Assembly: GCF_011207455.1 (NCBI RefSeq)
Contig: NZ_CP048877.1
Coordinates: 1,728,576 to 1,792,575 of the forward strand
Reading direction: 5' to 3'
From: Thermosulfuriphilus ammonigenes
GTDB taxonomy: Bacteria; Desulfobacterota; Thermodesulfobacteria; Thermodesulfobacteriales; ST65
Length of the DNA: 64,000 bases
The notes under the pieces were generated by a model. The model searched no databases, had not been told where the DNA came from, and saw only the letters and a program-made list of their open reading frames with translations. Below, in pieces: positions 1 through 64,000 of this stretch. The translations under genes and the position numbers were made by a program. The first letter of the stretch is position 1, and each line of letters opens with the position of its first letter.

Positions 1-1
1 C

Positions 2-547
2 TTTTCAAACCTTAAAGATCAAGAAGTGGCTGTCCCCGGTTTGTACACTACGGCGACCCTCCTTCTTAAACTCTATTTTCCCGAGGCTAGACTGCGACCA
101 ATGCGCTTTGACCAGATCATGCCTGCTATCTCTCGAGACGAAGTGGCCTCTGGAGTTATTATCCATGAAGGACGCTTTGTTTATCCCCGCTACGGTCTCG
201 GTCTGGTTGTGGATTTAGGACGTTGGTGGGAAGAGGTAACCGGGCTCCCCATTCCCCTGGGAGGCTTTTTCATCCGCTCTGACCAGGCCCAAATGGCCCC
301 TCAGGTTGTTGAGAGCTTGAGGGATAGTCTCTTTTTTGCTCGAGAGAATCCCCGGCAGGTCTGGGAGTATATCAAGGCCTATGCCCAGGAGATGGAAGAC
401 GACATTATCAGGCGTCATATTGAGACCTATGTCAACGAGTTTACTGAAGATCTGGGGCCGGAGGGAAACTCGGCGGTAGAGACTCTGGTTGATTTGGCCC
501 GCAGACAAGGGATAATTAAAAACTTCCCTTCTCGGTTTAAGGTCTAA
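2..547 (+). CDS. mqnD: MqnD-family 1,4-dihydroxy-6-naphthoate synthase, 5'-truncated
   Basis: C-terminal ~181 residues of a gene that begins before the window; the frame is open back to base 2, so the GTG at 26 is not a true start. The segments VAVPGLYTTATLLLKL and GVIIHEGRF are typical of MqnD, which converts cyclic de-hypoxanthine futalosine to 1,4-dihydroxy-6-naphthoate in the futalosine route to menaquinone. The related MqnA shares this periplasmic-binding-protein-like fold, but the GVIIHEGRF stretch favours MqnD. The stop is followed 11 bases later by the tolQ start, so it is probably co-transcribed with the tol genes. A menaquinone pathway fits an anaerobic respirer. Confidence 0.85.
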   Translation, partial: FSNLKDQEVAVPGLYTTATLLLKLYFPEARLRPMRFDQIMPAISRDEVASGVIIHEGRFVYPRYGLGLVVDLGRWWEEVTGLPIPLGGFFIRSDQAQMAPQVVESLRDSLFFARENPRQVWEYIKAYAQEMEDDIIRRHIETYVNEFTEDLGPEGNSAVETLVDLARRQGIIKNFPSRFKV

Positions 548-558
548 GGAGGGCGTTG

Positions 559-1269
559 GTGAAAGGTTTGAATATCATAGATCTTATCCTAGACGCCGGT
601 CCCGTAGCCAAATTTGTCCTTTTGATCCTTTTTATCTTCTCTGTGGTCTCGTGGGCTATTATCTTCTTTAAAGGGCTTCAATATCGTCGATTACGTCGGG
701 CTTCAGAACAATTTTTGGACTCCTTCTGGACAGCCCGGACGCTCTCTGAGGTCTTTCGGGGCTTGAAAGATCGTCCTCAGGCCCCGGTGGCTGAGGTCTT
801 CCGTCAGGGCTATGGAGAGCTTATCAGGATTCGCCGTTCTACGCCCAAACCCAAAGCCCCGGAGGAGTTGTCCCTATGGGTAGAGAGCGTGCTTACCCGG
901 CTGGAGAGGGCCCTGGATAAGGCCGTCTCCCTGGAACTCTCGCGTCTCGAGGAAGGCCTTTCCTTCCTGGCCACTACAGGCAACGCTACCCCTTTCATCG
1001 GCCTCTTTGGCACTGTCTGGGGTATTATGGGGGCCTTTCACAATATAGGGGCCGTGGGATCAGCCAGTCTGGCCACCGTGGCTCCGGGGATCGCCGAGGC
1101 CCTTATCGCCACGGCCTTTGGCCTGGCGGCGGCCATCCCGGCCGTCGTGGCCTTTAATCTCTTCATGAGCCAGATGGCCCGCTTTGAGACTGATATTCGA
1201 GCCTTTGTCCGCGATCTTCTTAATCTGGTAGAAAGAGATCTCATCCAGGAGGGTATAGGGGAGGAGTAA
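559..1269 (+). CDS. tolQ: TolQ, proton-channel subunit of the Tol system
   Basis: Inner-membrane MotA/TolQ/ExbB-family protein of 236 residues. It has an N-terminal membrane helix (about residues 13-37), a cytoplasmic loop, and two C-terminal helices with the family signature ATTGNATPFIGLFGTVWGIM followed by an AEALIATAFGLAAAIPA stretch. With TolR it uses the proton-motive force to energise TolA during outer-membrane constriction. AGGAGG at 547-552 lies 6 bases before the GTG at 559 but only 3 before the TTG at 556, so the GTG is chosen. Abuts tolR. ExbB is the alternative, but the downstream tolB settles it as Tol. Confidence 0.93.
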   Translation: MKGLNIIDLILDAGPVAKFVLLILFIFSVVSWAIIFFKGLQYRRLRRASEQFLDSFWTARTLSEVFRGLKDRPQAPVAEVFRQGYGELIRIRRSTPKPKAPEELSLWVESVLTRLERALDKAVSLELSRLEEGLSFLATTGNATPFIGLFGTVWGIMGAFHNIGAVGSASLATVAPGIAEALIATAFGLAAAIPAVVAFNLFMSQMARFETDIRAFVRDLLNLVERDLIQEGIGEE

Positions 1270-1680
1270 ATGGCCCTAAACGGTAGTAAAAAAGGTCGCT
1301 ATTTGGCCGACATCAATGTTACCCCCCTGGTGGATGTTGTTCTTGTTCTTCTGATTATCTTTATGATTACCGCCCCCATGATGACTAGGGGGGTTTCGGT
1401 AAATCTCCCTCAGACCAAGGCTGGAGAACTCCCCCGGCTTAAGGAACCCTTGGTGGTGACTATTACCCAAACTGGGGATATCTATATCGGTCGAGAGAAG
1501 GTCGGGCTGAAGGGACTTAAGGCCCGATTTTATCAGGCGGCCCGAAGCAAATCTGAAGTCTTTATTGAGGCTGACAGACAGGCTCATTATGGTCTAGTGG
1601 CCCGGGTTTTGGCTCTGGCCCGGGCCTTAGGAATAGAAGAGGTCGGCTTAGTTACTGCACCACCTCCCGCAAAGAGGTAG
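1270..1680 (+). CDS. tolR: TolR / ExbD-family protein
   Basis: 136-residue single-pass protein. The N-terminus shows ADINVTPLVDVVLVLLIIFM, the ExbD/TolR signature in which the aspartate in the membrane helix takes part in proton flow. It is followed by a periplasmic domain of about 100 residues. The ATG follows tolQ's TAA directly, so translation is probably coupled. Partner of TolQ in powering TolA. Confidence 0.93.
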   Translation: MALNGSKKGRYLADINVTPLVDVVLVLLIIFMITAPMMTRGVSVNLPQTKAGELPRLKEPLVVTITQTGDIYIGREKVGLKGLKARFYQAARSKSEVFIEADRQAHYGLVARVLALARALGIEEVGLVTAPPPAKR

Positions 1681-1682
1681 CC

Positions 1683-2576
1683 GTGGAGACTTTTGTCCGC
1701 TGGCGTTTTTATCTGGCGGCCTCCCTGCTTCTTCACGTAGCCTTGGTGGCCCTGCTGGCTTTGGCCCCTGAATTTAGACCTCCGTCCCCTAAAGTCTATA
1801 GAGTGCGTCTTGTAGCCATCACCCCCCCCTCTGTCCCTAAGGTTTCATCTCCTAAGACTAGTGCCAAAGCTAGCCCTAAAGTTCCCAGGCCTTCAGTAAG
1901 GCCTCGCTCTGCCCCAAAAAAGAGGCCTAAGCCACCTGGGTCCAGATCTTCTTTGCTTGGGAAAAAGCCCCCTTCAGTCAAGAAGGTAAAGAAACCTCTT
2001 TCCTCCCGGACCAGGCCTTCGTCCAGGTCTGCGCCCAAGAAAACCAGGCCCCAGAAGGTCAAAAAAGCCAAGAAGACTCCCAAAACTCAACCCACCCCCC
2101 AAAAGGCACCTTCAAGGTCGTCCCCCCCGGCCTTGGTAGATAACGCTCAAGAGGAGGCCATTCTTGCCAGGCGCCTTTCCCAGTTGAGAGAGAAGATAAG
2201 AGAAAGGGAAGAATCAGCCCATCTGTCGGCCGCCCTTTCCCGGGTGGCCAAGGCCGCCGCAGAGGGAGACAGAGAGGGGCTCTTTAACCGCTATCTTTCC
2301 CGGGTCACCGGCCTTATTGAGGCCAATCTGATCATCCCTGAGGTCATTAAGGATCCTTCCCGTCTTTCGGCCACGGTAATCGTGGTCATTGATGCCCGAG
2401 GAAGGCTTAAAAAGTTTCGATTCGAGAAGAAATCCGGCAATCGTCTCTTTGACGAAGCTGTTCGGCGGGCCGTCTATCTGGCAGCCCCTTTTCCGCCTCC
2501 TCCGGCCCGTCTTTCTCCCCCTCTGGAGATAGGGGTTGTCGTTCGTCCGCTAAGACTGTTAAGGGAGGAGCCATGA
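1683..2576 (+). CDS. tolA: TolA/TonB-like periplasm-spanning protein
   Basis: 297 residues from a GTG two bases after tolR. It has one N-terminal membrane anchor (about residues 8-28), then about 110 residues extremely rich in Pro, Lys, Ser and Arg, then a helical segment, then a TonB-type C-terminal domain (about 205-290: SATVIVVIDARGRLKKFRFE, FDEAVRRAV). This is the TolA/TonB plan: membrane anchor, extended linker, energy-transducing tip. Position between tolR and tolB identifies it as the TolA equivalent, although the Pro/Lys linker is more TonB-like than the Ala-rich helix of enterobacterial TolA. The stop overlaps the tolB start by 4 bases. Confidence 0.85.
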   Translation: METFVRWRFYLAASLLLHVALVALLALAPEFRPPSPKVYRVRLVAITPPSVPKVSSPKTSAKASPKVPRPSVRPRSAPKKRPKPPGSRSSLLGKKPPSVKKVKKPLSSRTRPSSRSAPKKTRPQKVKKAKKTPKTQPTPQKAPSRSSPPALVDNAQEEAILARRLSQLREKIREREESAHLSAALSRVAKAAAEGDREGLFNRYLSRVTGLIEANLIIPEVIKDPSRLSATVIVVIDARGRLKKFRFEKKSGNRLFDEAVRRAVYLAAPFPPPPARLSPPLEIGVVVRPLRLLREEP

Positions 2577-3835
2577 AGGTGTGGCAAGGAGGCCGTTTTT
2601 TTGCCTTTTTGTTGATCTTATTGATCCTTTTCCCACGGAGTTCCTCTGCCCGGGTCTATGTAGAGATTACTTCGGCCCAGATCAGTAAGATCCCCATCGC
2701 TGTACCTCTTTTTGAGGGCTCTGGCCCCCTTCACCTTGAACTGTCTCGGATCCTGGCCAAGGATCTTCTCCTTCACGGTTACTTTGAGGTCTTGGGAGAG
2801 ACCACGGAGATCCGTGATCGGGAGGCCTGGAAGGGGCTTGCCGCCGATTATCTTGTCTTGGGGCGCCTCTACCAACAGGTGGAGAAGATTCGTCTTGAGC
2901 TAAGGGCCTTTGATCTTACCGCCGATGAGATGATCCTTGGCCGGGCTTATACCGGCCGGGCCTCAGAGGCCCGCTACATGGTCCATCGATTTACCTACCA
3001 GCTGGTCAAGGCCATCACCGGGGAGGAGGGTATCGCCCTTTCTCGGATCTTTATGGTGGTCAAACGGGGGGCCATAAAGGAGGCCTTCTCTGTAGATTTT
3101 GATGGTTTTAATCTCCTCCAGGAGACCTTTGATGCCGGAATCGTTGTTTCCCCGCGGGTCTCTCCTAGTGGTCGCTATCTGGTATATACCTCCTATAAAA
3201 AAGGCCGCCCCTGGTTATATCTTAAGGATTTGACTACGAGTAAGACCAGAGTCCTGTCCTCCCGCCCCGGTCTAAACATTGCCCCGGCCTGGCATCCTCG
3301 AGGTGATCGCCTGGTGGCCACCCTTTCCTTTCAGGGCAATCCTGATCTTTATCTTCTTGACCTTCGGGGGAGGATTATTCGGCGGCTCACCGCCGGCCCC
3401 GGGGCCAATGTCTCGGCCACTTTTTCCCCTGATGGTCAACAGCTTGCCTTTGTCAGTGATCGTTCAGGAACCCCACAGATCTACATTTTGGAGCTGGGTA
3501 GTGGTCGCATTCGTCGTCTGACTTATAAAGGAAGCTATAATACCTCTCCGTCCTGGTCACCTAGGGGCGACCGATTAGCTTACGCCGGTCTGGTTGAGGG
3601 ACGTTTTCAGATCTTCACTATTGATCCGCGGGGAGGAGATCCGGTTATGGTGACCAGTCTCGGCAGCAATGAGACTCCGGTCTGGTCACCTGATGGTCGG
3701 CAGATCGCCTTTGTCAGTAATCGTTCCGGAAGGCGGGCCCTATGGGTGATTATGGCCAATGGGAGCTCCCCGCGTCTGCTTTTCTCCCCCACCGGGGAGG
3801 TTTATGATCCCTGTTGGTCGGGCAACGTTTATTAG
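2573..3835 (+). CDS. tolB: TolB, periplasmic beta-propeller protein
   Basis: 420 residues with a cleavable-looking signal peptide (residues 1-26, ending SSSA-RV). An N-terminal alpha/beta domain is followed by a WD40-like propeller whose blades carry the repeats SPDGQQLAFVSDRSG, SPRGDRLAYAG and SPDGRQIAFVSNRSG. In the Tol system TolB docks on Pal and TolA. It is coupled to tolA by an ATGA overlap. The usual next gene, pal, is absent; the gene that follows is convergent and overlaps this stop by 4 bases. Confidence 0.94.
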   Translation: MKVWQGGRFFAFLLILLILFPRSSSARVYVEITSAQISKIPIAVPLFEGSGPLHLELSRILAKDLLLHGYFEVLGETTEIRDREAWKGLAADYLVLGRLYQQVEKIRLELRAFDLTADEMILGRAYTGRASEARYMVHRFTYQLVKAITGEEGIALSRIFMVVKRGAIKEAFSVDFDGFNLLQETFDAGIVVSPRVSPSGRYLVYTSYKKGRPWLYLKDLTTSKTRVLSSRPGLNIAPAWHPRGDRLVATLSFQGNPDLYLLDLRGRIIRRLTAGPGANVSATFSPDGQQLAFVSDRSGTPQIYILELGSGRIRRLTYKGSYNTSPSWSPRGDRLAYAGLVEGRFQIFTIDPRGGDPVMVTSLGSNETPVWSPDGRQIAFVSNRSGRRALWVIMANGSSPRLLFSPTGEVYDPCWSGNVY

Positions 3836-4290
3836 AGGATTTGGCGGAAATAACAGAGACTGGCCAGAGAGAGGGCCCCACCAATGCCCATATAGAGAGG
3901 AGCTAACCAAATCTTAGGGATGCTGGAGTGTCTAAGGGTGGCCCCCAAAGCAATCATGATGGCCACGATCAGATAACTCTTCCATGATTGGAAGGCAAAA
4001 AAGCAGATTCTCTGGGGTTTGGCCCTCAGTCGGCCAATGTTCTTGCGGGCGATACGGACAAAACCTAAATAGTAGGCTAAAAGCAGGCCGACCATAGCCA
4101 AAAGGGCCGGGGCAGAGTAGCCAAACCTCCGAAACCAATACCAGGCCAGGGCCATAAGGTAGATTCCCACCATGAGCCAAAGAAGACCGCAGGTAAGAAA
4201 GAGGATACGTTTTTCAGCGGTTGGTTTCCGGACCTTCATCATCTTTGAATGATAATACCCAGGCCCATTTTCTCCAAGAGGAGTCTGCAC
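3832..4290 (-). CDS. Hypothetical four-helix membrane protein
   Basis: 152 residues from a GTG at 4290, or 136 from the ATG at 4242; neither has a clear ribosome-binding site. Four hydrophobic stretches (about residues 28-50, 55-75, 104-120, 130-147) separated by short basic loops (RIARKNIGRLRAKPQR) indicate a small integral membrane protein with a positively charged cytoplasmic loop. I do not recognise a family. It converges with tolB, overlapping its stop, and is divergent from the gene at 4353, so it is probably monocistronic. Confidence 0.6.
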   Translation of the reverse strand: MQTPLGENGPGYYHSKMMKVRKPTAEKRILFLTCGLLWLMVGIYLMALAWYWFRRFGYSAPALLAMVGLLLAYYLGFVRIARKNIGRLRAKPQRICFFAFQSWKSYLIVAIMIALGATLRHSSIPKIWLAPLYMGIGGALSLASLCYFRQIL

Positions 4291-4352
4291 TGGTCAGGCC
4301 TCTTTCGTCCTGTTAATGTTAAAAAACTTAGAACAAAGGGGGGTATTAAGTT

Positions 4353-4823
4353 ATGGGCCGGCAGGAAATCTCTTGGGAAAGAAGCTGGCCTCGTCCGGTA
4401 ACCAGTGAGGAAAGGGGTCGGATTTTGGGCTATTTCGAGGCCCGCTTTGGCATCCCTCAAGAGACCTTCTCCGGATATCTTCTTCTCTCTACGGCCAAAA
4501 ATTACTGGCTTCTCCGTGATACTGGTCGAACTGAAGAGATCAAACACCTTAAGGTTCAGACAGTAGGGCTTCTTTTTGCTCGCCAGGTCTCAAAGTATAT
4601 CAAACCTACCACCATAGCCTTGCAACGCTTCGGCCACCTGGCCACCCGGGCCATTGTAGATCTTTCCCCTCAGGAACTGGAAGCCTTAAAGAGCCAGAGG
4701 AAGATTTCCCGGGCGGTTTCTGTTGAGCCGGGGTATGTGATTCTGCGCTGTGGGGAGGATATCTGGGGTTGTGGTCTGTATCTTCCCCCTCATCTTATCT
4801 CTCATCTTCCGGGCGTCTCTTAA
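4353..4823 (+). CDS. PUA-like RNA-binding domain protein (RsmF/NOL1 C-terminal type)
   Basis: 156 residues with a good ribosome-binding site (AAAGGGGGG at 4335-4343). The pattern of YWLLRDT, LKVQTVGLLFAR, KPTTIALQRFGHLATR and GYVILRCGEDIWGCGLYL resembles the PUA-like tail of NOL1/NOP2/Sun rRNA cytosine methyltransferases (RsmF C-terminal domain), here as a free-standing protein with no methyltransferase domain. A role in RNA binding or translation is inference. Its 3' end overlaps the convergent cysK-cysS gene by 29 bases. Confidence 0.55.
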   Translation: MGRQEISWERSWPRPVTSEERGRILGYFEARFGIPQETFSGYLLLSTAKNYWLLRDTGRTEEIKHLKVQTVGLLFARQVSKYIKPTTIALQRFGHLATRAIVDLSPQELEALKSQRKISRAVSVEPGYVILRCGEDIWGCGLYLPPHLISHLPGVS

Positions 4824-7134
4824 GACGCCAGATGGGGCCAAAGGGGGCGTCAACCACCTCCACTCCCATCTTCTTTAATTCTTCCCTCAGACGGTCGGCC
4901 TCAGCGTAATTGCCTTTGGCCCGGGCCTCCTCGCGGCATTTAATAAGTTCTTCTATTTTGGGGTCTGAGGGTCTTTCCATAAATTCCATCACCGCCAGAA
5001 TCTGATCAAGTTCTTTGAAGACCTCAAGAATCTTTTCCCGGACGTCGGGGGCCAGACCTTTGTCCATCTTGGGATTGAGCCAGTGTATAAAAGAGAAGAT
5101 CGCCCCCAGGGCTCGGGAGACGTTAAGATCGTCGTCTAAGGCATCCAGAAAGTCCTCTTTTAGCTGAGCGATGGCTGTATCTAATCCTTCAAGCCTGGGG
5201 CCATCGGGGATAAAGGTCAAACGGGTAAGGAAGCTATCTATCCGCTCTAAGGCCCGGCAGGCAGCTTCCAGGGCCTGGTAGGAGAAGTTAAGAGGTTTAC
5301 GATAATGGGTCCGCAGGAGAAAGAAACGCACCTGTCGTCCGGTATATCCCCGGGCCAGGAGATCCCGGAGGGTGATCACATTTCCTGCCGAGCGAGACAT
5401 TTTTTGACCATCTACGTAAACCAAGGCACTATGAAGCCAGTATCGGGCTAGGGGTTTACCCGTCAGGGCTTGAGCGATGGCAATCTCGTTTTCGTGGTGA
5501 GGAAAGATGAGATCCGTGCCGCTGGTGTGAATGTCAAAGGTCTCTCCCAGGTATTTCATGGCCATGGCCACGCACTCTATGTGCCAGCCGGGACGGACGT
5601 TTCCCCATTCAGTGGTGTAGAAAAGACCATGCCTCAGCTCCGGTAGCGTGGAACGCTTAAAAAGGGTGAAATCAACCGGGCTATCCTTATCATAGTCGTC
5701 AAGATCCACTGTTTTGCCTACCTGGATGCGGTCAAGATCCACCCGGGAGAGCTTTCCGTATTCGGGTAGCTTGGAGATGTCAAAATAGACCGATTGGTAC
5801 TTAACGTAAGCCAGCCCCTTTTTAAGGAGCTTTCTGGTAATCTCTACCATATCTTCTATGTGTTCCCGGGCCCGGGGATAGTAACTGGCCCGTTTGGCCT
5901 TTAGGGTATCGACATCCTGAAGGAACTCCGCAGTGTAGTGATTGGTGAGCTCTTCCAGGGAGACTCCGGCCTTAAGGGCGGCGGCAATAGTCTTGTCGTC
6001 TATATCCGTAATGTTCATCACGTGGCAAACATCATAGCCTCGGAATTCCAGAAGTCGCCGGAGGATATCAGCCACCACCACCCGGCGGCAGAGTCCAAGG
6101 TGGGCTAGTTCATAGGCCGTAGGGCCGCAGGAGTAGATCCCTACCCTGGGAGGATTGAGGGGTTCAAAGGACTCTTTTCTGCGAGAGAAGGTGTTATAGA
6201 AGCGGGGGCCCCGGGGGGGTACCTCCTCTGTGAGGCTAAAGAGGGGGGTGGAGAGATAACGTTCGCCCCCGTCAGGAAAGATGGTCACGATAAGGCCTTC
6301 TTCTATCTCCCGGGCCAGGTTGTAGGCGGCAGCCATGGCCGCCCCGGAGCTCATGCCCACAAAGATTCCCTCTTTTTTGGCCAGGAGCCTGGCCATCTCA
6401 AAGGCCTCTTCATCATGGACATTAACAATCCGATGGGGAAGCCTTCGGTTGAAGATCCCCGGCTTATAGGATTCCTTCATGTTCTTGAGACCTTGGATCT
6501 TGTGGCCATAGTAAGGTTCTACCCCGATAACCTTTACCTCAGGGGCCCTTTCTCGAAAGAAACGAGACAGGCCCATAAGTGTTCCGGTGGTTCCCATGGT
6601 GGCCACGATATGGGTGACTTTGCCCTGGGTGGCCTCCCAGATCTCCGGAGCAGTATGATAATAGTGAGCCCGCCAATTGTTTTCGTTGTTGAATTGATCC
6701 GGGCAGAAGTAACGCTGAGGTTCGGCCCGCAGTCGGGCATAGACCTCTTCTATGGCCCCGTCGGTACTCTTTTCGGCCGGGGTAAGATAGATCTCGGCCC
6801 CATAGGCCTGCATTATCTTGCGGCGCTCTATGCTGGCTCCCTCACTCATGACCAGCAAACAGCGATAACCCTTGACGGCACAGACCATGGCCAGTCCGAT
6901 GCCGGTGTTGCCGCTGGTGGCCTCTATGACGATCTTCTCCGGAGTAAGCTCACCGGTTTCTTCAGCGGCCTCAATCATAGAAAGAGCGATCCGATCCTTT
7001 ACCGAACCTCCGGGATTTTTTGATTCTAACTTGGCCAGAATGGTTACTCTGGGGTTGGGATTCAGGCGGTGAATGGGGACAAGGGGGGTGTTGCCCACCA
7101 GGTCAAGAATATTGCCGCGTTTTCGGACTCGCAT
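4795..7134 (-). CDS. Cysteine synthase - cysteinyl-tRNA synthetase fusion
   Basis: 779 residues. Residues 1-~310 are a PLP-dependent O-acetylserine sulfhydrylase: substrate loop GNTPLVPI, PLP lysine K46 in NPGGSVKDR, TSGNTG loop, and a glycine-rich GTTGTLMG phosphate-binding loop. Residues ~325-779 are a class I cysteinyl-tRNA synthetase: CGPTAYELAHLG (HIGH region), GWHIECVAM and FPHHENEIA (zinc ligands), KMSRS loop, C-terminal anticodon-binding helices. The ATG at 7134 has AAGGAGT upstream; the open frame continues another 45 codons into the neighbour, but those codons are not family-like. Several normally invariant CysS motif positions differ (see findings). The fusion implies that new cysteine is passed to, or balanced with, tRNA charging. 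Confidence 0.92.
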   Translation of the reverse strand: MRVRKRGNILDLVGNTPLVPIHRLNPNPRVTILAKLESKNPGGSVKDRIALSMIEAAEETGELTPEKIVIEATSGNTGIGLAMVCAVKGYRCLLVMSEGASIERRKIMQAYGAEIYLTPAEKSTDGAIEEVYARLRAEPQRYFCPDQFNNENNWRAHYYHTAPEIWEATQGKVTHIVATMGTTGTLMGLSRFFRERAPEVKVIGVEPYYGHKIQGLKNMKESYKPGIFNRRLPHRIVNVHDEEAFEMARLLAKKEGIFVGMSSGAAMAAAYNLAREIEEGLIVTIFPDGGERYLSTPLFSLTEEVPPRGPRFYNTFSRRKESFEPLNPPRVGIYSCGPTAYELAHLGLCRRVVVADILRRLLEFRGYDVCHVMNITDIDDKTIAAALKAGVSLEELTNHYTAEFLQDVDTLKAKRASYYPRAREHIEDMVEITRKLLKKGLAYVKYQSVYFDISKLPEYGKLSRVDLDRIQVGKTVDLDDYDKDSPVDFTLFKRSTLPELRHGLFYTTEWGNVRPGWHIECVAMAMKYLGETFDIHTSGTDLIFPHHENEIAIAQALTGKPLARYWLHSALVYVDGQKMSRSAGNVITLRDLLARGYTGRQVRFFLLRTHYRKPLNFSYQALEAACRALERIDSFLTRLTFIPDGPRLEGLDTAIAQLKEDFLDALDDDLNVSRALGAIFSFIHWLNPKMDKGLAPDVREKILEVFKELDQILAVMEFMERPSDPKIEELIKCREEARAKGNYAEADRLREELKKMGVEVVDAPFGPIWRLKRRPEDER

Positions 7135-7147
7135 TTTCCTACTCCTT

Positions 7148-8125
7148 TTAAAGGTACTCCAGTATAGCCACCAGCGTTCCTTTAGGGCCGGAGGTTGAGG
7201 GAGATTCGAGACCGGTGGCTGCGGCCAGAAGTCGCCGGGGTTCCACCTGGGAGAAGCCATAAAGAACAAGATGGGCCCCCTTTTCCCTTTGGGGAAAAAG
7301 ATCCTTTAAGGCCTTTTCGGCCCGGATCAGAGCATCCTCATCTATTACCGAGGCCTCAAGGAGACTAGCCAGGACCATCTCCTCTTCCTTAAGTCTGGCA
7401 GGTTTTCCCTCTCCTAAGGGACGTCGATACAGAAGACGAGGTAAGGCAAGACGTTCCCTCTCGCAGGCAATCTCCAAGATCTCCATGACTTCCGACTGGT
7501 CACTTAGTAAGAGTTGGCTTTCATCTTTGGCTTTAATCCAGAGGTTAACGAAGGAGCTCAGCCTCTCCCTGAGGAGATAGGCCCTTTCTGGAACCTCGAC
7601 GGGCTCAATAATCCATCTTTCAAACCCTTCAGGTCCTTCTGGCCCGACGATCATTTGAGTAAGATCCTGAGCTTTTTTCTTAAGATGGTGATATTCGGCC
7701 TCCAGATCCTCAAGGCGTCGGTCGAGATTTTCGGCCAGGGTGAGAAAGATCTGGGCTTCAAGGAGCCGATTTTTTTCTGCCTCTGGCGGTTCCTCCCCTT
7801 TAAGGGCTGCCTTGATGCTTCCGACAGATTCTTCAATCATCTCCCGGGACAGACCTTTGAAGACTTCAAGGTCCCCGGATCGACCCATCATCAGGGCCCA
7901 ATTTTCCAGAGCGGCAATAGTTTTTTTGAAATCTTCCAGGCGATCTCCTAAAGGGGCGGGGACGATAACCTCTACCTTTTGGGAGGCTACCAGATCCCGG
8001 ATTTCCTCTGGTGGCCCTTCCTCGGTGGTTGAGAGGACTTTTATTCGATCAAAAAAAGTCAGGGCCAAGGATAAAAAATCTTTGCGGAGATGGGTAAAAG
8101 GAAAGACCAGGGCCTCTAAAACCAT
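7148..8125 (-). CDS. Hypothetical coiled-coil protein
   Basis: 325 residues, largely charged and helical, with no signal peptide or membrane span. A heptad-rich section (about 130-165, RRLEDLEAEYHHLKKKAQDL) suggests a coiled coil. The ends are more globular: N-terminal VFPFTHLRKDFLSLALTFFD and C-terminal HLVLYGFSQVEPRRLLAAA. Not recognised. It lies 13 bases after lptD and 13 before the cysK-cysS fusion on the same strand, so the three probably form one transcript. Cytoplasmic location is inferred from composition. Confidence 0.65.
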   Translation of the reverse strand: MVLEALVFPFTHLRKDFLSLALTFFDRIKVLSTTEEGPPEEIRDLVASQKVEVIVPAPLGDRLEDFKKTIAALENWALMMGRSGDLEVFKGLSREMIEESVGSIKAALKGEEPPEAEKNRLLEAQIFLTLAENLDRRLEDLEAEYHHLKKKAQDLTQMIVGPEGPEGFERWIIEPVEVPERAYLLRERLSSFVNLWIKAKDESQLLLSDQSEVMEILEIACERERLALPRLLYRRPLGEGKPARLKEEEMVLASLLEASVIDEDALIRAEKALKDLFPQREKGAHLVLYGFSQVEPRRLLAAATGLESPSTSGPKGTLVAILEYL

Positions 8126-8138
8126 ATTACCTCCCTAG

Positions 8139-10280
8139 TTACAAACCAAAGCGACCTATTCCCAGCAGATTGATGAGGAAGGTAAAGCGCGTCTCATATG
8201 GGGTGCTCAAGACTGTAACCTCACCCTGCCAGCACTGTGATCGATAGCGAAGACCATAGCGGGTATCGACGCGTTCGTCACTGGCCAGGTTCTTTTTATA
8301 TCCGAAGATCAGAGAAAGACGAGGGGTGAGGGAATAAATAAGATAGGAGTTAAGCTCTTCTACCTCGAGGCTTTTCTGCCTCCGCCAGTCAACTCGGAGG
8401 CTACTGCCCCGTGAGTCTTGGAGGCGAAGGATAATGTTGGCACTGGTGGTTCCCTGGCCATAGACGCTGAAATTGGCGTCATAGCGGAAATAGGTCTTTG
8501 GATGAGGAGTGAATTCAAGTTCCACGTAAATGTCCGAGTAGGGGCGCCGTCGATCTTTAGGTGAAGTCAGCTCCCGGTTGGCCTCTCGAAAACTGTAGCT
8601 CTGCTGGACCTTAAATCTCAGAACATCTCGGTAGGCGTATCGTCTCGGGGCAGTTTCACGCTTAATGGTCAGGAAATTGGTCAAAGAGTAGGTAATCTTA
8701 TTGGTGGTCGCCACCCGGTCTCCGCCGTCGAAGTAAGGGAGGTCCTTCTGATCCTTGGGGGGAATATAGGTGTAAAGTAGGCGAGGACGAAGGCTATGCC
8801 TGACCTTTTCTATGCCTCTCCACTGGAGATAAAAGACTCGCAAAATGGTGGTGGAGATATCGGCCGTAAGGTCATAGAGGGTTCGATCCAGATAGCTTTT
8901 TCGGTTCTCCAGGGAGTCCCAGTCCACCTTATAAAGGGTTTCCCTCAGACCATAGGCCAGAGTGACATCTAGATAAGGCTGGGTGGGCAGGGGCAGAGAA
9001 ATCTTCGAGTGGAGGTCAAGGCGGTGCCCCTTTGTCCCCTCTTCCCGCCAAAAATACTGATATCGGTTTCGAGCTTCGAAGTAAAACGGCCCCCAAAAGG
9101 GGTGCTTGAGGTTCCGCCACTCAAGGAGGGGGAGTTCCTGGAGGGTGGTCTTCTGGCCTCCGGGGTTCTGGTTGTCATGCCAGGTAAGCTGTCCTAGAAG
9201 AAAGTTGTGACCTAGGGTTCCAGAGACCTGGGCCGTAGAGGTCCGGATGGTGGCGGTGTCTACCTGAATTCCCCGACCAAATTCCTCCATAAACATCCTT
9301 TGGGCCTTGTCGTAACCTAGGGGATCACTTCGGAACTCCAGGGGGAAATCCTTATCACTTACCAGATCCAGATCCAATTTGGCCATAAAACCCCGGGGAA
9401 GGCGGTGATCGGCCTTGCCTTTAAGCCACCAGCGGTGCTTATTCTCTCGGAGAATGCCGTCATCGTTGTAGTCATCATCCTTAAGCTTGTCGTTGAGATA
9501 GGCCAGCTGAAAGACCCCCTTAGAGCCTTTGGCCCAGGCATAACGGAACTCTACCCCGGTCATAAGTCCTCGTTTGGCCATGTAGTTGGGAAAAAAGGTA
9601 AGATCCAGGCTGTCGTTGATAGCCCAGAAAAAGGGTATCTCCAGACCAAAGCCGTGGCGGTTGCCCCCGGTTAGCCGGGGGAGGAGGAGTCCGGTCTTTC
9701 GGTGGGCCCTGGTGGCTACGGAAACATAAGGAGAATAAAGAAATCCCCGGTCTTTAACCCGAAAAGTTACCGAGTATCCCTTGGCATACCCTTCAGCGGT
9801 GAGTTTGGCCCGCCGGGCAAAAAAGCTCCAGGCCGGTCTCTGAGGACAGCTGCGGCAGGTATCGCAGGTGGTGATGACGGCCTGGTCAGCCTCGTAGGTC
9901 TCTGGACCAGTTTTCCGAATCTGCCGGGCCAAGACATGGAAGTTTTCCTTTTTTATAAACAGATGGGCCTCCTGGATAGTCCCCGTTGCTGTGCGGACAT
10001 TGAAGATTCCTTCCTGGCCCTGAATCCAATCTTCCCCGGAGCGAACCCGTAAGTGTCCATAGGCATAGATGTTTTCTGTTAGGAGGTCATATCGGAGGCG
10101 GTCAGCATAGATGGCCAGGTCCTGGTGATAGACTTCTACCTCCCCCTCGGCCACGATGATCCGGTTGTTGTCAAAGTAGGTGATCTTTTGGGCCAGGATG
10201 CGCCAAGGTGGAGCAGCCCAGATGGTTGCCGCCTGGAGACAAATTCCCAAAAGAAGAAGAAAGGTCCCGGCTCGTTTCAC
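8139..10280 (-). CDS. lptD: LptD (OstA), LPS-assembly outer-membrane protein
   Basis: 713 residues with a signal peptide (about 1-22, ending TIWA-AP). An OstA/LptA-like jellyroll follows (ITYFDNNRIIVAEGEVEVYH; IYADRLRYDL), then a cysteine cluster (TTCDTCRSC), then a long C-terminal beta-barrel with aromatic-rich strands. LptD inserts lipopolysaccharide into the outer leaflet. The cysteines near residues 138-144 may serve the disulfide maturation known for LptD. Shorter than E. coli LptD (784), as is common outside the gammaproteobacteria. It shows the cell has an LPS-bearing outer membrane. Confidence 0.92.
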   Translation of the reverse strand: MKRAGTFLLLLGICLQAATIWAAPPWRILAQKITYFDNNRIIVAEGEVEVYHQDLAIYADRLRYDLLTENIYAYGHLRVRSGEDWIQGQEGIFNVRTATGTIQEAHLFIKKENFHVLARQIRKTGPETYEADQAVITTCDTCRSCPQRPAWSFFARRAKLTAEGYAKGYSVTFRVKDRGFLYSPYVSVATRAHRKTGLLLPRLTGGNRHGFGLEIPFFWAINDSLDLTFFPNYMAKRGLMTGVEFRYAWAKGSKGVFQLAYLNDKLKDDDYNDDGILRENKHRWWLKGKADHRLPRGFMAKLDLDLVSDKDFPLEFRSDPLGYDKAQRMFMEEFGRGIQVDTATIRTSTAQVSGTLGHNFLLGQLTWHDNQNPGGQKTTLQELPLLEWRNLKHPFWGPFYFEARNRYQYFWREEGTKGHRLDLHSKISLPLPTQPYLDVTLAYGLRETLYKVDWDSLENRKSYLDRTLYDLTADISTTILRVFYLQWRGIEKVRHSLRPRLLYTYIPPKDQKDLPYFDGGDRVATTNKITYSLTNFLTIKRETAPRRYAYRDVLRFKVQQSYSFREANRELTSPKDRRRPYSDIYVELEFTPHPKTYFRYDANFSVYGQGTTSANIILRLQDSRGSSLRVDWRRQKSLEVEELNSYLIYSLTPRLSLIFGYKKNLASDERVDTRYGLRYRSQCWQGEVTVLSTPYETRFTFLINLLGIGRFGL

Positions 10281-10323
10281 GCTTCTGGCTAACTATCATA
10301 GGGACAGAGGGCTTTCAATGAAT

Positions 10324-10351
10324 AAGGGGGGAGAGAACCCTCTCCCCCCTT
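10324..10351 (-). terminator. Perfect hairpin between uspA and lptD, probable terminator
   Basis: 12-base arms AAGGGGGGAGAG and CTCTCCCCCCTT separated by AACC. On the minus strand it lies 24 bases past the uspA stop and is followed by a short T-rich run (TTATTCATT). It would separate the TauE/USP operon from lptD. The T-run is weak, so it could also protect the 3' end. Confidence 0.65.
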
Positions 10352-10375
10352 AAGAGAAGCGCGGCAGGAATAATC

Positions 10376-10801
10376 TTACTTTTTGACCACCAAGACCGGG
10401 CAGGGGGCCATAGCCAGGACTCGCTCGGTACAGCTTCCAATCAGAAGCTTCCCTAGCATTCCATGGCCGTGGCTACCCATAACGATAAGATCACAGCCAA
10501 GATTCTTGGCCACCTCGACGATTTCCTCTGGGGGACGTCCCTCTGTTATTCTGGTGTTAAGAGAGACTCCCATCTCTTGGGCGATCTTTCTGGCCTTCTC
10601 TAAGACCTTTTCTCCCTCCTGGTAGAAGGCCTCTTTTACTGACTTTAGGGTAAAGACCTCGATGAACTCCTCTCCCCTGGGTACCACATATAGGGCCGTG
10701 ACTTGAGCTTGATTGGCCTTGGCCAGGGAAAGCCCCTGTTTGAGGGCTTCCAGGCTGGGTTCAGAGCCATCGATGGGAATGAGGATATGTGTGTATGCCA
10801 T
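10376..10801 (-). CDS. Universal stress protein, UspA family
   Basis: 141-residue single USP domain. The N-terminal strand is HILIPIDGSEPSLEAL. The C-terminal nucleotide-binding loop is GSHGHGMLGKLLIGSCTERV, matching the G-x2-G-x9-G-(S/T) ATP-binding consensus. This is a cytoplasmic stress-adaptation protein. It lies 10 bases after the TauE permease gene and is the last gene of the sigma-54 operon that starts at the 52-residue protein. Confidence 0.92.
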   Translation of the reverse strand: MAYTHILIPIDGSEPSLEALKQGLSLAKANQAQVTALYVVPRGEEFIEVFTLKSVKEAFYQEGEKVLEKARKIAQEMGVSLNTRITEGRPPEEIVEVAKNLGCDLIVMGSHGHGMLGKLLIGSCTERVLAMAPCPVLVVKK

Positions 10802-10811
10802 GGTTGCCTCC

Positions 10812-11942
10812 TTAGGCCTTGGCCGTCTGGGCTACTTTGACCGCCTGGGAGCTCATGCCGTATTTTTTGACTAGGCGCTGTTTTTCAAGGTGCCCTTTAA
10901 GGGTCCAGTAGAAGATAAGGAGGGTGGCAATACCTCCGCTGGCAAAGAGGAAGATCTTACTGGCCAGTTCGAAGACCTGAGCTGAATGTTCCGAGAGGGT
11001 GATAAGGTTGAGCTGCTGCATGTAATCAGGAATGGCCAGGGCTCGGGAGACGCAACACAGCAGGATAAGGATGGAGGTTACCAATCGGATATAAAGCTCT
11101 TTAACCAAGCTGGTGCCAATGGCTCCGACATAAATTCCGATGAGAGAGCCGGCGTAAAGCAGGAAGGTCAGGCGAAGATCCACAAAGCCTCCCAGAGCGT
11201 AGTTGAAGGCTCCCCAGGCCCCCATGAACATGGCCAAGAAGAGTTCTGTCCCGGCAGCCACCACTGTAGGGACACCGAAGATGTAGATCATGGCCGGCAC
11301 GCCGATGAATCCACCCACCCCTATGGTTCCGGCCATGTAGCCAACTGCCGTACCTACCACGAGGATGGTCCAGAGAGAGATTTTCACCCCAGCCACAGGA
11401 AAGTGAATCATCGGAGGAATGCGGAGCTTACTGGAGAGCCGGAGCAGGGCTTTAGACGGCCCCACTTCACCCCCCCGCATGGTTCTTAAGGCATCTTTGA
11501 GCATAGATCCACCGATAAGGGTGAGGGTGATGACAAAAAAGGCGCTTACATAGAGGCTGGAGCCAGCCTTACCCAACTTGTGGAAAAAATAGCCGTTTAC
11601 CCAAACGGCCAGCTTGATACCCACCAAGGCGGTAATAAGGACAAAGACGGCCAATTTACGGTCCACATGGCCCATCTCACCGTGTTTCTTAGAGCCCATC
11701 ATGGCCTTACCGAATTTATGGGTGATGTTAGCTCCCACAGCCATGACTCCTGGGATGCCCAGGTTCATCATTCCCGGGGTCATGAGAAAGGCTCCTCCAG
11801 AGCCGATAAAGCCCGAAAGCGTCCCGCCCATAAAACCCAAAAGGGCCACCCAGAAGTAGTTCCAAGGGCTAGCTGAGAGCACCTGGGTGACGATCTCCAG
11901 CTGTTCTGGAGAGATATGTCCGGTTACTGGTCCTGCAGCCAT
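10812..11942 (-). CDS. TauE/SafE-family anion exporter 1
   Basis: 376-residue polytopic membrane protein with about eight hydrophobic segments. It carries the duplicated TauE signature: GFIGSGGAFLMTPGMMNLGI near the N-terminus and GTIGVGGFIGVPAMIYIFGV in the second half. TauE/SafE proteins move sulfite, sulfoacetate or related anions; the substrate here is not readable. Between USP genes (10376 and 11974) on one strand, 31 bases from the upstream gene. It has a longer central loop and C-terminal tail than the other two TauE proteins in this window. Confidence 0.88.
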   Translation of the reverse strand: MAAGPVTGHISPEQLEIVTQVLSASPWNYFWVALLGFMGGTLSGFIGSGGAFLMTPGMMNLGIPGVMAVGANITHKFGKAMMGSKKHGEMGHVDRKLAVFVLITALVGIKLAVWVNGYFFHKLGKAGSSLYVSAFFVITLTLIGGSMLKDALRTMRGGEVGPSKALLRLSSKLRIPPMIHFPVAGVKISLWTILVVGTAVGYMAGTIGVGGFIGVPAMIYIFGVPTVVAAGTELFLAMFMGAWGAFNYALGGFVDLRLTFLLYAGSLIGIYVGAIGTSLVKELYIRLVTSILILLCCVSRALAIPDYMQQLNLITLSEHSAQVFELASKIFLFASGGIATLLIFYWTLKGHLEKQRLVKKYGMSSQAVKVAQTAKA

Positions 11943-11973
11943 TTTCTTTGCCTCCTTAAAACTTTGATTTTGT

Positions 11974-12645
11974 TTAGTGATGAGTTCCGGCGGATTTCTC
12001 CAACCCGAGGATCTTGGGGATACATTCGGTGAAACTGCCGTAGATATAGGCGTGGAAAGGTACGGTAGCCATTACGGCCAAGGCTCCTAGGATATTGCCC
12101 TTCATGTAGATGAGATGATTAAGCTTATCTATTTGAGGAAAGAAGAGGAAATAGCTAGCCGCCGACAGGGCTCCGAAGAAGGCCATACGGGCCAGGACCT
12201 TCTTTTTGGAAGTGGCCTCTTCAGGCATGAGGGTCTTGATAGAAAGTACCGGACAGCGCATGCGAATGCTGATGTCCTCAAGGTGTTTGATGCCCTCTTC
12301 AGCCAGGGGATCAAGGTCAAGCTCACCGACTATAATGATATCGGCCGGGCCAATCTCGGCCATGGTCTTCATAAAGGCCCGGGGCGTGTAGTGAACTATG
12401 CGCCAGTTGAGGCTGACGCCGGCTCTTTGGGCCTCTTGGGCCATTTTTTCAGCAAAAGTCTTGATTCTGGCCTCGGCCTCCTTGAGCTGTTTCTCCTGTG
12501 TCTCTATCCAGTCTGCTGTCTCTAAAGAGACAGGGATAAGAAAGAGGCCTACCAGTTCCGCACCCTTACTCCGGGCGATCTCTATTACATTTGGCAGGTG
12601 TTTGGATTCTCTGTCTGTCTGTTCAATAAAAATTATCTTTTCCAT
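11974..12645 (-). CDS. USP-like domain with two C-terminal membrane helices
   Basis: 223 residues. Residues 1-~140 have the alternating strand/helix pattern of a divergent universal stress protein (KIIFIEQTDRES; PADIIIVGELDLD; RCPVLSIKT) but lack the glycine-rich ATP loop. Residues ~150-170 and ~182-205 are hydrophobic, tethering the domain to the inner membrane. GGGGGAGG lies just before the ATG. Between the 52-residue protein and TauE 1 on one transcript, so it may be a membrane-bound partner of the permease. Confidence 0.75.
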   Translation of the reverse strand: MEKIIFIEQTDRESKHLPNVIEIARSKGAELVGLFLIPVSLETADWIETQEKQLKEAEARIKTFAEKMAQEAQRAGVSLNWRIVHYTPRAFMKTMAEIGPADIIIVGELDLDPLAEEGIKHLEDISIRMRCPVLSIKTLMPEEATSKKKVLARMAFFGALSAASYFLFFPQIDKLNHLIYMKGNILGALAVMATVPFHAYIYGSFTECIPKILGLEKSAGTHH

Positions 12646-12660
12646 AAAGCCTCCCCCCGG

Positions 12661-12819
12661 TTATCTTTTGATAGTGATCATTTCTTGAGGAACCTGAGAT
12701 TCTTCTCCTTGCTCTAGAGTTTCTTTTAGAATCTCGCAGGCCACCTCGAACTCTCCGGCCTCGGCAAAGGCCACCGCGGCCATCAGATCCGTCCATTGAT
12801 TGCTGGCCTCCTTTTTCAT
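12661..12819 (-). CDS. 52-residue AFAEAGEF helical-hairpin protein
   Basis: Small gene with a strong ribosome-binding site (AAGGAGGGG, 7 bases before the ATG at 12819). The product begins MKKEASNQWTDLMAAVAF and contains AFAEAGEFEVACEILKE, the same motif found once in the protein at 16143 and three times in the one at 16664. The pattern (A-x-A-F-A-E-A-G-E-F-x-x-A) looks like one TPR-type helix-turn-helix. First gene of the sigma-54 operon leading to USP-TM, TauE 1 and UspA. Function unknown; a binding partner for the USP-like proteins is a reasonable guess. Confidence 0.8.
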   Translation of the reverse strand: MKKEASNQWTDLMAAVAFAEAGEFEVACEILKETLEQGEESQVPQEMITIKR

Positions 12820-12876
12820 TTTTTTACCCCTCCTTATTTATATGTGCTTTCTGCAACTGTTCTTTTTGGAGCAAGA

Positions 12877-12893
12877 AGCAACAGTTGTGCCAA
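12877..12893 (-). promoter_or_regulatory. Sigma-54 promoter for the 52-aa / USP-TM / TauE 1 / UspA operon
   Basis: On the minus strand the sequence is TTGGCACAACTGTTGCT, which fits the sigma-54 consensus YTGGCACGRNNNTTGCW at every fixed position but one, with the GG and GC elements exactly 10 bases apart. The start site would fall near 12866, leaving a leader of about 47 bases with a good ribosome-binding site. Confidence 0.85.
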
Positions 12894-12970
12894 TGACTTC
12901 TAAGAGGGATAACTCACCTTTTTGTCGTAATTTATTTGATTAGCTGTCTGACTGTACGTTGGTGCCCTCT

Positions 12971-12987
12971 TGTTTCAAGACGAAACA
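12971..12987. promoter_or_regulatory. Palindrome TGTTTC-N5-GAAACA, probable activator site
   Basis: TGTTTCAAGACGAAACA is a perfect inverted repeat with 6-base arms and a 5-base spacer. Its centre is about 100 bases from the -12 element of the minus-strand sigma-54 promoter, typical for a bacterial enhancer. The same GTTTC-N5-GAAAC pattern recurs at 17507, 33597 and, with mismatches, 26687 and 33639. Confidence 0.65.
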
Positions 12988-13056
12988 TGAGCGGGAAATG
13001 GTTGCAAAAGGAAACTCTGGCAGTAAGCTGGCCGAAGAAGAGCCCAAACAAAAAAC

Positions 13057-13094
13057 ATGTTGCAACGAGCAACATCTTCTTGCAAAATGTTGCA
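13057..13094. promoter_or_regulatory. GTTGC-N5-GCAAC palindrome pair between divergent operons
   Basis: ATGTTGCAACGAGCAACAT (13057-13075) is a perfect inverted repeat with 7-base arms and a 5-base spacer. It is followed by TGCAA-AATG-TTGCA (13081-13094), with a further GTTGCAA at 13001. These lie between the kinase gene (start 13121) and the minus-strand sigma-54 operon. The architecture matches the GTTTC-N5-GAAAC sites but with a different central base. The 12820-13120 gap holds only these sites and the sigma-54 promoter. Confidence 0.6.
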
Positions 13095-13120
13095 GTATGT
13101 TATGGATGCACTAAAGTTTA

Positions 13121-14590
13121 GTGGGTGTCGTTAAGGTGCTGGAGAGAAGATTGAGAAGATTTCTGCCCCGAAGTCTCAAAGTCAAGGTTCAGATTGGTTA
13201 TTGTTTCTTTCTTTCCATGATTCTTATAACCATTGCCCTCTCTGGTCTTATCCTTCACCACATATATGCCAAAGTCACCCTTCTTCAGGTCATTGAAGAT
13301 TTCAACAATACCATCCTTGAAGTTCGGCGTTTTGAAAAAAACTATCTCCTTTATCACGATGAGGAGGCCTTGGTTTATACCCGGCACTTTCTGGGTGTTG
13401 CTGAGATGATGCTTTCAGAAAGTCGTCGGGAGATGGCGAAGATTACCAGCCCGGATTTGGTTCAGCGTCTCTGGACGACCCTCAGCGAATACAGGAAGAT
13501 CTTTGCTCGGGTGGCCTCCCTTTCTGATCCGCCGGCAGATCTTATATCCCGTCTTCGTCAGACGGGCAAAGAGTTAGTCCGCATTTCGGAGATGATAGAG
13601 GCCGGGGAGAGGAGGAGCCTGGAGCGTTATTTCCAGCGCTCCATGGCTCTCCTGTTTCTTTTGGCTATCTATTTTATTGGTATCACGGTGGGGCTGGGCT
13701 ACTTGGTGGCCCGGATGGTTGTTCTGCCCCTTAAAAACCTGGAAGGCTACCTTAAGCGGGTAGCCTCCGGGAACTTTACCGCTGTCTATCCCGAAAGTGC
13801 CGACTCCGAGATTCAGTCGGTGGTTCAAACCATGAGACTGATGCTTGAGGAAATAAAGGCCCGGGAAGAGGAACTTGTTCAGTCTAAGAAGCTGGCCTCT
13901 TTGGGCACGCTCTTATCTGGGGTGGCTCATGAACTCAATAACCCCCTTTCAAACATTTATTCATCCTGTCAGATCCTCCTGGAAGACTTTGAAGACCTTG
14001 ATCCCCGATTTCTTAAGGATATGCTCATCCAGATAGAGAAGCAGACCTGGAGAGCCCGAAACATAGTCCGCACTCTGTTAGAGTTCTCCAGACATAGACA
14101 GTATGTTCTGGAAAGGCATCCTCTTCGTCCTTTGGTGGAAGAAGTTTTTTCTATGGTCAGGGGGCAGCTTCCGGCCAGGGTCTCTCTCCAGCTGGCCATC
14201 CCTCCAGATCTTGATGTCTGGGTGGATAAGCAGCGTCTTCAGCAGGCGCTCCTTAATTTGGTCACCAACGCTATTCAGGCTATAGGAGAGGAGGGAGAGG
14301 TTCGGGTAGAGGCCCAAGAGACGGACCGAGGGGTGGAAATAAGGGTTATTGATAATGGCTGTGGTATCCCTCCAGAGATTAAGGAAAGGATTTTTGACCC
14401 CTTCTTTACCACTAAAGAGGTAGGTAAAGGTTCAGGGCTAGGGCTTTATATAACCCATGAGATCATCAAACATCACGGCGGTAAGATCTCGGTAGCCAGT
14501 GTTCCTGGTCAGGGGACCACCTTCACTATTGTTCTTCCGCAGCGGTCGCTAAAGGTGGCCCCGAGGGATCACACAAAGGCTAAGGAGTAA
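13121..14590 (+). CDS. Membrane sensor histidine kinase, NtrB-like
   Basis: 489 residues. Membrane helices at about 25-47 and 173-196 flank a helical periplasmic sensor of about 125 residues. HAMP follows, then the phospho-acceptor H270 in [13 protein letters not shown], and a HATPase domain with [17 protein letters not shown] and [11 protein letters not shown] start; ribosome-binding site not obvious, and a GTG at 13136 is possible. 5 bases before the sigma-54 regulator gene, so the two form a two-component pair. Closely similar in plan to the kinase at 41585. Confidence 0.88.
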
Positions 14591-14595
14591 GAAAA

Positions 14596-15969
14596 ATGAC
14601 CGACCTTTCCGAAAAGGGCCGAATCCTGGTAGTCGATGACGAGGAGATCGCTCTTAAAAATCTGGAGTATATACTCCAGAAGCTTGGTCATGAGATCGTG
14701 GCTACCACCAGTAGCCTTAAGGCCCGAGACCTCCTCAAAAAAGAGACCTTTGATGTAGTGGTTACCGATCTGAAGATGGAAAAGGTAGACGGCATGGAGC
14801 TTCTGCGCTTGGCCAAGGAGCGCTCTCCAGAGAGCGAGGTGATCATTATCACCGCCTTTGCCACGGTGGATTCGGCCATAGAGGCCATGAAGGCCGGGGC
14901 CTATTACTACATTGCTAAACCCTACAAGATAGACGAGGTTCGCAAGGTGGTCTCTGAGGCCCTGGAGAAAACCCGTCTGCGTCGGGAGAATCTGGCCCTC
15001 AGACGTCAGCTTGAGGCTATCAAAGGTCGGGTAAAGATCCTCACCAATGATGCCAAAATGAAACAGATTCTGGATGTGGCCCGTCAGGTGGCTATAAGCG
15101 ACTGTACCGTCCTGATAACGGGAGAATCCGGCACGGGAAAGGAGCTCCTGGCCCGTTATATTCATGAAATGAGTCCCCGCCGACAGAAGCCCTTTGTGGT
15201 GGTTAACTGCGGAGTCTTTACCGAAGAACTCCTGGCTCATGAGCTCTTTGGCCACGAGAAGGGAGCTTTTACTGGGGCCACCCACTCCAAGAAAGGGCTG
15301 GTGGATATGGCCAATGGAGGGACTCTCTTTTTGGATGAGATTGCCGAGATGTCTCCCAGTATGCAGGTCAAGCTGCTTCGTCTGATTCAGGAACACGAAT
15401 TCTACCGAGTGGGGGGGACCGAACCGATTCGAGTGGACATTCGCTTTATTGCTGCCACCAACCAGGATCTCAAAAAGGCCGTAGAGCGAGGAGATTTTCG
15501 CCTCGACCTTTACTACCGCCTGAATGTGGTGAACATGCACCTTCCGCCTTTGGCCGAAAGAAAGGGAGACATCCCCCTTCTGGCTCGTTTCTTTTTAGAA
15601 AAGCATGCGGCCCGGATGGGTAAGAAGGTTACCTCTATTAGTCAGGAGGTTATAGCCATCCTCAAAAATTATGATTTTCCAGGCAATGTTCGCGAACTCG
15701 AAAACATTATCGAGCGGGGTGTGGCCCTGGCTACCGGAGAGACAATAGATAGTTCCTGCCTTCCCGAGGAGATAAGACAGCTAGATATCAAGGCCTTTAG
15801 GAAGAAAGACGGCCGTTATCCCACCCTGGAGGAGCAGGAGATAGCTTATATTCGCTGGATCCTAAAAGAGACAGGCGGCAACAAGACCCTAGCGGCCCAA
15901 ATCCTAGGCATAGATCGGGTTTCCCTGTGGAGGAAACTTAAAAAGTACGGTCTGGAAGCAGAAAAATAA
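14596..15969 (+). CDS. Sigma-54 activator, NtrC-family response regulator 1
   Basis: 457 residues. Receiver at about 8-120 with phospho-acceptor D58 (VVTDLKM). AAA+ domain at about 145-375 with Walker A GESGTGKE, the sigma-54 contact loop GAFTGA, and Walker B GTLFLDEIAEM. C-terminal Fis-type helix-turn-helix (LAAQILGIDRVSLWRKLKKY). AAGGAG 8 bases before the ATG. Partner of the kinase upstream. The likely targets are the sigma-54 promoter and palindromes in the 12820-13120 gap and possibly the USP genes downstream. Confidence 0.93.
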   Translation: MTDLSEKGRILVVDDEEIALKNLEYILQKLGHEIVATTSSLKARDLLKKETFDVVVTDLKMEKVDGMELLRLAKERSPESEVIIITAFATVDSAIEAMKAGAYYYIAKPYKIDEVRKVVSEALEKTRLRRENLALRRQLEAIKGRVKILTNDAKMKQILDVARQVAISDCTVLITGESGTGKELLARYIHEMSPRRQKPFVVVNCGVFTEELLAHELFGHEKGAFTGATHSKKGLVDMANGGTLFLDEIAEMSPSMQVKLLRLIQEHEFYRVGGTEPIRVDIRFIAATNQDLKKAVERGDFRLDLYYRLNVVNMHLPPLAERKGDIPLLARFFLEKHAARMGKKVTSISQEVIAILKNYDFPGNVRELENIIERGVALATGETIDSSCLPEEIRQLDIKAFRKKDGRYPTLEEQEIAYIRWILKETGGNKTLAAQILGIDRVSLWRKLKKYGLEAEK

Positions 15970-16142
15970 TGTTTCTTGAAAGATAAAATCTTGTTTTAAA
16001 ACGCAACGTCTTCCATCCTCTTTTGGCCTCACAGTCAGCCAGCCGTAATCTAAAATTTCGTTACATTCAGTACTTACATTTGTTCAGGTTGTTGGCATTG
16101 TTTTTGAATTTTGCTCTCTCAAAGTCTTCTATAGGATTTTTC

Positions 16143-16640
16143 ATGAACAAGAAGTGGAAAGAGATCTCTAGGAAGATCGAAGCCACCTTTGGGGCGGCGG
16201 CCTTTGCCGAGGCCGGGGAGTTTGAGGCGGCTCGAGAGATCCTTAAAGAGGGCTTTACTGAAGGGCATGTACTTCTGGGGGTGGAGGGTGAGGCCCTTGA
16301 TCGAAAGGCCTGTCGTTACGCTCTCAACCTCTGTCGCTCTACCAGGGCGTCTCTACAGGTTATTCAGGCCCTGCCAGTCAATGATCGGGCCATGTTGAAG
16401 GCGGCCTCGATACGTTCTGAGGCCCTGGTTCGGGAGACTTTGGTCTCCATGGGGTTGGAGATCCCTTTACAAGTAATCACCGTGTCTGGGACTCTGGAGC
16501 AGATCCTTCTCTTTTATCTTACCCATGTTAAAGGGATCATCTCGGTGGTTATTGCGGGTGGTAAGCGCCGATTTCGGCAAACATATTCTCGGATAATCCG
16601 TGAGGCGCCATGCCCGGTGGTTCTAGTTTCAGCTAAGTAA
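16143..16640 (+). CDS. AFAEAGEF hairpin fused to a USP-like domain
   Basis: 165 residues from the ATG at 16143; an upstream TTG (16023) would add a hydrophobic leader with no support. Residues ~15-37 hold GAAAFAEAGEFEAAREILKE. The rest is a divergent universal-stress fold (HVLLGVEGEALDRKACRYAL; VVIAGGKRRFRQTYSRIIRE; CPVVLVSAK) in which the usual GSHG loop is replaced by GGKRRF. Followed 23 bases later by a larger relative. A weak sigma-54-like element (TTGGCATTGTTTTTGAA at 16092) lies about 40 bases upstream. Probably a soluble partner of the TauE systems. Confidence 0.75.
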   Translation: MNKKWKEISRKIEATFGAAAFAEAGEFEAAREILKEGFTEGHVLLGVEGEALDRKACRYALNLCRSTRASLQVIQALPVNDRAMLKAASIRSEALVRETLVSMGLEIPLQVITVSGTLEQILLFYLTHVKGIISVVIAGGKRRFRQTYSRIIREAPCPVVLVSAK

Positions 16641-16663
16641 AATCTCACAAAGGGGGGAGCTTT

Positions 16664-17371
16664 ATGGGAATGTGGCAGAAAATCATCGATTCTTTAGGGG
16701 CGGCGGCCTTTGCTGAGGCCGGAGAGTTCGATCAGGCCCGGCAGTATTTGGCTGAGATCGGTCTTCTGGAAGGGGCTTCAGAATCTCTTTCGGCCTGGGA
16801 TAAGACTATGGTCGCGATGGCCTTTGCCGAGGCCGGGGAGTTTGATTATGCCCAGGAGATTATTCGCGACCCCTCATATCCGCAGGTAAAAGTGGAACGA
16901 GAGCTGGATCTTTCCCAGATTCACGAGCGTCTCACAGAGGCTATTACCTTTGCTGAGTCTGGAGTGCCAGAGCACGCCTTGGAGATCATTAAACAGGGGT
17001 CTCGGCCCACGGTGGTGGTTATATGTCAGGAGGGACATTACCCTCAGGAACTCTGGGACTGTGCCTTAAAGATGGCCCAGGCCAAAGGGCTGGACATCTT
17101 GGTCGTTTCAATCTTTTCGGCCACTTCGGCCTCCCAGGGCCAACTCTCAAGGGAGATCCGTCAGCGGCTCCTCCGCCGGGCCGATGACGGCCTGGCCCCC
17201 TGGGTTACCCAGGCCCGCTCTCAAGGCGTCTGTCTGGGACATATGGTCAGCTTTACCTCCCTAGAGGCCACCCTCAGGGCCCTAAAAGATGAGTTTAGGA
17301 TCCGTTACGTTATTTCTCTGCCGGAGGAAGAAGTCCCTCATTTTGGGGAGGTACACATTTTCTCCTTTTAA
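16664..17371 (+). CDS. Triple AFAEAGEF-repeat protein with USP-like C-terminus
   Basis: 235 residues. Three hairpin repeats: GAAAFAEAGEFDQARQYL (about 12-29), AMAFAEAGEFDYAQEII (about 51-67) and the divergent AITFAESGVPEHALEII (about 92-108). A Rossmann-like USP domain follows (TVVVICQEGHYPQ; LDILVVSIFS; YVISLPEEEV). Strong ribosome-binding site (AAAGGGGGGAG). Co-transcribed with the previous gene. Array plus ligand domain suggests a scaffold or sensor; no enzyme motif is visible. Confidence 0.75.
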   Translation: MGMWQKIIDSLGAAAFAEAGEFDQARQYLAEIGLLEGASESLSAWDKTMVAMAFAEAGEFDYAQEIIRDPSYPQVKVERELDLSQIHERLTEAITFAESGVPEHALEIIKQGSRPTVVVICQEGHYPQELWDCALKMAQAKGLDILVVSIFSATSASQGQLSREIRQRLLRRADDGLAPWVTQARSQGVCLGHMVSFTSLEATLRALKDEFRIRYVISLPEEEVPHFGEVHIFSF

Positions 17372-17415
17372 TCTCAAATCTCCCTTCCTGTTTGACTCCA
17401 CGATCTTCAAACCTC

Positions 17416-17451
17416 TTCGGTCTTCCGAACCTTTAGGTTCGGAAGACCGAA
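17416..17451. terminator. Perfect 16-bp palindromic hairpin
   Basis: Arms TTCGGTCTTCCGAACC and GGTTCGGAAGACCGAA, loop TTTA, 45 bases after the upstream gene and 18 before a promoter -35. No T-run follows, so it is not a textbook intrinsic terminator but could still separate the two transcripts. Confidence 0.55.
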
Positions 17452-17468
17452 AAGTGTCATAGTTTCAC

Positions 17469-17497
17469 TTGACATTTCTTTTTCGAACATCTATTAC
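17469..17497 (+). promoter_or_regulatory. Sigma-70-type promoter for TauE 2
   Basis: TTGACA at 17469-17474 and TATTAC at 17492-17497 with a 17-base spacer. Predicted start near 17504, 48 bases before the TauE 2 ATG. No sigma-54 GG-N10-GC pair was found in this gap. Confidence 0.55.
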
Positions 17498-17506
17498 TGT
17501 CCTGTG

Positions 17507-17521
17507 GTTTCATTTTGAAAC
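17507..17521. promoter_or_regulatory. GTTTC-N5-GAAAC site at the TauE 2 start region
   Basis: GTTTCATTTTGAAAC, perfect 5-base arms. It sits just downstream of the predicted transcription start, where it would act as an operator rather than a remote enhancer. It shares TTCATTTTGAAACA with the site at 26687. Confidence 0.55.
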
Positions 17522-17551
17522 ACCATGTTACGAAATGCATGGGAGGATGTC

Positions 17552-18529
17552 ATGGGCGAACGCTGGAGGTATTTTGCTGTTTTTGCATCCGTTGGGGCAG
17601 CCATGGCCCTCTTTTATAGCTGGGGGGAGGCCTCACCTGAGGCCCAGCAGGCCATAGACCAGATAGTTGAAGGTGACAACTCGCGTCCCTGGTGGTTTTG
17701 GCCCTTGGTTCTCTTTGTGGTCACCTTTTTGTTGGGTATTTTAGCCGTCCTCGGTGGGGTAGGGGGTGGGGTCCTCTATGTTCCTATAATTGGTGGTTTT
17801 TTCCCTTTTAATTTGGATTTTGTCCGGGGAGCCGGTCTTCTGGTGGCCCTTTCCGGGGCCCTGGCCGCTGGCCCCGGTCTTCTAATGCGCAACCTGGCCA
17901 GCCTTCGGTTGGCGATTCCGGTGGCCCTGATTGCCTCTACGGCGGCCATTATCGGGGCTATGATTGGCCTGGCCCTGCCAAAGAATGTAGTCCAGATAGC
18001 CCTAGGAGCCACTATTCTTGGTATCGTCGTGGTTATGACCACGGCCAAAAAGAGCGAGTTTCCTGAGGTGAAAAGACCAGACGCCTTATCTCAGGCCTTA
18101 GGAATGTGGGGCATCTATCGCGAGAGCTCCACCGGAGAAGTTTACAAATGGTACGTGCATCGGACCCCCTTGGGTATGGCCCTTTTCGTCGTTATCGGTA
18201 TCATGGCCGGGATGTTCGGCCTGGGGGCCGGGTGGGCCAATGTACCGGTGCTTAATCTGGTTATGGGAGCCCCCATCAAGGTGTCTGTGGCCACCAGCAA
18301 GTTTCTTCTCTCTATCACCGATACCTCGGCAGCCTGGGTCTATCTTAACGGCGGTTGCGTTCTGCCGATGATGGTTATTCCCTCTTTAGTGGGTATCATG
18401 CTGGGTTCTTTTGTTGGTGTCAGACTCCTGGCGGTGGCCAAGCCGGCTATGGTCCGCTGGGTGGTCATCGGAATGCTCCTTTTTGCCGGTCTCAAAGCCC
18501 TTCTTAAGGGATTGGGAATCTGGACTTAA
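17552..18529 (+). CDS. TauE/SafE-family anion exporter 2
   Basis: 325 residues from the ATG at 17552, preceded by GGGAGGATGTC (the upstream ATG at 17525 has no ribosome-binding site). N-terminal hydrophobic segment, then a loop with QAIDQIVEGDNSRPWW, then about seven further membrane segments. Glycine-rich TauE motifs: GGVGGGVLYVPIIGGFFPF and GMFGLGAGWANVPVLNLVMG. Followed 18 bases later by a small membrane protein in the same operon. Substrate unknown; sulfite or another sulfur anion by family. Confidence 0.87.
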   Translation: MGERWRYFAVFASVGAAMALFYSWGEASPEAQQAIDQIVEGDNSRPWWFWPLVLFVVTFLLGILAVLGGVGGGVLYVPIIGGFFPFNLDFVRGAGLLVALSGALAAGPGLLMRNLASLRLAIPVALIASTAAIIGAMIGLALPKNVVQIALGATILGIVVVMTTAKKSEFPEVKRPDALSQALGMWGIYRESSTGEVYKWYVHRTPLGMALFVVIGIMAGMFGLGAGWANVPVLNLVMGAPIKVSVATSKFLLSITDTSAAWVYLNGGCVLPMMVIPSLVGIMLGSFVGVRLLAVAKPAMVRWVVIGMLLFAGLKALLKGLGIWT

Positions 18530-18547
18530 AGTTCGAAGGAGGCAAAC

Positions 18548-18979
18548 ATGGCAGAGAGACTGGATCCTCATACCAAAGTGGAAACTCCTCCGGAACAGAT
18601 CATTTACGCAAAGATTCTTAAGTATGGTTCCCTGGTGGGCATTGCTATCATGCTCCTGACCTTTGTTGTCTATCTTACCGGGGTTTTGCCTCCCTACGTC
18701 CCTATAGACAAATTACCGGAGTACTGGAACATGTCGGCCCCGGAGTTTCTGGAGAAGGCCAATATGCCTGCCGGGTGGGGATGGATCAACCTCCTTAACC
18801 ATGGAGATATTCTTAATTTTATTGGTATTGCCTTTCTCGCTGGCCTGACCATCATCTGCTATCTAGCTATTATTCCCTACCTCTTTAATTCTGGGGCCAG
18901 GGCCGTAGGCATTCTGGCCATTGTCGAGGTGTTGATACTCTCGCTGGCGGCCTCAGGGATTATTCATATCGGTCACTGA
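18548..18979 (+). CDS. Three-helix membrane protein, DUF1634-like, TauE partner
   Basis: 143 residues with AAGGAGG just upstream. Hydrophobic helices at about 27-50, 88-112 and 118-140, separated by a periplasmic-looking loop with LPEYWNMSAPEFLEKANMPAG. Small three-helix proteins of the DUF1634 type are often encoded next to TauE-family permeases; I assign the family with moderate confidence from helix layout and context only. Probably an accessory subunit of TauE 2. Confidence 0.65.
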   Translation: MAERLDPHTKVETPPEQIIYAKILKYGSLVGIAIMLLTFVVYLTGVLPPYVPIDKLPEYWNMSAPEFLEKANMPAGWGWINLLNHGDILNFIGIAFLAGLTIICYLAIIPYLFNSGARAVGILAIVEVLILSLAASGIIHIGH

Positions 18980-19027
18980 GGTGGAGGTGGGCTTTATGTC
19001 CCGGGGAAAATGATTTAAAAAGACCTC

Positions 19028-19837
19028 GTGCGGCGTATAGCCTTTGTGGTCAAAAAAGGGGAGAAGGTCCCTCGGGAGGTGGATCGAGCCCTTAACGAGT
19101 GTCTTAAGGCCCGAGGGATTGAGATCTTAAGGGACGAGCCCTTTAAAGATGTTGAGGCTATTGTTGTCCTTGGGGGAGACGGGACCCTTCTGCGCACGGC
19201 TGCTCTGGCCTACCGTCTGGATGTTCCCCTCCTGGGGATAAACCTGGGGCGTTTGGGCTTCCTGACCGAGATATCCCTGGATGAGGTCTACACGGCCCTT
19301 GATCTTCTGGCCCAGAGACGTCTGGATATTGAAGAACGGATGCTTCTTACGGTGACGGCCAATGGTCATCCTAGCCCGCCGGTATTAAACGAGGTGGCCA
19401 TAGTCAAGGGGCCCTTGGGCCGTATCATTCGGCTTTTTACCGCCGCTGATGGTTCTTTTATCACCACCTACACTGGAGACGGCCTTATTGTCTCCACTCC
19501 TACTGGATCTACAGCTTACAGTCTTTCGGCAGGAGGTCCCATTGTTCATCCGGCTCTGGAGGCTATAGTCCTTACCCCTATTTGTCCTTTCATGCTTTCC
19601 AGTCGTCCCCTTATTCTCCCTGCCGGGGCGGAAATAGAGGTCTGTTTGGCCGCTGAGGCCGAAGATGTGGTGGTTATTCTAGATGGTCAATCCAGCTTTC
19701 ATCTTCCTCCGGAAGGACGCCTCCGAATAAAAAAGGCGGAGCGCCCGCTCCGCCTTTTTACCTCACCAACCAAGTGCTACTTTGATATTTTGCGCCGCAA
19801 ACTCAAGTGGGGAGATCCGGCCCGTCCCGAAGATTAA
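19028..19837 (+). CDS. nadK: NAD kinase
   Basis: 269 residues from GTG. Contains the NAD kinase motifs GGDGTLLRTA (catalytic aspartate), GINLGRLGFLTE, NEVAIVKG, and TGDGLIVSTPTGSTAYSLSA. Phosphorylates NAD to NADP. A terminator-like hairpin lies inside the coding sequence near its end (see 19730). Convergent with the YtxH-type gene. No Shine-Dalgarno sequence is obvious upstream. Confidence 0.93.
   Translation: MRRIAFVVKKGEKVPREVDRALNECLKARGIEILRDEPFKDVEAIVVLGGDGTLLRTAALAYRLDVPLLGINLGRLGFLTEISLDEVYTALDLLAQRRLDIEERMLLTVTANGHPSPPVLNEVAIVKGPLGRIIRLFTAADGSFITTYTGDGLIVSTPTGSTAYSLSAGGPIVHPALEAIVLTPICPFMLSSRPLILPAGAEIEVCLAAEAEDVVVILDGQSSFHLPPEGRLRIKKAERPLRLFTSPTKCYFDILRRKLKWGDPARPED
19730..19759 (+). 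terminator. Terminator-like hairpin inside the nadK reading frame
   Basis: Perfect 14-base arms AAAAAGGCGGAGCG and CGCTCCGCCTTTTT with a two-base centre, a GC-rich stem ending in five T. It encodes the conserved segment KKAERPLRLF, so it lies within the gene about 78 bases before the stop. In shape it is a bidirectional intrinsic terminator. Confidence 0.6.
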
Positions 19838-19844
19838 ACCAAGC

Positions 19845-20288
19845 CTAGGTGAGTTCCTCCTGCTCCTCCTCTTCACGCTTTAGCTTGGCCAAGAGCCGCT
19901 CTTTTTCTCTTTCCATGGCCTCCTTGCCAGCCTCAAAGGCTGAAATTACGGCGCTTTTCTTCTCCTCCACGGTGCCTTTGGCCTTCTCCAGGACTTCGCT
20001 GGCCTTACTCTGGGCCTCTTCCTTAATCTGGCTGGCTTTGCCTTTAAACTCTTCGGTCAGTCGGGTGGCCCGCAGCCTGGCCTCTTCAGCCCTGGCCGCT
20101 AGAGCCTCCCTGGCTTCATCTGTGAGTTCATAGGCCTTGCCTTTGAACTCACCGGTCACCTCCCGCAATCTCTCCCTGGTCTCTTTACCGGAGGCCGGGG
20201 CCAGGAGCAGAGCAATGCCGGCCCCAACTATGCCACCCAGAAGAAACGAAAAGGCCACCGTTCCCGTAGAAAATCTTTTTTCTGTCAT
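19845..20288 (-). CDS. YtxH-domain envelope-stress-type protein
   Basis: 147 residues. An N-terminal membrane helix with the glycine-rich YtxH segment FLLGGIVGAGIALLLAPASG is followed by KETRERLRE and a long charged, Ala/Glu/Lys-rich helix (about 45-147). YtxH proteins are small membrane-anchored proteins often linked to stress. The start overlaps the stop of the upstream DUF948-type gene by 4 bases, a common pairing of two anchored coiled-coil proteins. Confidence 0.8.
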   Translation of the reverse strand: MTEKRFSTGTVAFSFLLGGIVGAGIALLLAPASGKETRERLREVTGEFKGKAYELTDEAREALAARAEEARLRATRLTEEFKGKASQIKEEAQSKASEVLEKAKGTVEEKKSAVISAFEAGKEAMEREKERLLAKLKREEEEQEELT

Positions 20289-20941
20289 CTTTTATCAACC
20301 TCCTTTCCGAGAGTTTCCGTTAAGTAACGGAGGGTTGTCTTCAAACCTACAGCCATACTGGCCACCTCCACGGCCAGTTGGGTGAGCCCACCTCTTACCA
20401 GTTTGGTAACAGTTTGGGCCGTTTGGCCGGCCTCACCGATGGCCTCAAATAGTTCATCGGTTTTGGCCAGGCGTTGATTGATTCCTTCGGCCAGATGGCC
20501 GAAATGCTCGGCCATCTCCTTCAACTGGTTTAAAAGTTCGGGGATCTCCCTTTGAAGACGCTGGTCAAGGCCCCGTCCGGCAGCCGCCATGGTCTGGGAA
20601 ATCTCCTCCACACCCCGTCCTACGGTGGCCAGAGTGGCTTGGAGCTGGGAGAGGGCCCCCTGAAGCTCTTGGGAAAGGGGTTTGATTTCTCCCTCTACGG
20701 TGATCACAGCCTTGGTAGCCGCATCCCCTAATTCTTTAAGGGAAGCCGCTGTTTCTTTTAGCTGCGACAAAAGGGGGACAACTTCCTCTTCCAGCCTGGT
20801 GGCCGTCGTTTTTAGCTGGACCACTGTGGAATCAAGACTATTTAGGGTTTCTTTAAGTTTGTTCAGAAGGCCTATGAGGTAAAAAGTCCCCACGGCAAAA
20901 ACAACTACCGCGGCCACTAAAACCAGTTGCTGTAACTCCAT
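20285..20941 (-). CDS. DUF948-type membrane-anchored coiled-coil protein
   Basis: 218 residues from the ATG at 20941 (TTAAGGAG 8 bases before); an earlier ATG would add 22 unsupported residues. One N-terminal membrane helix (LVLVAAVVVFAVGTFYLIGL), then about 190 residues of heptad-like helix (TVVQLKTTATRLEEEVVPLL and following). This is the plan of DUF948 proteins, which are often paired with YtxH genes as here. Role unknown. Confidence 0.72.
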   Translation of the reverse strand: MELQQLVLVAAVVVFAVGTFYLIGLLNKLKETLNSLDSTVVQLKTTATRLEEEVVPLLSQLKETAASLKELGDAATKAVITVEGEIKPLSQELQGALSQLQATLATVGRGVEEISQTMAAAGRGLDQRLQREIPELLNQLKEMAEHFGHLAEGINQRLAKTDELFEAIGEAGQTAQTVTKLVRGGLTQLAVEVASMAVGLKTTLRYLTETLGKEVDKR

Positions 20942-21081
20942 GGGGCAACTCCTTAAGAGTTTTGGCAAGTCCTCAGTAAAGATAAGTGCCAGATTCTCGG
21001 CTGGCAAGGAAAATAGGCAGTGATTGACGCTTCCGGTTTCTTATAGTAGCTAAGGCCCGAAGTCTTGAGAGGAGAGGTCTT

Positions 21082-22362
21082 ATGGCCATTGTTGTTCCTT
21101 TTTGTGGTCTCCGCTACAATCAAGAAAAGATCCAGCTGGAAGACGTAGTTGCCCCTCCCTATGATGTGGTCTCTCCGGCCCAGCAGGAGACTTTCCTTAC
21201 CAGAGACGCCCATAATATCTTTCATCTTGAACTGGGGCGCGTCCTGCCTGGAGACAACGAGACTGAAAACCGCTACACCCGGGCCAGTCAGCGTTTTAAA
21301 GACTGGCTGACCAAGGGAATCCTCATCCGGGACAAAGAGCCTTCTTTCTACTACTATGAGATGGCCTTTTCTCTAGAGGAAAAATCCCTTGTTCGCCGGG
21401 GGTTCATTTGTCTGGTTCGCCTTGAGGATTGGTCTTCGGGGGTCATTCGGCCCCATGAACGAACCTTTGAATCGGTGACTTCAGACCGTCTTAAGCTATT
21501 GCGTTCCTGCCAGGCCCAGTTCAGTCAGGTCTTTTGTCTTTATTCCGACCCCAGACTTCAGACAGTAAAACGTCTTAAAGAGGCGGCCCAGGAGCTTTTA
21601 GAAGTTCGAGATGGGACAGGGGTCATTCATCGTCTCTTTCGAGTCTCTGAGACCAAGGCCATTCGTTTTGTCCGGCGACTCCTTGAGCCTCAGCCCCTGT
21701 ATATCGCCGACGGTCATCATCGTTATACCACCGCCCTTACCTACCGGAATGAAATGCGGCGGATCTACGGCCCCAATCCCCACTTAGCCTTCAACTACAT
21801 CATGATGTATCTGTGTCCTATGGAAGATGAGGGGCTGGTCATTCTGCCCACCCATAGAATCCTTAAGGAATCACGTCTCATTTCGGACCTAGAGGTCTCT
21901 TTAAGCCCTCTCTTTAAGGCCCTACCGGTTACCAAGGAACGGGCCGAGGAGGAACTTGGTCGGGCCCCTAAGGGTTCCTTTGTCGCCCTTGAGGGCGAGG
22001 AGTCAGTGCTCTTTGAGGCGGATACGGAGCGAATCATGGAGGCCTTAAAAGATCTGCCTCCAGAGCTTCGCTCCCTGGAGGTGACCATCTTTACCGAACT
22101 GGTCCTTAAGAGGGCCCTTGGCTATCCAGAAGATCGACTCAAGAGCCCAGATCTTCTTTCTTTTACCCCCTGGGCCCGGGAGGTTTTGGCGGCGGCCCGC
22201 CAGGGGCATCTGGGGTTCCTTCTAAAGCCCACCACGGTGGCCGAACTCAAGGCCGTCTCTGATGCCGGCCTGACCATGCCCCATAAATCCACCTACTTTT
22301 ACCCCAAGATACTAACCGGCCTGGTGCTATACCATATGGATCCCCAGGAAGAGTTGCGCTGA
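21082..22362 (+). CDS. DUF1015-family protein
   Basis: 426 residues. Family hallmarks are the N-terminal VVAPPYDVVSPAQQ, the IRPHERTFE segment and the central IADGHHRYTTAL, which looks like a metal or nucleotide active site. DUF1015 proteins are cytoplasmic, widespread in anaerobes and of unproven function. GAGAGGAGAGG upstream of the ATG. Followed 4 bases later by a methyltransferase gene, so the two are probably co-transcribed. Confidence 0.85.
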   Translation: MAIVVPFCGLRYNQEKIQLEDVVAPPYDVVSPAQQETFLTRDAHNIFHLELGRVLPGDNETENRYTRASQRFKDWLTKGILIRDKEPSFYYYEMAFSLEEKSLVRRGFICLVRLEDWSSGVIRPHERTFESVTSDRLKLLRSCQAQFSQVFCLYSDPRLQTVKRLKEAAQELLEVRDGTGVIHRLFRVSETKAIRFVRRLLEPQPLYIADGHHRYTTALTYRNEMRRIYGPNPHLAFNYIMMYLCPMEDEGLVILPTHRILKESRLISDLEVSLSPLFKALPVTKERAEEELGRAPKGSFVALEGEESVLFEADTERIMEALKDLPPELRSLEVTIFTELVLKRALGYPEDRLKSPDLLSFTPWAREVLAAARQGHLGFLLKPTTVAELKAVSDAGLTMPHKSTYFYPKILTGLVLYHMDPQEELR

Positions 22363-22366
22363 AATC

Positions 22367-23089
22367 ATGGATGACGAGGTCAGCTGTGAAGAGCTTTTTG
22401 GCCGGCTGAGTGTTTGTCAGCCCCGAAGGGGGTATCGTTATTCTATAGACGCCTTTCTTCTGGCCGGGTTTGTAAGACTGAAGCCGGGAGAGTTGGCAGT
22501 GGAGTTTGGTAGCGGATGCGGGATTGTCTCTCTTATCCTGGCCCTTCGGTTTCCGGGAGCCAGAATATTGGGGTTGGAGGTTCAGAAACGTCTGGCCCTT
22601 TTGGCCGCCAGAAATCTCAAGACCTCTGGTCTGCAGGACCGGGTCCTTTTTCTCAGGGCTGATGTGCGAGAGGCCCGGCAGATCATAGCGGCTTCGGTAG
22701 ATGTGGTTCTGGCTAATCCCCCCTATCGGCCTCTGGGGACGGGGCGTCTTAACCCCTTAGAAGAGGAGACCGTGGCCAGACACGAAGTTTTGCTTGACTT
22801 AAGGGCCCTTTTAGCGGCCGCGGCGGCCATCCTTAAGGAAAGGGGGCGCCTTTATCTTATCTATCCGGCCTCCCGTCTGGTGGCCCTTTTGGCAGAAAGT
22901 CGCAGACTTGGTCTTGAGCCCAAACGGCTTCAGGTGGTTCATTCCTATCCCGGAGATTATGGACGCCTTGTACTCTTTGAGGCCCGTAAAGGAGCCGGCG
23001 AGGAGCTCCGGATTTTGCCCCCCTTCTTTATCTATCAGGCTCCGGGTGGGCCTTACACCTCCCAGGCCGAGGGCCTTTTCCGCCTCTGA
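22367..23089 (+). CDS. TrmN6-like tRNA adenine-N6 methyltransferase
   Basis: 240 residues. The N-terminal RYSIDAFLLAGFV and SAM-binding VEFGSGCGIVSLILA are followed by the N6-adenine catalytic motif NPPYRPLGTG, as in tRNA1(Val) A37 N6-methyltransferases. A related rRNA or protein-glutamine methyltransferase is possible, but the YSIDAFLLA start is the TrmN6 hallmark. The last 37 bases overlap the convergent DUF721 gene. Confidence 0.82.
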   Translation: MDDEVSCEELFGRLSVCQPRRGYRYSIDAFLLAGFVRLKPGELAVEFGSGCGIVSLILALRFPGARILGLEVQKRLALLAARNLKTSGLQDRVLFLRADVREARQIIAASVDVVLANPPYRPLGTGRLNPLEEETVARHEVLLDLRALLAAAAAILKERGRLYLIYPASRLVALLAESRRLGLEPKRLQVVHSYPGDYGRLVLFEARKGAGEELRILPPFFIYQAPGGPYTSQAEGLFRL

Positions 23090-23523
23090 GCCTCCTTTGC
23101 CTGCCAGGCCTTAATCCTTAAGCGTAAAAAGGCCTCCCGCAGATCTTCATCTTCAATATGGGCCAGCTCCCGGGCCAGGGCCTCTTTCACCTCTGCGGGG
23201 ACCACTACCGGAGATCGGCTTTCGCTGGTCTTTGACCTTACAGGCCCTAGACGAAAGGTTATTTCTTTGACCAGTTCTTCGCCCAGGGCCCGGTTGAGAG
23301 ACCTTTTCAGGTAGCGAGCCTGGAGACTTAGCTGTTGCATCCAGACCGAGTTGGTTACCCTGACCGTAAGACGTCCTCGCCCAAAATCTGCTGGCTGGGC
23401 CCGACGGGCCACCTCTGGGCCTACAGCCTCTTCCCAGACCTTCCAGATGCGGCGGCCCGCCAGTCTTTCCTGCCAGCCCTTGGTCTTCCAGAGAGATCCG
23501 ATGATGCCGCCAATGGCTTCCAA
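23053..23523 (-). CDS. DUF721 / DciA-like protein
   Basis: 156 residues. LAGRRIWKVWEEAVGPEVAR and GRLTVRVTNSVWMQQLSL match the DUF721 core, which in DciA helps load the replicative helicase DnaB. A long C-terminal charged helix (about 105-156) follows. Located 2 bases after the phosphohexomutase gene on the same strand. DnaB loading is inferred from the family only. Confidence 0.78.
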   Translation of the reverse strand: MEAIGGIIGSLWKTKGWQERLAGRRIWKVWEEAVGPEVARRAQPADFGRGRLTVRVTNSVWMQQLSLQARYLKRSLNRALGEELVKEITFRLGPVRSKTSESRSPVVVPAEVKEALARELAHIEDEDLREAFLRLRIKAWQAKEAQRRKRPSAWEV

Positions 23524-23525
23524 GG

Positions 23526-24875
23526 CTAGAGATACTCCTTGACTTTGGATTCGATGAGCTGGCGGATCTCCTCCAGCCTCTCGGGAGACAAGGCCTCGAA
23601 CCTGAGCACCAGGACAGGTTGAGTGTTGGAGGCCCTGACCAGACCCCAGCCGTCGGGGAAGGTTACCCGGACACCGTCGACATCAATAACCTCGTAATGG
23701 GCCTTGAAGTACTCCTTAAGGCCCTCAACAATGGCAAACTTCTTCTCATCCGGGCAGGGAACCCTGATCTCCGGGGTGGAGTAGGTCTGGGGCAGATCGG
23801 CCAAGAAACTGGAAAGCGGTCTGTCCTGGGCGGCGACAATTTCGGCCAGTCGAAGAGAGGCATAAACGGCGTCATCAAAGCCGAAGAAGCGATCGGCAAA
23901 GAAGATGTGACCACTCATTTCTCCGGCCAAAAGGGCTGATTCCTCCTTCATCTTTTTTTTGATTAGGGAGTGGCCGGTTTTCCACATGATTGGTCGGCCC
24001 CCGTGGCGGGCAATATCATCATAGAGGACCTGAGAGCACTTAACCTCACCGATAATGGCTGCACCAGGGTGGCGCTGAAGGATATCCCGGGCAAAGATAA
24101 TCAGGAGCTGGTCTCCGAAGAGAATATTGCCCTTTTCATCAACCACGCCGATGCGGTCTCCATCGCCGTCATACCCCACCCCAAAGTCAGCCTTGGTCTC
24201 TACTACCTTGGCCTGGAGTTCCTTGATGTTGTCAGGAACGGTGGGGTCAGGGAAGTGGTTAGGGAAGGTGCCATCGACCTGGCAGTAGAGTTCAATAACC
24301 TCGCAACCAAGTTCCCGGAAAAGATCCGGGGCTGTAAGGGCGGCTACCCCATTGCCGGCATCGAGAACCACCTTGAGAGGGCGCTGGAGTTTGATGTCCT
24401 GTTTAACCCAGTTTTTGTAGGCCGGGATGATTTCATAGGTGGAGAGGCTTCCTTGGCCTGTTTCAAAATCTTCTGCCTCGATAAGCTTTCTGAGCTCCTG
24501 AATTTGAGGGCCATAGATGGTTTCTTTGCCCACGCAGATTTTAAAACCGTTGAACTCAGGGGGGTTATGAGACCCGGTTACCTGGATGCCTCCACTGGTA
24601 TCAAGGTGGAATAGAGAAAAGTACATAAGGGGGGTAGGGCAGAGACCAATATCAATGACGTCGATCCCCGTGGAGAGGATCCCCTCCATGAGGGCCTTTT
24701 GAAAGGGTTCTGAAGAGAGCCGTCCATCGCGACCACAGGTGATCTTCTTTCCGCCGGTCCTTTTGACGGTGGTGCCGAAGGCCTGACCAATGGCCCGGAT
24801 AACCTCTTCGGTAAGATCCTCTCCCACCTTGCCTCGGATATCGTACTCGCGAAAGATAAGTGGATTGATCCTCAT
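23526..24875 (-). CDS. Phosphomannomutase / phosphoglucomutase
   Basis: 449 residues, AlgC/ManB type of the alpha-D-phosphohexomutase superfamily. FREYDIRGKVGEDL at the N-terminus, catalytic phosphoserine loop TGSHNPPEFNG, metal loop DGDGDRIG, sugar loop GEMSGHIFF, and C-terminal phosphate-binding RASNTQPVLVLRFE. Interconverts hexose 6- and 1-phosphates for nucleotide-sugar and LPS supply. The AlgC-like GEMSGH loop suggests both mannose and glucose substrates. Confidence 0.92.
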   Translation of the reverse strand: MRINPLIFREYDIRGKVGEDLTEEVIRAIGQAFGTTVKRTGGKKITCGRDGRLSSEPFQKALMEGILSTGIDVIDIGLCPTPLMYFSLFHLDTSGGIQVTGSHNPPEFNGFKICVGKETIYGPQIQELRKLIEAEDFETGQGSLSTYEIIPAYKNWVKQDIKLQRPLKVVLDAGNGVAALTAPDLFRELGCEVIELYCQVDGTFPNHFPDPTVPDNIKELQAKVVETKADFGVGYDGDGDRIGVVDEKGNILFGDQLLIIFARDILQRHPGAAIIGEVKCSQVLYDDIARHGGRPIMWKTGHSLIKKKMKEESALLAGEMSGHIFFADRFFGFDDAVYASLRLAEIVAAQDRPLSSFLADLPQTYSTPEIRVPCPDEKKFAIVEGLKEYFKAHYEVIDVDGVRVTFPDGWGLVRASNTQPVLVLRFEALSPERLEEIRQLIESKVKEYL

Positions 24876-24910
24876 GGCTGGGTCTCCTTTGCTGAGGGTT
24901 TGTCTTTCCC

Positions 24911-26662
24911 TTAAGTCTTTTGAACACCGGCGTCAACTGCGCTGTGAGGACGAAGGTGGCGGAGTCGAAGTCGTAGAAATGTCTGGCCCCTGAAATCATG
25001 GAGTTCGGGGGTGACGGCCAGTTCAAAGGATTCAAGATCTTCTTGGGCCAAGTTGGCCATGCCGAAGGCCACGGCAGGGAGGGTCAGACCATCCTGCCAG
25101 AGAAGAAGCTGGAGGTGGCCATTGCCCATAGTTTTTTGTTGCCGCACCTTGAACCCCGAAAGAGTAAAGATTGGTTCCGGCCAGCCGGGGCCAAAGGGTT
25201 CAAGATGCGGGAAAAGTTTCAAGAATTCGGGATCAAGGAGATCCTTTATGGTGACCCGGGCATCAACCTTGAGGGCCGATACCGGAGGGGCACTGATCAG
25301 GGCCTCTTCTACGGCCTGAAAGAAGGACCTTTTGAAGGGCTCGAGATTAGAGATGTGGAGGGCTAGTCCGGCGGCGGCGGCATGGCCTCCAAAGCCCAGG
25401 AGGTGCTCTCGGCAACGGCTGAGGAGCCGGTACAGGTGAAGCCCCTCGGGACAGCGTCCGGATCCTTTAGCCAGCCCGTTTTCATCAATCGATAGAAGGA
25501 CCACCGGTTGAAGAAGCTGTTCCTGGATTTTGGCGGCTACTATCCCCAGGACACCTTTGGGCCAGTTACTTCCAGCCAAGACCTGAGCCGGAGCCTCTGG
25601 TTCTATCATGGCCAGAGCCTCTTTGAGGAGCTCAGCCTCTAGGCGTTGGCGCTGGCTGTTTAGCTGGCCAAGTTTGTGAGCCAGCTCTTGAGCCTCTTCT
25701 GTTTTTTCGGTGGTTAGAAGTCTAAAGGCCAGCAGGGCTTCTTCCAGGCGGCCTGCGGCATTGATACGCGGCCCTAGTCGGAAGGCCACCTCGGTGGTCC
25801 CCACTCTGGCCCCTTCAAGACCGCTTTCAGCTTTAAGGGCCCGAATGCCTGGACGATGGGCCTGGCTTAAAAGATCTAGCCCGATCTTCACTAAGGTGCG
25901 GTTCTCCCCTCTAAGAGGGGCCATGTCGGCTACGGTCCCCAGGGCGACCAGATCCAGGAGCTCTCGAAGGTTGGGCATGGTCTCCCGAGATAGCCTTCCC
26001 TGCCGGTAAAGTCGGCCTCTTACAGCCCTGGCCAGATTGAGGGCCACCCCTACTCCGGCCAGGTTTTTTTCGGGATAGCGACAGTCTCTTCTCTGGGGGT
26101 TGACTACCGCCAAGGCCGGAGGAAGTTCTGTGGGCACCTGATGATGATCGGTGATGATAACCTCCATGCCCGCCTCTCGGGCCAAGGCGGTGGCCTCATG
26201 AGCGGTTATACCGCAATCAACCGTAATGACTAACCGGGCTCCGGTTTCCTTAAGACGGCTGATGAGGTGGGCGTGAAAGCCGTAACCGTCTTCTTCTCGG
26301 TGAGGAAAGAAGACCTCTACCGGATGACCTAAACGCCTGAAGAAGTGCCAAAGGAGGGCCGTGGCTGTAACTCCATCGGCGTCATAGTCCCCATAGATGA
26401 GAATCTTTTCCCTGCGGGAGATGGCCAGGATAATTCGAGCCACAGCCCGGTCCATGTCAGCCATAAGGAAGGGGTCATGGAGTCGAGATAGATTGGGGAA
26501 GAGGGCTTCTCTGGCTTCAGCGGCCTTCCCTATGCCTCGATGAAAGAGTATCCGGGCGATGAGAGGGGGCAGGCCAGATTCCCTGAGGAAATGCCGCAGA
26601 CGGGCCTGATCTGCGAGATAGTTGAGCCACTGCTTCACGGCCCAAAGACTAGCTGTCTCCAT
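24911..26662 (-). CDS. recJ: Single-stranded-DNA exonuclease RecJ
   Basis: 583 residues from the ATG at 26662 (a TTG 4 codons earlier is possible). DHH phosphoesterase motifs GDYDADGVTATALL, VDCGI and ITDHHQVP; the DHHA1 GGHAAAAGLAL motif; and a C-terminal OB-like domain (HLQLLLWQDGLTLPAVAFGM). A 5'-3' ssDNA exonuclease of recombination and mismatch repair. Upstream of and same strand as the phosphohexomutase gene. Confidence 0.93.
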   Translation of the reverse strand: METASLWAVKQWLNYLADQARLRHFLRESGLPPLIARILFHRGIGKAAEAREALFPNLSRLHDPFLMADMDRAVARIILAISRREKILIYGDYDADGVTATALLWHFFRRLGHPVEVFFPHREEDGYGFHAHLISRLKETGARLVITVDCGITAHEATALAREAGMEVIITDHHQVPTELPPALAVVNPQRRDCRYPEKNLAGVGVALNLARAVRGRLYRQGRLSRETMPNLRELLDLVALGTVADMAPLRGENRTLVKIGLDLLSQAHRPGIRALKAESGLEGARVGTTEVAFRLGPRINAAGRLEEALLAFRLLTTEKTEEAQELAHKLGQLNSQRQRLEAELLKEALAMIEPEAPAQVLAGSNWPKGVLGIVAAKIQEQLLQPVVLLSIDENGLAKGSGRCPEGLHLYRLLSRCREHLLGFGGHAAAAGLALHISNLEPFKRSFFQAVEEALISAPPVSALKVDARVTIKDLLDPEFLKLFPHLEPFGPGWPEPIFTLSGFKVRQQKTMGNGHLQLLLWQDGLTLPAVAFGMANLAQEDLESFELAVTPELHDFRGQTFLRLRLRHLRPHSAVDAGVQKT

Positions 26663-26686
26663 TTCAAAGATCAAGGCGATTCCCGT

Positions 26687-26701
26687 GCTTCATTTTGAAA
26701 C
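26687..26701. promoter_or_regulatory. GTTTC-N5-GAAAC-like site upstream of the cytochrome gene
   Basis: GCTTCATTTTGAAAC, one mismatch to the palindrome. The run TTCATTTTGAAACA is identical to the one at TauE 2 (17509). It lies immediately upstream of the -35 element at 26711, a usual place for an activator. It could equally act on recJ, which diverges from here. Confidence 0.45.
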
Positions 26702-26710
26702 AGAAAATCC

Positions 26711-26740
26711 TTGACTCCTGATGCAAGGTGTGTCTTTAAT
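26711..26740 (+). promoter_or_regulatory. Sigma-70-type promoter for the cytochrome gene
   Basis: TTGACT at 26711-26716 and TTTAAT at 26735-26740, 18-base spacer. A leader of about 55 AT-rich bases follows, ending in GGGGAGGGGG before the ATG. Confidence 0.5.
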
Positions 26741-26801
26741 CTCTATAGGAAACTAAAATTTCCTAAAATTCTTAAAATTTTAATTTTTAGGGGAGGGGGT
26801 T

Positions 26802-28103
26802 ATGAAATCTTTTGCCTTGCTACTTCTCTCCTTTTGTTTTCTCTCCGGGCTCGGCGCCTCCAGTAGGGCGGCCCAGATAGACAGTCTCCAAGAGCTGATT
26901 AAGCGCTATGATTCTTCCTCCTGCAAAGAATGTCATCAAGAGATCTATGAAGAGTGGCAAAAATCCATGCACGCCCGTTCCATCTTCGGTCGTCTGGGGA
27001 GGACTTCGGCCACCCTGATAACCACCATTGAAAAAGGACTTAAACGCTGGCCCTATTCCGGGGTCAAAGAACCGGAGGACGTGCGTATAAAACATCTCAT
27101 GGGATGCGCTAAATGTCATCTGCCCCAGCTAGCCCAGGCCAGTGATCAGGTTGCCCAGGAGTTGGTGGAGAACCTTTATGCCTGGTATGAGGACGACGAT
27201 GAGGAGGCCGAGGCCCGTTTGAAAAGCCTCAACATCGGCTGTCTCGTCTGTCACAACCTTAAGGCTATCACCCACAAATGGGTGGACGGGCCGCCAGATC
27301 CTAAGGCTGTCTATGGCGACAAGGTTGGTTCTCATGAGGATGAGACATATCCCCTTCTCAAAAAGAGCCCCATAATGGGAGAGTCTATCCTCTGCGGCCA
27401 GTGTCATGGCCTGGGGCCCAATCTGGAATTGGATAATCCCACTCAGTGCGCCACCCTCTATGGTAGCTACCTTTTTGCCTATGTTGCTGAAGGTGGTCAT
27501 GAAACCTGCCAAGACTGTCATATGCGTCGCTCCGGCAAAGGCCATGATATTCAGTCCTACAGGGATCCGGCCATGTACCAACAGGCTGTGGCCATAGAGG
27601 TGGATGGTCTGGCTTACTACTGGCGTAAAAGCAAGGCCGAAGGGGTCATACCTCTGGGGGTGATCAGAGTGGCCCTTACTAACCGGGCTGGTCATGCCAT
27701 CCCCGATGGCTGACCTACCCCCAACCGGGTGGTCCTGGAGGTGACCGCCACAACCCCTGAGGGAGAAGAAGTCTATCGAAATTCGGTAATTTACATGCCC
27801 CATCCAGGCAGGATGTGCCGGGGGGCAGAGATGGGCCGAGGACCTTACGAAAAATGTGGTCTGGTTCGCGAGACCAGCCTGCCTCCCGGAAAGACGATCC
27901 ACCAGAGCTTTGAGATCACCTTTCCCTATCAGGATATGGTTAAAGATGGCCGCTTCGTGGATAGAATCCTTAAGACCAAAAGACTAAATACCCGGGTAAG
28001 GCTATGGTATCTTCCCTTTGGCGGCTTTGATGGCAATGAAGTCCTCTGGTTTGAGAAAGACCTTTCTCTGGAACTGAAGGGAGATTGGGTCTGGAAGAGA
28101 TAG
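26802..28103 (+). CDS. Pentahaem cytochrome c with in-frame TGA (selenocysteine candidate)
   Basis: Signal peptide (about 1-23), then five CxxCH haem sites: CKECH, CAKCH, CLVCH, CGQCH and CQDCH. The frame meets TGA at 27711-27713 (codon 304) in the context NRAGHAIPDG-TGA-PTPNRVVLEV and continues uninterrupted for 129 more codons in the same family-like style to 28103. I read it as one 433-residue selenoprotein; the segment after the TGA has no start codon or ribosome-binding site of its own. The GHAIPDG turn resembles the GHxxPTG stretch of other multihaem proteins. Two cysteines near the C-terminus (RMCRG, EKCGL) are not haem sites. It would sit in the periplasm or be exported and carry electrons; the partner is unknown. 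Confidence 0.82.
27712..27746 (+). promoter_or_regulatory. Candidate bacterial SECIS region
   Basis: Two mutually exclusive hairpins follow the TGA. (A) GACC-U-ACCC / GGGU-GGUC, eight pairs with one bulged U, loop CCAACC (27712-27734). (B) GGUC / GACC with loop CUGGAGGU, starting 17 bases after the TGA (27731-27746). B has the G-rich apical loop and distance expected of a bacterial SECIS; A is more stable. Not folded by software. Confidence 0.5.
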
Positions 28104-28145
28104 TCTTTTTGGCTTCTGCTTCTTAGCTTCTGGTTATATAAGGGA

Positions 28146-28184
28146 GCCGGGGAAAGACATAGATCCTGCTTTCCCCGGCTTTTT
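28146..28184 (+). terminator. Intrinsic terminator after the cytochrome gene
   Basis: Stem GCCGGGGAAAG / CTTTCCCCGGC (11 bp), 12-base loop, then five T. It lies 42 bases past the cytochrome stop. Confidence 0.88.
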
Positions 28185-28215
28185 AAAGGCCCTTTTTCAG
28201 AGTAAATAAGAGACC

Positions 28216-29373
28216 GTGATCCGGGTCCTTCATACCTCAGACTGGCATCTTGGCAAGACCTTCGAAGGAACAGATTTTTCCCTCCTTGAAGAACAGGAAG
28301 CAGCCCTTCAGGAACTGGTTGAGCTTGTCCAGGCCGAGGACTTCCATTTGGTGGTAGTGGCCGGAGATATCTTTGACCACTATCTGCCCCCGGCGACGGC
28401 CCAGCGCCTCTTCTATGACACCTTGGCGGAGCTTTCCGAGGGAGGGAAGCGGCCAGTGGTGGTTATCGCCGGCAATCATGACTCTCCGGATCTTCTCACC
28501 TCGGCCCGGGGCTTTACCCTGAACCAAGGGGTAGTTATGGCCGGCCGGCCGGGGGAGCTAGAGGCCTGGGAGCACCAGACCAGAAACTTCAGGCTCGTGG
28601 TGCGAGGCCCTCAATTAAAGATTGATTTCCCTCAGGGCGCGCTGACCCTCTTTCTCCTGCCCTACCCTTCGGAGGTAAGGCTTTCGGGGGAGGGTAGCCT
28701 GACCAATCGGCTCCGGTCCCTGGCCGCCTACCTGCCCCTGGGGGAGGTGGATGTTCTCCTGGGGCATATCTTTCTTGAGCGAGGGGAGCTGGCCGGCTCG
28801 GAACGGCAGATCCTGGGTGATCTGGCAGTCCTTCCCCGGGAGTTGCTCCCTCCGGCCAGGATTATGGCCTTGGGGCACCTTCATGGCTACCAGCGTTTCC
28901 GAGACGCCTGCTATAGTGGTTCTATCTTTCCTTTTTCCCGCCAGGAGGCCCGCCGACGTTCAAAAAAGTTTTTCTCTCTCATTGAATTGCCAGATGAGGG
29001 AGAGCCGCGGCTTGAGGCCATTCCCATTACCCGGCCGAAGTCAGTGGCCGTGGTGACGGCAGAGACTCCGGATGAGGCCTTACTTCTGGCTGAAGACAGG
29101 CCCAAGGAGCTGGTTTTCCTGGAGATTTCTCGACCCCCCAGTGGTCCGGAGACTATCGAAAGACTCAAAAAGGCCTTCTCCGGTCGGCTCTTAGGGCTTC
29201 GTTTTGCCCCGCCTCAGCCATCTGAGGCTCAACTGGGCCCTTCGGATACCAGAGGCCTTACCGATCGGGATCTTTTTGTGGAGTTTTATCGCCGTCTTTA
29301 TCAAAAAGACCCTCCGGAACCTCTTCTTTCGCTCTTTCTCAGACTGATGTCCCAGGTCGGGGAGATAGCTTAG
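28216..29373 (+). CDS. sbcD: SbcD-family DNA exonuclease subunit
   Basis: 385 residues from GTG. Metallophosphoesterase motifs in order: TSDWHLGK, VAGDIFDHY, AGNHDSPDLL, LLGHIFLERG and ALGHLHGYQR. SbcD is the Mre11-like nuclease of the SbcCD hairpin-cleaving complex. The usual downstream sbcC is missing: the next gene is convergent and unrelated, 3 bases past this stop. A partner elsewhere in the genome is likely. Confidence 0.88.
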   Translation: MIRVLHTSDWHLGKTFEGTDFSLLEEQEAALQELVELVQAEDFHLVVVAGDIFDHYLPPATAQRLFYDTLAELSEGGKRPVVVIAGNHDSPDLLTSARGFTLNQGVVMAGRPGELEAWEHQTRNFRLVVRGPQLKIDFPQGALTLFLLPYPSEVRLSGEGSLTNRLRSLAAYLPLGEVDVLLGHIFLERGELAGSERQILGDLAVLPRELLPPARIMALGHLHGYQRFRDACYSGSIFPFSRQEARRRSKKFFSLIELPDEGEPRLEAIPITRPKSVAVVTAETPDEALLLAEDRPKELVFLEISRPPSGPETIERLKKAFSGRLLGLRFAPPQPSEAQLGPSDTRGLTDRDLFVEFYRRLYQKDPPEPLLSLFLRLMSQVGEIA

Positions 29374-29376
29374 TTT

Positions 29377-31680
29377 CTATTTGGGGCTATCTGGTGGCTC
29401 TTCCAGAAGGGAGTAGTGGCCCTCAAAGAAGGCTTTTACGTATCGTTTCCTGGTGGCCTCATCCTGAAGGGGCATATCAAGTTGACGGGTGAATCCCATA
29501 AGACGTCCGAGTTGATCCAGCCGCTCGGCAATCTCCTCCTCCCTCCCCTCGATAAAGGCAGCAAAGACAGCGTCGGCCTTGGTTTCCACCCGGAAGTCCA
29601 GCTCTCGAAGAATATCCACCAGGAGCAGAGAACGCTGGATCCGTCCTTCAGCTCCGGCTCCTCCTCCGCCGAATCGGAAAAAGAGATAGTTGTGGCTCGG
29701 GAATTCGGTCTTTCGGACCTCTACCGCCAGAAGATGATAGGCCATCCGACAGCGAAGAAAGAGATAATCAGGCAGGAGGATACCAAACCCCCGTCCGCCC
29801 TCCTGGGTAACATCACGATGGACAAAGGAGCGAGAGAGCACCGAGAGAAAGCCCCCCAGGTGAAATTCTACTGGTCCTGACCAGCTGACTCCCTCATGGG
29901 TCATCCCCCGCCAGAGGTCCAGAAAGGGCCGGCAGAGAATATCAGAGATGGTTATCTCTCGTCGAAAGGCGGCTAAAGAAGAAAGGCCCCGTCCCAGGTT
30001 AAGGAAATAAAAGGAAAGAGGTACCCGGGGATCTCGAAGGAGATGGGTAAGACTAAGGGCCTCAGGGCTATGGAAGCTTTCCCAGAAGACGGCTTCCAAA
30101 CCCAGGTGAAGGATGTCTGCCGGACCAATGATCTCCTCGGCTTCAACGGCTACCAAAGGATCTTCGGCTCCCAGGATTAAAGGAATGTGAATTTCAAACA
30201 GGAACCGCCATTTATCCGGAAGGGGAGGGTTTTTGGTCTTGAGCAAAGAGCGTTTCCAGCCCCGATAAAGCCGTCCTCTTTCGGTGTCTAGGCTGATCAG
30301 AGTCTGATCTTCTATCAGATCTGGGGGCAGACCAAGGGCCTCCGGCTTGATCTCCAGCGGGGATTCGGTCTCCGACCGTTGATTGAAGGTTCCAGCCAGA
30401 GATCCCGGCCCTATGGGTCTGACTTCGGCCTCTAAGACGGCTTCGGATTCCAGAAGCCTCGGTGGAGAGACCTTAAGGGGAAAGATACCCACCAGCCTGA
30501 GACGACCTCCTTCTTCCAGAAGCCAGCGAATTTCCCGGGGGCCTTCGAAATGGGCCTCAAGGAGCTGGCCATATTCCCAGAGCCGGAGCAGGTGTCTGTC
30601 TTCAAGAGGTGATAGTCTCTGGAGCTCCGGGGAAAGACTTTTTTCTTCCGGAAGGCCTTCTGATACTAAAAAGAGGCCTTTTTTCCTTGACCCACTCATT
30701 CCAGAGATGATTTTTTTCTGGTGGCGATCAATAAGGAAGACATCAGCCCCACCACCGGCTTCAATGATCCCTCCAACTCCCCAGAAGGCCACAGCCAGGG
30801 CCAAATTTTCACCCGGAAAGCGGGGGTCCAGGGAGTAAAAAACCCCCGAGGCAATGACCTTTGTCTTGGCGACGACCAGACAGGGGAGAAAGAAGGCCCT
30901 GGGAAGACCGAGGTAGGCCCTTTTCTCAAGGGCCGCCAAAAGGGCCAGGCCACAGGTCCTCTGAAGGCTATCTTGCCCCGGGTTCTCGGTAGCGGCCAGG
31001 CCCAAGAGCCCCTGTTCCTGGTGACCAAAGGCCAGAAATATGGCTTTGTTGGCCTCTAGTATCTCTGGGACTGAAGCAAGCTCTGGGCCGAAAAGTCGGC
31101 CAAGCCTTTCCTGCCAGAGGCCGTGGTCCTGGTTAGAGAGGATCTCTTCTAATTCTTGATGATTAAGCCCCATGGGGCCCGTTTCAGGGATGATCACTAC
31201 TCCCCGAGGGACAGGAAGACCGAGGGCTCTGGCCTCAGCTAACTCGGCCAGAGGTCGACCAATGACTTCGGCAGCTGTAAGGTCAAGACTGCTTAAGGGA
31301 AGGATTCTCCCCCGCTCCTCTTCTATAGTGCTGATTTGCTTCTGAATCTCCTCAATGTGGGCAAAAAGCCAGGCATATCGATTTTCTGTAAGATCGTTGA
31401 GGATACGGACATTGTTTTTAAGCTCAAAGATAAGGTCTTCAAAACGGGACTTTAGCCACCCCGGCTTTGTCCCTCGGCTGAGACGAAAGCGAATCTCTTC
31501 TAATACCTGAAGGGAAAGCAGCCTGGTCTCCAAAAAGTCCATAAGGGCTATATTTCTTCGTTTGAGCCCCGGAGATCCGCCTCCAAGAAAGAGACGGGCC
31601 AGTTGCCCTTCCTCTGGAGGACTCTTTTCTTCTTTGCTAAAAAGCCAGTCTTTTACCTTCTGCCAGAGAGAGTCTTTCAT
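29377..31680 (-). CDS. PEP-synthase-like paralogue P1, degenerate
   Basis: 767 residues. A helical N-terminal domain (about 30-130) and a degenerate PPDK/ATP-grasp region resemble the protein at 39013. The VRSSAxxED loop is lost (AFGHQEQGLLGLAATENPGQ in its place), although SGVFYSLDPRFPGENL keeps the family shape. The phosphohistidine swivelling domain is not recognisable. The C-terminal ~270 residues match the C-terminal domain of the 39013 protein closely (FRREITISDI, WRGMTHEGVSW, FRFGGGGAGAEGR, QLGRLMGFTRQLDM). Starts at the base after the stop of P2. Probably a non-catalytic family member with a binding or regulatory role. Confidence 0.75.
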   Translation of the reverse strand: MKDSLWQKVKDWLFSKEEKSPPEEGQLARLFLGGGSPGLKRRNIALMDFLETRLLSLQVLEEIRFRLSRGTKPGWLKSRFEDLIFELKNNVRILNDLTENRYAWLFAHIEEIQKQISTIEEERGRILPLSSLDLTAAEVIGRPLAELAEARALGLPVPRGVVIIPETGPMGLNHQELEEILSNQDHGLWQERLGRLFGPELASVPEILEANKAIFLAFGHQEQGLLGLAATENPGQDSLQRTCGLALLAALEKRAYLGLPRAFFLPCLVVAKTKVIASGVFYSLDPRFPGENLALAVAFWGVGGIIEAGGGADVFLIDRHQKKIISGMSGSRKKGLFLVSEGLPEEKSLSPELQRLSPLEDRHLLRLWEYGQLLEAHFEGPREIRWLLEEGGRLRLVGIFPLKVSPPRLLESEAVLEAEVRPIGPGSLAGTFNQRSETESPLEIKPEALGLPPDLIEDQTLISLDTERGRLYRGWKRSLLKTKNPPLPDKWRFLFEIHIPLILGAEDPLVAVEAEEIIGPADILHLGLEAVFWESFHSPEALSLTHLLRDPRVPLSFYFLNLGRGLSSLAAFRREITISDILCRPFLDLWRGMTHEGVSWSGPVEFHLGGFLSVLSRSFVHRDVTQEGGRGFGILLPDYLFLRCRMAYHLLAVEVRKTEFPSHNYLFFRFGGGGAGAEGRIQRSLLLVDILRELDFRVETKADAVFAAFIEGREEEIAERLDQLGRLMGFTRQLDMPLQDEATRKRYVKAFFEGHYSLLEEPPDSPK

Positions 31681-33318
31681 CTATTTTGAGATTGGTACAC
31701 GGTCTTTTATGAAGACCAGTAAATCAACAATGGTTTGGCAATCTCTGGGCTCAGATGCATGAACCGGAGGGGGAAAAGACATGGAGCCGATATGATTTAA
31801 CATCCTCCGAAGGATACGGCGAGGAGCGTTTTGTTGCCAGCGGCAGTGGAGAGGGGGCTCTGGGTTCATTATCCAACCTCCGGGGGCAATTCGTCCCTCA
31901 TTGGCATCCAGGGTGAGATTACCCGCGGGAATTTCGTCTTTAGGATCCAGAACAAGAAACGGTATCTTTTTCTGACGACAGACAGAGGCCAGAAAGCTGG
32001 CTGGGTTGCCCTCTCGGGCCAGAATTCCTAGAGCCGGATGGACCGGCCGGTGGCTGTCGTTGTTAATCAGGAGAATTCCTTCTCCCCCCTCTTCTTTAGA
32101 GGATTCGTCCTGGAGAGGGCCACTTACAAGACCGGGACTGCCAGCCCGGAAAAGGGCTGTTGCCGGAATCCTTCCCCCGAAACTCTCTCCTTGGAGGTAT
32201 AATTGCGAGATGAGGAACTCTCCTCCCCTTACCTTAAGCCATCGCATCTTAAGGCTTTGTTCCAGGTAATTGGCCGCCCTGTTAGCCAACAGGGCCAGCT
32301 GGGTAATCTCCTCGGGGCCGAGAAAGGCCTCTGGTAGGGCCTCTCGGCTCTTAAATGGAGGTTGGGGGTCAAAAACTATTTTAATAGAGGGGGCATCAAA
32401 CTGGATGCTTAGCTCCTCAGATGATATGGAAAGCCAGCCGCTGAGACTGGGGGCTACCGTTTCTCCGGCTATAACTATCGGACGTAACCCCCCAAGATGA
32501 TCTTCTGTTAAAAGGAGACGCTGATCAGTCAGTAAGGTCAAGATGAGGCTTCGATAGGCCTCAAGTATAGCCTTTGCCTCTGGAGAGACGCCGGTAATCC
32601 TTTTTTTTACTTCCGGGAAAGAAAGAGAAACTTCTAGGCTGAGAGATTTCTGGAACTTTCCTTCCTCTTTATGGCCGAGAGATTTTTTTAACGCCTCTTC
32701 CAGGCGGACAGGAAAGGACGCCGCTTCTATCTTCTGGCGGATTTCAGTAGCCATTTTTAGGCCCTCTTCCTGCCCCAGACTACCTTCCAGCCTAAGCCAC
32801 TCCTCTTCGAGATCATTTTCACGGAGCAAACAAGAGAAGGCCTCCCTGGTGAAGAGAAGGCCGTCGGTGACTGGAAAACGGAGATAATTTTTAACCTCGG
32901 CCAAGGCGGCCAAGGAGGCTCCGGCCCAGGAAGAGTCTTCAAGGTCTAAGGAGCTAAGGGGAATAATCAGCCGCTGGCCCCTTGGAGGCCTTCCCTCAAT
33001 GACGGCCTCTATACGGCTGCAGATTTCCTCAAACCTTTCGGCCAGAAGAAGATGTTTCCCTTCGGTAAGAGAGAAAAACTCATTCAGGATTTCGATCATC
33101 CTCCGGCGCAGACAGCGATAGAGATGACGAACTTTCTTGGGAGCTAGGGGCTGATTGTTTCCCAGCAGATCTTCCATGGCCTTGATTCCCACTTCAACCT
33201 CTTCGATGAGTCCATCAAGAAGCGTTAGTCGGTCCTGAAAAAAGAATTCCTGGAGGTCAATGACCGGCCGTTCTCTTTCAGGTTGAAAGATTTTTTTAAG
33301 GCGTCTTAAAAATTCCAT
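31681..33318 (-). CDS. PEP-synthase-like paralogue P2, truncated and degenerate
   Basis: 545 residues. Helical N-terminal domain as in the protein at 36040 (MEFLRRLKKIFQPERERPVI vs MGLLERISAFFRPKGPAKER). The ATP-grasp core has lost its RSS motif and the LQxRP end. In the swivelling domain the phospho-accepting histidine is replaced by phenylalanine (F442 in GNPASFLASVCRQKKIPFLV; the 36040 protein has SPTSHMATLCREFRIPAIV). It ends shortly after this domain and lacks the shared C-terminal domain. No internal stop or frameshift, so it is a conserved-looking pseudo-enzyme rather than debris. Operon with P1; promoter not identified. Confidence 0.72.
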   Translation of the reverse strand: MEFLRRLKKIFQPERERPVIDLQEFFFQDRLTLLDGLIEEVEVGIKAMEDLLGNNQPLAPKKVRHLYRCLRRRMIEILNEFFSLTEGKHLLLAERFEEICSRIEAVIEGRPPRGQRLIIPLSSLDLEDSSWAGASLAALAEVKNYLRFPVTDGLLFTREAFSCLLRENDLEEEWLRLEGSLGQEEGLKMATEIRQKIEAASFPVRLEEALKKSLGHKEEGKFQKSLSLEVSLSFPEVKKRITGVSPEAKAILEAYRSLILTLLTDQRLLLTEDHLGGLRPIVIAGETVAPSLSGWLSISSEELSIQFDAPSIKIVFDPQPPFKSREALPEAFLGPEEITQLALLANRAANYLEQSLKMRWLKVRGGEFLISQLYLQGESFGGRIPATALFRAGSPGLVSGPLQDESSKEEGGEGILLINNDSHRPVHPALGILAREGNPASFLASVCRQKKIPFLVLDPKDEIPAGNLTLDANEGRIAPGGWIMNPEPPLHCRWQQNAPRRILRRMLNHIGSMSFPPPVHASEPRDCQTIVDLLVFIKDRVPISK

Positions 33319-33596
33319 ATCTTCTCGATAGTCCTTCCTGCTCTGGCCCAGATACTAAAGGCGGCTACCAGAGAAAAGCCCTCCTTTCAAGGAAGACAGG
33401 TCTGAAAGAGAATCATATCTTTCTGCAAGAATATGTCGGCTCGGCAATGTTGGCTTAAGTAAATAGCAAAAAATTAACAAAATTTTTTCAATTATATCCT
33501 AAACAATCAAAATTCCTCATTTTTTAAAATTTTTTTATATCTCATAAAAATTTTTAATGAAATTCTTATTGGTTTGGAGATTAAGGCCTAAACTCT

Positions 33597-33653
33597 GGTT
33601 TCAGTTTGAAACCTACTGGCAGGAAAGTTTGTGTCTTTTTTCACCTTGAAACA
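33597..33653. promoter_or_regulatory. Tandem enhancer-like palindromes for the sigma-54 operon
   Basis: GGTTTCAGTTTGAAACC (33597-33613, perfect 6-base arms, N5) and TTTC-ACCTT-GAAA (33639-33651) have centres 40 bases apart, about four helical turns. They lie roughly 137 and 97 bases upstream of the expected start. The surrounding gap 33319-33764 is AT-rich and otherwise holds only the promoter at 33715; no gene is seen in it. Confidence 0.7.
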
Positions 33654-33714
33654 ACCGGATTGTCTATGAAATTTTTGTGTCTCCTAACACCTGTTTGGAG
33701 CGTTAGTTCAAAAA

Positions 33715-33731
33715 TTGGCCCCCTCTTTGCT
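33715..33731 (+). promoter_or_regulatory. Sigma-54 promoter of the 33765-44450 operon
   Basis: TTGGCCCCCTCTTTGCT has GG and GC exactly 10 bases apart and a full TTTGCT -12 element; the -24 element is TTGGCC rather than TTGGCA. Start expected near 33742, about 23 bases before the first ATG with TGAGGAG between. Confidence 0.78.
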
Positions 33732-33764
33732 TAGGCGACGGTGAATCTACGCTGAGGAGTGTTC

Positions 33765-34214
33765 ATGGCCAAGGGAATTGTCTTGCTCATTATGGGGCCT
33801 TCGTTGATCAAATGGAGTTCCTTTCTGGCCATTCAGGCAGCTAAGAGGGAGGCGGCCGAGGTCTATGCCCTTCTTGACGGAGACATGGAGTTGTCCCCAG
33901 AGATTTACCGGACCTTTGTGGCCATTCGCAATAAGGCCCGGAGTGAAGGGGTAGATTTTGACTTCTATACTGTTTCGCGAGAGGGCCTTGAGGCCTCGCT
34001 TATGGATATCCTCAAGCAGAAGAAGGCCTTTCAGGTAGTGGTCGGAGTCTCTGACAAGAAGGAGATCGCCTCGGCTGAGGCCTGGCTTCGGGCTGTGGAG
34101 ACCAAACTGAAGGCCGATTCTGACTGGTATTATCCCAGCCTTCGCTTCCTGGTAGTGGCCACTCCCAATGATCCCGAAGGCCTCGAGTTTGTAGAGCGGT
34201 ACTTTCAAGATTAA
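33765..34214 (+). CDS. USP-like alpha/beta protein
   Basis: 149 residues from the ATG at 33765 (GAGGAG 6 bases before; the GTG at 33759 is too close to that site). Divergent Rossmann-type universal-stress fold: MAKGIVLLIMGPSLIKWSSF, FQVVVGVSDKKEI and LRFLVVATPNDPEG. It has no GSHG nucleotide loop. First gene of the sigma-54 operon, 27 bases before TauE 3, paralleling the USP genes next to the other two permeases. Confidence 0.65.
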   Translation: MAKGIVLLIMGPSLIKWSSFLAIQAAKREAAEVYALLDGDMELSPEIYRTFVAIRNKARSEGVDFDFYTVSREGLEASLMDILKQKKAFQVVVGVSDKKEIASAEAWLRAVETKLKADSDWYYPSLRFLVVATPNDPEGLEFVERYFQD

Positions 34215-34241
34215 AAAATCAAATCAGGAGGGGTTTTAAAA

Positions 34242-35177
34242 ATGCATCTTTATCTACCTATTGCGCTTACCAGCGTGAACATCTTTTTGGTAGTTGGTTT
34301 GGGGCTGTTGGTAGGTTTGCTTTCCGGTCTCTTTGGTGTAGGAGGGGGGTTCCTAATGACCCCGCTGCTGATTATGATCGGCATTCCTCCTACCGTAGCC
34401 GCGGCTACCGACGCCAACCAGATTGTGGCTGCTTCGGCCTCAGGGACCATTGCTCACTGGCGTCTGGGCAATGTGGATTTCAAAATGGGCCTCCTTTTGT
34501 TGATTGGTGGCTTTACTGGGGGAGCCATTGGAGTCCACATCATCAAAGTCCTAAGGGCCATGGGTAATGCCGACTTCCTTATCAAAATCACCTACGTGAT
34601 CATGTTGGGCCTGGTGGGGGGCTTTATGTTTGTGGAGAGCCTGATGGCCCTTAAAAAGTCTTCCGGCAACAACCCCGGAGCGGCCACAGCCACTGCATCA
34701 AAGGCCCCATCGGCCAAGAGACGTTTCATCTCTCGTTTGCCCTTTCAGATCCATTTTGAGAAGTCCGGGGTTACCCACTCGGCCATTCTTCCTGTAGCCC
34801 TGGGGGCCTTCGTGGGTATCTTGGCGGCCATTATGGGGGTCGGGGGAGGCTTTCTTATGGTCCCGGTGATGCTTTACCTTTTGCGGATGCCCATGCATGT
34901 GGTAGTGGGTACCAGCCTCTTCCAGATCATGTTTACCTGTATGGAGGTCACCTTTCTTCAGGCCTACACCAACCATACTGTGGACTTTATCCTGGCCATC
35001 CTTCTTCTCCTGGGGTCCACCTTCGGGGCCCAGATTGGGGCGGTAATTGGTCGGCGTTTGAAAGGCGATCAGCTGAAGATCCTTCTGGCTATTATCGTCC
35101 TGGCAGTCACGGTAAAGATGCTCCTCAGCCTCGTTCTCGAACCCAGCGTACTACTTGCTTACAAAGGAGGGCATTAA
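34242..35177 (+). CDS. TauE/SafE-family anion exporter 3
   Basis: 311 residues, about eight membrane helices, with both halves carrying the TauE signature: SGLFGVGGGFLMTPLLIMIG and AAIMGVGGGFLMVPVMLYLL. It has a central cytoplasmic loop rich in Ala, Ser and Lys (about 145-165). AGGAGGGG upstream. The following gene starts 3 bases later and encodes a TIGR02186-type protein, a known neighbour of such permeases. Likely exports sulfite or another sulfur anion. Confidence 0.9.
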   Translation: MHLYLPIALTSVNIFLVVGLGLLVGLLSGLFGVGGGFLMTPLLIMIGIPPTVAAATDANQIVAASASGTIAHWRLGNVDFKMGLLLLIGGFTGGAIGVHIIKVLRAMGNADFLIKITYVIMLGLVGGFMFVESLMALKKSSGNNPGAATATASKAPSAKRRFISRLPFQIHFEKSGVTHSAILPVALGAFVGILAAIMGVGGGFLMVPVMLYLLRMPMHVVVGTSLFQIMFTCMEVTFLQAYTNHTVDFILAILLLLGSTFGAQIGAVIGRRLKGDQLKILLAIIVLAVTVKMLLSLVLEPSVLLAYKGGH

Positions 35178-35180
35178 GCA

Positions 35181-35948
35181 ATGAAGGAAAAGCTTTTTAT
35201 CTTTTTGATCACGCTTATTATTCTGGGAGCAGCGGCCTCGGCCGAGGCGGTGGTCTCTTGTGAGGTTGAACCAAACTATGTGCCCATTACTTTCTTTTAC
35301 AACGGCACAACCATTAAGCTTTACGGGCATGCCGACAAAAATGTCCAGTTCGTAATCCTTATTCAGGATGAGGCCCATAAGATAACCCTGAGACGCAAGG
35401 GAAAGGTAAAGGGGCTCTTCTGGATGAACGTGGGCGAAATCACCTATGAGCCTGTTCCCATGGTATACATGGTCTTTACCCCTAAGCCGGTCTCGGAGCT
35501 GGTCGAAGCCAGCGAACGGGCCAAATATGGTATCGGCTACGATTCTCTGGCTGCAAAAGTCCGCATTGAACCAGATCCTGGTCCGGAGAGAGAGCGCTGG
35601 TTCAGGGAATTTATCAAATTCAAGGAAAAGGGGCGGCTCTATCGGGAGATCATCGGTAGTATTAAGGTAGAAAGTGGAGATCTTACCTCTGGTTATAGCC
35701 TCCAAGTTAACTGGCCCTATCAGGCCCCTCCAGGAACCTACACGGTCAGAGTCTTTGCCGTTCAGGATGGAAAAGTGGTAGATTCTTGTGAAAAGCAGAT
35801 CAAGGTAGAGAAGGTCGGTCTTCTGAAGACCATATCTGATCTGGCCTTCGAGAAGGCACCTCTCTATGGCATTATCGCCATCGTCATTGCCGTAGCCGCG
35901 GGAATCGGAGTTGGAGTTATCTTTGGAGGCAAGGGGGGTGCGCACTAG
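35181..35948 (+). CDS. TIGR02186-type (Alph_Pro_TM) membrane-anchored periplasmic protein
   Basis: 255 residues. Signal peptide (about 1-24, ending ASAEA-VV), then a beta-rich periplasmic domain opening CEVEPNYVPITFFYNGTTIK with a VYMVFTPKPV segment, then one C-terminal membrane helix (about 229-250, LYGIIAIVIAVAAGIGVGVI). This fits the TIGR02186 / PF09608 putative transmembrane family, commonly linked to TauE genes. Probably a periplasmic subunit of TauE 3. Two hairpins lie between it and the next gene. Confidence 0.8.
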   Translation: MKEKLFIFLITLIILGAAASAEAVVSCEVEPNYVPITFFYNGTTIKLYGHADKNVQFVILIQDEAHKITLRRKGKVKGLFWMNVGEITYEPVPMVYMVFTPKPVSELVEASERAKYGIGYDSLAAKVRIEPDPGPERERWFREFIKFKEKGRLYREIIGSIKVESGDLTSGYSLQVNWPYQAPPGTYTVRVFAVQDGKVVDSCEKQIKVEKVGLLKTISDLAFEKAPLYGIIAIVIAVAAGIGVGVIFGGKGGAH

Positions 35949-35959
35949 TGGCGCGCACC
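35937..35959 (+). other. Hairpin across the TIGR02186-gene stop codon
   Basis: GGTGCGC / GCGCACC, 7-bp stem, 9-base loop, spanning the TAG at 35946-35948. Could slow ribosome exit or protect the upstream mRNA. Confidence 0.45.
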
Positions 35960-35993
35960 AGTTTGAACGATTAAGATGTTCTCTAACTTAGGT

Positions 35994-36023
35994 CCTGGTG
36001 GGGGGCGGTATCCCCCCACCAGG
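35994..36023 (+). other. Very stable intercistronic hairpin before P3
   Basis: Perfect 12-bp stem CCTGGTGGGGGG / CCCCCCACCAGG, 6-base loop, ending 6 bases before the TTGAGG ribosome-binding site of P3. No T-run follows. An mRNA-processing or attenuation element within the operon is more likely than full termination. Confidence 0.6.
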
Positions 36024-36039
36024 GATCCTTTGAGGTTCT

Positions 36040-38637
36040 ATGGGCCTTTTAGAGCGTATAAGTGCCTTTTTCCGTCCTAAAGGACCGGCCAAGGAACGTT
36101 TGCCTATTCGGGTCGTCTTTTCCCGCTTCCGAGAAATAATCGACTCTAACACCCGGGCTCTGGAAATAATGGCCGACATGGGCGATAAGCTCAGCGGAGA
36201 CTACATTTTTGACATGGCCTATATCCGCCAGGCTACCGAAGAGCTCTCCGGGGCTGTTTTTCATTCCATCCATAGCCTGAACATGCTCTGCAATAATTGT
36301 TACAGTCAACTTTATGAGATCTTTGAGCGGATAGACGGTCGTATCAGGGCCCTTCTCGAGGGCCGGGAGGAGGAGACCCCTCTGGTTTTTCCCCTTGAAG
36401 AGGTTGGCCCGGAGATGATCGACGCCGTTGGGGGAAAGATGGCCCATTTGGCCGAGCTGAAGAAGTATTTGGGCCTGCGAATTCCCGAGGGTTTTGTGAT
36501 CACGGCCACAGCCTATCGGCACTTTATTAAAGAGAATGCCCTGGATGAGCGCTTAAAGGCCTTTAAAGAGAGCCTTTCTCGGGGGCAGGAGGTGGAAATT
36601 GAGGCTCGACGTCAGGCTCTGGTAGAGGCCATCGTCTCCGGCCGTCTTCCTCCGGCCCTCTCTCGAGCCTTGGAAGGGGCTCTTGAGGCCTATCGTCACC
36701 AGCGGGGCAAAAGACCTTTGGTGGTCAGAAGCAGTGCCCAGGAGGAGGATCTAGATTTTTCTTTTGCCGGCCAATTTGAGACGGTAGTCAACGTCCCTCC
36801 AGAGCTTTCAGCCCTCTCGCAGGCCTACAGGAGAGTAATAGCCAGTCTCTTTAGCCCTCGGGCTGTGGCCTACGCTCGCCGTTCAAACATCCAGTTGACC
36901 GATATGGCCATGGCCGTCGGGTGTCTGGAACTCATTGTACCTAAGGCCAGCGGGGTTATGTACACCTTAAACCCCCGGGATCCCCGCCTGGAAACCATTC
37001 TTATCTCTTCCACCTGGGGGCTGGGGGTGGCGGTAGTTGAGGGGCGCCTGCCAGCAGATCGGTTTCTGGTCTCCCGGGAGGATCCGGATCAGATTCTCTC
37101 TCAGGAGGTAGCTGATAAAGAACGCTGTCTTCTGCCGGCCCAAGAAGGCATTGAAGAAAGACAGGTGCCGGCTGAGCTGCGTCAGCGTCCCTCTCTCACT
37201 GAAGATGAAATTCGCGCCCTGGCCCGCTTGGCCCTGACTTTAGAAAGATATTTTAAGCGCCCTCAAGACGTGGAATGGGCCATTGGCCAGGACGGACGAC
37301 TCTATTTGCTTCAGAGCCGGCCGCTTCGTTTTGACCAGAAGATTTTGGAGGTAAAGAATCTTCCCGGGCTCCGGGAAAAATATGAAATTATCGTTGAAGG
37401 CCGGGGTGAGGTGGCTCAGGGAGGAATAGCCTCTGGTCCAGTCTTTTTAGTCGAGCGTCAGGAAGATCTGGACCGCTTTCCAGAAGGAGCAGTCTTGGTG
37501 GCCCGGCGAGACTCCTCCCATTTTGTCCGGGTAATGCCCAAAGTAGCGGCCATCCTTACTGATATCGGTTCTCCTACAAGTCATATGGCTACCCTGTGTC
37601 GGGAGTTCCGTATTCCGGCCATCGTGGGCATGGGAGATATTACCAAGAGACTTAAACCGGGAGAGATTATCACCGTGGATGCCGACGATCATTGTGTCTA
37701 TCGAGGCCGGGTAGAGGAACTGCTTAAATTCCAGGCCGCCAGTCAGCTTGATCTTTTAGAGACCAAAGAGTTTCGACTCCTCAAAAAGATTCTTCGTCAT
37801 GTAGCTCCACTTAACCTCATTGATCCTCTAGTGCGAGACTTCAGCCCGGAGGCCTGCAAGACCTTCCACGACCTTTTGCGATTCTGTCATGAAAAGGCCG
37901 TTCAGGAGCTCATTAATGTGGGCCGGGAAGAGGCCACCCTTTTGGATAAAAGTCTGACTAAGAAGCTGGAAATTGGCATTCCTACGGGAATCCTGGTTAT
38001 AGATCTTGGGGGTGGGCTAAAGGCGGAGGCGGGCCCCAAAGAAGCCGTATCTCTTGAGGATATTGAGTGCCTTCCCTTCCGGGCAGTGCTTGAGGGAATG
38101 CTGGAGCCCGGGGTCTGGCAGACTCAGGCCGTGCAGATGAAGATGCGGGATTTTCTCTCCAGTATGTTGAAGACCCCGGAGACTCCACGCTACGTGGGAG
38201 ACAACATTGCCGTGATCTCCACATACTATCTTAATCTTAGTCTGCGATTCGGCTATCACTTCAATATTCTGGATACCTATTGTTCGCCTACCGTACGGGA
38301 GAATCACATCTACTTCCGGTTCATTGGTGGAGCCGCCGATGTGGTAAAGCGTGGCCGCCGCATTCAGCTGATTGCCAAGATCCTTACCTATTATGACTTT
38401 AATGTCGTTACCAAGGGAGACCTCTTGGTGGCCCGCTTGGCCAATGTGCCCAAAGAAGAACTTATGGATCTTCTAAAGATGATCGGCCGTCTTATTGGCT
38501 TTACTCGGCAACTTGATGTCCTTATGGAAAATGACCTTATCGTCGAGGAGGCCTACCAGAGGTTTCTGAGGGGAGAATATGATCTCTTTCGTCCATCAGA
38601 GGAGCTTTTAGATGGAAAAGACAGAAAGAAACTATAG
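36040..38637 (+). CDS. PEP-synthase-like paralogue P3, catalytic motifs intact
   Basis: 865 residues. Helical N-terminal domain (about 20-115). PPDK/ATP-grasp domain (about 120-430) with GGKMAHLAELKK, VVRSSAQEEDLDFSFAGQFE, SGVMYTLNPRDP and DVEWAIGQDGRLYLLQSRP. Swivelling phosphohistidine domain with H515 in SPTSHMATLCREFRIPAIVG. Where PEP synthase would continue with a PEP-binding barrel there is instead a ~290-residue C-terminal domain ending FRFIGGAAD and GRLIGFTRQLDV. It could therefore carry a phosphoryl group from ATP to a histidine, but the acceptor is unknown. The stop lies 26 bases inside the next gene. Confidence 0.83.
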   Translation: MGLLERISAFFRPKGPAKERLPIRVVFSRFREIIDSNTRALEIMADMGDKLSGDYIFDMAYIRQATEELSGAVFHSIHSLNMLCNNCYSQLYEIFERIDGRIRALLEGREEETPLVFPLEEVGPEMIDAVGGKMAHLAELKKYLGLRIPEGFVITATAYRHFIKENALDERLKAFKESLSRGQEVEIEARRQALVEAIVSGRLPPALSRALEGALEAYRHQRGKRPLVVRSSAQEEDLDFSFAGQFETVVNVPPELSALSQAYRRVIASLFSPRAVAYARRSNIQLTDMAMAVGCLELIVPKASGVMYTLNPRDPRLETILISSTWGLGVAVVEGRLPADRFLVSREDPDQILSQEVADKERCLLPAQEGIEERQVPAELRQRPSLTEDEIRALARLALTLERYFKRPQDVEWAIGQDGRLYLLQSRPLRFDQKILEVKNLPGLREKYEIIVEGRGEVAQGGIASGPVFLVERQEDLDRFPEGAVLVARRDSSHFVRVMPKVAAILTDIGSPTSHMATLCREFRIPAIVGMGDITKRLKPGEIITVDADDHCVYRGRVEELLKFQAASQLDLLETKEFRLLKKILRHVAPLNLIDPLVRDFSPEACKTFHDLLRFCHEKAVQELINVGREEATLLDKSLTKKLEIGIPTGILVIDLGGGLKAEAGPKEAVSLEDIECLPFRAVLEGMLEPGVWQTQAVQMKMRDFLSSMLKTPETPRYVGDNIAVISTYYLNLSLRFGYHFNILDTYCSPTVRENHIYFRFIGGAADVVKRGRRIQLIAKILTYYDFNVVTKGDLLVARLANVPKEELMDLLKMIGRLIGFTRQLDVLMENDLIVEEAYQRFLRGEYDLFRPSEELLDGKDRKKL

Positions 38638-39013
38638 GTTGATGATTATCGATGATGAACCCATCGTGGGGAAGAGATTACGATTGGTCTTTGAGAAGCT
38701 GGGCTATGAGGTTGAGGTCTTCACCAGTGGACGCGAGGCCCTGAAGCGTTTGGAGGCAGAGCCCTTTGATATCGTCGTTACTGACCTGAAGATGGACATA
38801 GATGGCCTGGAGGTCTTTGAGAAGGCCAAAAACCTTAACCCGCGGGCCAAAGTTATTGTTATTACCGGCTATGCCGATGCTGACAGCGCCCGTAAGGCCT
38901 TTCAGGGAGGGGTTTTTGACTTTATCCCCAAGCCCTTTCGTCTTGACGACCTCAAAAAGGCTGTTTTTCGGGCCCTGGCCGAACTGGAAAAGGAGGATCG
39001 CTCCGGTAGCTAA
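38612..39013 (+). CDS. Single-domain response regulator (receiver only)
   Basis: 133 residues, CheY-like: DDEP acidic pair near residue 14, phospho-acceptor D58 in VVTDLKMDIDG, conserved T/K pair (VITGYAD; PKPF). No output domain. It sits between the two intact PEP-synthase-like genes, overlapping the first by 26 bases and touching the second (TAATG), so all three are tightly co-translated. Perhaps controls the paralogues by protein contact, or relays phosphate from the kinase at 41585. Confidence 0.9.
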   Translation: MEKTERNYRLMIIDDEPIVGKRLRLVFEKLGYEVEVFTSGREALKRLEAEPFDIVVTDLKMDIDGLEVFEKAKNLNPRAKVIVITGYADADSARKAFQGGVFDFIPKPFRLDDLKKAVFRALAELEKEDRSGS

Positions 39014-41598
39014 TGGCTTGGACGAAGATATGGGAGTCAGGGTTAAAAAGACTCCGGGCCCTGCTGGGAGGGCAGGAGAGAGGTTCAGGGTATGATCCCG
39101 AGTTTGTTAGGGCCCTGCTGCGTGATAGCGGGAACCTCAAGAGGCGTTATGCTGATTTTAAAAGAATTATTTCTGAAAACGATCGCATTCTTGATATTAT
39201 GGCCGAGCTTTCAGATAAGGCCTCCCTTGCTACCGCCAGCCAGGATTACCTAGTCTCTCGAGTAGAACTTCTCCTGGATCACGTTTTGGTCTTTATTGAG
39301 GCCCTAAACAGTCTTTCCGGCCAAAAATATCCTTGGCTGTATGATACCTTTGAGGCCCTCAACGATCAGCTGATGGAGGCCCTTGAGGGCTTAAAGGAGA
39401 GGGCGCCGCAAAGATATGTCTATCTCTTGAAAGAGTTCGACTTGAAATTCTCTCTGGAGACAGGGGCCAAAGCTGCGGCTCTGGCTGAGGCCAGAAACCA
39501 CCTGGGGCTAACCACCCCTGAGGGGTTTGTCGTCGGGATAAGGGGATTCCAAAGGCTGTTGCTAGAGAACCAACTTGAGTCTTTTATCCAGGAGAGACTC
39601 TCTGGTCTTAATATCGGCGTTCCAGAGCGAGTGCGGCAGGCCTCTGCCGAGATAAGGGAGGCCATTTTGGCCGCGGAGATCCCGGAGGATCTACTGGTGG
39701 CTATGGAGCAGGCTTTGGCCCAGGTGGGGGCCCCTTATTGGGCGGTAAGATCAAGTGCCCTGGGCGAGGATGGTCAGGAATCCTTTGCCGGTCAATTTGT
39801 CTCTCGACTAAATATTCCTTCTTGCCAGGTGCCCCGGTCCTATTTGGAGGTATTGGCCAGTCTCTATGATGAAAGGGCCCTTTTTTATAAATTGGCCAAG
39901 GGTCTCCGCCTCACCGGGGCCATGATGGCTGTCCTCATTTTGGAAATGATTCCGGCCCGGGTCTCTGGGGTTCTTTATACCTTTAATCCCTCCCGCCCTA
40001 CGGCAGGAGAAATGCTTATTTCCTCCCTGTGGGGGTTGGGCAAACTGGCCGTGGGGGGAGATATCCATCCAGATGTCTTCATCCTCGACCGGGAAACAGG
40101 CCGTCTCAAAGAACAAAGGATCTCCACCAAAAACATCATGGCCGTGGCCAAGGAAGGAGGCGGCCTGGAAGAAGTCCCTGTTCCTGGGGAGCTGAGGGAT
40201 CGTCCCAGCCTAGACGCGGAGGCCCTTCGGCGCCTCTATCAGATGGCCCTGGCCCTTGAGGAACACTTTGGTAGCCCTCAAGATATTGAGTGGTGTTTTG
40301 ATGAACGGGGCTGGCTTTATCTTCTGCAAACTCGAGATCTCAAAGCCCGAGCTGCCGTTTCTCTGAGTTCATCTGTTGCGGTCAAGCCCCTTTTTAGGGG
40401 CCAGCCGGTCTCTGCCGGGGTGGCCGCTGGAGCCATCTATCTGGTGAGACAACCGGAAGATCTTTCCCACCTGCCTCCTGGAGCCATTGCCGTTGTCCCC
40501 AACATGGATCCAGATCTGGCCAAGTTTGTCCCCCGGATGGCCGGTCTCATTGCCTTAAGGGGAAGTCCGACGACCCATCTGGCCACTATTCTGAGGGAAT
40601 TTGAAATTCCGGCCGTGGTCCTTACCGGGGCCAGCCTAGATGACTTTCGCAATGGCCAGATGGTGACCTTGGATGCCCTAAGGGGAGAGATCTTTGAGGG
40701 GGTAGTGGAGGAGGTTCTTAAGGCCCGTAAAGAGCTGGCCTTAATTAGCCGACCGTCTCAGACCACCGGAGAAGGGGAGCTCAAGCGGCTTTTTGATCTT
40801 ATCCTCCCTCTTACCCTGGAGGAGATTCCAGAAGACGGGAGTCTTCCTCCGTCTCGGATCCGGACCATTCATGACATTGTCCGTTTTGTCCATGAGATGT
40901 CCCTTCGGGAGATGTTTGAGATGGGCGCTGGGGCCAAAACCAATGTGGCCCATATTCTTCGCTCCCCCAGAATTCCCATGATCTTTTATGTTATTGATTT
41001 GGAGGGGGGGCTCGATCCTAGAGCTGTCTTTAGAAGAGAGATCACCATTGAAGATATTCGTTCTTTGCCCTTTTTGGCTCTATGGCGGGGTATGACCCAT
41101 GAAGGAATTAGCTGGGCTGGACCAGTAACCTTTGATCTGGGAGGGTTTGTCTCCGTGGTCTCTCGGTCTTTCGTCCGAACCGAAGATATGAGCGGCAAGG
41201 CCTATGCCCTTATCAGTCGGGATTATCTAAACTTTCATAGTCACCTAGCCTATCACTTTGCCGTGGTGGATTCCTTTTGTAGTCAACAGGCGGTTGTCAG
41301 TAACTATGTAGCCTTCCGTTTTCAAGGTGGAGGGGCTGGTCTTGAAGGCCGATTGCGCCGGGTGACTGTGCTCAAGGAAATCCTCTCCCATCTGGGGTTC
41401 CGGGTAAAAGTAAAAGGGGATCGGATTACAGCCGTCATCCGAGGGACAAGCCTGGTGGAGACTGAAGAGGCCCTGGATCAGCTTGGCCGGCTAATGGCCT
41501 ATGTTCGCCAGATGGATATGGCGGCCACCGATGAGGCCGCAGTTAAAAGATATATCGAGGCCTTCCTGAAGGAGGACTACACGATTGTCCAACGATAA
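39013..41598 (+). CDS. PEP-synthase-like paralogue P4
   Basis: 861 residues. Same plan as P3: helical N-terminal domain, ATP-grasp with AVRSSALGEDGQESFAGQFV and SGVLYTFNPSRPTAGEML, and a swivelling domain with H522 in SPTTHLATILREFEIPAVV. The DIEWCFDERGWLYLLQTRD motif ends in RD rather than RP. The C-terminal domain is shared with P1 (FRREITIEDI, WRGMTHEGISW, FRFQGGGAGLEGR, QLGRLMAYVRQMDM). No PEP-binding barrel. It follows the lone receiver without a gap and overlaps the kinase start by 14 bases. Confidence 0.83.
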   Translation: MAWTKIWESGLKRLRALLGGQERGSGYDPEFVRALLRDSGNLKRRYADFKRIISENDRILDIMAELSDKASLATASQDYLVSRVELLLDHVLVFIEALNSLSGQKYPWLYDTFEALNDQLMEALEGLKERAPQRYVYLLKEFDLKFSLETGAKAAALAEARNHLGLTTPEGFVVGIRGFQRLLLENQLESFIQERLSGLNIGVPERVRQASAEIREAILAAEIPEDLLVAMEQALAQVGAPYWAVRSSALGEDGQESFAGQFVSRLNIPSCQVPRSYLEVLASLYDERALFYKLAKGLRLTGAMMAVLILEMIPARVSGVLYTFNPSRPTAGEMLISSLWGLGKLAVGGDIHPDVFILDRETGRLKEQRISTKNIMAVAKEGGGLEEVPVPGELRDRPSLDAEALRRLYQMALALEEHFGSPQDIEWCFDERGWLYLLQTRDLKARAAVSLSSSVAVKPLFRGQPVSAGVAAGAIYLVRQPEDLSHLPPGAIAVVPNMDPDLAKFVPRMAGLIALRGSPTTHLATILREFEIPAVVLTGASLDDFRNGQMVTLDALRGEIFEGVVEEVLKARKELALISRPSQTTGEGELKRLFDLILPLTLEEIPEDGSLPPSRIRTIHDIVRFVHEMSLREMFEMGAGAKTNVAHILRSPRIPMIFYVIDLEGGLDPRAVFRREITIEDIRSLPFLALWRGMTHEGISWAGPVTFDLGGFVSVVSRSFVRTEDMSGKAYALISRDYLNFHSHLAYHFAVVDSFCSQQAVVSNYVAFRFQGGGAGLEGRLRRVTVLKEILSHLGFRVKVKGDRITAVIRGTSLVETEEALDQLGRLMAYVRQMDMAATDEAAVKRYIEAFLKEDYTIVQR

Positions 41599-43042
41599 AA
41601 AGGGAACCAGGGCCCTATCCTCTCTCTGGGAGGCCCTGGTTCCCACGAGCATCAAGAAGAAAATCATCCTCATTGTTATCACCCTCTACGGTCTAATGCT
41701 TTTGGTGGTTTTGGCCAGCTATGGAGCCATCCGGAAGATAGACCAGAAGGTCTATTACATGAGCCTTTTTGATAAGATAGATCGTCAGATTTTAGAGATC
41801 CGTCGCTACGAGAAGACCTACCTTCTTTATCGTAATAAGGCCGATCTCATTTACGCCCTGGATTACCTGGTAGAGGTCGAGTGGGAGCTTAAGGCCCATT
41901 CTGATGAATTTGCCAAGCTGGGTATAAAGGATTCCCTCATAAAACTGGACTATCTTCTGAAAAGATACGACACCTTGATCACCAGTCTCCTAGAGAAGGG
42001 AGAGAACAACAAAAAGCTGGAACGGGAGATCAGAAGAGAGGGAAGAAAGATCACCAATCTATTTGAGAACATCAGAGCGGTGGCTATCACCAAGCTCAAC
42101 GAAGATATTCAGTTTTATTCCTCCGTACCCATTATCATTTTTCTTATTGTTTTGGTGGTCATTGCCTTTACGGCCTATTTTATGTCCAAATGGATCCTGG
42201 AACCCATTGAGTATGTGACCTTAAGGGCCAGGGAGATCTCCGCTGGCAACCTTCGCCATATTCCCAAGTGTGAGGGTTTTTTTGTTCGTTGCCAGGAGTG
42301 TGATCAGCTCATAGATGCCTTAAACAAAATGCTTGAGGCTATTGAGGCCAAACAGGAGCAACTCATACAGGCTACCAAAATGGCGGCCATCGGCACGGCC
42401 CTTTCCGGTATCGCTCACGAGATAAACAACCCTTTAAACAATATCTTTCTGACTACAGAAGTAATTATGGAAAACCTTGACAGTCTCAGTAAAGAGGAAC
42501 TCCTGGAAATGCTTCAGGATATTTATAACGAGGGAGAAAGGGCCAAGGAGATTGTCGGCCATTTGCTGGAGTTCTCTCGTTCTAAAAAGCAGTTCCAGAT
42601 GGAGCCGGTGAACCTTAATCGCTTGGTGGAAGAGTCTTTGCGGATCATGGCCAACCAGATCAAGATGGCCGGGGTAGAGCTAGAGACTGAAATACCCGAA
42701 AAATCTCTAACTATTCTGGGCAACTTTAATCAGCTCCAGCAGGTTTTGGTGAACATCATTGTTAATGCCATTCAGGCTATGGAAAATGGTGGTCGGTTGA
42801 CTGTCCGCCTTTATCAAGAGAACTCCCAGGGAGTGATTGAGATTTCCGATACCGGTCCGGGTATTCCGGAGGAGGTCCGAAAGAAGATATTTGACCCCTT
42901 CTTTACCACCAAAGAAAAAGGTACCGGTTTGGGTCTTTCTGTTTCCTATAGTATTGTTAAAAAACACAAGGGCGATATTCTGGTTGATAGTCGTCCTGGC
43001 CAAGGGACCACCTTTAAGATAGTCTTGCCCTTGTGGGAATAA
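41585..43042 (+). CDS. Membrane sensor histidine kinase, NtrB-like 2
   Basis: 485 residues from a TTG that overlaps the end of P4. Membrane helices at about 27-48 and 178-199 flank a helical periplasmic sensor like that of the 13121 kinase (both have an E-[IV]-RR-[FY]-EK-x-YLLY motif). HAMP, phospho-acceptor H278 in [13 protein letters not shown], and ATPase motifs [17 protein letters not shown] and GTGLGLSV. An unusual cysteine-bearing insert ([14 protein letters not shown], about 229-242) in the HAMP linker could sense redox or metal. 19 bases before its response regulator. Confidence 0.88.
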
Positions 43043-43061
43043 TTTTTGTATGTAAAAAACA

Positions 43062-44450
43062 TTGTCCAAAAAGGAACAAAACTGTCACCAGGCCATGGTC
43101 GAGAAGAAGGAGACTTCTGTCCGGATAGTGGTAATTGACGACGACGCTATGACCTGTCGTCGTTTAAAGACGGCTCTGTCTGGCTGGGGCTATGAGGTGG
43201 AGACCTTCACCGAGGGGGTGAAGGGCCTTAAATATATCGAGGATAATCTCTGTCATCTGGTCATCTCTGACATCAAGCTCAAGGATATTGACGGGATGCT
43301 CCTCCTTGAGGAGATTAAAAACGTCTGTGCTGCTCTGCCTATAATCCTTATCACCGGTTATGCCTCCATTTCTGGGGCTGTGGAGGCCACTAAAAAAGGG
43401 GCCTATTACTACTTACCTAAGCCCTTTCACCTGCCACAACTCAAGGAGCTTATAGAGAAAGCTCTTCGAGAATCTTCCGGGCTTGAGACCTGTGAAGAGC
43501 GACTTAATCTGCGGCGCCGCAAGCGTTTTGCTGGCATCATTGGTGATACTCCAGCCATGCGGCAGGTTTTTGAAACCATCCTTAAGGTGGCTCCGCTGGA
43601 TTGTAACGTTCTTATTGAGGGGGAGTCAGGCACGGGCAAAGAGCTTATTGCCCGGGCCATTCATCGTTTAAGCCCCCGCAAGGAGAATCCCTTTGTGGCC
43701 TTTAACTGTGGGGCCTTGGCCGAGGACCTGGCGGCTAATGATCTCTTTGGTCATGAAAAGGAGGCCTTCACCGGGGCCATCAGCACCAAGATCGGTCTTC
43801 TAGAGGCGGCCAATGGTGGGACTCTCTTTTTAGATGAGGTGGGAGAGTGCCCCCTTTCGCTTCAGGTAAAGCTGCTTCGGGTCATCCAGGAGCGACAATT
43901 CTACCGCCTGGGAGGTACCCGACCGGTAGAGGTGGATATTCGTATCATCGCCGCCACCAATAAGGACCTGCGCAAGATGGTTGAAAAGGGGCGCTTTCGA
44001 GAGGATCTCTATTTCCGATTTAACGTGGTTAACATAAAGGTACCTCCCTTGAGGAAAAGGCGGGAGGATATTCCAGCCCTGGTTCTTTACTTCCTTGACC
44101 GTTACAACAAGAAGTTTCGAAAGGATGTTCAGAAGGTCTCGCCGGCCTTTATGAAGGCTTTGCTCAATTATTCTTTCCCGGGTAACGTTCGAGAACTTGA
44201 AAACATTATCGAGCAGGCCGTGGCCCTTTCTGATAAAAAGATGCTCGAGGTAGAGGACTTGCCTCCTGATCTCCGCCTTATTGAAAAAAGCCACCACAGC
44301 ACTCAGCTTCTCCCCCTTAAGGAATACGAGCGACAATATATCAGCAGTATCCTTCATCTTACCGGTTTTAATCAGAAGGAGGCGGCCAAGATCCTTGGCA
44401 TCTCCCGAACTACCCTCTGGCGCAAGATGAAGAGCATGGAGCTCGATTAA
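43062..44450 (+). CDS. Sigma-54 activator, NtrC-family response regulator 2
   Basis: 462 residues from TTG (or 451 from the ATG at 43095; neither has a clear ribosome-binding site). Receiver with D70 (VISDIKL), AAA+ domain with GESGTGKELIAR and GTLFLDEVGEC, Fis-type helix-turn-helix (EAAKILGISRTTLWRKMKSM). The sigma-54 contact loop reads EAFTGA rather than GAFTGA. Last gene of the operon, which it probably activates itself through the palindromes at 33597-33653. The stop overlaps convergent prmA by 4 bases. Confidence 0.92.
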   Translation: MSKKEQNCHQAMVEKKETSVRIVVIDDDAMTCRRLKTALSGWGYEVETFTEGVKGLKYIEDNLCHLVISDIKLKDIDGMLLLEEIKNVCAALPIILITGYASISGAVEATKKGAYYYLPKPFHLPQLKELIEKALRESSGLETCEERLNLRRRKRFAGIIGDTPAMRQVFETILKVAPLDCNVLIEGESGTGKELIARAIHRLSPRKENPFVAFNCGALAEDLAANDLFGHEKEAFTGAISTKIGLLEAANGGTLFLDEVGECPLSLQVKLLRVIQERQFYRLGGTRPVEVDIRIIAATNKDLRKMVEKGRFREDLYFRFNVVNIKVPPLRKRREDIPALVLYFLDRYNKKFRKDVQKVSPAFMKALLNYSFPGNVRELENIIEQAVALSDKKMLEVEDLPPDLRLIEKSHHSTQLLPLKEYERQYISSILHLTGFNQKEAAKILGISRTTLWRKMKSMELD

Positions 44451-45247
44451 GAGGGGGTAAGTATTAAGCAACCCCAACCATTGAGGGATTGCCTCCACTT
44501 GGGCTTAAAGGGTTCAAATAGGCCGATCATCTCAGTCATCTTCTCCTGACGAAAGCCAGAAATGATCAAAACCCCCTTTGTACGTTCCTTTAGTTCCGTG
44601 GCGGCGGTGGTCAGAACCGCCGGAACGAGGTTGGCCACCACAATATCAAAGCCTCCTTTTACGGCCGGAAGATAGCCAGCTATGGTTAGGGGAGGAAGAT
44701 TATTCTTCTGGAAATTCTTGTAAGCCCTGAGCAAGGCTTCTTTGTCTGGCTCTAGGGCCACTACCGGCGAGGCCCCCAGCCTGGCCCCTATCAGGGCCAG
44801 GATCCCTGTGCCTGTACCCACATCAAGGAGACTTCGGCCTTCAAGCGGGGCCAGAGCTTTTAGGGCCTCGGCGGCCAAGGTGGTGCTCGGATGATGCCCG
44901 CTACCAAAAGCCGGGCCGGGGTCAAGGTATATATCTGCCGGAATGCTGGCCCTAAAGGCCACCTTAAGGCCGGCTAATTTAAAGCAAGGCTTAAGGGGAG
45001 GGTTGACCAGCCTGGTTTCGACCTGGAGATCTTCTGCCTCCTTGAGGGCTCGAGAGAGGGAGAGCAAAATTCCCTCCTTAAAGGGAAAAAGACATCTTAT
45101 TTCCCCCTGATATTCTCTTTGCCAACGCGGTGCCGGAAGCTGAGCTAACACCCTGCGGGCCGGCTCCGGGGGTGCTAGAGTTATTAAAAGCCCTTCTATT
45201 GGTTCAGAGGGGGAAAATTCGCCAAAAAAGAGATCATCTTCAGTCAT
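44447..45247 (-). CDS. prmA: Ribosomal protein L11 methyltransferase
   Basis: 266 residues. Signature DPGPAFGSGHHPSTTLAAEA, SAM-binding LLDVGTGTGILALIGA, and catalytic-loop VVANLVPAVL. PrmA trimethylates ribosomal protein L11. The N-terminal recognition domain is shorter than in E. coli PrmA. Convergent with the sigma-54 operon; divergent from the CDF transporter gene 42 bases away. Confidence 0.9.
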   Translation of the reverse strand: MTEDDLFFGEFSPSEPIEGLLITLAPPEPARRVLAQLPAPRWQREYQGEIRCLFPFKEGILLSLSRALKEAEDLQVETRLVNPPLKPCFKLAGLKVAFRASIPADIYLDPGPAFGSGHHPSTTLAAEALKALAPLEGRSLLDVGTGTGILALIGARLGASPVVALEPDKEALLRAYKNFQKNNLPPLTIAGYLPAVKGGFDIVVANLVPAVLTTAATELKERTKGVLIISGFRQEKMTEMIGLFEPFKPKWRQSLNGWGCLILTPS

Positions 45248-45289
45248 TTTTCGGTAAAATACTTCCAGTGTTCCGTTCTGGGGTGAACC

Positions 45290-46531
45290 TTGTCTGGCAT
45301 TTCCGCTTCTGAAAAAGTATTTGGCTCCCGTCTGGAGTATCAGGCCGCCAGTCGGATCATGGCCCGCTTGGCCCTTGTTTCCGCCTCTATCAATCTCCTT
45401 TTAGCCCTGGCCAAGTATTCTCTGGGGAAACTCACCGGGAGTCTGGCCCTTACTGCTGATGCCCTTCATTCGCTGGCAGATGTGGTCTGTTCTTTGACTA
45501 TTTGGGCCGGCATCCGGCTGGCTAATCGCCGTAGCCGTTACTTCCCCTATGGCTTATACAAGGTGGAGAATTTAGCCGCCCTGCTAGCCGCCTTTTTTAT
45601 CTTCTATGCGGCCTATGAGATCGTCAAGGAAAGTCTTAAGATTCATACCCCCAACCGTCTCGAACACCTGCCTTTGGCCGTGGTTGGGGTGGTTATTATG
45701 GCCATGGTGACCTTTTTCTTTTCACGCTATGAGTATCGCTTGGCCCGGGCCACAGGTAGCCCCTCCCTTGAGGCCGACGCCAAACACACCTTTAGTGAGC
45801 TTTTATCCTCTGGGGTAATCCTTTTGGGGCTCCTGGGAACCCTGACTCCATTTAAGTTTACCGACAAACTGGCGGCCCTTTTTGTAGCCTTGTTAATCCT
45901 TCATCTGGGATGGGGAATCCTTATTGATTCCATCAAGGTTCTCCTTGAGGCCTCGGTGGATCCAAAGACCATCTCAGAGGTTGTCTCCATCATCAGGGCC
46001 TTTCCCCAGGTTGTGTCTATAAAGAGCCTTATAGGTCGTCGTTCCGGACGCTTCAAGCTTATTGAGGCCGAGATAGTCCTTGACTGTCAGGGGCTTGAAG
46101 AGGCCCATGAGCTGGTTACCGAGATTGAAGAGCGCATTTATCATCACTTTCCTGATATAGATCGAGTAATTATTCATTTTGAACCCCGGCCTCGGGAGGA
46201 GATAGTCTTAGCCATTGCCGTGGACAAAGAGGGCAAGGAGATATTGCCCCATTTTGGCTGTGCTCCGGCCTTCCTTGTCCTGCGGATAGATTGCAGAAAT
46301 GGGGGAAGAATTAAGGAAAAAAGACTGGTGGTCAATCCTCACGCAGCTAAAGAGAAGCAGCGAGGGATAAAAACAGCAGAGTTTTTAGCCTCCTTGGGGG
46401 TTAACCGCCTTCTGGTAAAAGCACCTCCCTCCCCTTCGGGATGGCTATATGCCCTTAAGGCCCTGGGCATTGAGCCCCTTTTTCGGCCAGATTTTGATCT
46501 TTCAGACCTCAAGAAGGCCCTTCCTTGTTAG
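45290..46531 (+). CDS. CDF metal transporter fused to a dinitrogenase FeMo-cofactor-type domain
   Basis: 413 residues from TTG. Residues ~25-290 are a cation-diffusion-facilitator exporter: six membrane helices, metal ligands in [13 protein letters not shown] and [14 protein letters not shown], and a cytoplasmic C-terminal domain with [20 protein letters not shown]. Residues ~305-413 ([18 protein letters not shown] and following) match the NifB/NifX-type dinitrogenase iron-molybdenum cofactor-binding fold, probably a metal-sensing or chaperone module. Exports a divalent metal such as Zn, Fe or Mn. The stop overlaps convergent argB by 4 bases. Confidence 0.88.
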
Positions 46532-47418
46532 GGAATTATCTCTGTTCCCACTCCCTGATCGGTAAAGATTTCCAGGATAAGGGCGTGTGGCACCCGGCCA
46601 TCGATGATGTGAGCCTTTTTTACCCCTCGAGTGAGGGCCTTGCGAGCACTTTTAAGCTTGGGGATCATCCCCCCTTTGGCTACTCCAGCCTGAAGCAGAT
46701 CTTCGACTTCCTGGAGGCTCAGGCTGGGGATCAGACGGCCGGTTTCGTCACAGACTCCCGCAACATCGGTAAGGTAGATAACCTTTTCGGCCAAGAGTTC
46801 TCCGGCTACGGCCCCGGCGACCAAGTCAGCATTGATGTTGTAAGCCACTCCTTCGGGCCCTACACCCACCGGGGCAATTACGGGGATAAAACCCCCCTCT
46901 TCCAGACTCTGGAGCACCTGGGGATTCACCCGGCTTACCTTTCCCACCCGGCCGATATCGATGATCTCTGGCGGACGATCCTGGCCGCTGTAGCGATAGA
47001 TCTTCATCTTTTCGGCCTGAATAAGGTCGCCATCCCGGCCCGAAAGTCCTACAGCTCGGCCTCCATGGCGGTTTATAAGCCCGACAATGTCCTTGTTTAC
47101 CGTACCAACCAGGACCATCTCCACCACACTCATGGTCTCTTCATCTGTGACCCGTTGGCCTTCGACAAAGACCGGCCGGATACCCATCCGTTCCATGACT
47201 CGACTTATCTGAGGCCCTCCGCCATGGACGATGATCGGATTTATTCCCACATACTTCATAAGGACCACATCCTGGGCAAAGGCCTCCTTTAAGGCAGGAT
47301 CCACCATGGCGTGACCGCCGTACTTGATAACGATGGTCTTGCCGAAGAAGGCCCGAATATACGGTAGGGCCTCAATGAGGATGGCCGCCCTTTCCTTGGC
47401 GCTACCTTGGCCTTTCAT
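46528..47418 (-). CDS. argB: Acetylglutamate kinase
   Basis: 296 residues. [45 protein letters not shown] and [13 protein letters not shown] are ArgB motifs: phosphate-binding lysine and glycine loop, then acetylglutamate and ATP sites. Second step of arginine synthesis. 9 bases after hslU on the same strand, probably one transcript with xerC-hslV-hslU. Confidence 0.95.
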
Positions 47419-47427
47419 AGAAGCCTC

Positions 47428-48774
47428 CTAGAGGATAAAGCGAGAGAGATCTTCATCTTTTACGATATCAGCCAACTTTTGCCGGACATACTCGGCGGTG
47501 ATGGGCACTCGGGTTGGGGCAATGTCTGGAGCAGTAAAGGAGATCTCCTCCAGGAGTTTTTCCAGCATGGTATGAAGCCTCCGAGCCCCGATGTTCTCGG
47601 TGCGCTGATTGACTTCGTAGGCCAGTCGGGCGATCTCGGCGATGGCCTCCGGGGTAAAATCTATCTCCACGGATTCGGTGGCCAGCAGGGCCTTGTACTG
47701 TTTGATGAGAGCATTCTCCGGTTCGGTGAGAATGCGGACAAAATCTTCCTGGGTGAGAGGCTTGAGCTCCACCCGGATGGGGAATCGTCCCTGAAGTTCG
47801 GGAATAAGATCTGAGGGTTTGGCCACGTGAAAGGCTCCGCTGGCGATAAAGAGGATATGATCAGTCCGAACCAGCCCGTATTTGGTGTTTACCGTTGTCC
47901 CTTCAACAATGGGTAATAGATCTCGCTGAACCCCTTCACGTGAGACATCCGGTCCCTGACCACTGCCACCGCTGGCAATCTTGTCGATCTCGTCGATAAA
48001 GATAATGCCGCTCTGTTCTACTCGCCGAATGGCCATTTGAACGACCTTTTCCATGTCGATGAGCTTGGAAGCCTCCTCTTCGGTGAGGATTTCCAGGGCC
48101 TCAGGGATACGCACCCGGCGTCTCTTGGGCCGCTTGGGAAAGAGGTTGCCCATCATGTCTCGCAGCTGCTGCTCGATATCCTCCAGACCGGCGGCAGCAA
48201 AGACCTCCACCATGGGAGCAGCGCGTTGGCTGACTTCAAGCTCCACGTAGCGGTCATCAAGACGGCCTTCGCGGAGCATCTTCCGAAATCGCTCTCTGGT
48301 TTCGCTACCTTCGGCAGGGCCTTCTAAAGAGGATGGTCTTCGGGGTGGCACGAGAAGATCAAGGAGCCTTTCTTCGGCCAACTGGCGGGCCTTTTCTCGA
48401 ACCCGGCTCTGTTCCTCGGCCTTAACCATTTCCACCGCCAGATGGGTGAGATCTCTGATCATGGATTCCACATCCCGGCCAACATAACCCACCTCGGTGA
48501 ACTTGGTGGCCTCCACTTTGAGAAAGGGTGACTGGGCCAGGCGGGCCAGGCGACGGGCAATTTCTGTTTTGCCCACTCCGGTGGGGCCGATCATGATAAT
48601 GTTTTTAGGGGCAATCTCATCCCTTAAAGGCGGAGGAACCTGCTGACGACGCCAGCGGTTGCGTAGGGCTACAGCCACAGCCCGTTTGGCCTCGTCCTGG
48701 CCGATGATAAACTTATCCAGCTCTTTTACAATCTGCTGGGGAGTAAGGGGGGGCTTTTCTTCAAGAGATTTCAT
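47428..48774 (-). CDS. hslU: HslU, ATPase of the HslUV protease
   Basis: 448 residues. Walker [13 protein letters not shown], Walker [11 protein letters not shown], the HslU-specific I-domain (about 130-220), sensor [12 protein letters not shown], and the C-terminal DLSRFIL tail that docks into HslV. AAA+ unfoldase of the HslVU (ClpYQ) proteasome-like protease. The start overlaps the hslV stop by 4 bases. Confidence 0.96.
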
Positions 48775-49304
48775 AGCTCCTCCAGGATCATTTCCCGATT
48801 GGTGTAGATGCAGATACTGGCGGCGATATTTAGGGCTGTTTCAGCGATCTCTCGGGCCGAAAGGTCGGTATGTTTAAGAAGGGCCTTTGCCGCCGCCAGA
48901 GCGTACGGACCACCGGAGCCGATGGCAATAACTTCTTCGTCAGGTTCGATAATATCTCCTGCTCCGGACAAAAGCAGAAGGTGATCTCGATCGGCGGCGA
49001 TAAGAAAGGCCTCAAGGCGTCTCAGAACCCGATCCGTCCGCCAATCTTTAGCCAGCTCCACTGCCGCTCGGACCAGGTTGCCGGCATACTGTTCCAGTTT
49101 GGCTTCTAATTTTTCAAAGAGCGTCAGGGCATCGGCGGTGCTGCCGGCAAACCCCACCAAAACCTGGTCATGGTAGAGACGGCGGACCTTCCGAGCCCGA
49201 TGCTTAATAATAGTATTGCCCAGGCTTACCTGACCGTCGGCAGCCAAAACTGTGCGCCCGCCTTTACGGACAGCAATTACCGTGGTTCCTCTAGTCTTTT
49301 CCAT
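48771..49304 (-). CDS. hslV: HslV, peptidase of the HslUV protease
   Basis: 177 residues from the ATG at 49304 (AAGGAG upstream); an upstream ATG would add 12 residues lying inside xerC. Proteasome-beta fold: [20 protein letters not shown] and [14 protein letters not shown]. The catalytic threonine follows a six-residue propeptide (MEKTRG), whereas E. coli HslV exposes it by removing Met only. Coupled with hslU. Confidence 0.94.
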
Positions 49305-50190
49305 CTTTCTCCTTTCTCGCCCGGGGATGGGCATCATCATATATGGCCATCAAGTGGCTAAGGTCAAGATGGGTATAGCGCTGGGTGGTGGCAAGACTGG
49401 CATGGCCAAGCATCTCCTGGATGGCCCGCAGGTCAGCTCCCCCCTCCAGAAGATGGGTGGCGTAAGAATGGCGCAAAAGGTGCGGATGAAGGGGGCGGGC
49501 CAATCCGGCAACCCGGCCCCTATCCCTTACCAACCGGTGGATGCTCCGGGCAGTAAGGCGTCTTCCTCGGTTGTTTACAAAAAGGGCCCTTTCGGCCGGA
49601 TCCTTAAGAAGACGCTCCCGTAAGGGAAGCCAGTCCTTGATAGCCTGGCAGGCGGCCTCTCCCAGGGGGACCAATCTTTCCTTCCGCCCCTTACCGAAGA
49701 CTCGCACCAGACCGGGCTCAAAGGAGATATCGTCAAGATTGAGCCCGGCCACCTCAGATACCCTTAGCCCTGTGCCGTAGAGAACCTCGAGGATGGCCCG
49801 ATCACGCACTTCAAGCCCTTTACGCCGTCTCCGGGAGACCTCAAGCAGACAGAAGACCTCATCGACCGTGAGGTAGCCTGGAAGTGGACGGCGCTGTTTT
49901 GGGGGTTTAAGACTCCGGGCGGGATCATGGGAAAGAAAGCCCCTCTTTCTTAAAAAGGAGAAAAAGACCCTTATAGCCGCTACCCGACGCATGATCGTCG
50001 CCCGGCTGTGATCCATGAGCTGGCGGGCCAAAAAGGCCTTAATGTCCCGGGTGGAGATGGTCTTAAGCTCAGGCCAACCTAAGGCCTCTCCCAGGAGCTG
50101 AAGATCTTTACGATAGGCCCTGATGGTCTCTGGGGAGGCATTTTTTTCGGTAGCCAAATATTCAAGAAAGGTTTTTAAGGCCTGGCGCAT
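49291..50190 (-). CDS. xerC: Tyrosine recombinase XerC
   Basis: 299 residues. N-terminal SAM-like core-binding domain ([20 protein letters not shown]), catalytic residues in [13 protein letters not shown] (Arg), [16 protein letters not shown] (HxxR), [14 protein letters not shown] (His and Tyr). Resolves chromosome dimers. The xerC-hslV-hslU order matches the codV-clpQ-clpY order of Bacillus. It overlaps hslV by 14 bases and starts one base after trpE's stop. Confidence 0.93.
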
Positions 50191-51672
50191 TCAGAGCAGT
50201 CCCGCTTGGGCTAGTTCTACAGCTTTGAGCATCCCTTGGCCCTTGTTGAGGGTCTCCTGGTATTCTCGCTCTGGAACTGAGTCGGCCACAATCCCGGCAC
50301 CGGTCTGAAGATAAAGCTGATCGGCCTTTTGGAAAAGGGTGCGGATGGTGATACAGAAATCCATGTTGCCAGAGAAGCCAAAGTAGCCCACCGCTCCGGC
50401 ATATGGGCCACGGCGGCTGCCTTCCAGCTCTTCGATGATCTCCATGGCCCTGATCTTGGGGGCTCCAGTGACCGTCCCTGCCGGAAAACAGGCCGCCAGG
50501 ACGTCAAACATATCATAATCCTCGGCCAGTTCTCCCTCCACCCCGGAGACTAAGTGCATCACGTGGGAGTAACGTTCGATGACCATAAGCTCATAGACCC
50601 GAACAGACCCGAATTTGGCCACCCGTCCGACATCGTTGCGGCCAAGGTCCACCAGCATAAGATGTTCGGCCCGCTCTTTGGGATCAGCCAGTAGATCAGC
50701 GGCCAGTCGTTCGTCTTCTTCGCGACTGCGGCCTCGAGGCCTGGTTCCGGCAATGGGTCGAACCTCGATTCTCTTCCCCTCCAATCGGACGAGGATCTCT
50801 GGAGAGGAGCCAATGAGGGTTTCATCCCCTAGGCGGAGAAAAAAGAGATAAGGCGAAGGGTTTATCTTTCTTAAGGCCCGGTAAAGATCAAAGGGGGGCA
50901 GATGGCTTTGTCCGGAGAAGCGCTGGGAAAGCACAACCTGAATGATGTCTCCTGCCCGGATATATTCTTTGGCCCGCTCAACCATTTCTTCAAAGCGTCT
51001 TTGAGGGATCTCCGGAGAGAGGGAGGTTTGATCGCCCTGGCTTCGCCGCGGAGGGTAGATCAAGGGAGCAGCCAGTCGTTTCACCGTGGCTTCGATCTCA
51101 CAAAGGGCCTTTTCATATACGGCCTCGGCCTGTTCCGGGGAATCCACTCTAGCTCCATATATTACAAAGAGACTGTGACGGAGATTATCATAGACCAGGA
51201 GGATACTCGGAAACATGAAATGACTCTCCCAGAAACCCATCCTTTCGGGAACTTCTTCGGGGAGCCTTTCCATAAAGCGGACCATATCATAGCCCAGAAA
51301 ACCCACCGCTCCACCAAAGAATCGGGGCAACTCCGGAAAGTTTGCCGCTCGAATTTCGGAGAAAAGATCCCTTAAGGATTTGAGAGGATTGAGTCCTTTG
51401 AGACGTCTTTCACCGTTAAGGTCGAGGATGGAGACCATGTCTCCCCGGCTGCGAAAGATAAGGGCCGGGGCCAGGCCGATGAAGCTGTAACGACCCCATT
51501 TCTCCCCGCCTTCCAGACTCTCAAGCAAGAAGGCATAAGGACCAGTGGCCAGTTTGTGAAAGAGGGAGATGGGAGTTTCAAAGTCTACCAAGACTTCTCG
51601 CCAAACAGGGATATAATTGAACTCCTTGGCCAGTTGGATAAAAGTCTCTTTATTTGGGGTGTAGTAGTCCAT
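50191..51672 (-). CDS. trpE: Anthranilate synthase component I
   Basis: 493 residues. Tryptophan feedback site LLES in AFLLESLEGGEKWGRYSFIG, chorismate-binding core with GDIIQVVLSQRF, SPEILVRLEGKRIEVRPIAG, FPAGTVTGAPKIRAMEII and GAGIVADSVPE. Makes anthranilate from chorismate with TrpG, which is not in this window. Directly upstream of xerC, so it is split from other trp genes here. Confidence 0.93.
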   Translation of the reverse strand: MDYYTPNKETFIQLAKEFNYIPVWREVLVDFETPISLFHKLATGPYAFLLESLEGGEKWGRYSFIGLAPALIFRSRGDMVSILDLNGERRLKGLNPLKSLRDLFSEIRAANFPELPRFFGGAVGFLGYDMVRFMERLPEEVPERMGFWESHFMFPSILLVYDNLRHSLFVIYGARVDSPEQAEAVYEKALCEIEATVKRLAAPLIYPPRRSQGDQTSLSPEIPQRRFEEMVERAKEYIRAGDIIQVVLSQRFSGQSHLPPFDLYRALRKINPSPYLFFLRLGDETLIGSSPEILVRLEGKRIEVRPIAGTRPRGRSREEDERLAADLLADPKERAEHLMLVDLGRNDVGRVAKFGSVRVYELMVIERYSHVMHLVSGVEGELAEDYDMFDVLAACFPAGTVTGAPKIRAMEIIEELEGSRRGPYAGAVGYFGFSGNMDFCITIRTLFQKADQLYLQTGAGIVADSVPEREYQETLNKGQGMLKAVELAQAGLL

Positions 51673-51743
51673 AATGAACGCCTGCCTCTCTTGATTGTCG
51701 GCAGAATATATGCTCGATAAGAGTTGTCAAGGAGGTCTTCTAT

Positions 51744-52310
51744 ATGGTTTTAAGACAACGTCTGGCCCAGATGATTTCTAAGCGGGCTTTCATTTGGCGA
51801 CAAGCCCCTCCCTATTTCCGGCTTTCTTCTGGTAAGGAGAGCCCCTTTTATTTTGATCTCAAACGTATCACTCTGGATCCAGAGGGGGCATCTCTGGTAG
51901 GGGAGCTGGCCTATCAGGCTATCGCTGACCTGCCGGTGGCGGGGGTAGGAGGGATGACCTTTGGAGCAGATCCAATTGCCTGCGCCATCATGCATACCGC
52001 TTATCGTTACGGTCGAAGGCTCTACCACTTTTCAGTGCGCAAGGAACCTAAAGGACACGGGACCCAACGTTTCATCGAGGGCAATATTTCTACCGGCGAT
52101 CGGGTGGTCATTGTGGAAGACGTAGTCACCACCGGGGGCTCTACCCTTTTGGCCATCTCTCGGGCTCGGGAGGCTGGTCTGATCCCTGAGGCCGTACTTG
52201 TTTTAGTGGATCGAGAAGAGGAAGACGGACTTTCCCGGATTCAGGCTGAGGTTTCCCGGGTGAAGGTTCTGTTTACCCGTTCAGAACTCATGGAGCTAGC
52301 GCAGAAATAA
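51744..52310 (+). CDS. pyrE: Orotate phosphoribosyltransferase
   Basis: 188 residues. The PRPP-binding motif VVIVEDVVTTGGST, N-terminal FRLSSGKESPFYFDLK and GGMTFGADPIACAI fit PyrE, which makes OMP from orotate in UMP synthesis. AAGGAGG upstream. Divergent from trpE with 71 bases between. Confidence 0.9.
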   Translation: MVLRQRLAQMISKRAFIWRQAPPYFRLSSGKESPFYFDLKRITLDPEGASLVGELAYQAIADLPVAGVGGMTFGADPIACAIMHTAYRYGRRLYHFSVRKEPKGHGTQRFIEGNISTGDRVVIVEDVVTTGGSTLLAISRAREAGLIPEAVLVLVDREEEDGLSRIQAEVSRVKVLFTRSELMELAQK

Positions 52311-52380
52311 ATCTTTACTAGGTTAAATATTTTAGATATGTAGGGTTCCAACAACGGTCGTCTTTTAGGTGGAGAAGACT

Positions 52381-53028
52381 ATGTCTGAACAGCAGGTCCG
52401 AGTGGTCCTGGCCGACGACTATCCACTTTTTCGCAAAGGGCTAAGTAAAATCCTGGAAGACTATCCTCACATCCAGGTGGTTGGCGAGGCCTCAGATGGA
52501 AAGTCGGCCATTGCCCTGTGCCGAGAAAAGAGTCCCGATGTCCTTATCCTGGATCTTGAACTCCCCGATCAAGATGGCTTTGCTGTTCTTAGCCGCCTAA
52601 AAGATGAAGGCATTAAGGTCAAGACCATAGTTCTCTCCATGTATGTCACAGAAACCTATGTTGGCCGGGCCCTGACTTTGGGGGCCAGAGGTTATCTATC
52701 TAAACTCTCCGAGCCAGAAGAAGTGGTAAGAGCCATAGAGACGGCCTTTCAAGGAGAGCTATATCTGTCTCCCGGTCTTTTTAAGGCCGTTAAAGCCGCC
52801 GAGGGTATTCCGGCCCGTCCACCTAACCTGCCTAACCTTACTCCACGGGAGCTTGAAGTCCTTAAACTGGTGGCCCAGGGGCTTACCAGCCGGGAGATAG
52901 GGGAGCGGTTAAATATAAGCTCCCGCACGGTAGAACACCACCGCCAAAGCGTCATGAAGAAACTGGGGCTCCGACGGCAGACTGACCTCGTGCGGGTGGC
53001 TATTAACTACGGCCTTATCCGTTCATAA
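52381..53028 (+). CDS. NarL/FixJ-family response regulator
   Basis: 215 residues from the ATG at 52381 (GGAG 7 bases before; the GTG at 52369 lies in the ribosome-binding site). Receiver with phospho-acceptor D58 (ILDLELPDQDG), then a LuxR-type helix-turn-helix (LTPRELEVLKLVAQGLTSRE, SSRTVEHHRQSVMKKL). No kinase gene adjacent, so an orphan. The 3' end overlaps the convergent PilZ gene by 14 bases. Confidence 0.92.
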   Translation: MSEQQVRVVLADDYPLFRKGLSKILEDYPHIQVVGEASDGKSAIALCREKSPDVLILDLELPDQDGFAVLSRLKDEGIKVKTIVLSMYVTETYVGRALTLGARGYLSKLSEPEEVVRAIETAFQGELYLSPGLFKAVKAAEGIPARPPNLPNLTPRELEVLKLVAQGLTSREIGERLNISSRTVEHHRQSVMKKLGLRRQTDLVRVAINYGLIRS

Positions 53029-53374
53029 TGCCAACCTTATCCCAGATGAGGGTTTGAACTACGGTCTTTAAGGCCAGTTGTTGCTTGGGAGAGAGTTCGG
53101 CAAACTGAATGCCGGCCTCGTAACCATCTTCGCCTTGGCGGCACCACATTACCCGGCCCTTAAGCTTAAGAGGGGGGTTGGTGTCTATAGTTACCGTGAC
53201 CACACTGCCCACCTTCATGGGATGGCTGGATTCGACCTTAATGCCTCCAAGGCTGATATCTTTGATGAATTCAGTGTAGATCCGATGCCCGTCGGTATAA
53301 GTCACCTGCTGAAGAACAGGCACTCTTTCGTGTTGACGCTGGTCCTTCCATCGAGACTCTCTATCTTTTTTCAT
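53015..53374 (-). CDS. PilZ-domain c-di-GMP-binding protein
   Basis: 119 residues. RQHERVPV supplies the RxxxR and EFIKDISLGGIKVE the D-x-S-x-x-G motif that together bind cyclic di-GMP. A single domain with no partner domain fused. Alone in its transcript unless it continues to the ABC genes. Effector target unknown. Confidence 0.88.
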   Translation of the reverse strand: MKKDRESRWKDQRQHERVPVLQQVTYTDGHRIYTEFIKDISLGGIKVESSHPMKVGSVVTVTIDTNPPLKLKGRVMWCRQGEDGYEAGIQFAELSPKQQLALKTVVQTLIWDKVGIMNG

Positions 53375-53471
53375 TTAAGAACCTCCAAGTCCCCCTGAAT
53401 TGTCAACAAAAAGGTCTATTGGTTGTCTTTTTTAGTAATCGACCTTAAGAGGACAGGGCTTTAAAGGGGAA

Positions 53472-54263
53472 TTATTCGCCAATCTTGGGAAGGCTTCCGC
53501 GGGTTTGACTTCGGTTATAAACCATATGTAAGAAGAGCAAACTGGCTCCAAGATAGATAAGATTAAGCCCCGAGGCCCAAAGGATCTCTTCCCAGGGAAA
53601 CAGGCCCTGATTGATTACCATTCGCATGCCCTCAAAGGCGTGGGCTGAGGGAGTCAGACGGGCCAAGGGTTGAATCAGGGGAGGTAAGACATCTACCGGA
53701 TAAAAGACCGCTGAAAGAGGTAAAAAGATAAAGGCCAAGGCCCAGGCTAATATCTCGGCCTCTTGTCCGAACCAGAGAATGAATCCCATGGTGGTAAATC
53801 CTATACTCCAACCCACAGCCACTAAGTTGAGCACCAAAGGCAAAAGGGCCAGGCCCAGCCGGAATATATTGAATGAATAAATGACCCCGGCCAGGAGAGA
53901 CATGGCCCCAAAGGCCAGGATGGTCTTAGTTATGCTGATAACCAGAAGCCCGGCTATATACTCGGAAAACTTAAGGGGTGAGACGAAAAGGTTTGTAAGG
54001 TTGCGGGCCCAGATATCCTCCAGAAAGGAAACAGCGATGCCCTGCTGGGCTCGATAGAGGATATTCCAAAGGATAAGGGCCCCTAAAAAATAAGAAACAA
54101 ACTGAGGCAGCCCCGAGGCGCTTTTTTCTAAGTAGAGGGTTACGAAACCCCAGAGGAGAAGATCCACCGTAGGCCAATAAAAGACTTCTAGCAGACGAGT
54201 GAGACTCCGCCGATAGAGAAAGAGCTGTCTTAAGACCACCGCGGCTATCCGTCTAGGAGACAT
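53472..54263 (-). CDS. ABC-2-type transporter permease
   Basis: 263 residues from the ATG at 54263, overlapping the ATPase gene by 11 bases (a further-upstream start would overlap it by 62). Six hydrophobic helices in ABC-2 style, with PLSAVFYPVDVLPPLIQPLA and the VSPLKFSEYIAGLLV segment typical of drug or polysaccharide exporters. Pairs with the ATPase next door; substrate unknown. Confidence 0.82.
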   Translation of the reverse strand: MSPRRIAAVVLRQLFLYRRSLTRLLEVFYWPTVDLLLWGFVTLYLEKSASGLPQFVSYFLGALILWNILYRAQQGIAVSFLEDIWARNLTNLFVSPLKFSEYIAGLLVISITKTILAFGAMSLLAGVIYSFNIFRLGLALLPLVLNLVAVGWSIGFTTMGFILWFGQEAEILAWALAFIFLPLSAVFYPVDVLPPLIQPLARLTPSAHAFEGMRMVINQGLFPWEEILWASGLNLIYLGASLLFLHMVYNRSQTRGSLPKIGE

Positions 54264-55038
54264 TTTTCTCTTCCAGGGCCCTGAAAAAGGCCTCTTCCAG
54301 ATTTTGGGCCGCAAAGCGAGACCTTATCTCTTCTGCTGATCCTAAGGCCAAAAGCCTGCCCTCGCGGATGAGGGCTACGCGATCAGAGATTTCCTCCATC
54401 TCTTGGAGGTTGTGCGAGGTGTAGATCACCGAAAGACCTCGCTCCTGACGCAACCTCTTGAGGAGTTTTCTGGTTTTTCGAGCCATTTCTGGATCAAGTC
54501 CGGCGGTAGGTTCATCCAGGAGCAGGATCTCGGGGTCGTTAATCAGGGCTTTAGCCAGGCAAAGGCGCATCATCTGGCCAGAAGAAAGCTTTCTGGCCGG
54601 AGAGGTAGCTAGCCCTTCCAGATCAAAGAGTTTAAGCATCTCATGGCACCGTTTCCCAGGCTGAGGAACGCGGTAGATCAGGGCGTAGACCATCAGATTT
54701 TCCCAAAGGGTCAGAGACAGAGGCAGGGAGACGTAATTTGAGGCAAAGTTCATCCTTTCTAGGATTTTTATGCGATGGCGGGAGAATTCGAGCCCAAAGA
54801 CCTCTATCTTTCCTGAGGTTGGCGCGATAAGTCCTAGAAGGCAGTGGATGAGAGTGGTCTTGCCAGCCCCATTGGGCCCCAGGATACCCAGAATCTCTCC
54901 GGTTAAGAGATCAAAACTCACCCCTTTAAGGGCCTCTTTTTCTCCGAAAGCCTTGGTTAATCCTCTTACCCGAAGAATGGCTTGATGGGCCTTTTTCGTT
55001 TGGTCGTCGGGCCTTCTGGAGTTATCCTTGCCGGACAT
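54253..55038 (-). CDS. ABC transporter ATP-binding protein
   Basis: 261 residues. Walker A GPNGAGKTTLIHCLLGL, signature LSSGQMMRLCLAKAL, Walker B ILLLDEPTAGLDPEM, H-loop in YTSHNLQEM. ABC-2-type ATPase partner of the permease that overlaps it. Its ATG interlocks with that of the divergent Trk gene (CATG at 55036-55039), leaving no intergenic promoter. Confidence 0.92.
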   Translation of the reverse strand: MSGKDNSRRPDDQTKKAHQAILRVRGLTKAFGEKEALKGVSFDLLTGEILGILGPNGAGKTTLIHCLLGLIAPTSGKIEVFGLEFSRHRIKILERMNFASNYVSLPLSLTLWENLMVYALIYRVPQPGKRCHEMLKLFDLEGLATSPARKLSSGQMMRLCLAKALINDPEILLLDEPTAGLDPEMARKTRKLLKRLRQERGLSVIYTSHNLQEMEEISDRVALIREGRLLALGSAEEIRSRFAAQNLEEAFFRALEEKNVS

Positions 55039-56401
55039 GGAAGTCTATCTTATCAGTAAAAGGCTCCGTGGCCAGCCGGCGGCCTTAGTCCTTATTGGCT
55101 TTGGTCTGATGGATGCTCTGGGGACCGGTCTTCTTTACCTGCCTTTTAGCCATCAGGGCCCTCTTTCTTTAGTGGACAGCCTCTTTACAGCCACATCGGC
55201 CCTTTGTGTTACGGGACTCACTGTAGTCAACACCGCCCAGACCTTTACCTCCTTTGGGAAGGCTATCATCCTGATCCTTATGCAGATCGGCGGTCTCGGC
55301 GTAATGACTTTCTCTGTTCTCCTGGCCTATACGCTCGGCCGCCCTGTACGCCTCACGGATCGAGTGGTTATTCAGGAGAGTTTTCTTCATAGAAGGGTTC
55401 CTGATATTCGTTATTTGATTGGTGTTGTTTTGGTCTTTACTATGATTGCGGAGACCGCCTCCGCCCTGCTTTTAGGAATTCTCTTTTTAAGAGAGTTCCC
55501 GGCAGGACAGGCCTTCTCTCACGGAATCTTTCATGCCGTATCCGCCTTCTGCAATGCTGGCTTCTCTACCCTTCCTGAGGGGCTTGTTCCTTATCGGGAT
55601 GACTGGGCTATAAATATCGTAATTATGCTAACTATTCTTTTAGGTAATACCGGCTTTGCGGTGATCTATGAGCTAGTTGATCGCCTTCTCCGGCGCCAAA
55701 GAGGGCCCTTTTCGGTGCACTTCCGTCTTACGGTAATGACTCATCTTTTTCTGATTGTTCTAGGGGCGGCAGGGGTTTTTTACTTTGAGTCCTCTACCAC
55801 TTTGGGCAGTCTTCCGGTGGCAAACAGGGCCTTGGTGGCCTTTTTCCATAGTGTCAGTGCTCGGACGGCCGGCTTCAACACCGTTGATATAGCCAGCTTT
55901 ACCGAGGACACTCTCTATCTTCTCCTTCTTCTTATGTTTATCGGGGCCTGTCCAGGCTCGACTGGCGGTGGTCTTAAAACGACTACTGTGGCCCTCCTTT
56001 GGTTTACGGCTATCAGCCGACTGCGGGGTTTTACCCGGACGGTGGTTTTTAAGCGCTCTATTCCTGAAAGTACGGTTCAGCGGGCCGTAGCTCTCTTTGT
56101 CATTATGGTAGTGGTGGCCTTAACAGCCCATTTGGCTCTGATGCTTATCGGCCCAAATGTTCCCTTCTCGCAGGCCCGGAGTCAGTTCTTAGCCTATCTT
56201 TTCGAGACCATATCTGCTCTAGGTACCGTGGGGCTTTCGGTGGGATTGACCCCTCATCTAGGGCTGGCCGGTAAGCTCCTTGTTTGTCTGGTTATGTTTC
56301 TTGGTCGAGTTGGTCTTCTTTCTGTTCTTTCTGTGCTTGCCCGAGTGACCACCCGACCACGGCCCTATTATTATGCCCAGGAGAACCTGATGGTGGGGTG
56401 A
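55037..56401 (+). CDS. TrkH/KtrB-type potassium-uptake channel
   Basis: 454 residues from the ATG at 55037 (a TTG 3 codons earlier is possible). Four membrane-pore-membrane repeats with selectivity-loop segments TSALCVTGLTVVNTAQTF, HAVSAFCNAGFSTLPEG, HSVSARTAGFNTVDIASF and ETISALGTVGLSVGLTP. About ten helices. With the TrkA-type gene 4 bases downstream it forms a gated K+ uptake system. GVLLV-type details do not decide between KtrB and TrkH. Confidence 0.92.
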   Translation: MEVYLISKRLRGQPAALVLIGFGLMDALGTGLLYLPFSHQGPLSLVDSLFTATSALCVTGLTVVNTAQTFTSFGKAIILILMQIGGLGVMTFSVLLAYTLGRPVRLTDRVVIQESFLHRRVPDIRYLIGVVLVFTMIAETASALLLGILFLREFPAGQAFSHGIFHAVSAFCNAGFSTLPEGLVPYRDDWAINIVIMLTILLGNTGFAVIYELVDRLLRRQRGPFSVHFRLTVMTHLFLIVLGAAGVFYFESSTTLGSLPVANRALVAFFHSVSARTAGFNTVDIASFTEDTLYLLLLLMFIGACPGSTGGGLKTTTVALLWFTAISRLRGFTRTVVFKRSIPESTVQRAVALFVIMVVVALTAHLALMLIGPNVPFSQARSQFLAYLFETISALGTVGLSVGLTPHLGLAGKLLVCLVMFLGRVGLLSVLSVLARVTTRPRPYYYAQENLMVG

Positions 56402-56405
56402 TTCT

Positions 56406-57062
56406 ATGGAGAAACGGCGCTTTGCTGTTATTGGTCTGGGGAAGTTCGGTTTTTATTTGGCACGCAACCTGGCCGAACACAAACAACATGTCCTCTGTAT
56501 AGAAAAAGATGAGGCCCTGGTAGAGGCCATAAGTCCTTACGTGGGTGAGGCTGTAGTTGGAGATGCCAGCAAAAGAGAAGTTCTCGAAGGACTTGCCCTG
56601 GCAGAAATGGAGCAGGTTATTGTGGCTGTGGGCAATCTCACCCAAAGCGTTCTCATCACCCTTTATCTAAAGGAGCTAGGGGTGAGAAGAGTCCTGGCCA
56701 AGGCTAACGATGAAGACCACGCCAAAGTTCTCTCCTTGGTGGGGGCTGACCGGGTGATTATTCCGGAGCGAGATTCGGCCCGGCGGGTAGCCCAGAGCCT
56801 CATCATGCCTAATATTGTTGATTTTTTGCCTATGATGCCGGATTTCTGTGTGGCCGAAATTGAGCCGCCCCCATCATTTGTTGGTCATTCTCTGGCTGAA
56901 CTTGACTTGCGCCGCCGTTACCACGTCTATGTTATTGGTGTTCGCAATAAATTTTCTGATAAAATAGCCCTTATGCCTCGGGCCGAGCATGTTATCGATC
57001 GGGACGAAGTTCTCTACGTTATGGGTCGCCATGTCGATGTAGAGGCCCTCTCGGAGAAATAG
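56406..57062 (+). CDS. TrkA/KtrA-type NAD-binding regulatory subunit
   Basis: 218 residues. RCK N-domain: VIGLGKFGFYLARNLAEHKQ (GxGxxG-type NAD fold), then IEKDEALVEAISPYVGEAVV. A TrkA-C domain follows (about 140-218). Binds nucleotide and gates the partner channel encoded just upstream. One RCK unit, as in KtrA, rather than the double unit of E. coli TrkA. Confidence 0.9.
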   Translation: MEKRRFAVIGLGKFGFYLARNLAEHKQHVLCIEKDEALVEAISPYVGEAVVGDASKREVLEGLALAEMEQVIVAVGNLTQSVLITLYLKELGVRRVLAKANDEDHAKVLSLVGADRVIIPERDSARRVAQSLIMPNIVDFLPMMPDFCVAEIEPPPSFVGHSLAELDLRRRYHVYVIGVRNKFSDKIALMPRAEHVIDRDEVLYVMGRHVDVEALSEK

Positions 57063-57093
57063 AGGGATTTCATCTGGTGAGAAGTTTTTCTCT

Positions 57094-57119
57094 AACATCC
57101 TCTGGAGATGTTATTTTAT
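57094..57119 (+). terminator. Probable terminator after the Trk operon
   Basis: AACATC / GATGTT (6 bp) with loop CTCTGGA, followed by ATTTTAT. Modest stem, but placed 31 bases past the Trk operon stop. Confidence 0.55.
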
Positions 57120-57191
57120 GCTTGACAAGCGCTCGAGAGTAGGCCATCCACTTAAAGACAATAAAGAGGTCGGGTCAATATTTGGTGAGGT

Positions 57192-58058
57192 ATGGAGGAT
57201 CCCTTAATTTCTCTCTTTAAAGCCCCGCAGAGAGTCCTTCTCCCGGCCTTCTGCCTCTTTTTCTTCGCCGCCTGTGCGACAGCTCCGGTTACCGGACGCC
57301 AGCAGCTTATCCTCATTGATTCCCAGACAGAGCAGGCTCTTGGTCTCGAAGCCTATGAGAATATCCTAAAAGAAGCCAAAATTTCTCAGGATCCTCAAAT
57401 AAATGCCTTAATTCAGAGGGTTGGGTGGCGTATTGCTGAGGCTACCGGTCGGGATGATTTTGCCTGGGAGTTTAAGGTCATCGAAGCCCCCAAAACCATA
57501 AACGCCTTCTGTCTCCCCGGGGGAAAGGTCTTTGTTTATACGGGACTCCTCTCGGTGACAGAAAATGAGGCCGGTCTGGCTACAGTGATAGGACATGAGG
57601 TGGCCCATGCTATTGCTCGCCATGGAGCTGAGCGTCTGAGCCTGGTTCTTTTGGCTGACATGGGCGAAAAAGCTCTTTCCTCTTTCCTTAACCTTAAGGA
57701 TCCTCTTACTAGACGGCTCTTTTATACCGCCTATGGTATAGGGACAAACCTGGGGCTTATTCTTCCATATAGTCGCAAGCAAGAGCTTGAGGCCGATGAG
57801 ATAGGTCTTTTCCTTATGGCCCGGGCCGGCTATGATCCGCGAGAGGCACTAAGATTCTGGGAAAAGATGCTGGAGTTGGATAAAAGGCGCCCTCAGCCAC
57901 CCCCATTTTTAGCTACCCATCCTCCGGATGAGGTGCGCCTAAGGCATCTTGGGGAACTCCTCCCACGGGCCCTGCAGCTTTACAGGGCCTTACGGCTTCC
58001 AGAAACGACATTTTCCTCTTTGGGAGGAGGACATGGTTCGAAAATGTTTGTAAGTTAG
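57192..58058 (+). CDS. M48-family metalloprotease, probably a lipoprotein
   Basis: 288 residues. N-terminal hydrophobic segment ending in AACATAPVTGR, a near-lipobox that is common in this family (the position before the two alanines is Phe, so lipidation is uncertain). Zinc motif HEVAHAIARH and downstream EADEIGLFLMARAGYDP complete the active site. Similar to LoiP/BepA outer-membrane quality-control proteases. Last normal-composition gene before the AT-rich island begins. Confidence 0.9.
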   Translation: MEDPLISLFKAPQRVLLPAFCLFFFAACATAPVTGRQQLILIDSQTEQALGLEAYENILKEAKISQDPQINALIQRVGWRIAEATGRDDFAWEFKVIEAPKTINAFCLPGGKVFVYTGLLSVTENEAGLATVIGHEVAHAIARHGAERLSLVLLADMGEKALSSFLNLKDPLTRRLFYTAYGIGTNLGLILPYSRKQELEADEIGLFLMARAGYDPREALRFWEKMLELDKRRPQPPPFLATHPPDEVRLRHLGELLPRALQLYRALRLPETTFSSLGGGHGSKMFVS

Positions 58059-58085
58059 AAAAAATAAAATTAAAAGAGGTGAGAT

Positions 58086-59132
58086 ATGAAAACTATAACT
58101 TTTGGACGTAGTCAGATTTCTTCAGAAGGCCCTTGCTATGTCATTGCTGAGATTGGACATAACCATCAGGGTAATTTAGATATAGCTTTAGAAATGATTG
58201 AAGTAGCTGCGCGTTGTGGAGTCCAAGCTGTAAAATTTCAAAAACGAGATAACAAGTCGCTCTTTACTAAAGAATTCTATAACAAGCCCTACGACAATGA
58301 AAATAGTTATGGATCAACCTATGGTGAACACAGAGAGTTTCTAGAATTTGGTTTAGAAGAATATAAAATTTTAAAAAAAGCTGCAGAGGAAAATGGTGTA
58401 GAATTTATGGCTACAGCTTTTGATTTTAAAAGTGTAGATTTCCTTGAAGACTTAGGGATAACTAGTTATAAAGTGGCCTCTGGTGATCTGACAAACATCC
58501 CTCTTTTAACTTATATAGCTAAGTTAAAAAAACCCATGTTTATATCTACGGGTGCTGCTACTTTAGAAGAAATAAGAATGGCTTATGAAGCAGTTTTGAA
58601 GTATAATGATCAAATTTGTTTGTTGCACTGTGTGGCTGGATATCCTACAGAATATGAACACTTGAATTTAAAGTTTATTGAAACTTTAAAGAAAGAATTT
58701 CCGGAGGCTATTATAGGTTATTCTGGTCATGATAATGGTATTTTAGCTGCCGTAATTGCTTATATGTTAGGAGCTACAGTAGTAGAGAAACACTTTACTT
58801 TAAATCGTGCTTGGAAGGGTACGGATCATAAGTTTTCTTTAGAGCCAGAAGGTTTACGGAAACAGGTTAGAGATTTGCGACGAGTTGATTTGGCTTTAGG
58901 AGATGGTAAGAAGATTATTTACGATTTTGAGTGGGAAGCTAGAAAAAAAATGGGTAAAGGAATTTATTCTTCTAAGAAGTTGCCTGCAGGTAAAGTTCTT
59001 ACCTGGGATGATGTTGTTTTTAAGACACCAGCTAACGGTACTCCTCCTTATTTAATAGAAAAAATTTTGGGTAAAACGTTAAAGGTTGATCTTGAAGAAG
59101 AATCTCCTATCTCGCTAGATTTATTAGAATGA
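58086..59132 (+). CDS. NeuB-family sialic-acid-type synthase
   Basis: 348 residues. N-terminal TIM barrel with IAEIGHNHQGN, VKFQKRD, KVASGDLTNIPLL, IGYSGHDNG and VEKHFTLNRAWKGTDHKFSL (metal and PEP site); C-terminal SAF domain (about 285-348). NeuB enzymes condense PEP with a hexose such as ManNAc to a nine-carbon acid. The matching activator gene (NeuA-like) is at 63569. The exact sugar is not determinable; the surrounding SDR, ALDH and transketolase suggest an unusual one. GAGGTGAG upstream of the ATG. Confidence 0.9.
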   Translation: MKTITFGRSQISSEGPCYVIAEIGHNHQGNLDIALEMIEVAARCGVQAVKFQKRDNKSLFTKEFYNKPYDNENSYGSTYGEHREFLEFGLEEYKILKKAAEENGVEFMATAFDFKSVDFLEDLGITSYKVASGDLTNIPLLTYIAKLKKPMFISTGAATLEEIRMAYEAVLKYNDQICLLHCVAGYPTEYEHLNLKFIETLKKEFPEAIIGYSGHDNGILAAVIAYMLGATVVEKHFTLNRAWKGTDHKFSLEPEGLRKQVRDLRRVDLALGDGKKIIYDFEWEARKKMGKGIYSSKKLPAGKVLTWDDVVFKTPANGTPPYLIEKILGKTLKVDLEEESPISLDLLE

Positions 59133-59177
59133 TTGCTTTTTTATAACTGATAAATAAAAAGAGGGGAAGTTAATGAA

Positions 59178-60017
59178 ATGTCTGATTCTATAGTTTCTGA
59201 TCCATCTTCTTTTTTGGTAGAACTTTTTGGTTTAAATAATAGGGTGGCAATAGTAACTGGTGCTGCTGGTCAACTTGGTGGAGAATATGTTCGAACTCTT
59301 TTAAGTGCTGGTGCATGTGTTGCGGCTTTTGATGTTAATTTAGATAATCCCAAATCTATTTTAAGCAAAATAAATTCAAAGAGATTGCTGACTTTAGAGG
59401 TAGATATAACAGATAAAAAATCTGTTCAACGGGGTCTTGAAGAAGTTTTATCCCATTTTGGAACGCTTAATATTCTTATTAATAATGCAGCGATTGATGC
59501 TCCCCCTAATGCTACAGATCAAGAGACTGGTCCTTTTGAGACTTATCCTGAAAGATCTTGGCAAATTATGATGGATGTTAACCTTAAAGGTATGTTTATC
59601 TGTTGTCAGATTTTGGGTGGGTATATGGCTAGTAAATGTGGGGGAAGTATTATTAATATTTCATCTATCTATGGAGTTTTGTCTCCTGATCAAAGAATTT
59701 ATGCCTATAGATCTATAGAAAAACCTTTTTTTAAACCCGTTGCTTATAGTGTTAGTAAAGCGGGTGTTTTGGGGTTAACCAAATATCTTGCTACTTACTG
59801 GGCTTCAAAAAATGTAAGGGTTAATGCTTTAATTCTAGGTGGAGTGTTTAATAATCAAGATGAAATCTTCATTAAAAACTATAGCAATAAAGTCCCTCTT
59901 GGTAGAATGGCATGGCAATATGAATACAATGGGGCAATTTTGTTTTTAGCTTCTGATGCTTCTTCTTATATGACTGGTTCTGCTTTAGTTATAGATGGTG
60001 GATATAGTGCCTGGTAA
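59178..60017 (+). CDS. Short-chain dehydrogenase/reductase
   Basis: 279 residues. NAD(P)-binding TGAAGQLGGEY, NNAAI, catalytic serine in NISSIYG, YxxxK in VAYSVSKAG, and C-terminal GSALVIDGGYSAW. It resembles the SDRs (PtmA-like) found in flagellin-glycosylation sugar clusters. Between neuB-like and aldehyde dehydrogenase genes, so it probably oxidises or reduces a sugar hydroxyl in the same pathway. Confidence 0.88.
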   Translation: MSDSIVSDPSSFLVELFGLNNRVAIVTGAAGQLGGEYVRTLLSAGACVAAFDVNLDNPKSILSKINSKRLLTLEVDITDKKSVQRGLEEVLSHFGTLNILINNAAIDAPPNATDQETGPFETYPERSWQIMMDVNLKGMFICCQILGGYMASKCGGSIINISSIYGVLSPDQRIYAYRSIEKPFFKPVAYSVSKAGVLGLTKYLATYWASKNVRVNALILGGVFNNQDEIFIKNYSNKVPLGRMAWQYEYNGAILFLASDASSYMTGSALVIDGGYSAW

Positions 60018-60042
60018 ATAACACTAATAGTGGAGGATGGTT

Positions 60043-61533
60043 ATGGCAAAACTGTTTTACAATTATATTGGTGGTAATTGGATTCCTGCAGTTTCGGGAG
60101 AGACATTTGAAAATATTAATCCTTCTAATATTAATGAGATTTTAGGATTGTTTCCCCGTTCTAATAAGCAAGATGTGGATATGGCTGTTTCTGCAGCTCA
60201 AAAGGCATTTAGAGACTGGAAAGATACTCCTCCTCCAGAAAGAGCAGAAATATTATTTGAGGCTGCGCGTTTGTTAATAGCTAATAAAGAGCAACTTGCA
60301 AATGTTATTTTAAAAGAAAACGGAAAAACATTTTCAGCTTGTTTGGGGGAGGTTCAATCTGCTATAGATATGGCAAATTTTATGGCTGGTGAAGGGAGAA
60401 GGATGTATGGTAAGACTACTCATTCGGGATTACGAAAACGTTTCGCAATGACAAAACGTTTCCCTATAGGAGTTGTTGGGATTATTTTACCCTTTAATTT
60501 TCCTTTAGCTTTAACAGCTTGGAGGGTTTTTCCAGCTCTTATATGTGGAAATACGGTTGTCTTAAAATCTGATGAAAACTCTCCTGAGACTCCAGTCCAT
60601 TTTGTAAAAATTTTAGAACAGGCTGGTTTACCTAAAGGTGTATTAAATCTTGTTCATGGTTTTGGGTTAGATGTCGGCGAATCAATGACTAAACATCCTG
60701 GTATCTCTATGATATCTTTTACAGGTTCTAGTGTTACTGGAAGTCTTGTGGCTTCGAACTGTGCGAAAAGACATGCTAAAGTATCTTTGGAATTGGGAGG
60801 TAAAAATGCGGTTATAGTTATGGATGATGCGGATCTAGATCTTGCTGTAGATGGAGTTATTTGCGGAGCTTTTTCTGTTTCTGGTCAAAGGTGTACAGCA
60901 ACAAGTAGAGTAATTATTCACAAAAATGTTTATGATGTTTTTATAGAAAAAATGTTATCTAGAGTTTCTAACTTAAAGATTGGTCCTGCAGATGATGAAT
61001 CTTCTGATGTAACCCCTCTGATAAACAAAAAACAATTGGACAGGATTTTGGCCTTTATTGATAAAGCAAAACAACAAGGATGTAGGATACTTTTTGGTGG
61101 TTCTCAGTTAAGAGGCGGCCTTTATGATAGGGGTTATTATATTCAACCAACTATTATAGATCAAGTAACTCCTGATATGGAAATTGCTCAAGAAGAGATT
61201 TTTGGTCCCGTTTTGATTGTTTTTAAGGTCTCTTCATATGATGAGGCTATAAAAATTCATAATTTTTCTCAGTATGGCCTTTCTGCCTCTCTTTTTACGA
61301 GAGATGTTAATAAAGCTTTTAGTTTTTTTGATGATGCTGAAGCAGGTGTATGTTATGTTAACGCTCCAACTTTTGGTTCCGAGCCCCACATGCCCTTTGG
61401 TGGTGTGAAGAAGTCAGGTCAAGGATATCGAGAGGTAGGATGGGCTGCAATAGAAACTTATTCTGAATTAAAGACGATTTATGTTGATTATAGTGCTAAA
61501 ATTCAAAATGTGCAATTTGTCTCTAAAGACTAA
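60043..61533 (+). CDS. NAD(P)-dependent aldehyde dehydrogenase
   Basis: 496 residues from the ATG at 60043 (GGAGG 6 bases before; the ATG at 60037 lies too close). Catalytic Glu in SLELGGKNAV, catalytic Cys in SGQRCTATSR, NAD-binding FTGSSVTGS and C-terminal PFGGVKKSGQGYRE. Oxidises an aldehyde to an acid. An aldehyde dehydrogenase is not a standard member of sialic, legionaminic or pseudaminic acid clusters. Confidence 0.92.
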   Translation: MAKLFYNYIGGNWIPAVSGETFENINPSNINEILGLFPRSNKQDVDMAVSAAQKAFRDWKDTPPPERAEILFEAARLLIANKEQLANVILKENGKTFSACLGEVQSAIDMANFMAGEGRRMYGKTTHSGLRKRFAMTKRFPIGVVGIILPFNFPLALTAWRVFPALICGNTVVLKSDENSPETPVHFVKILEQAGLPKGVLNLVHGFGLDVGESMTKHPGISMISFTGSSVTGSLVASNCAKRHAKVSLELGGKNAVIVMDDADLDLAVDGVICGAFSVSGQRCTATSRVIIHKNVYDVFIEKMLSRVSNLKIGPADDESSDVTPLINKKQLDRILAFIDKAKQQGCRILFGGSQLRGGLYDRGYYIQPTIIDQVTPDMEIAQEEIFGPVLIVFKVSSYDEAIKIHNFSQYGLSASLFTRDVNKAFSFFDDAEAGVCYVNAPTFGSEPHMPFGGVKKSGQGYREVGWAAIETYSELKTIYVDYSAKIQNVQFVSKD

Positions 61534-61557
61534 AATTTAGTCCTTTGGGGGGTCTTA

Positions 61558-63486
61558 ATGCTGGAAATTCGTTTTGTTCCTTATGAAGAGATTGTAAGAA
61601 TTAGACATTCAAATATTGATGAATATAAAAAACTTCAAATATTAAGTGACATTTGTAGGTTAAATGCTTTTTCTGCTGTTAAAAAAGCTGGATCTGGCCA
61701 TCTTGGGTCTAGTTTTAGCGCTTTAGATATATTAGTTTTTCTTTATTTTAAAGAAATGAATGTTTTGGAATTAGGTATTAGTAATCCTAATCGAGATATA
61801 TATTTTTCATCAAAGGGACATGATTGTCCAGGACAGTATTCTGTTTTATTCGCAGCTGGAATCATAAATTATGATAAACTTCTTAACTTGAGACGACTTG
61901 GGGGTTTAGATGGTCATCCAGATATTAGAATTCCTGGTATAGAGGCTAATTCTGGTTCTCTTGGAATGGGTATATCTAAGGCCAAGGGAATGGCTTTGGC
62001 TAAAAAGATGAAAGGCCTTAAAGGTAGAATTTTTGTAATGACTGGAGATGGAGAACTTCAAGAAGGTCAGATATGGGAGGCCTTACAGACTACTGTTCAT
62101 CAAAAGATTACCAATGTTAATGTGATTGTGGATTTTAACAAAATTCAAACGGATAAACCTCTAAAAGAGATAATCGATCTTGGTGATCTGGAAAAGAAGT
62201 TCGAAGTTTTTGGCTGGTATGTCAAAAGATGCGATGGTCACGATTTCAGGGATTTGGAAGATGCCTTCTCAGAACTCAAAGAGATAACGGATAGGCCGAA
62301 AGTACTAATAGCCGACACTATTAAAGGAAAGGGTGTCTCCTTTATGGAAGGACCCACAGCTCTAGAGCAGGGTAATGGCCTGTATAGGTGGCATGCCGGT
62401 GCACCTGATGATGATTCGTACGAAGCCGGATTTGCCGAATTGATTGATAAGATAAACGGTCATCTCCGGGATGTCAGCCTTGAACCTGTAAAACTTGAAC
62501 TAGTTGAGACAAGGCAGAAGGGCAGAGTCAGGCTTAAAGATGTAGCAGAAAAGGTTGTGAATGCCTATGGAGAGGCACTGGTTGAGATAGGTAAAAGGAG
62601 AAAGGATATTATTGTTCTTGATGCTGACCTGTCCGCTGATTGTGGATTACGTCCCTTTGAAAACACCTTTCCTGACAGATTTATTGAAAATGGAATAGCC
62701 GAGCAGGATATGGTCTCTATGGCAGGTGGATTGGCCCTCCAAGGATATTTGCCTATAGTGAACTCTTTTGGTGTTTTTCTTGCTTCTAGAGCTAATGAGC
62801 AGATTTACACAAATGCGACGGAAAATACAAAGATAATTTATGTATGTCATTATGCCGGTCTGATACCAGCTGGACCTGGTAAATCTCATCAAAGTCTAAG
62901 GGATATTTCTCTTTTTGGTGCATTGCCTAATTGTATCATAGTAGAACCTTGCAATGCAATAGAAACCAAGAAAGCACTTCAATGGTGTGTTGATGAATCT
63001 AGAGAACTTTGTATGATGAGGCTAGTGATATCGCCCTCTCCTCGTACTATTCTATTCCCAGATAATTATGAATTTTCCTTTGGGAAAGGTACTGTTTTAA
63101 AGGATGGTGAAGATGTAATTATTTTTAGCTATGGTCCTGTTATGCTGAATGAAGCCTTGAAGGCATCTGAGATTTTAGAGAAAGAAAATATTTCACTGAA
63201 GGTGGTAAATATGCCTTGGATAAATCGGATAGATAAAACCTGGTTTGAAAATATCTTGACTAATTTTGAGTCCATTTTTGTTCTTGATAATCATTCAATA
63301 TATGGAGGATTAGGGGATTTTTTTCTTAATGTTTTGATGGAATCTGATAATCTTAGAGGAAAAAGACTTTATAAACTTGCAATTAATGAATTTCCCGAGT
63401 GTGGTACTCCTGTTGAGGTGTTAAAATATCATAGACTTGATGCTGAAAGTTTGGCTAGTTTTATAAAAACAAAGATTTTTAAATAA
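61558..63486 (+). CDS. Transketolase-like protein, full length
   Basis: 642 residues. Residues ~25-300 carry the ThDP site (GHLGSSFSALDILVFLYF, MTGDGELQEGQIWEALQ, VDFNKIQTD). Residues ~335-642 carry the pyrimidine-binding and C-terminal domains (ENGIAEQDMVSMAGGLA, HYAGLIPAGPGKSHQSL). In sugar clusters these are often two genes; here one. The central stretch (about 62.2-62.7 kb) is more GC-rich than the two ends. TTTGGGGGG before the ATG. Transfers a two-carbon unit, perhaps to build or cleave an unusual sugar precursor. Confidence 0.9.
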   Translation: MLEIRFVPYEEIVRIRHSNIDEYKKLQILSDICRLNAFSAVKKAGSGHLGSSFSALDILVFLYFKEMNVLELGISNPNRDIYFSSKGHDCPGQYSVLFAAGIINYDKLLNLRRLGGLDGHPDIRIPGIEANSGSLGMGISKAKGMALAKKMKGLKGRIFVMTGDGELQEGQIWEALQTTVHQKITNVNVIVDFNKIQTDKPLKEIIDLGDLEKKFEVFGWYVKRCDGHDFRDLEDAFSELKEITDRPKVLIADTIKGKGVSFMEGPTALEQGNGLYRWHAGAPDDDSYEAGFAELIDKINGHLRDVSLEPVKLELVETRQKGRVRLKDVAEKVVNAYGEALVEIGKRRKDIIVLDADLSADCGLRPFENTFPDRFIENGIAEQDMVSMAGGLALQGYLPIVNSFGVFLASRANEQIYTNATENTKIIYVCHYAGLIPAGPGKSHQSLRDISLFGALPNCIIVEPCNAIETKKALQWCVDESRELCMMRLVISPSPRTILFPDNYEFSFGKGTVLKDGEDVIIFSYGPVMLNEALKASEILEKENISLKVVNMPWINRIDKTWFENILTNFESIFVLDNHSIYGGLGDFFLNVLMESDNLRGKRLYKLAINEFPECGTPVEVLKYHRLDAESLASFIKTKIFK

Positions 63487-63568
63487 TATCAATCCGATTG
63501 TTCTTGTTTGCATAAAGAATATATCTTATTGCAAGACGGTTTGTTCCTTTTATAAGGAGAATTTTGGC

Positions 63569-64000
63569 ATGAAGATATTGGGATTTATCCCGGCTCGCGG
63601 AGGATCAAAAAGAATTCCCAAAAAGAATATTAAATTGTTACATGGTAAACCATTAATTGCTTATACAATTGAAGCAGCTAAAAAATCTAAATATATTAAT
63701 AGAATCGTTGTTTCAACTGATTCAAAGGAAATAGCATTAGTGGCTGAAAAATATGGGGCCGAGGTGCCTTTTTTGAGACCTGCTGATATTGCCCGTAGTG
63801 ATTCTACGGAAATGGAGTTTTTTGAGCATGCATTAAATTGGTTTTCAAAGTATGAAAACTATGAACCAGATTTAATCGTTTTGCTTTATCCTACTTCACC
63901 TTTAAGGAAGACCGAGTCAATTGATAAAGCAATTGAAAAGATGTTACAGCACCCGGAGGCGGACTCTTTAAGATCTGTTAGGCTTTGTTCTGAGCATCCT
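63569..64000 (+). CDS. NeuA-like CMP-sugar synthetase, 3'-truncated by the window
   Basis: First 144 residues. MKILGFIPARGGSKRIPKKN is the nucleotide-binding start of acylneuraminate cytidylyltransferases; VVSTDSKEIALVAEKYGAE and LLYPTSPLRK follow. Activates a nonulosonate with CTP. TAAGGAGA 9 bases before the ATG. Confirms that the upstream NeuB-like enzyme makes a sugar acid that is transferred to a surface molecule. Confidence 0.92.
   Translation, partial: MKILGFIPARGGSKRIPKKNIKLLHGKPLIAYTIEAAKKSKYINRIVVSTDSKEIALVAEKYGAEVPFLRPADIARSDSTEMEFFEHALNWFSKYENYEPDLIVLLYPTSPLRKTESIDKAIEKMLQHPEADSLRSVRLCSEHP

Follow-up and report, generated by a model that had tools for sequence, protein, structure and literature searches.

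The closest described systems are the ExtKL protein of Geobacter sulfurreducens and the structurally solved MccSep. G. sulfurreducens ExtKL (GSU2937-2936) carries five haems on one chain that runs across a TGA and is predicted to contain selenocysteine (Sec) at that TGA (PMC5877670, PMC6148476, PMC13188914), and a 2026 review counts it among prokaryotic selenoproteins (PMC13188914). Its gene sits in extHIJKLMNOPQS (PMC5877670), and extHIJKL has been studied among several putative outer-membrane conduit clusters (PMC6148476). The authors of PMC5877670 cite a higher abundance of ExtKL with Fe(III) and mention a preliminary study that suggested a part in selenite reduction, and high expression of a homologue has been described in sulfate reducers that partner methanotrophs (PMC10553843). 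The roles to which published work points are extracellular electron transfer or the reduction of selenite. MccSep, the "multiheme cytochrome c selenoprotein", is present in the PDB as 9WT8, 9WT9, 9WTA, 9WTB and 9WTC, including a U325A mutant, and our literature search found no relevant paper accompanying these structures. Finally, small pentahaem cytochromes of cable bacteria have been described as structural homologues of ExtKL, and their likeness to the penta-haem cytochrome c552 of Thermochromatium tepidum (PDB 5ZE8) was noted in the same work (PMC11976967).

The gene described here, found in a window of 64,000 nucleotides from Thermosulfuriphilus ammonigenes, is a further member of this already described ExtKL/MccSep family, in another lineage (Table 1). 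It shares with G. sulfurreducens ExtKL the five haems, the single chain across the TGA and the predicted Sec at that TGA, but stands alone between recJ and sbcD. MccSep is a homologue, not identical in sequence, that aligns over residues 22-426 (E 4e-157), and its residue 325, given as X in one chain and as Ala in U325A, falls exactly on codon 304. The closest fold in an April 2026 structure library is T. tepidum c552 (E 8e-15), which nevertheless differs at 20% identity and a TM of 0.54-0.60. A Candidatus Electrothrix (cable bacteria) locus (L119) has the TGA as here, although the cable bacteria pentahaem cytochrome is only ~29% identical and belongs to a PDGULWS branch.

Table 1. Features of the ExtKL-type locus and its immediate neighbours, in window coordinates.
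Feature	Position	Strand	Evidence
extKL-type gene, pentahaem c-type cytochrome, predicted selenoprotein, 433 aa, Sec at 304	26802..28103	+	NF040886 588.6 bits; 5 CXXCH
Signal peptide (Sec-type), ~24 residues	26802..26873	+	direct reading of translation; low pLDDT 1-21
UGA predicted to be read as selenocysteine, codon 304	27711..27713	+	TGA/Cys in relatives; aligned with X325 / U325A of MccSep 9wt8/9wt9
C-terminal beta-sandwich part (ExtL of split annotation), no separate gene	27714..28100	+	115 bits to NF040886 alone; predicted strands
Likely SECIS hairpin, GGUGGUC-CUGGAGGU-GACCGCC	27728..27749	+	synonymous conservation at codons 310-315; pairing kept in Sec members; fold -12.2 kcal/mol
Intrinsic terminator, 12-bp stem, 12-nt loop, T-tract	28145..28184	+	direct sequence reading
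recJ, divergent upstream neighbour	24911..26674	-	TIGR00644 532.5 bits
sbcD, downstream neighbour, function unrelated	28216..29373	+	TIGR00619 152.3 bits

The frame opens with an ATG just 3′ of a strong purine-rich ribosome-binding site (ggggaggggg tt atg), has CXXCH motifs at residues 41, 102, 147, 198 and 236, and contains a single in-frame TGA beyond which 129 sense codons lead to a TAG at 28101-28103. An earlier, sequence-only reading had placed one TGA at 27711 (codon 304), followed by 129 codons in the same frame, a normal stop and a good terminator; the coordinates proved exact, the codon count held, and the terminator is seen directly, its arms AGCCGGGGAAAG (28145-28156) and CTTTCCCCGGCT (28169-28180) being followed by T's. 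With its long loop this terminator is absent from the list of our terminator scan, which accepted loops of up to 8 nt. The whole protein matches the NCBIfam model NF040886, "multiheme c-type cytochrome (seleno)protein ExtKL", well above the cut-off of 250 bits and over profile positions 11-422 of 423. When the halves were scanned separately the front scored 448.8 bits and the 129-codon tail reached E 3e-33, and since the tail alone matches the family of the front part, it is no chance frame.

We searched 395 genomes of the phylum with the NF040886 profile and added 80 loci taken from named genomes; most members above the cut-off in the phylum genomes have exactly one TGA. Homologues were inspected for Cys or Sec at codon 304: of the 101 non-redundant relatives with a residue at the aligned site, 88 carry a TGA, 11 have Cys, one has Ile and one Val. 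Record titles of the TGA-bearing relatives name Deltaproteobacteria/Desulfobulbaceae, Nitrospirae, Myxococcales and Rokubacteria. The replacement of Sec by Cys in some members is as expected if the selenol were to perform thiol-like redox chemistry. The Ile and Val forms (L056 and L045), which carry PDSI or PDSV in place of PDG-U/C, each adjoin another ExtKL copy, the neighbour in one genome having Cys (L056 beside L057), and appear to have lost the selenol or thiol after duplication. At the level of sequence, these two relatives show that Sec or Cys is not strictly required in every ExtKL copy. A separate Cys-form copy (L059, G269:C11) is interrupted by an in-frame TAA before the conserved site, and may be a pseudogene or the product of an assembly error.

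Judged by its sequence, the organism does use selenocysteine. A search of the genome for selA, selB, selC and selD, which the sequence-only reading had set as a check, found all of them on the same 2.29-Mb chromosome: SelA (554.7 bits), SelB (393 bits), SelD (375.9 bits) and a tRNA-Sec (76.4 bits) for which ARAGORN gives the anticodon tca (UCA). The selD gene (G000:C1:748881-749804, minus strand) has an in-frame TGA of its own, within an N-terminal ASG-U-AAKLGPGDL that is the known Sec/Cys site of SelD, and represents a second selenoprotein family in the genome. Furthermore, outside the window, beside a histidine kinase gene and one that resembles a CCA-adding enzyme, lies another ExtKL gene (L064 7423-8625; G000:C1, ~242.4-243.6 kb), which also contains a single in-frame TGA. 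Its product is ~36% identical and of the PDGULWSGK branch, and the gene carries the identical hairpin sequence GGTGGTCCTGGAAGTGACCGC 3′ of its TGA.

Hairpins with a G-rich loop or a bulged U had been described after the TGA, and the candidate at 27728-27749 bears both: pairing of the inner CU with GG closes a GGA loop and leaves the U at 27742 bulged out, giving a hairpin of bacterial SECIS type. We measured synonymous conservation per codon as how often two Sec members sharing an amino acid also share the codon, which gave a gene-wide mean of 0.42 (sd 0.13, 337 positions). Codons 310-315 (nt 27729-27746) reach 1.00, 0.86, 0.95, 0.78, 0.86 and 0.85, making them six of the seven most synonymously conserved codons in the gene, with ordinary codons on either side. 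The inner five stem pairs can form in 92-100% of Sec members, while the two outermost are less constant (66% and 48%). The inner four pairs are kept in 92-97% of Sec rows as against 38-54% of non-Sec rows (n = 13; Cys, Ile or Val), such that the constraint accompanies the TGA, and members that lack this codon show little or none of it. Formal covariation is limited because the inner stem columns hardly vary among Sec members, and our case for a SECIS is that synonymous constraint accompanies the TGA, on which grounds the hairpin is likely to be the SECIS. Folding of the 53 nt after the TGA alone was no better than shuffles (z 0.13). For isolated stretches of 48-53 nt the predicted minimum is a competing hairpin with the UGA at its start; it is likewise no better than shuffles, and would be covered by the ribosome during UGA decoding. 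An Rfam scan of 26000-29000 returned nothing near a gathering score.

The same constraint bears on a rival reading in which a suppressor inserts one of the standard amino acids (Trp or Cys) at the TGA, without selenium. Cys at the aligned site in 11 relatives is what such a reading could appeal to, but the genome holds the full Sec machinery and the hairpin constraint follows the TGA, leaving suppression very improbable.

We propose instead that the gene encodes a periplasmic five-haem ExtKL (MccSep) cytochrome in which SelB and tRNA-Sec read the UGA at 27711 as Sec under the direction of the SECIS hairpin, a reading that we regard as almost certain. The sequence-only reading had claimed selenocysteine at this TGA, and the Sec machinery, the TGA/Cys site and the SECIS hairpin together lend that claim support. 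By this model, SelB and tRNA-Sec would decode the UGA with the GGA loop positioned ~23 nt 3′ of it, and the protein would, going by what is known of the family, be exported and loaded with five haems. Sec304 may then act as a redox-active or substrate-binding residue to which the haems supply electrons; that it forms a redox site of its own, as had also been suggested, is plausible, and a Sec-based reduction or electron-exit site is the likeliest role, favoured with modest confidence. It seems unlikely that Sec304 does more than stand in for a catalytic thiol, for example by ligating a haem directly or by serving as the exit through which electrons pass from the haem chain to selenium chemistry, possibly partnered by the invariant Cys216.

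Cys216 (window 27447-27449) is a non-haem cysteine found in 99 of the 99 relatives with a residue there, the Cys and Ile/Val forms included. Its candidacy as selenenylsulfide partner of Sec304 is weakened by its retention in the Ile/Val copies.

The AlphaFold2 model, built from the protein and 44 relatives, has a mean pLDDT of 91.7, with high confidence for the C-terminal fold that spans the TGA. The haem-binding helical part is predicted to end near residue 262 and to be followed by an all-beta part from 263 to 424, in which strands 263-277 and 281-294 precede the Sec and the strands of 309-424 follow it. Sec304 itself is placed in a loop (295-308) between two beta strands, shortly after the invariant G297-H298. 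A chain ending at the TGA would keep just two strands of the beta domain, and this speaks against ExtK and ExtL being separate proteins. The possibility of two genes, one for a truncated five-haem cytochrome (ExtK) and the other for a small ExtL begun at an internal GTG, has precedent in older annotations that split extK from extL (PMC6148476), and an in-frame GTG does exist at 27729. The tail had been described as lacking any start codon or ribosome-binding site of its own: the second half of that statement stands, no Shine-Dalgarno being seen before the GTG, while the first fails on the GTG itself. Judged by the alignment, however, this codon is not a conserved start, because it is GTG in merely 49 of the 88 Sec homologues, with Leu or Ala codons in most others. 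As the Cys-type homologues run as one uninterrupted ORF, the split would cut the predicted beta-sandwich and the solved MccSep is one chain, two genes are still less probable than suppression. Least credible, to the point of being negligible, is a sequencing error or recent nonsense mutation; nothing was found in favour of either, and the identical TGA is common to 88 of the 101 relatives across several phyla, which excludes both, and recurs in the same-genome paralogue.

To the known family, the work described here adds one more member, in this lineage, together with a same-genome paralogue and a precisely placed SECIS candidate. A selenocysteine apparently encoded in an electron-transfer cytochrome is seen in a further lineage, the localised SECIS candidate offers a testable RNA element for the whole ExtKL family, and the natural Cys, Ile and Val variants provide ready-made comparisons for the contribution of selenium. 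The extHIJKLMNOPQS setting, a Geobacter trait outside the family model, does not occur here. Across 56 related loci no conserved neighbours were found beyond the ExtKL gene itself and scattered common genes, and the Geobacter ext cluster is for this reason best seen as a local arrangement. Further along the window, two adjoining genes lie on the minus strand: that at 31681-33318 has no NCBIfam match, and that at 29377-31680 weakly resembles part of PEP synthase, below every cut-off.
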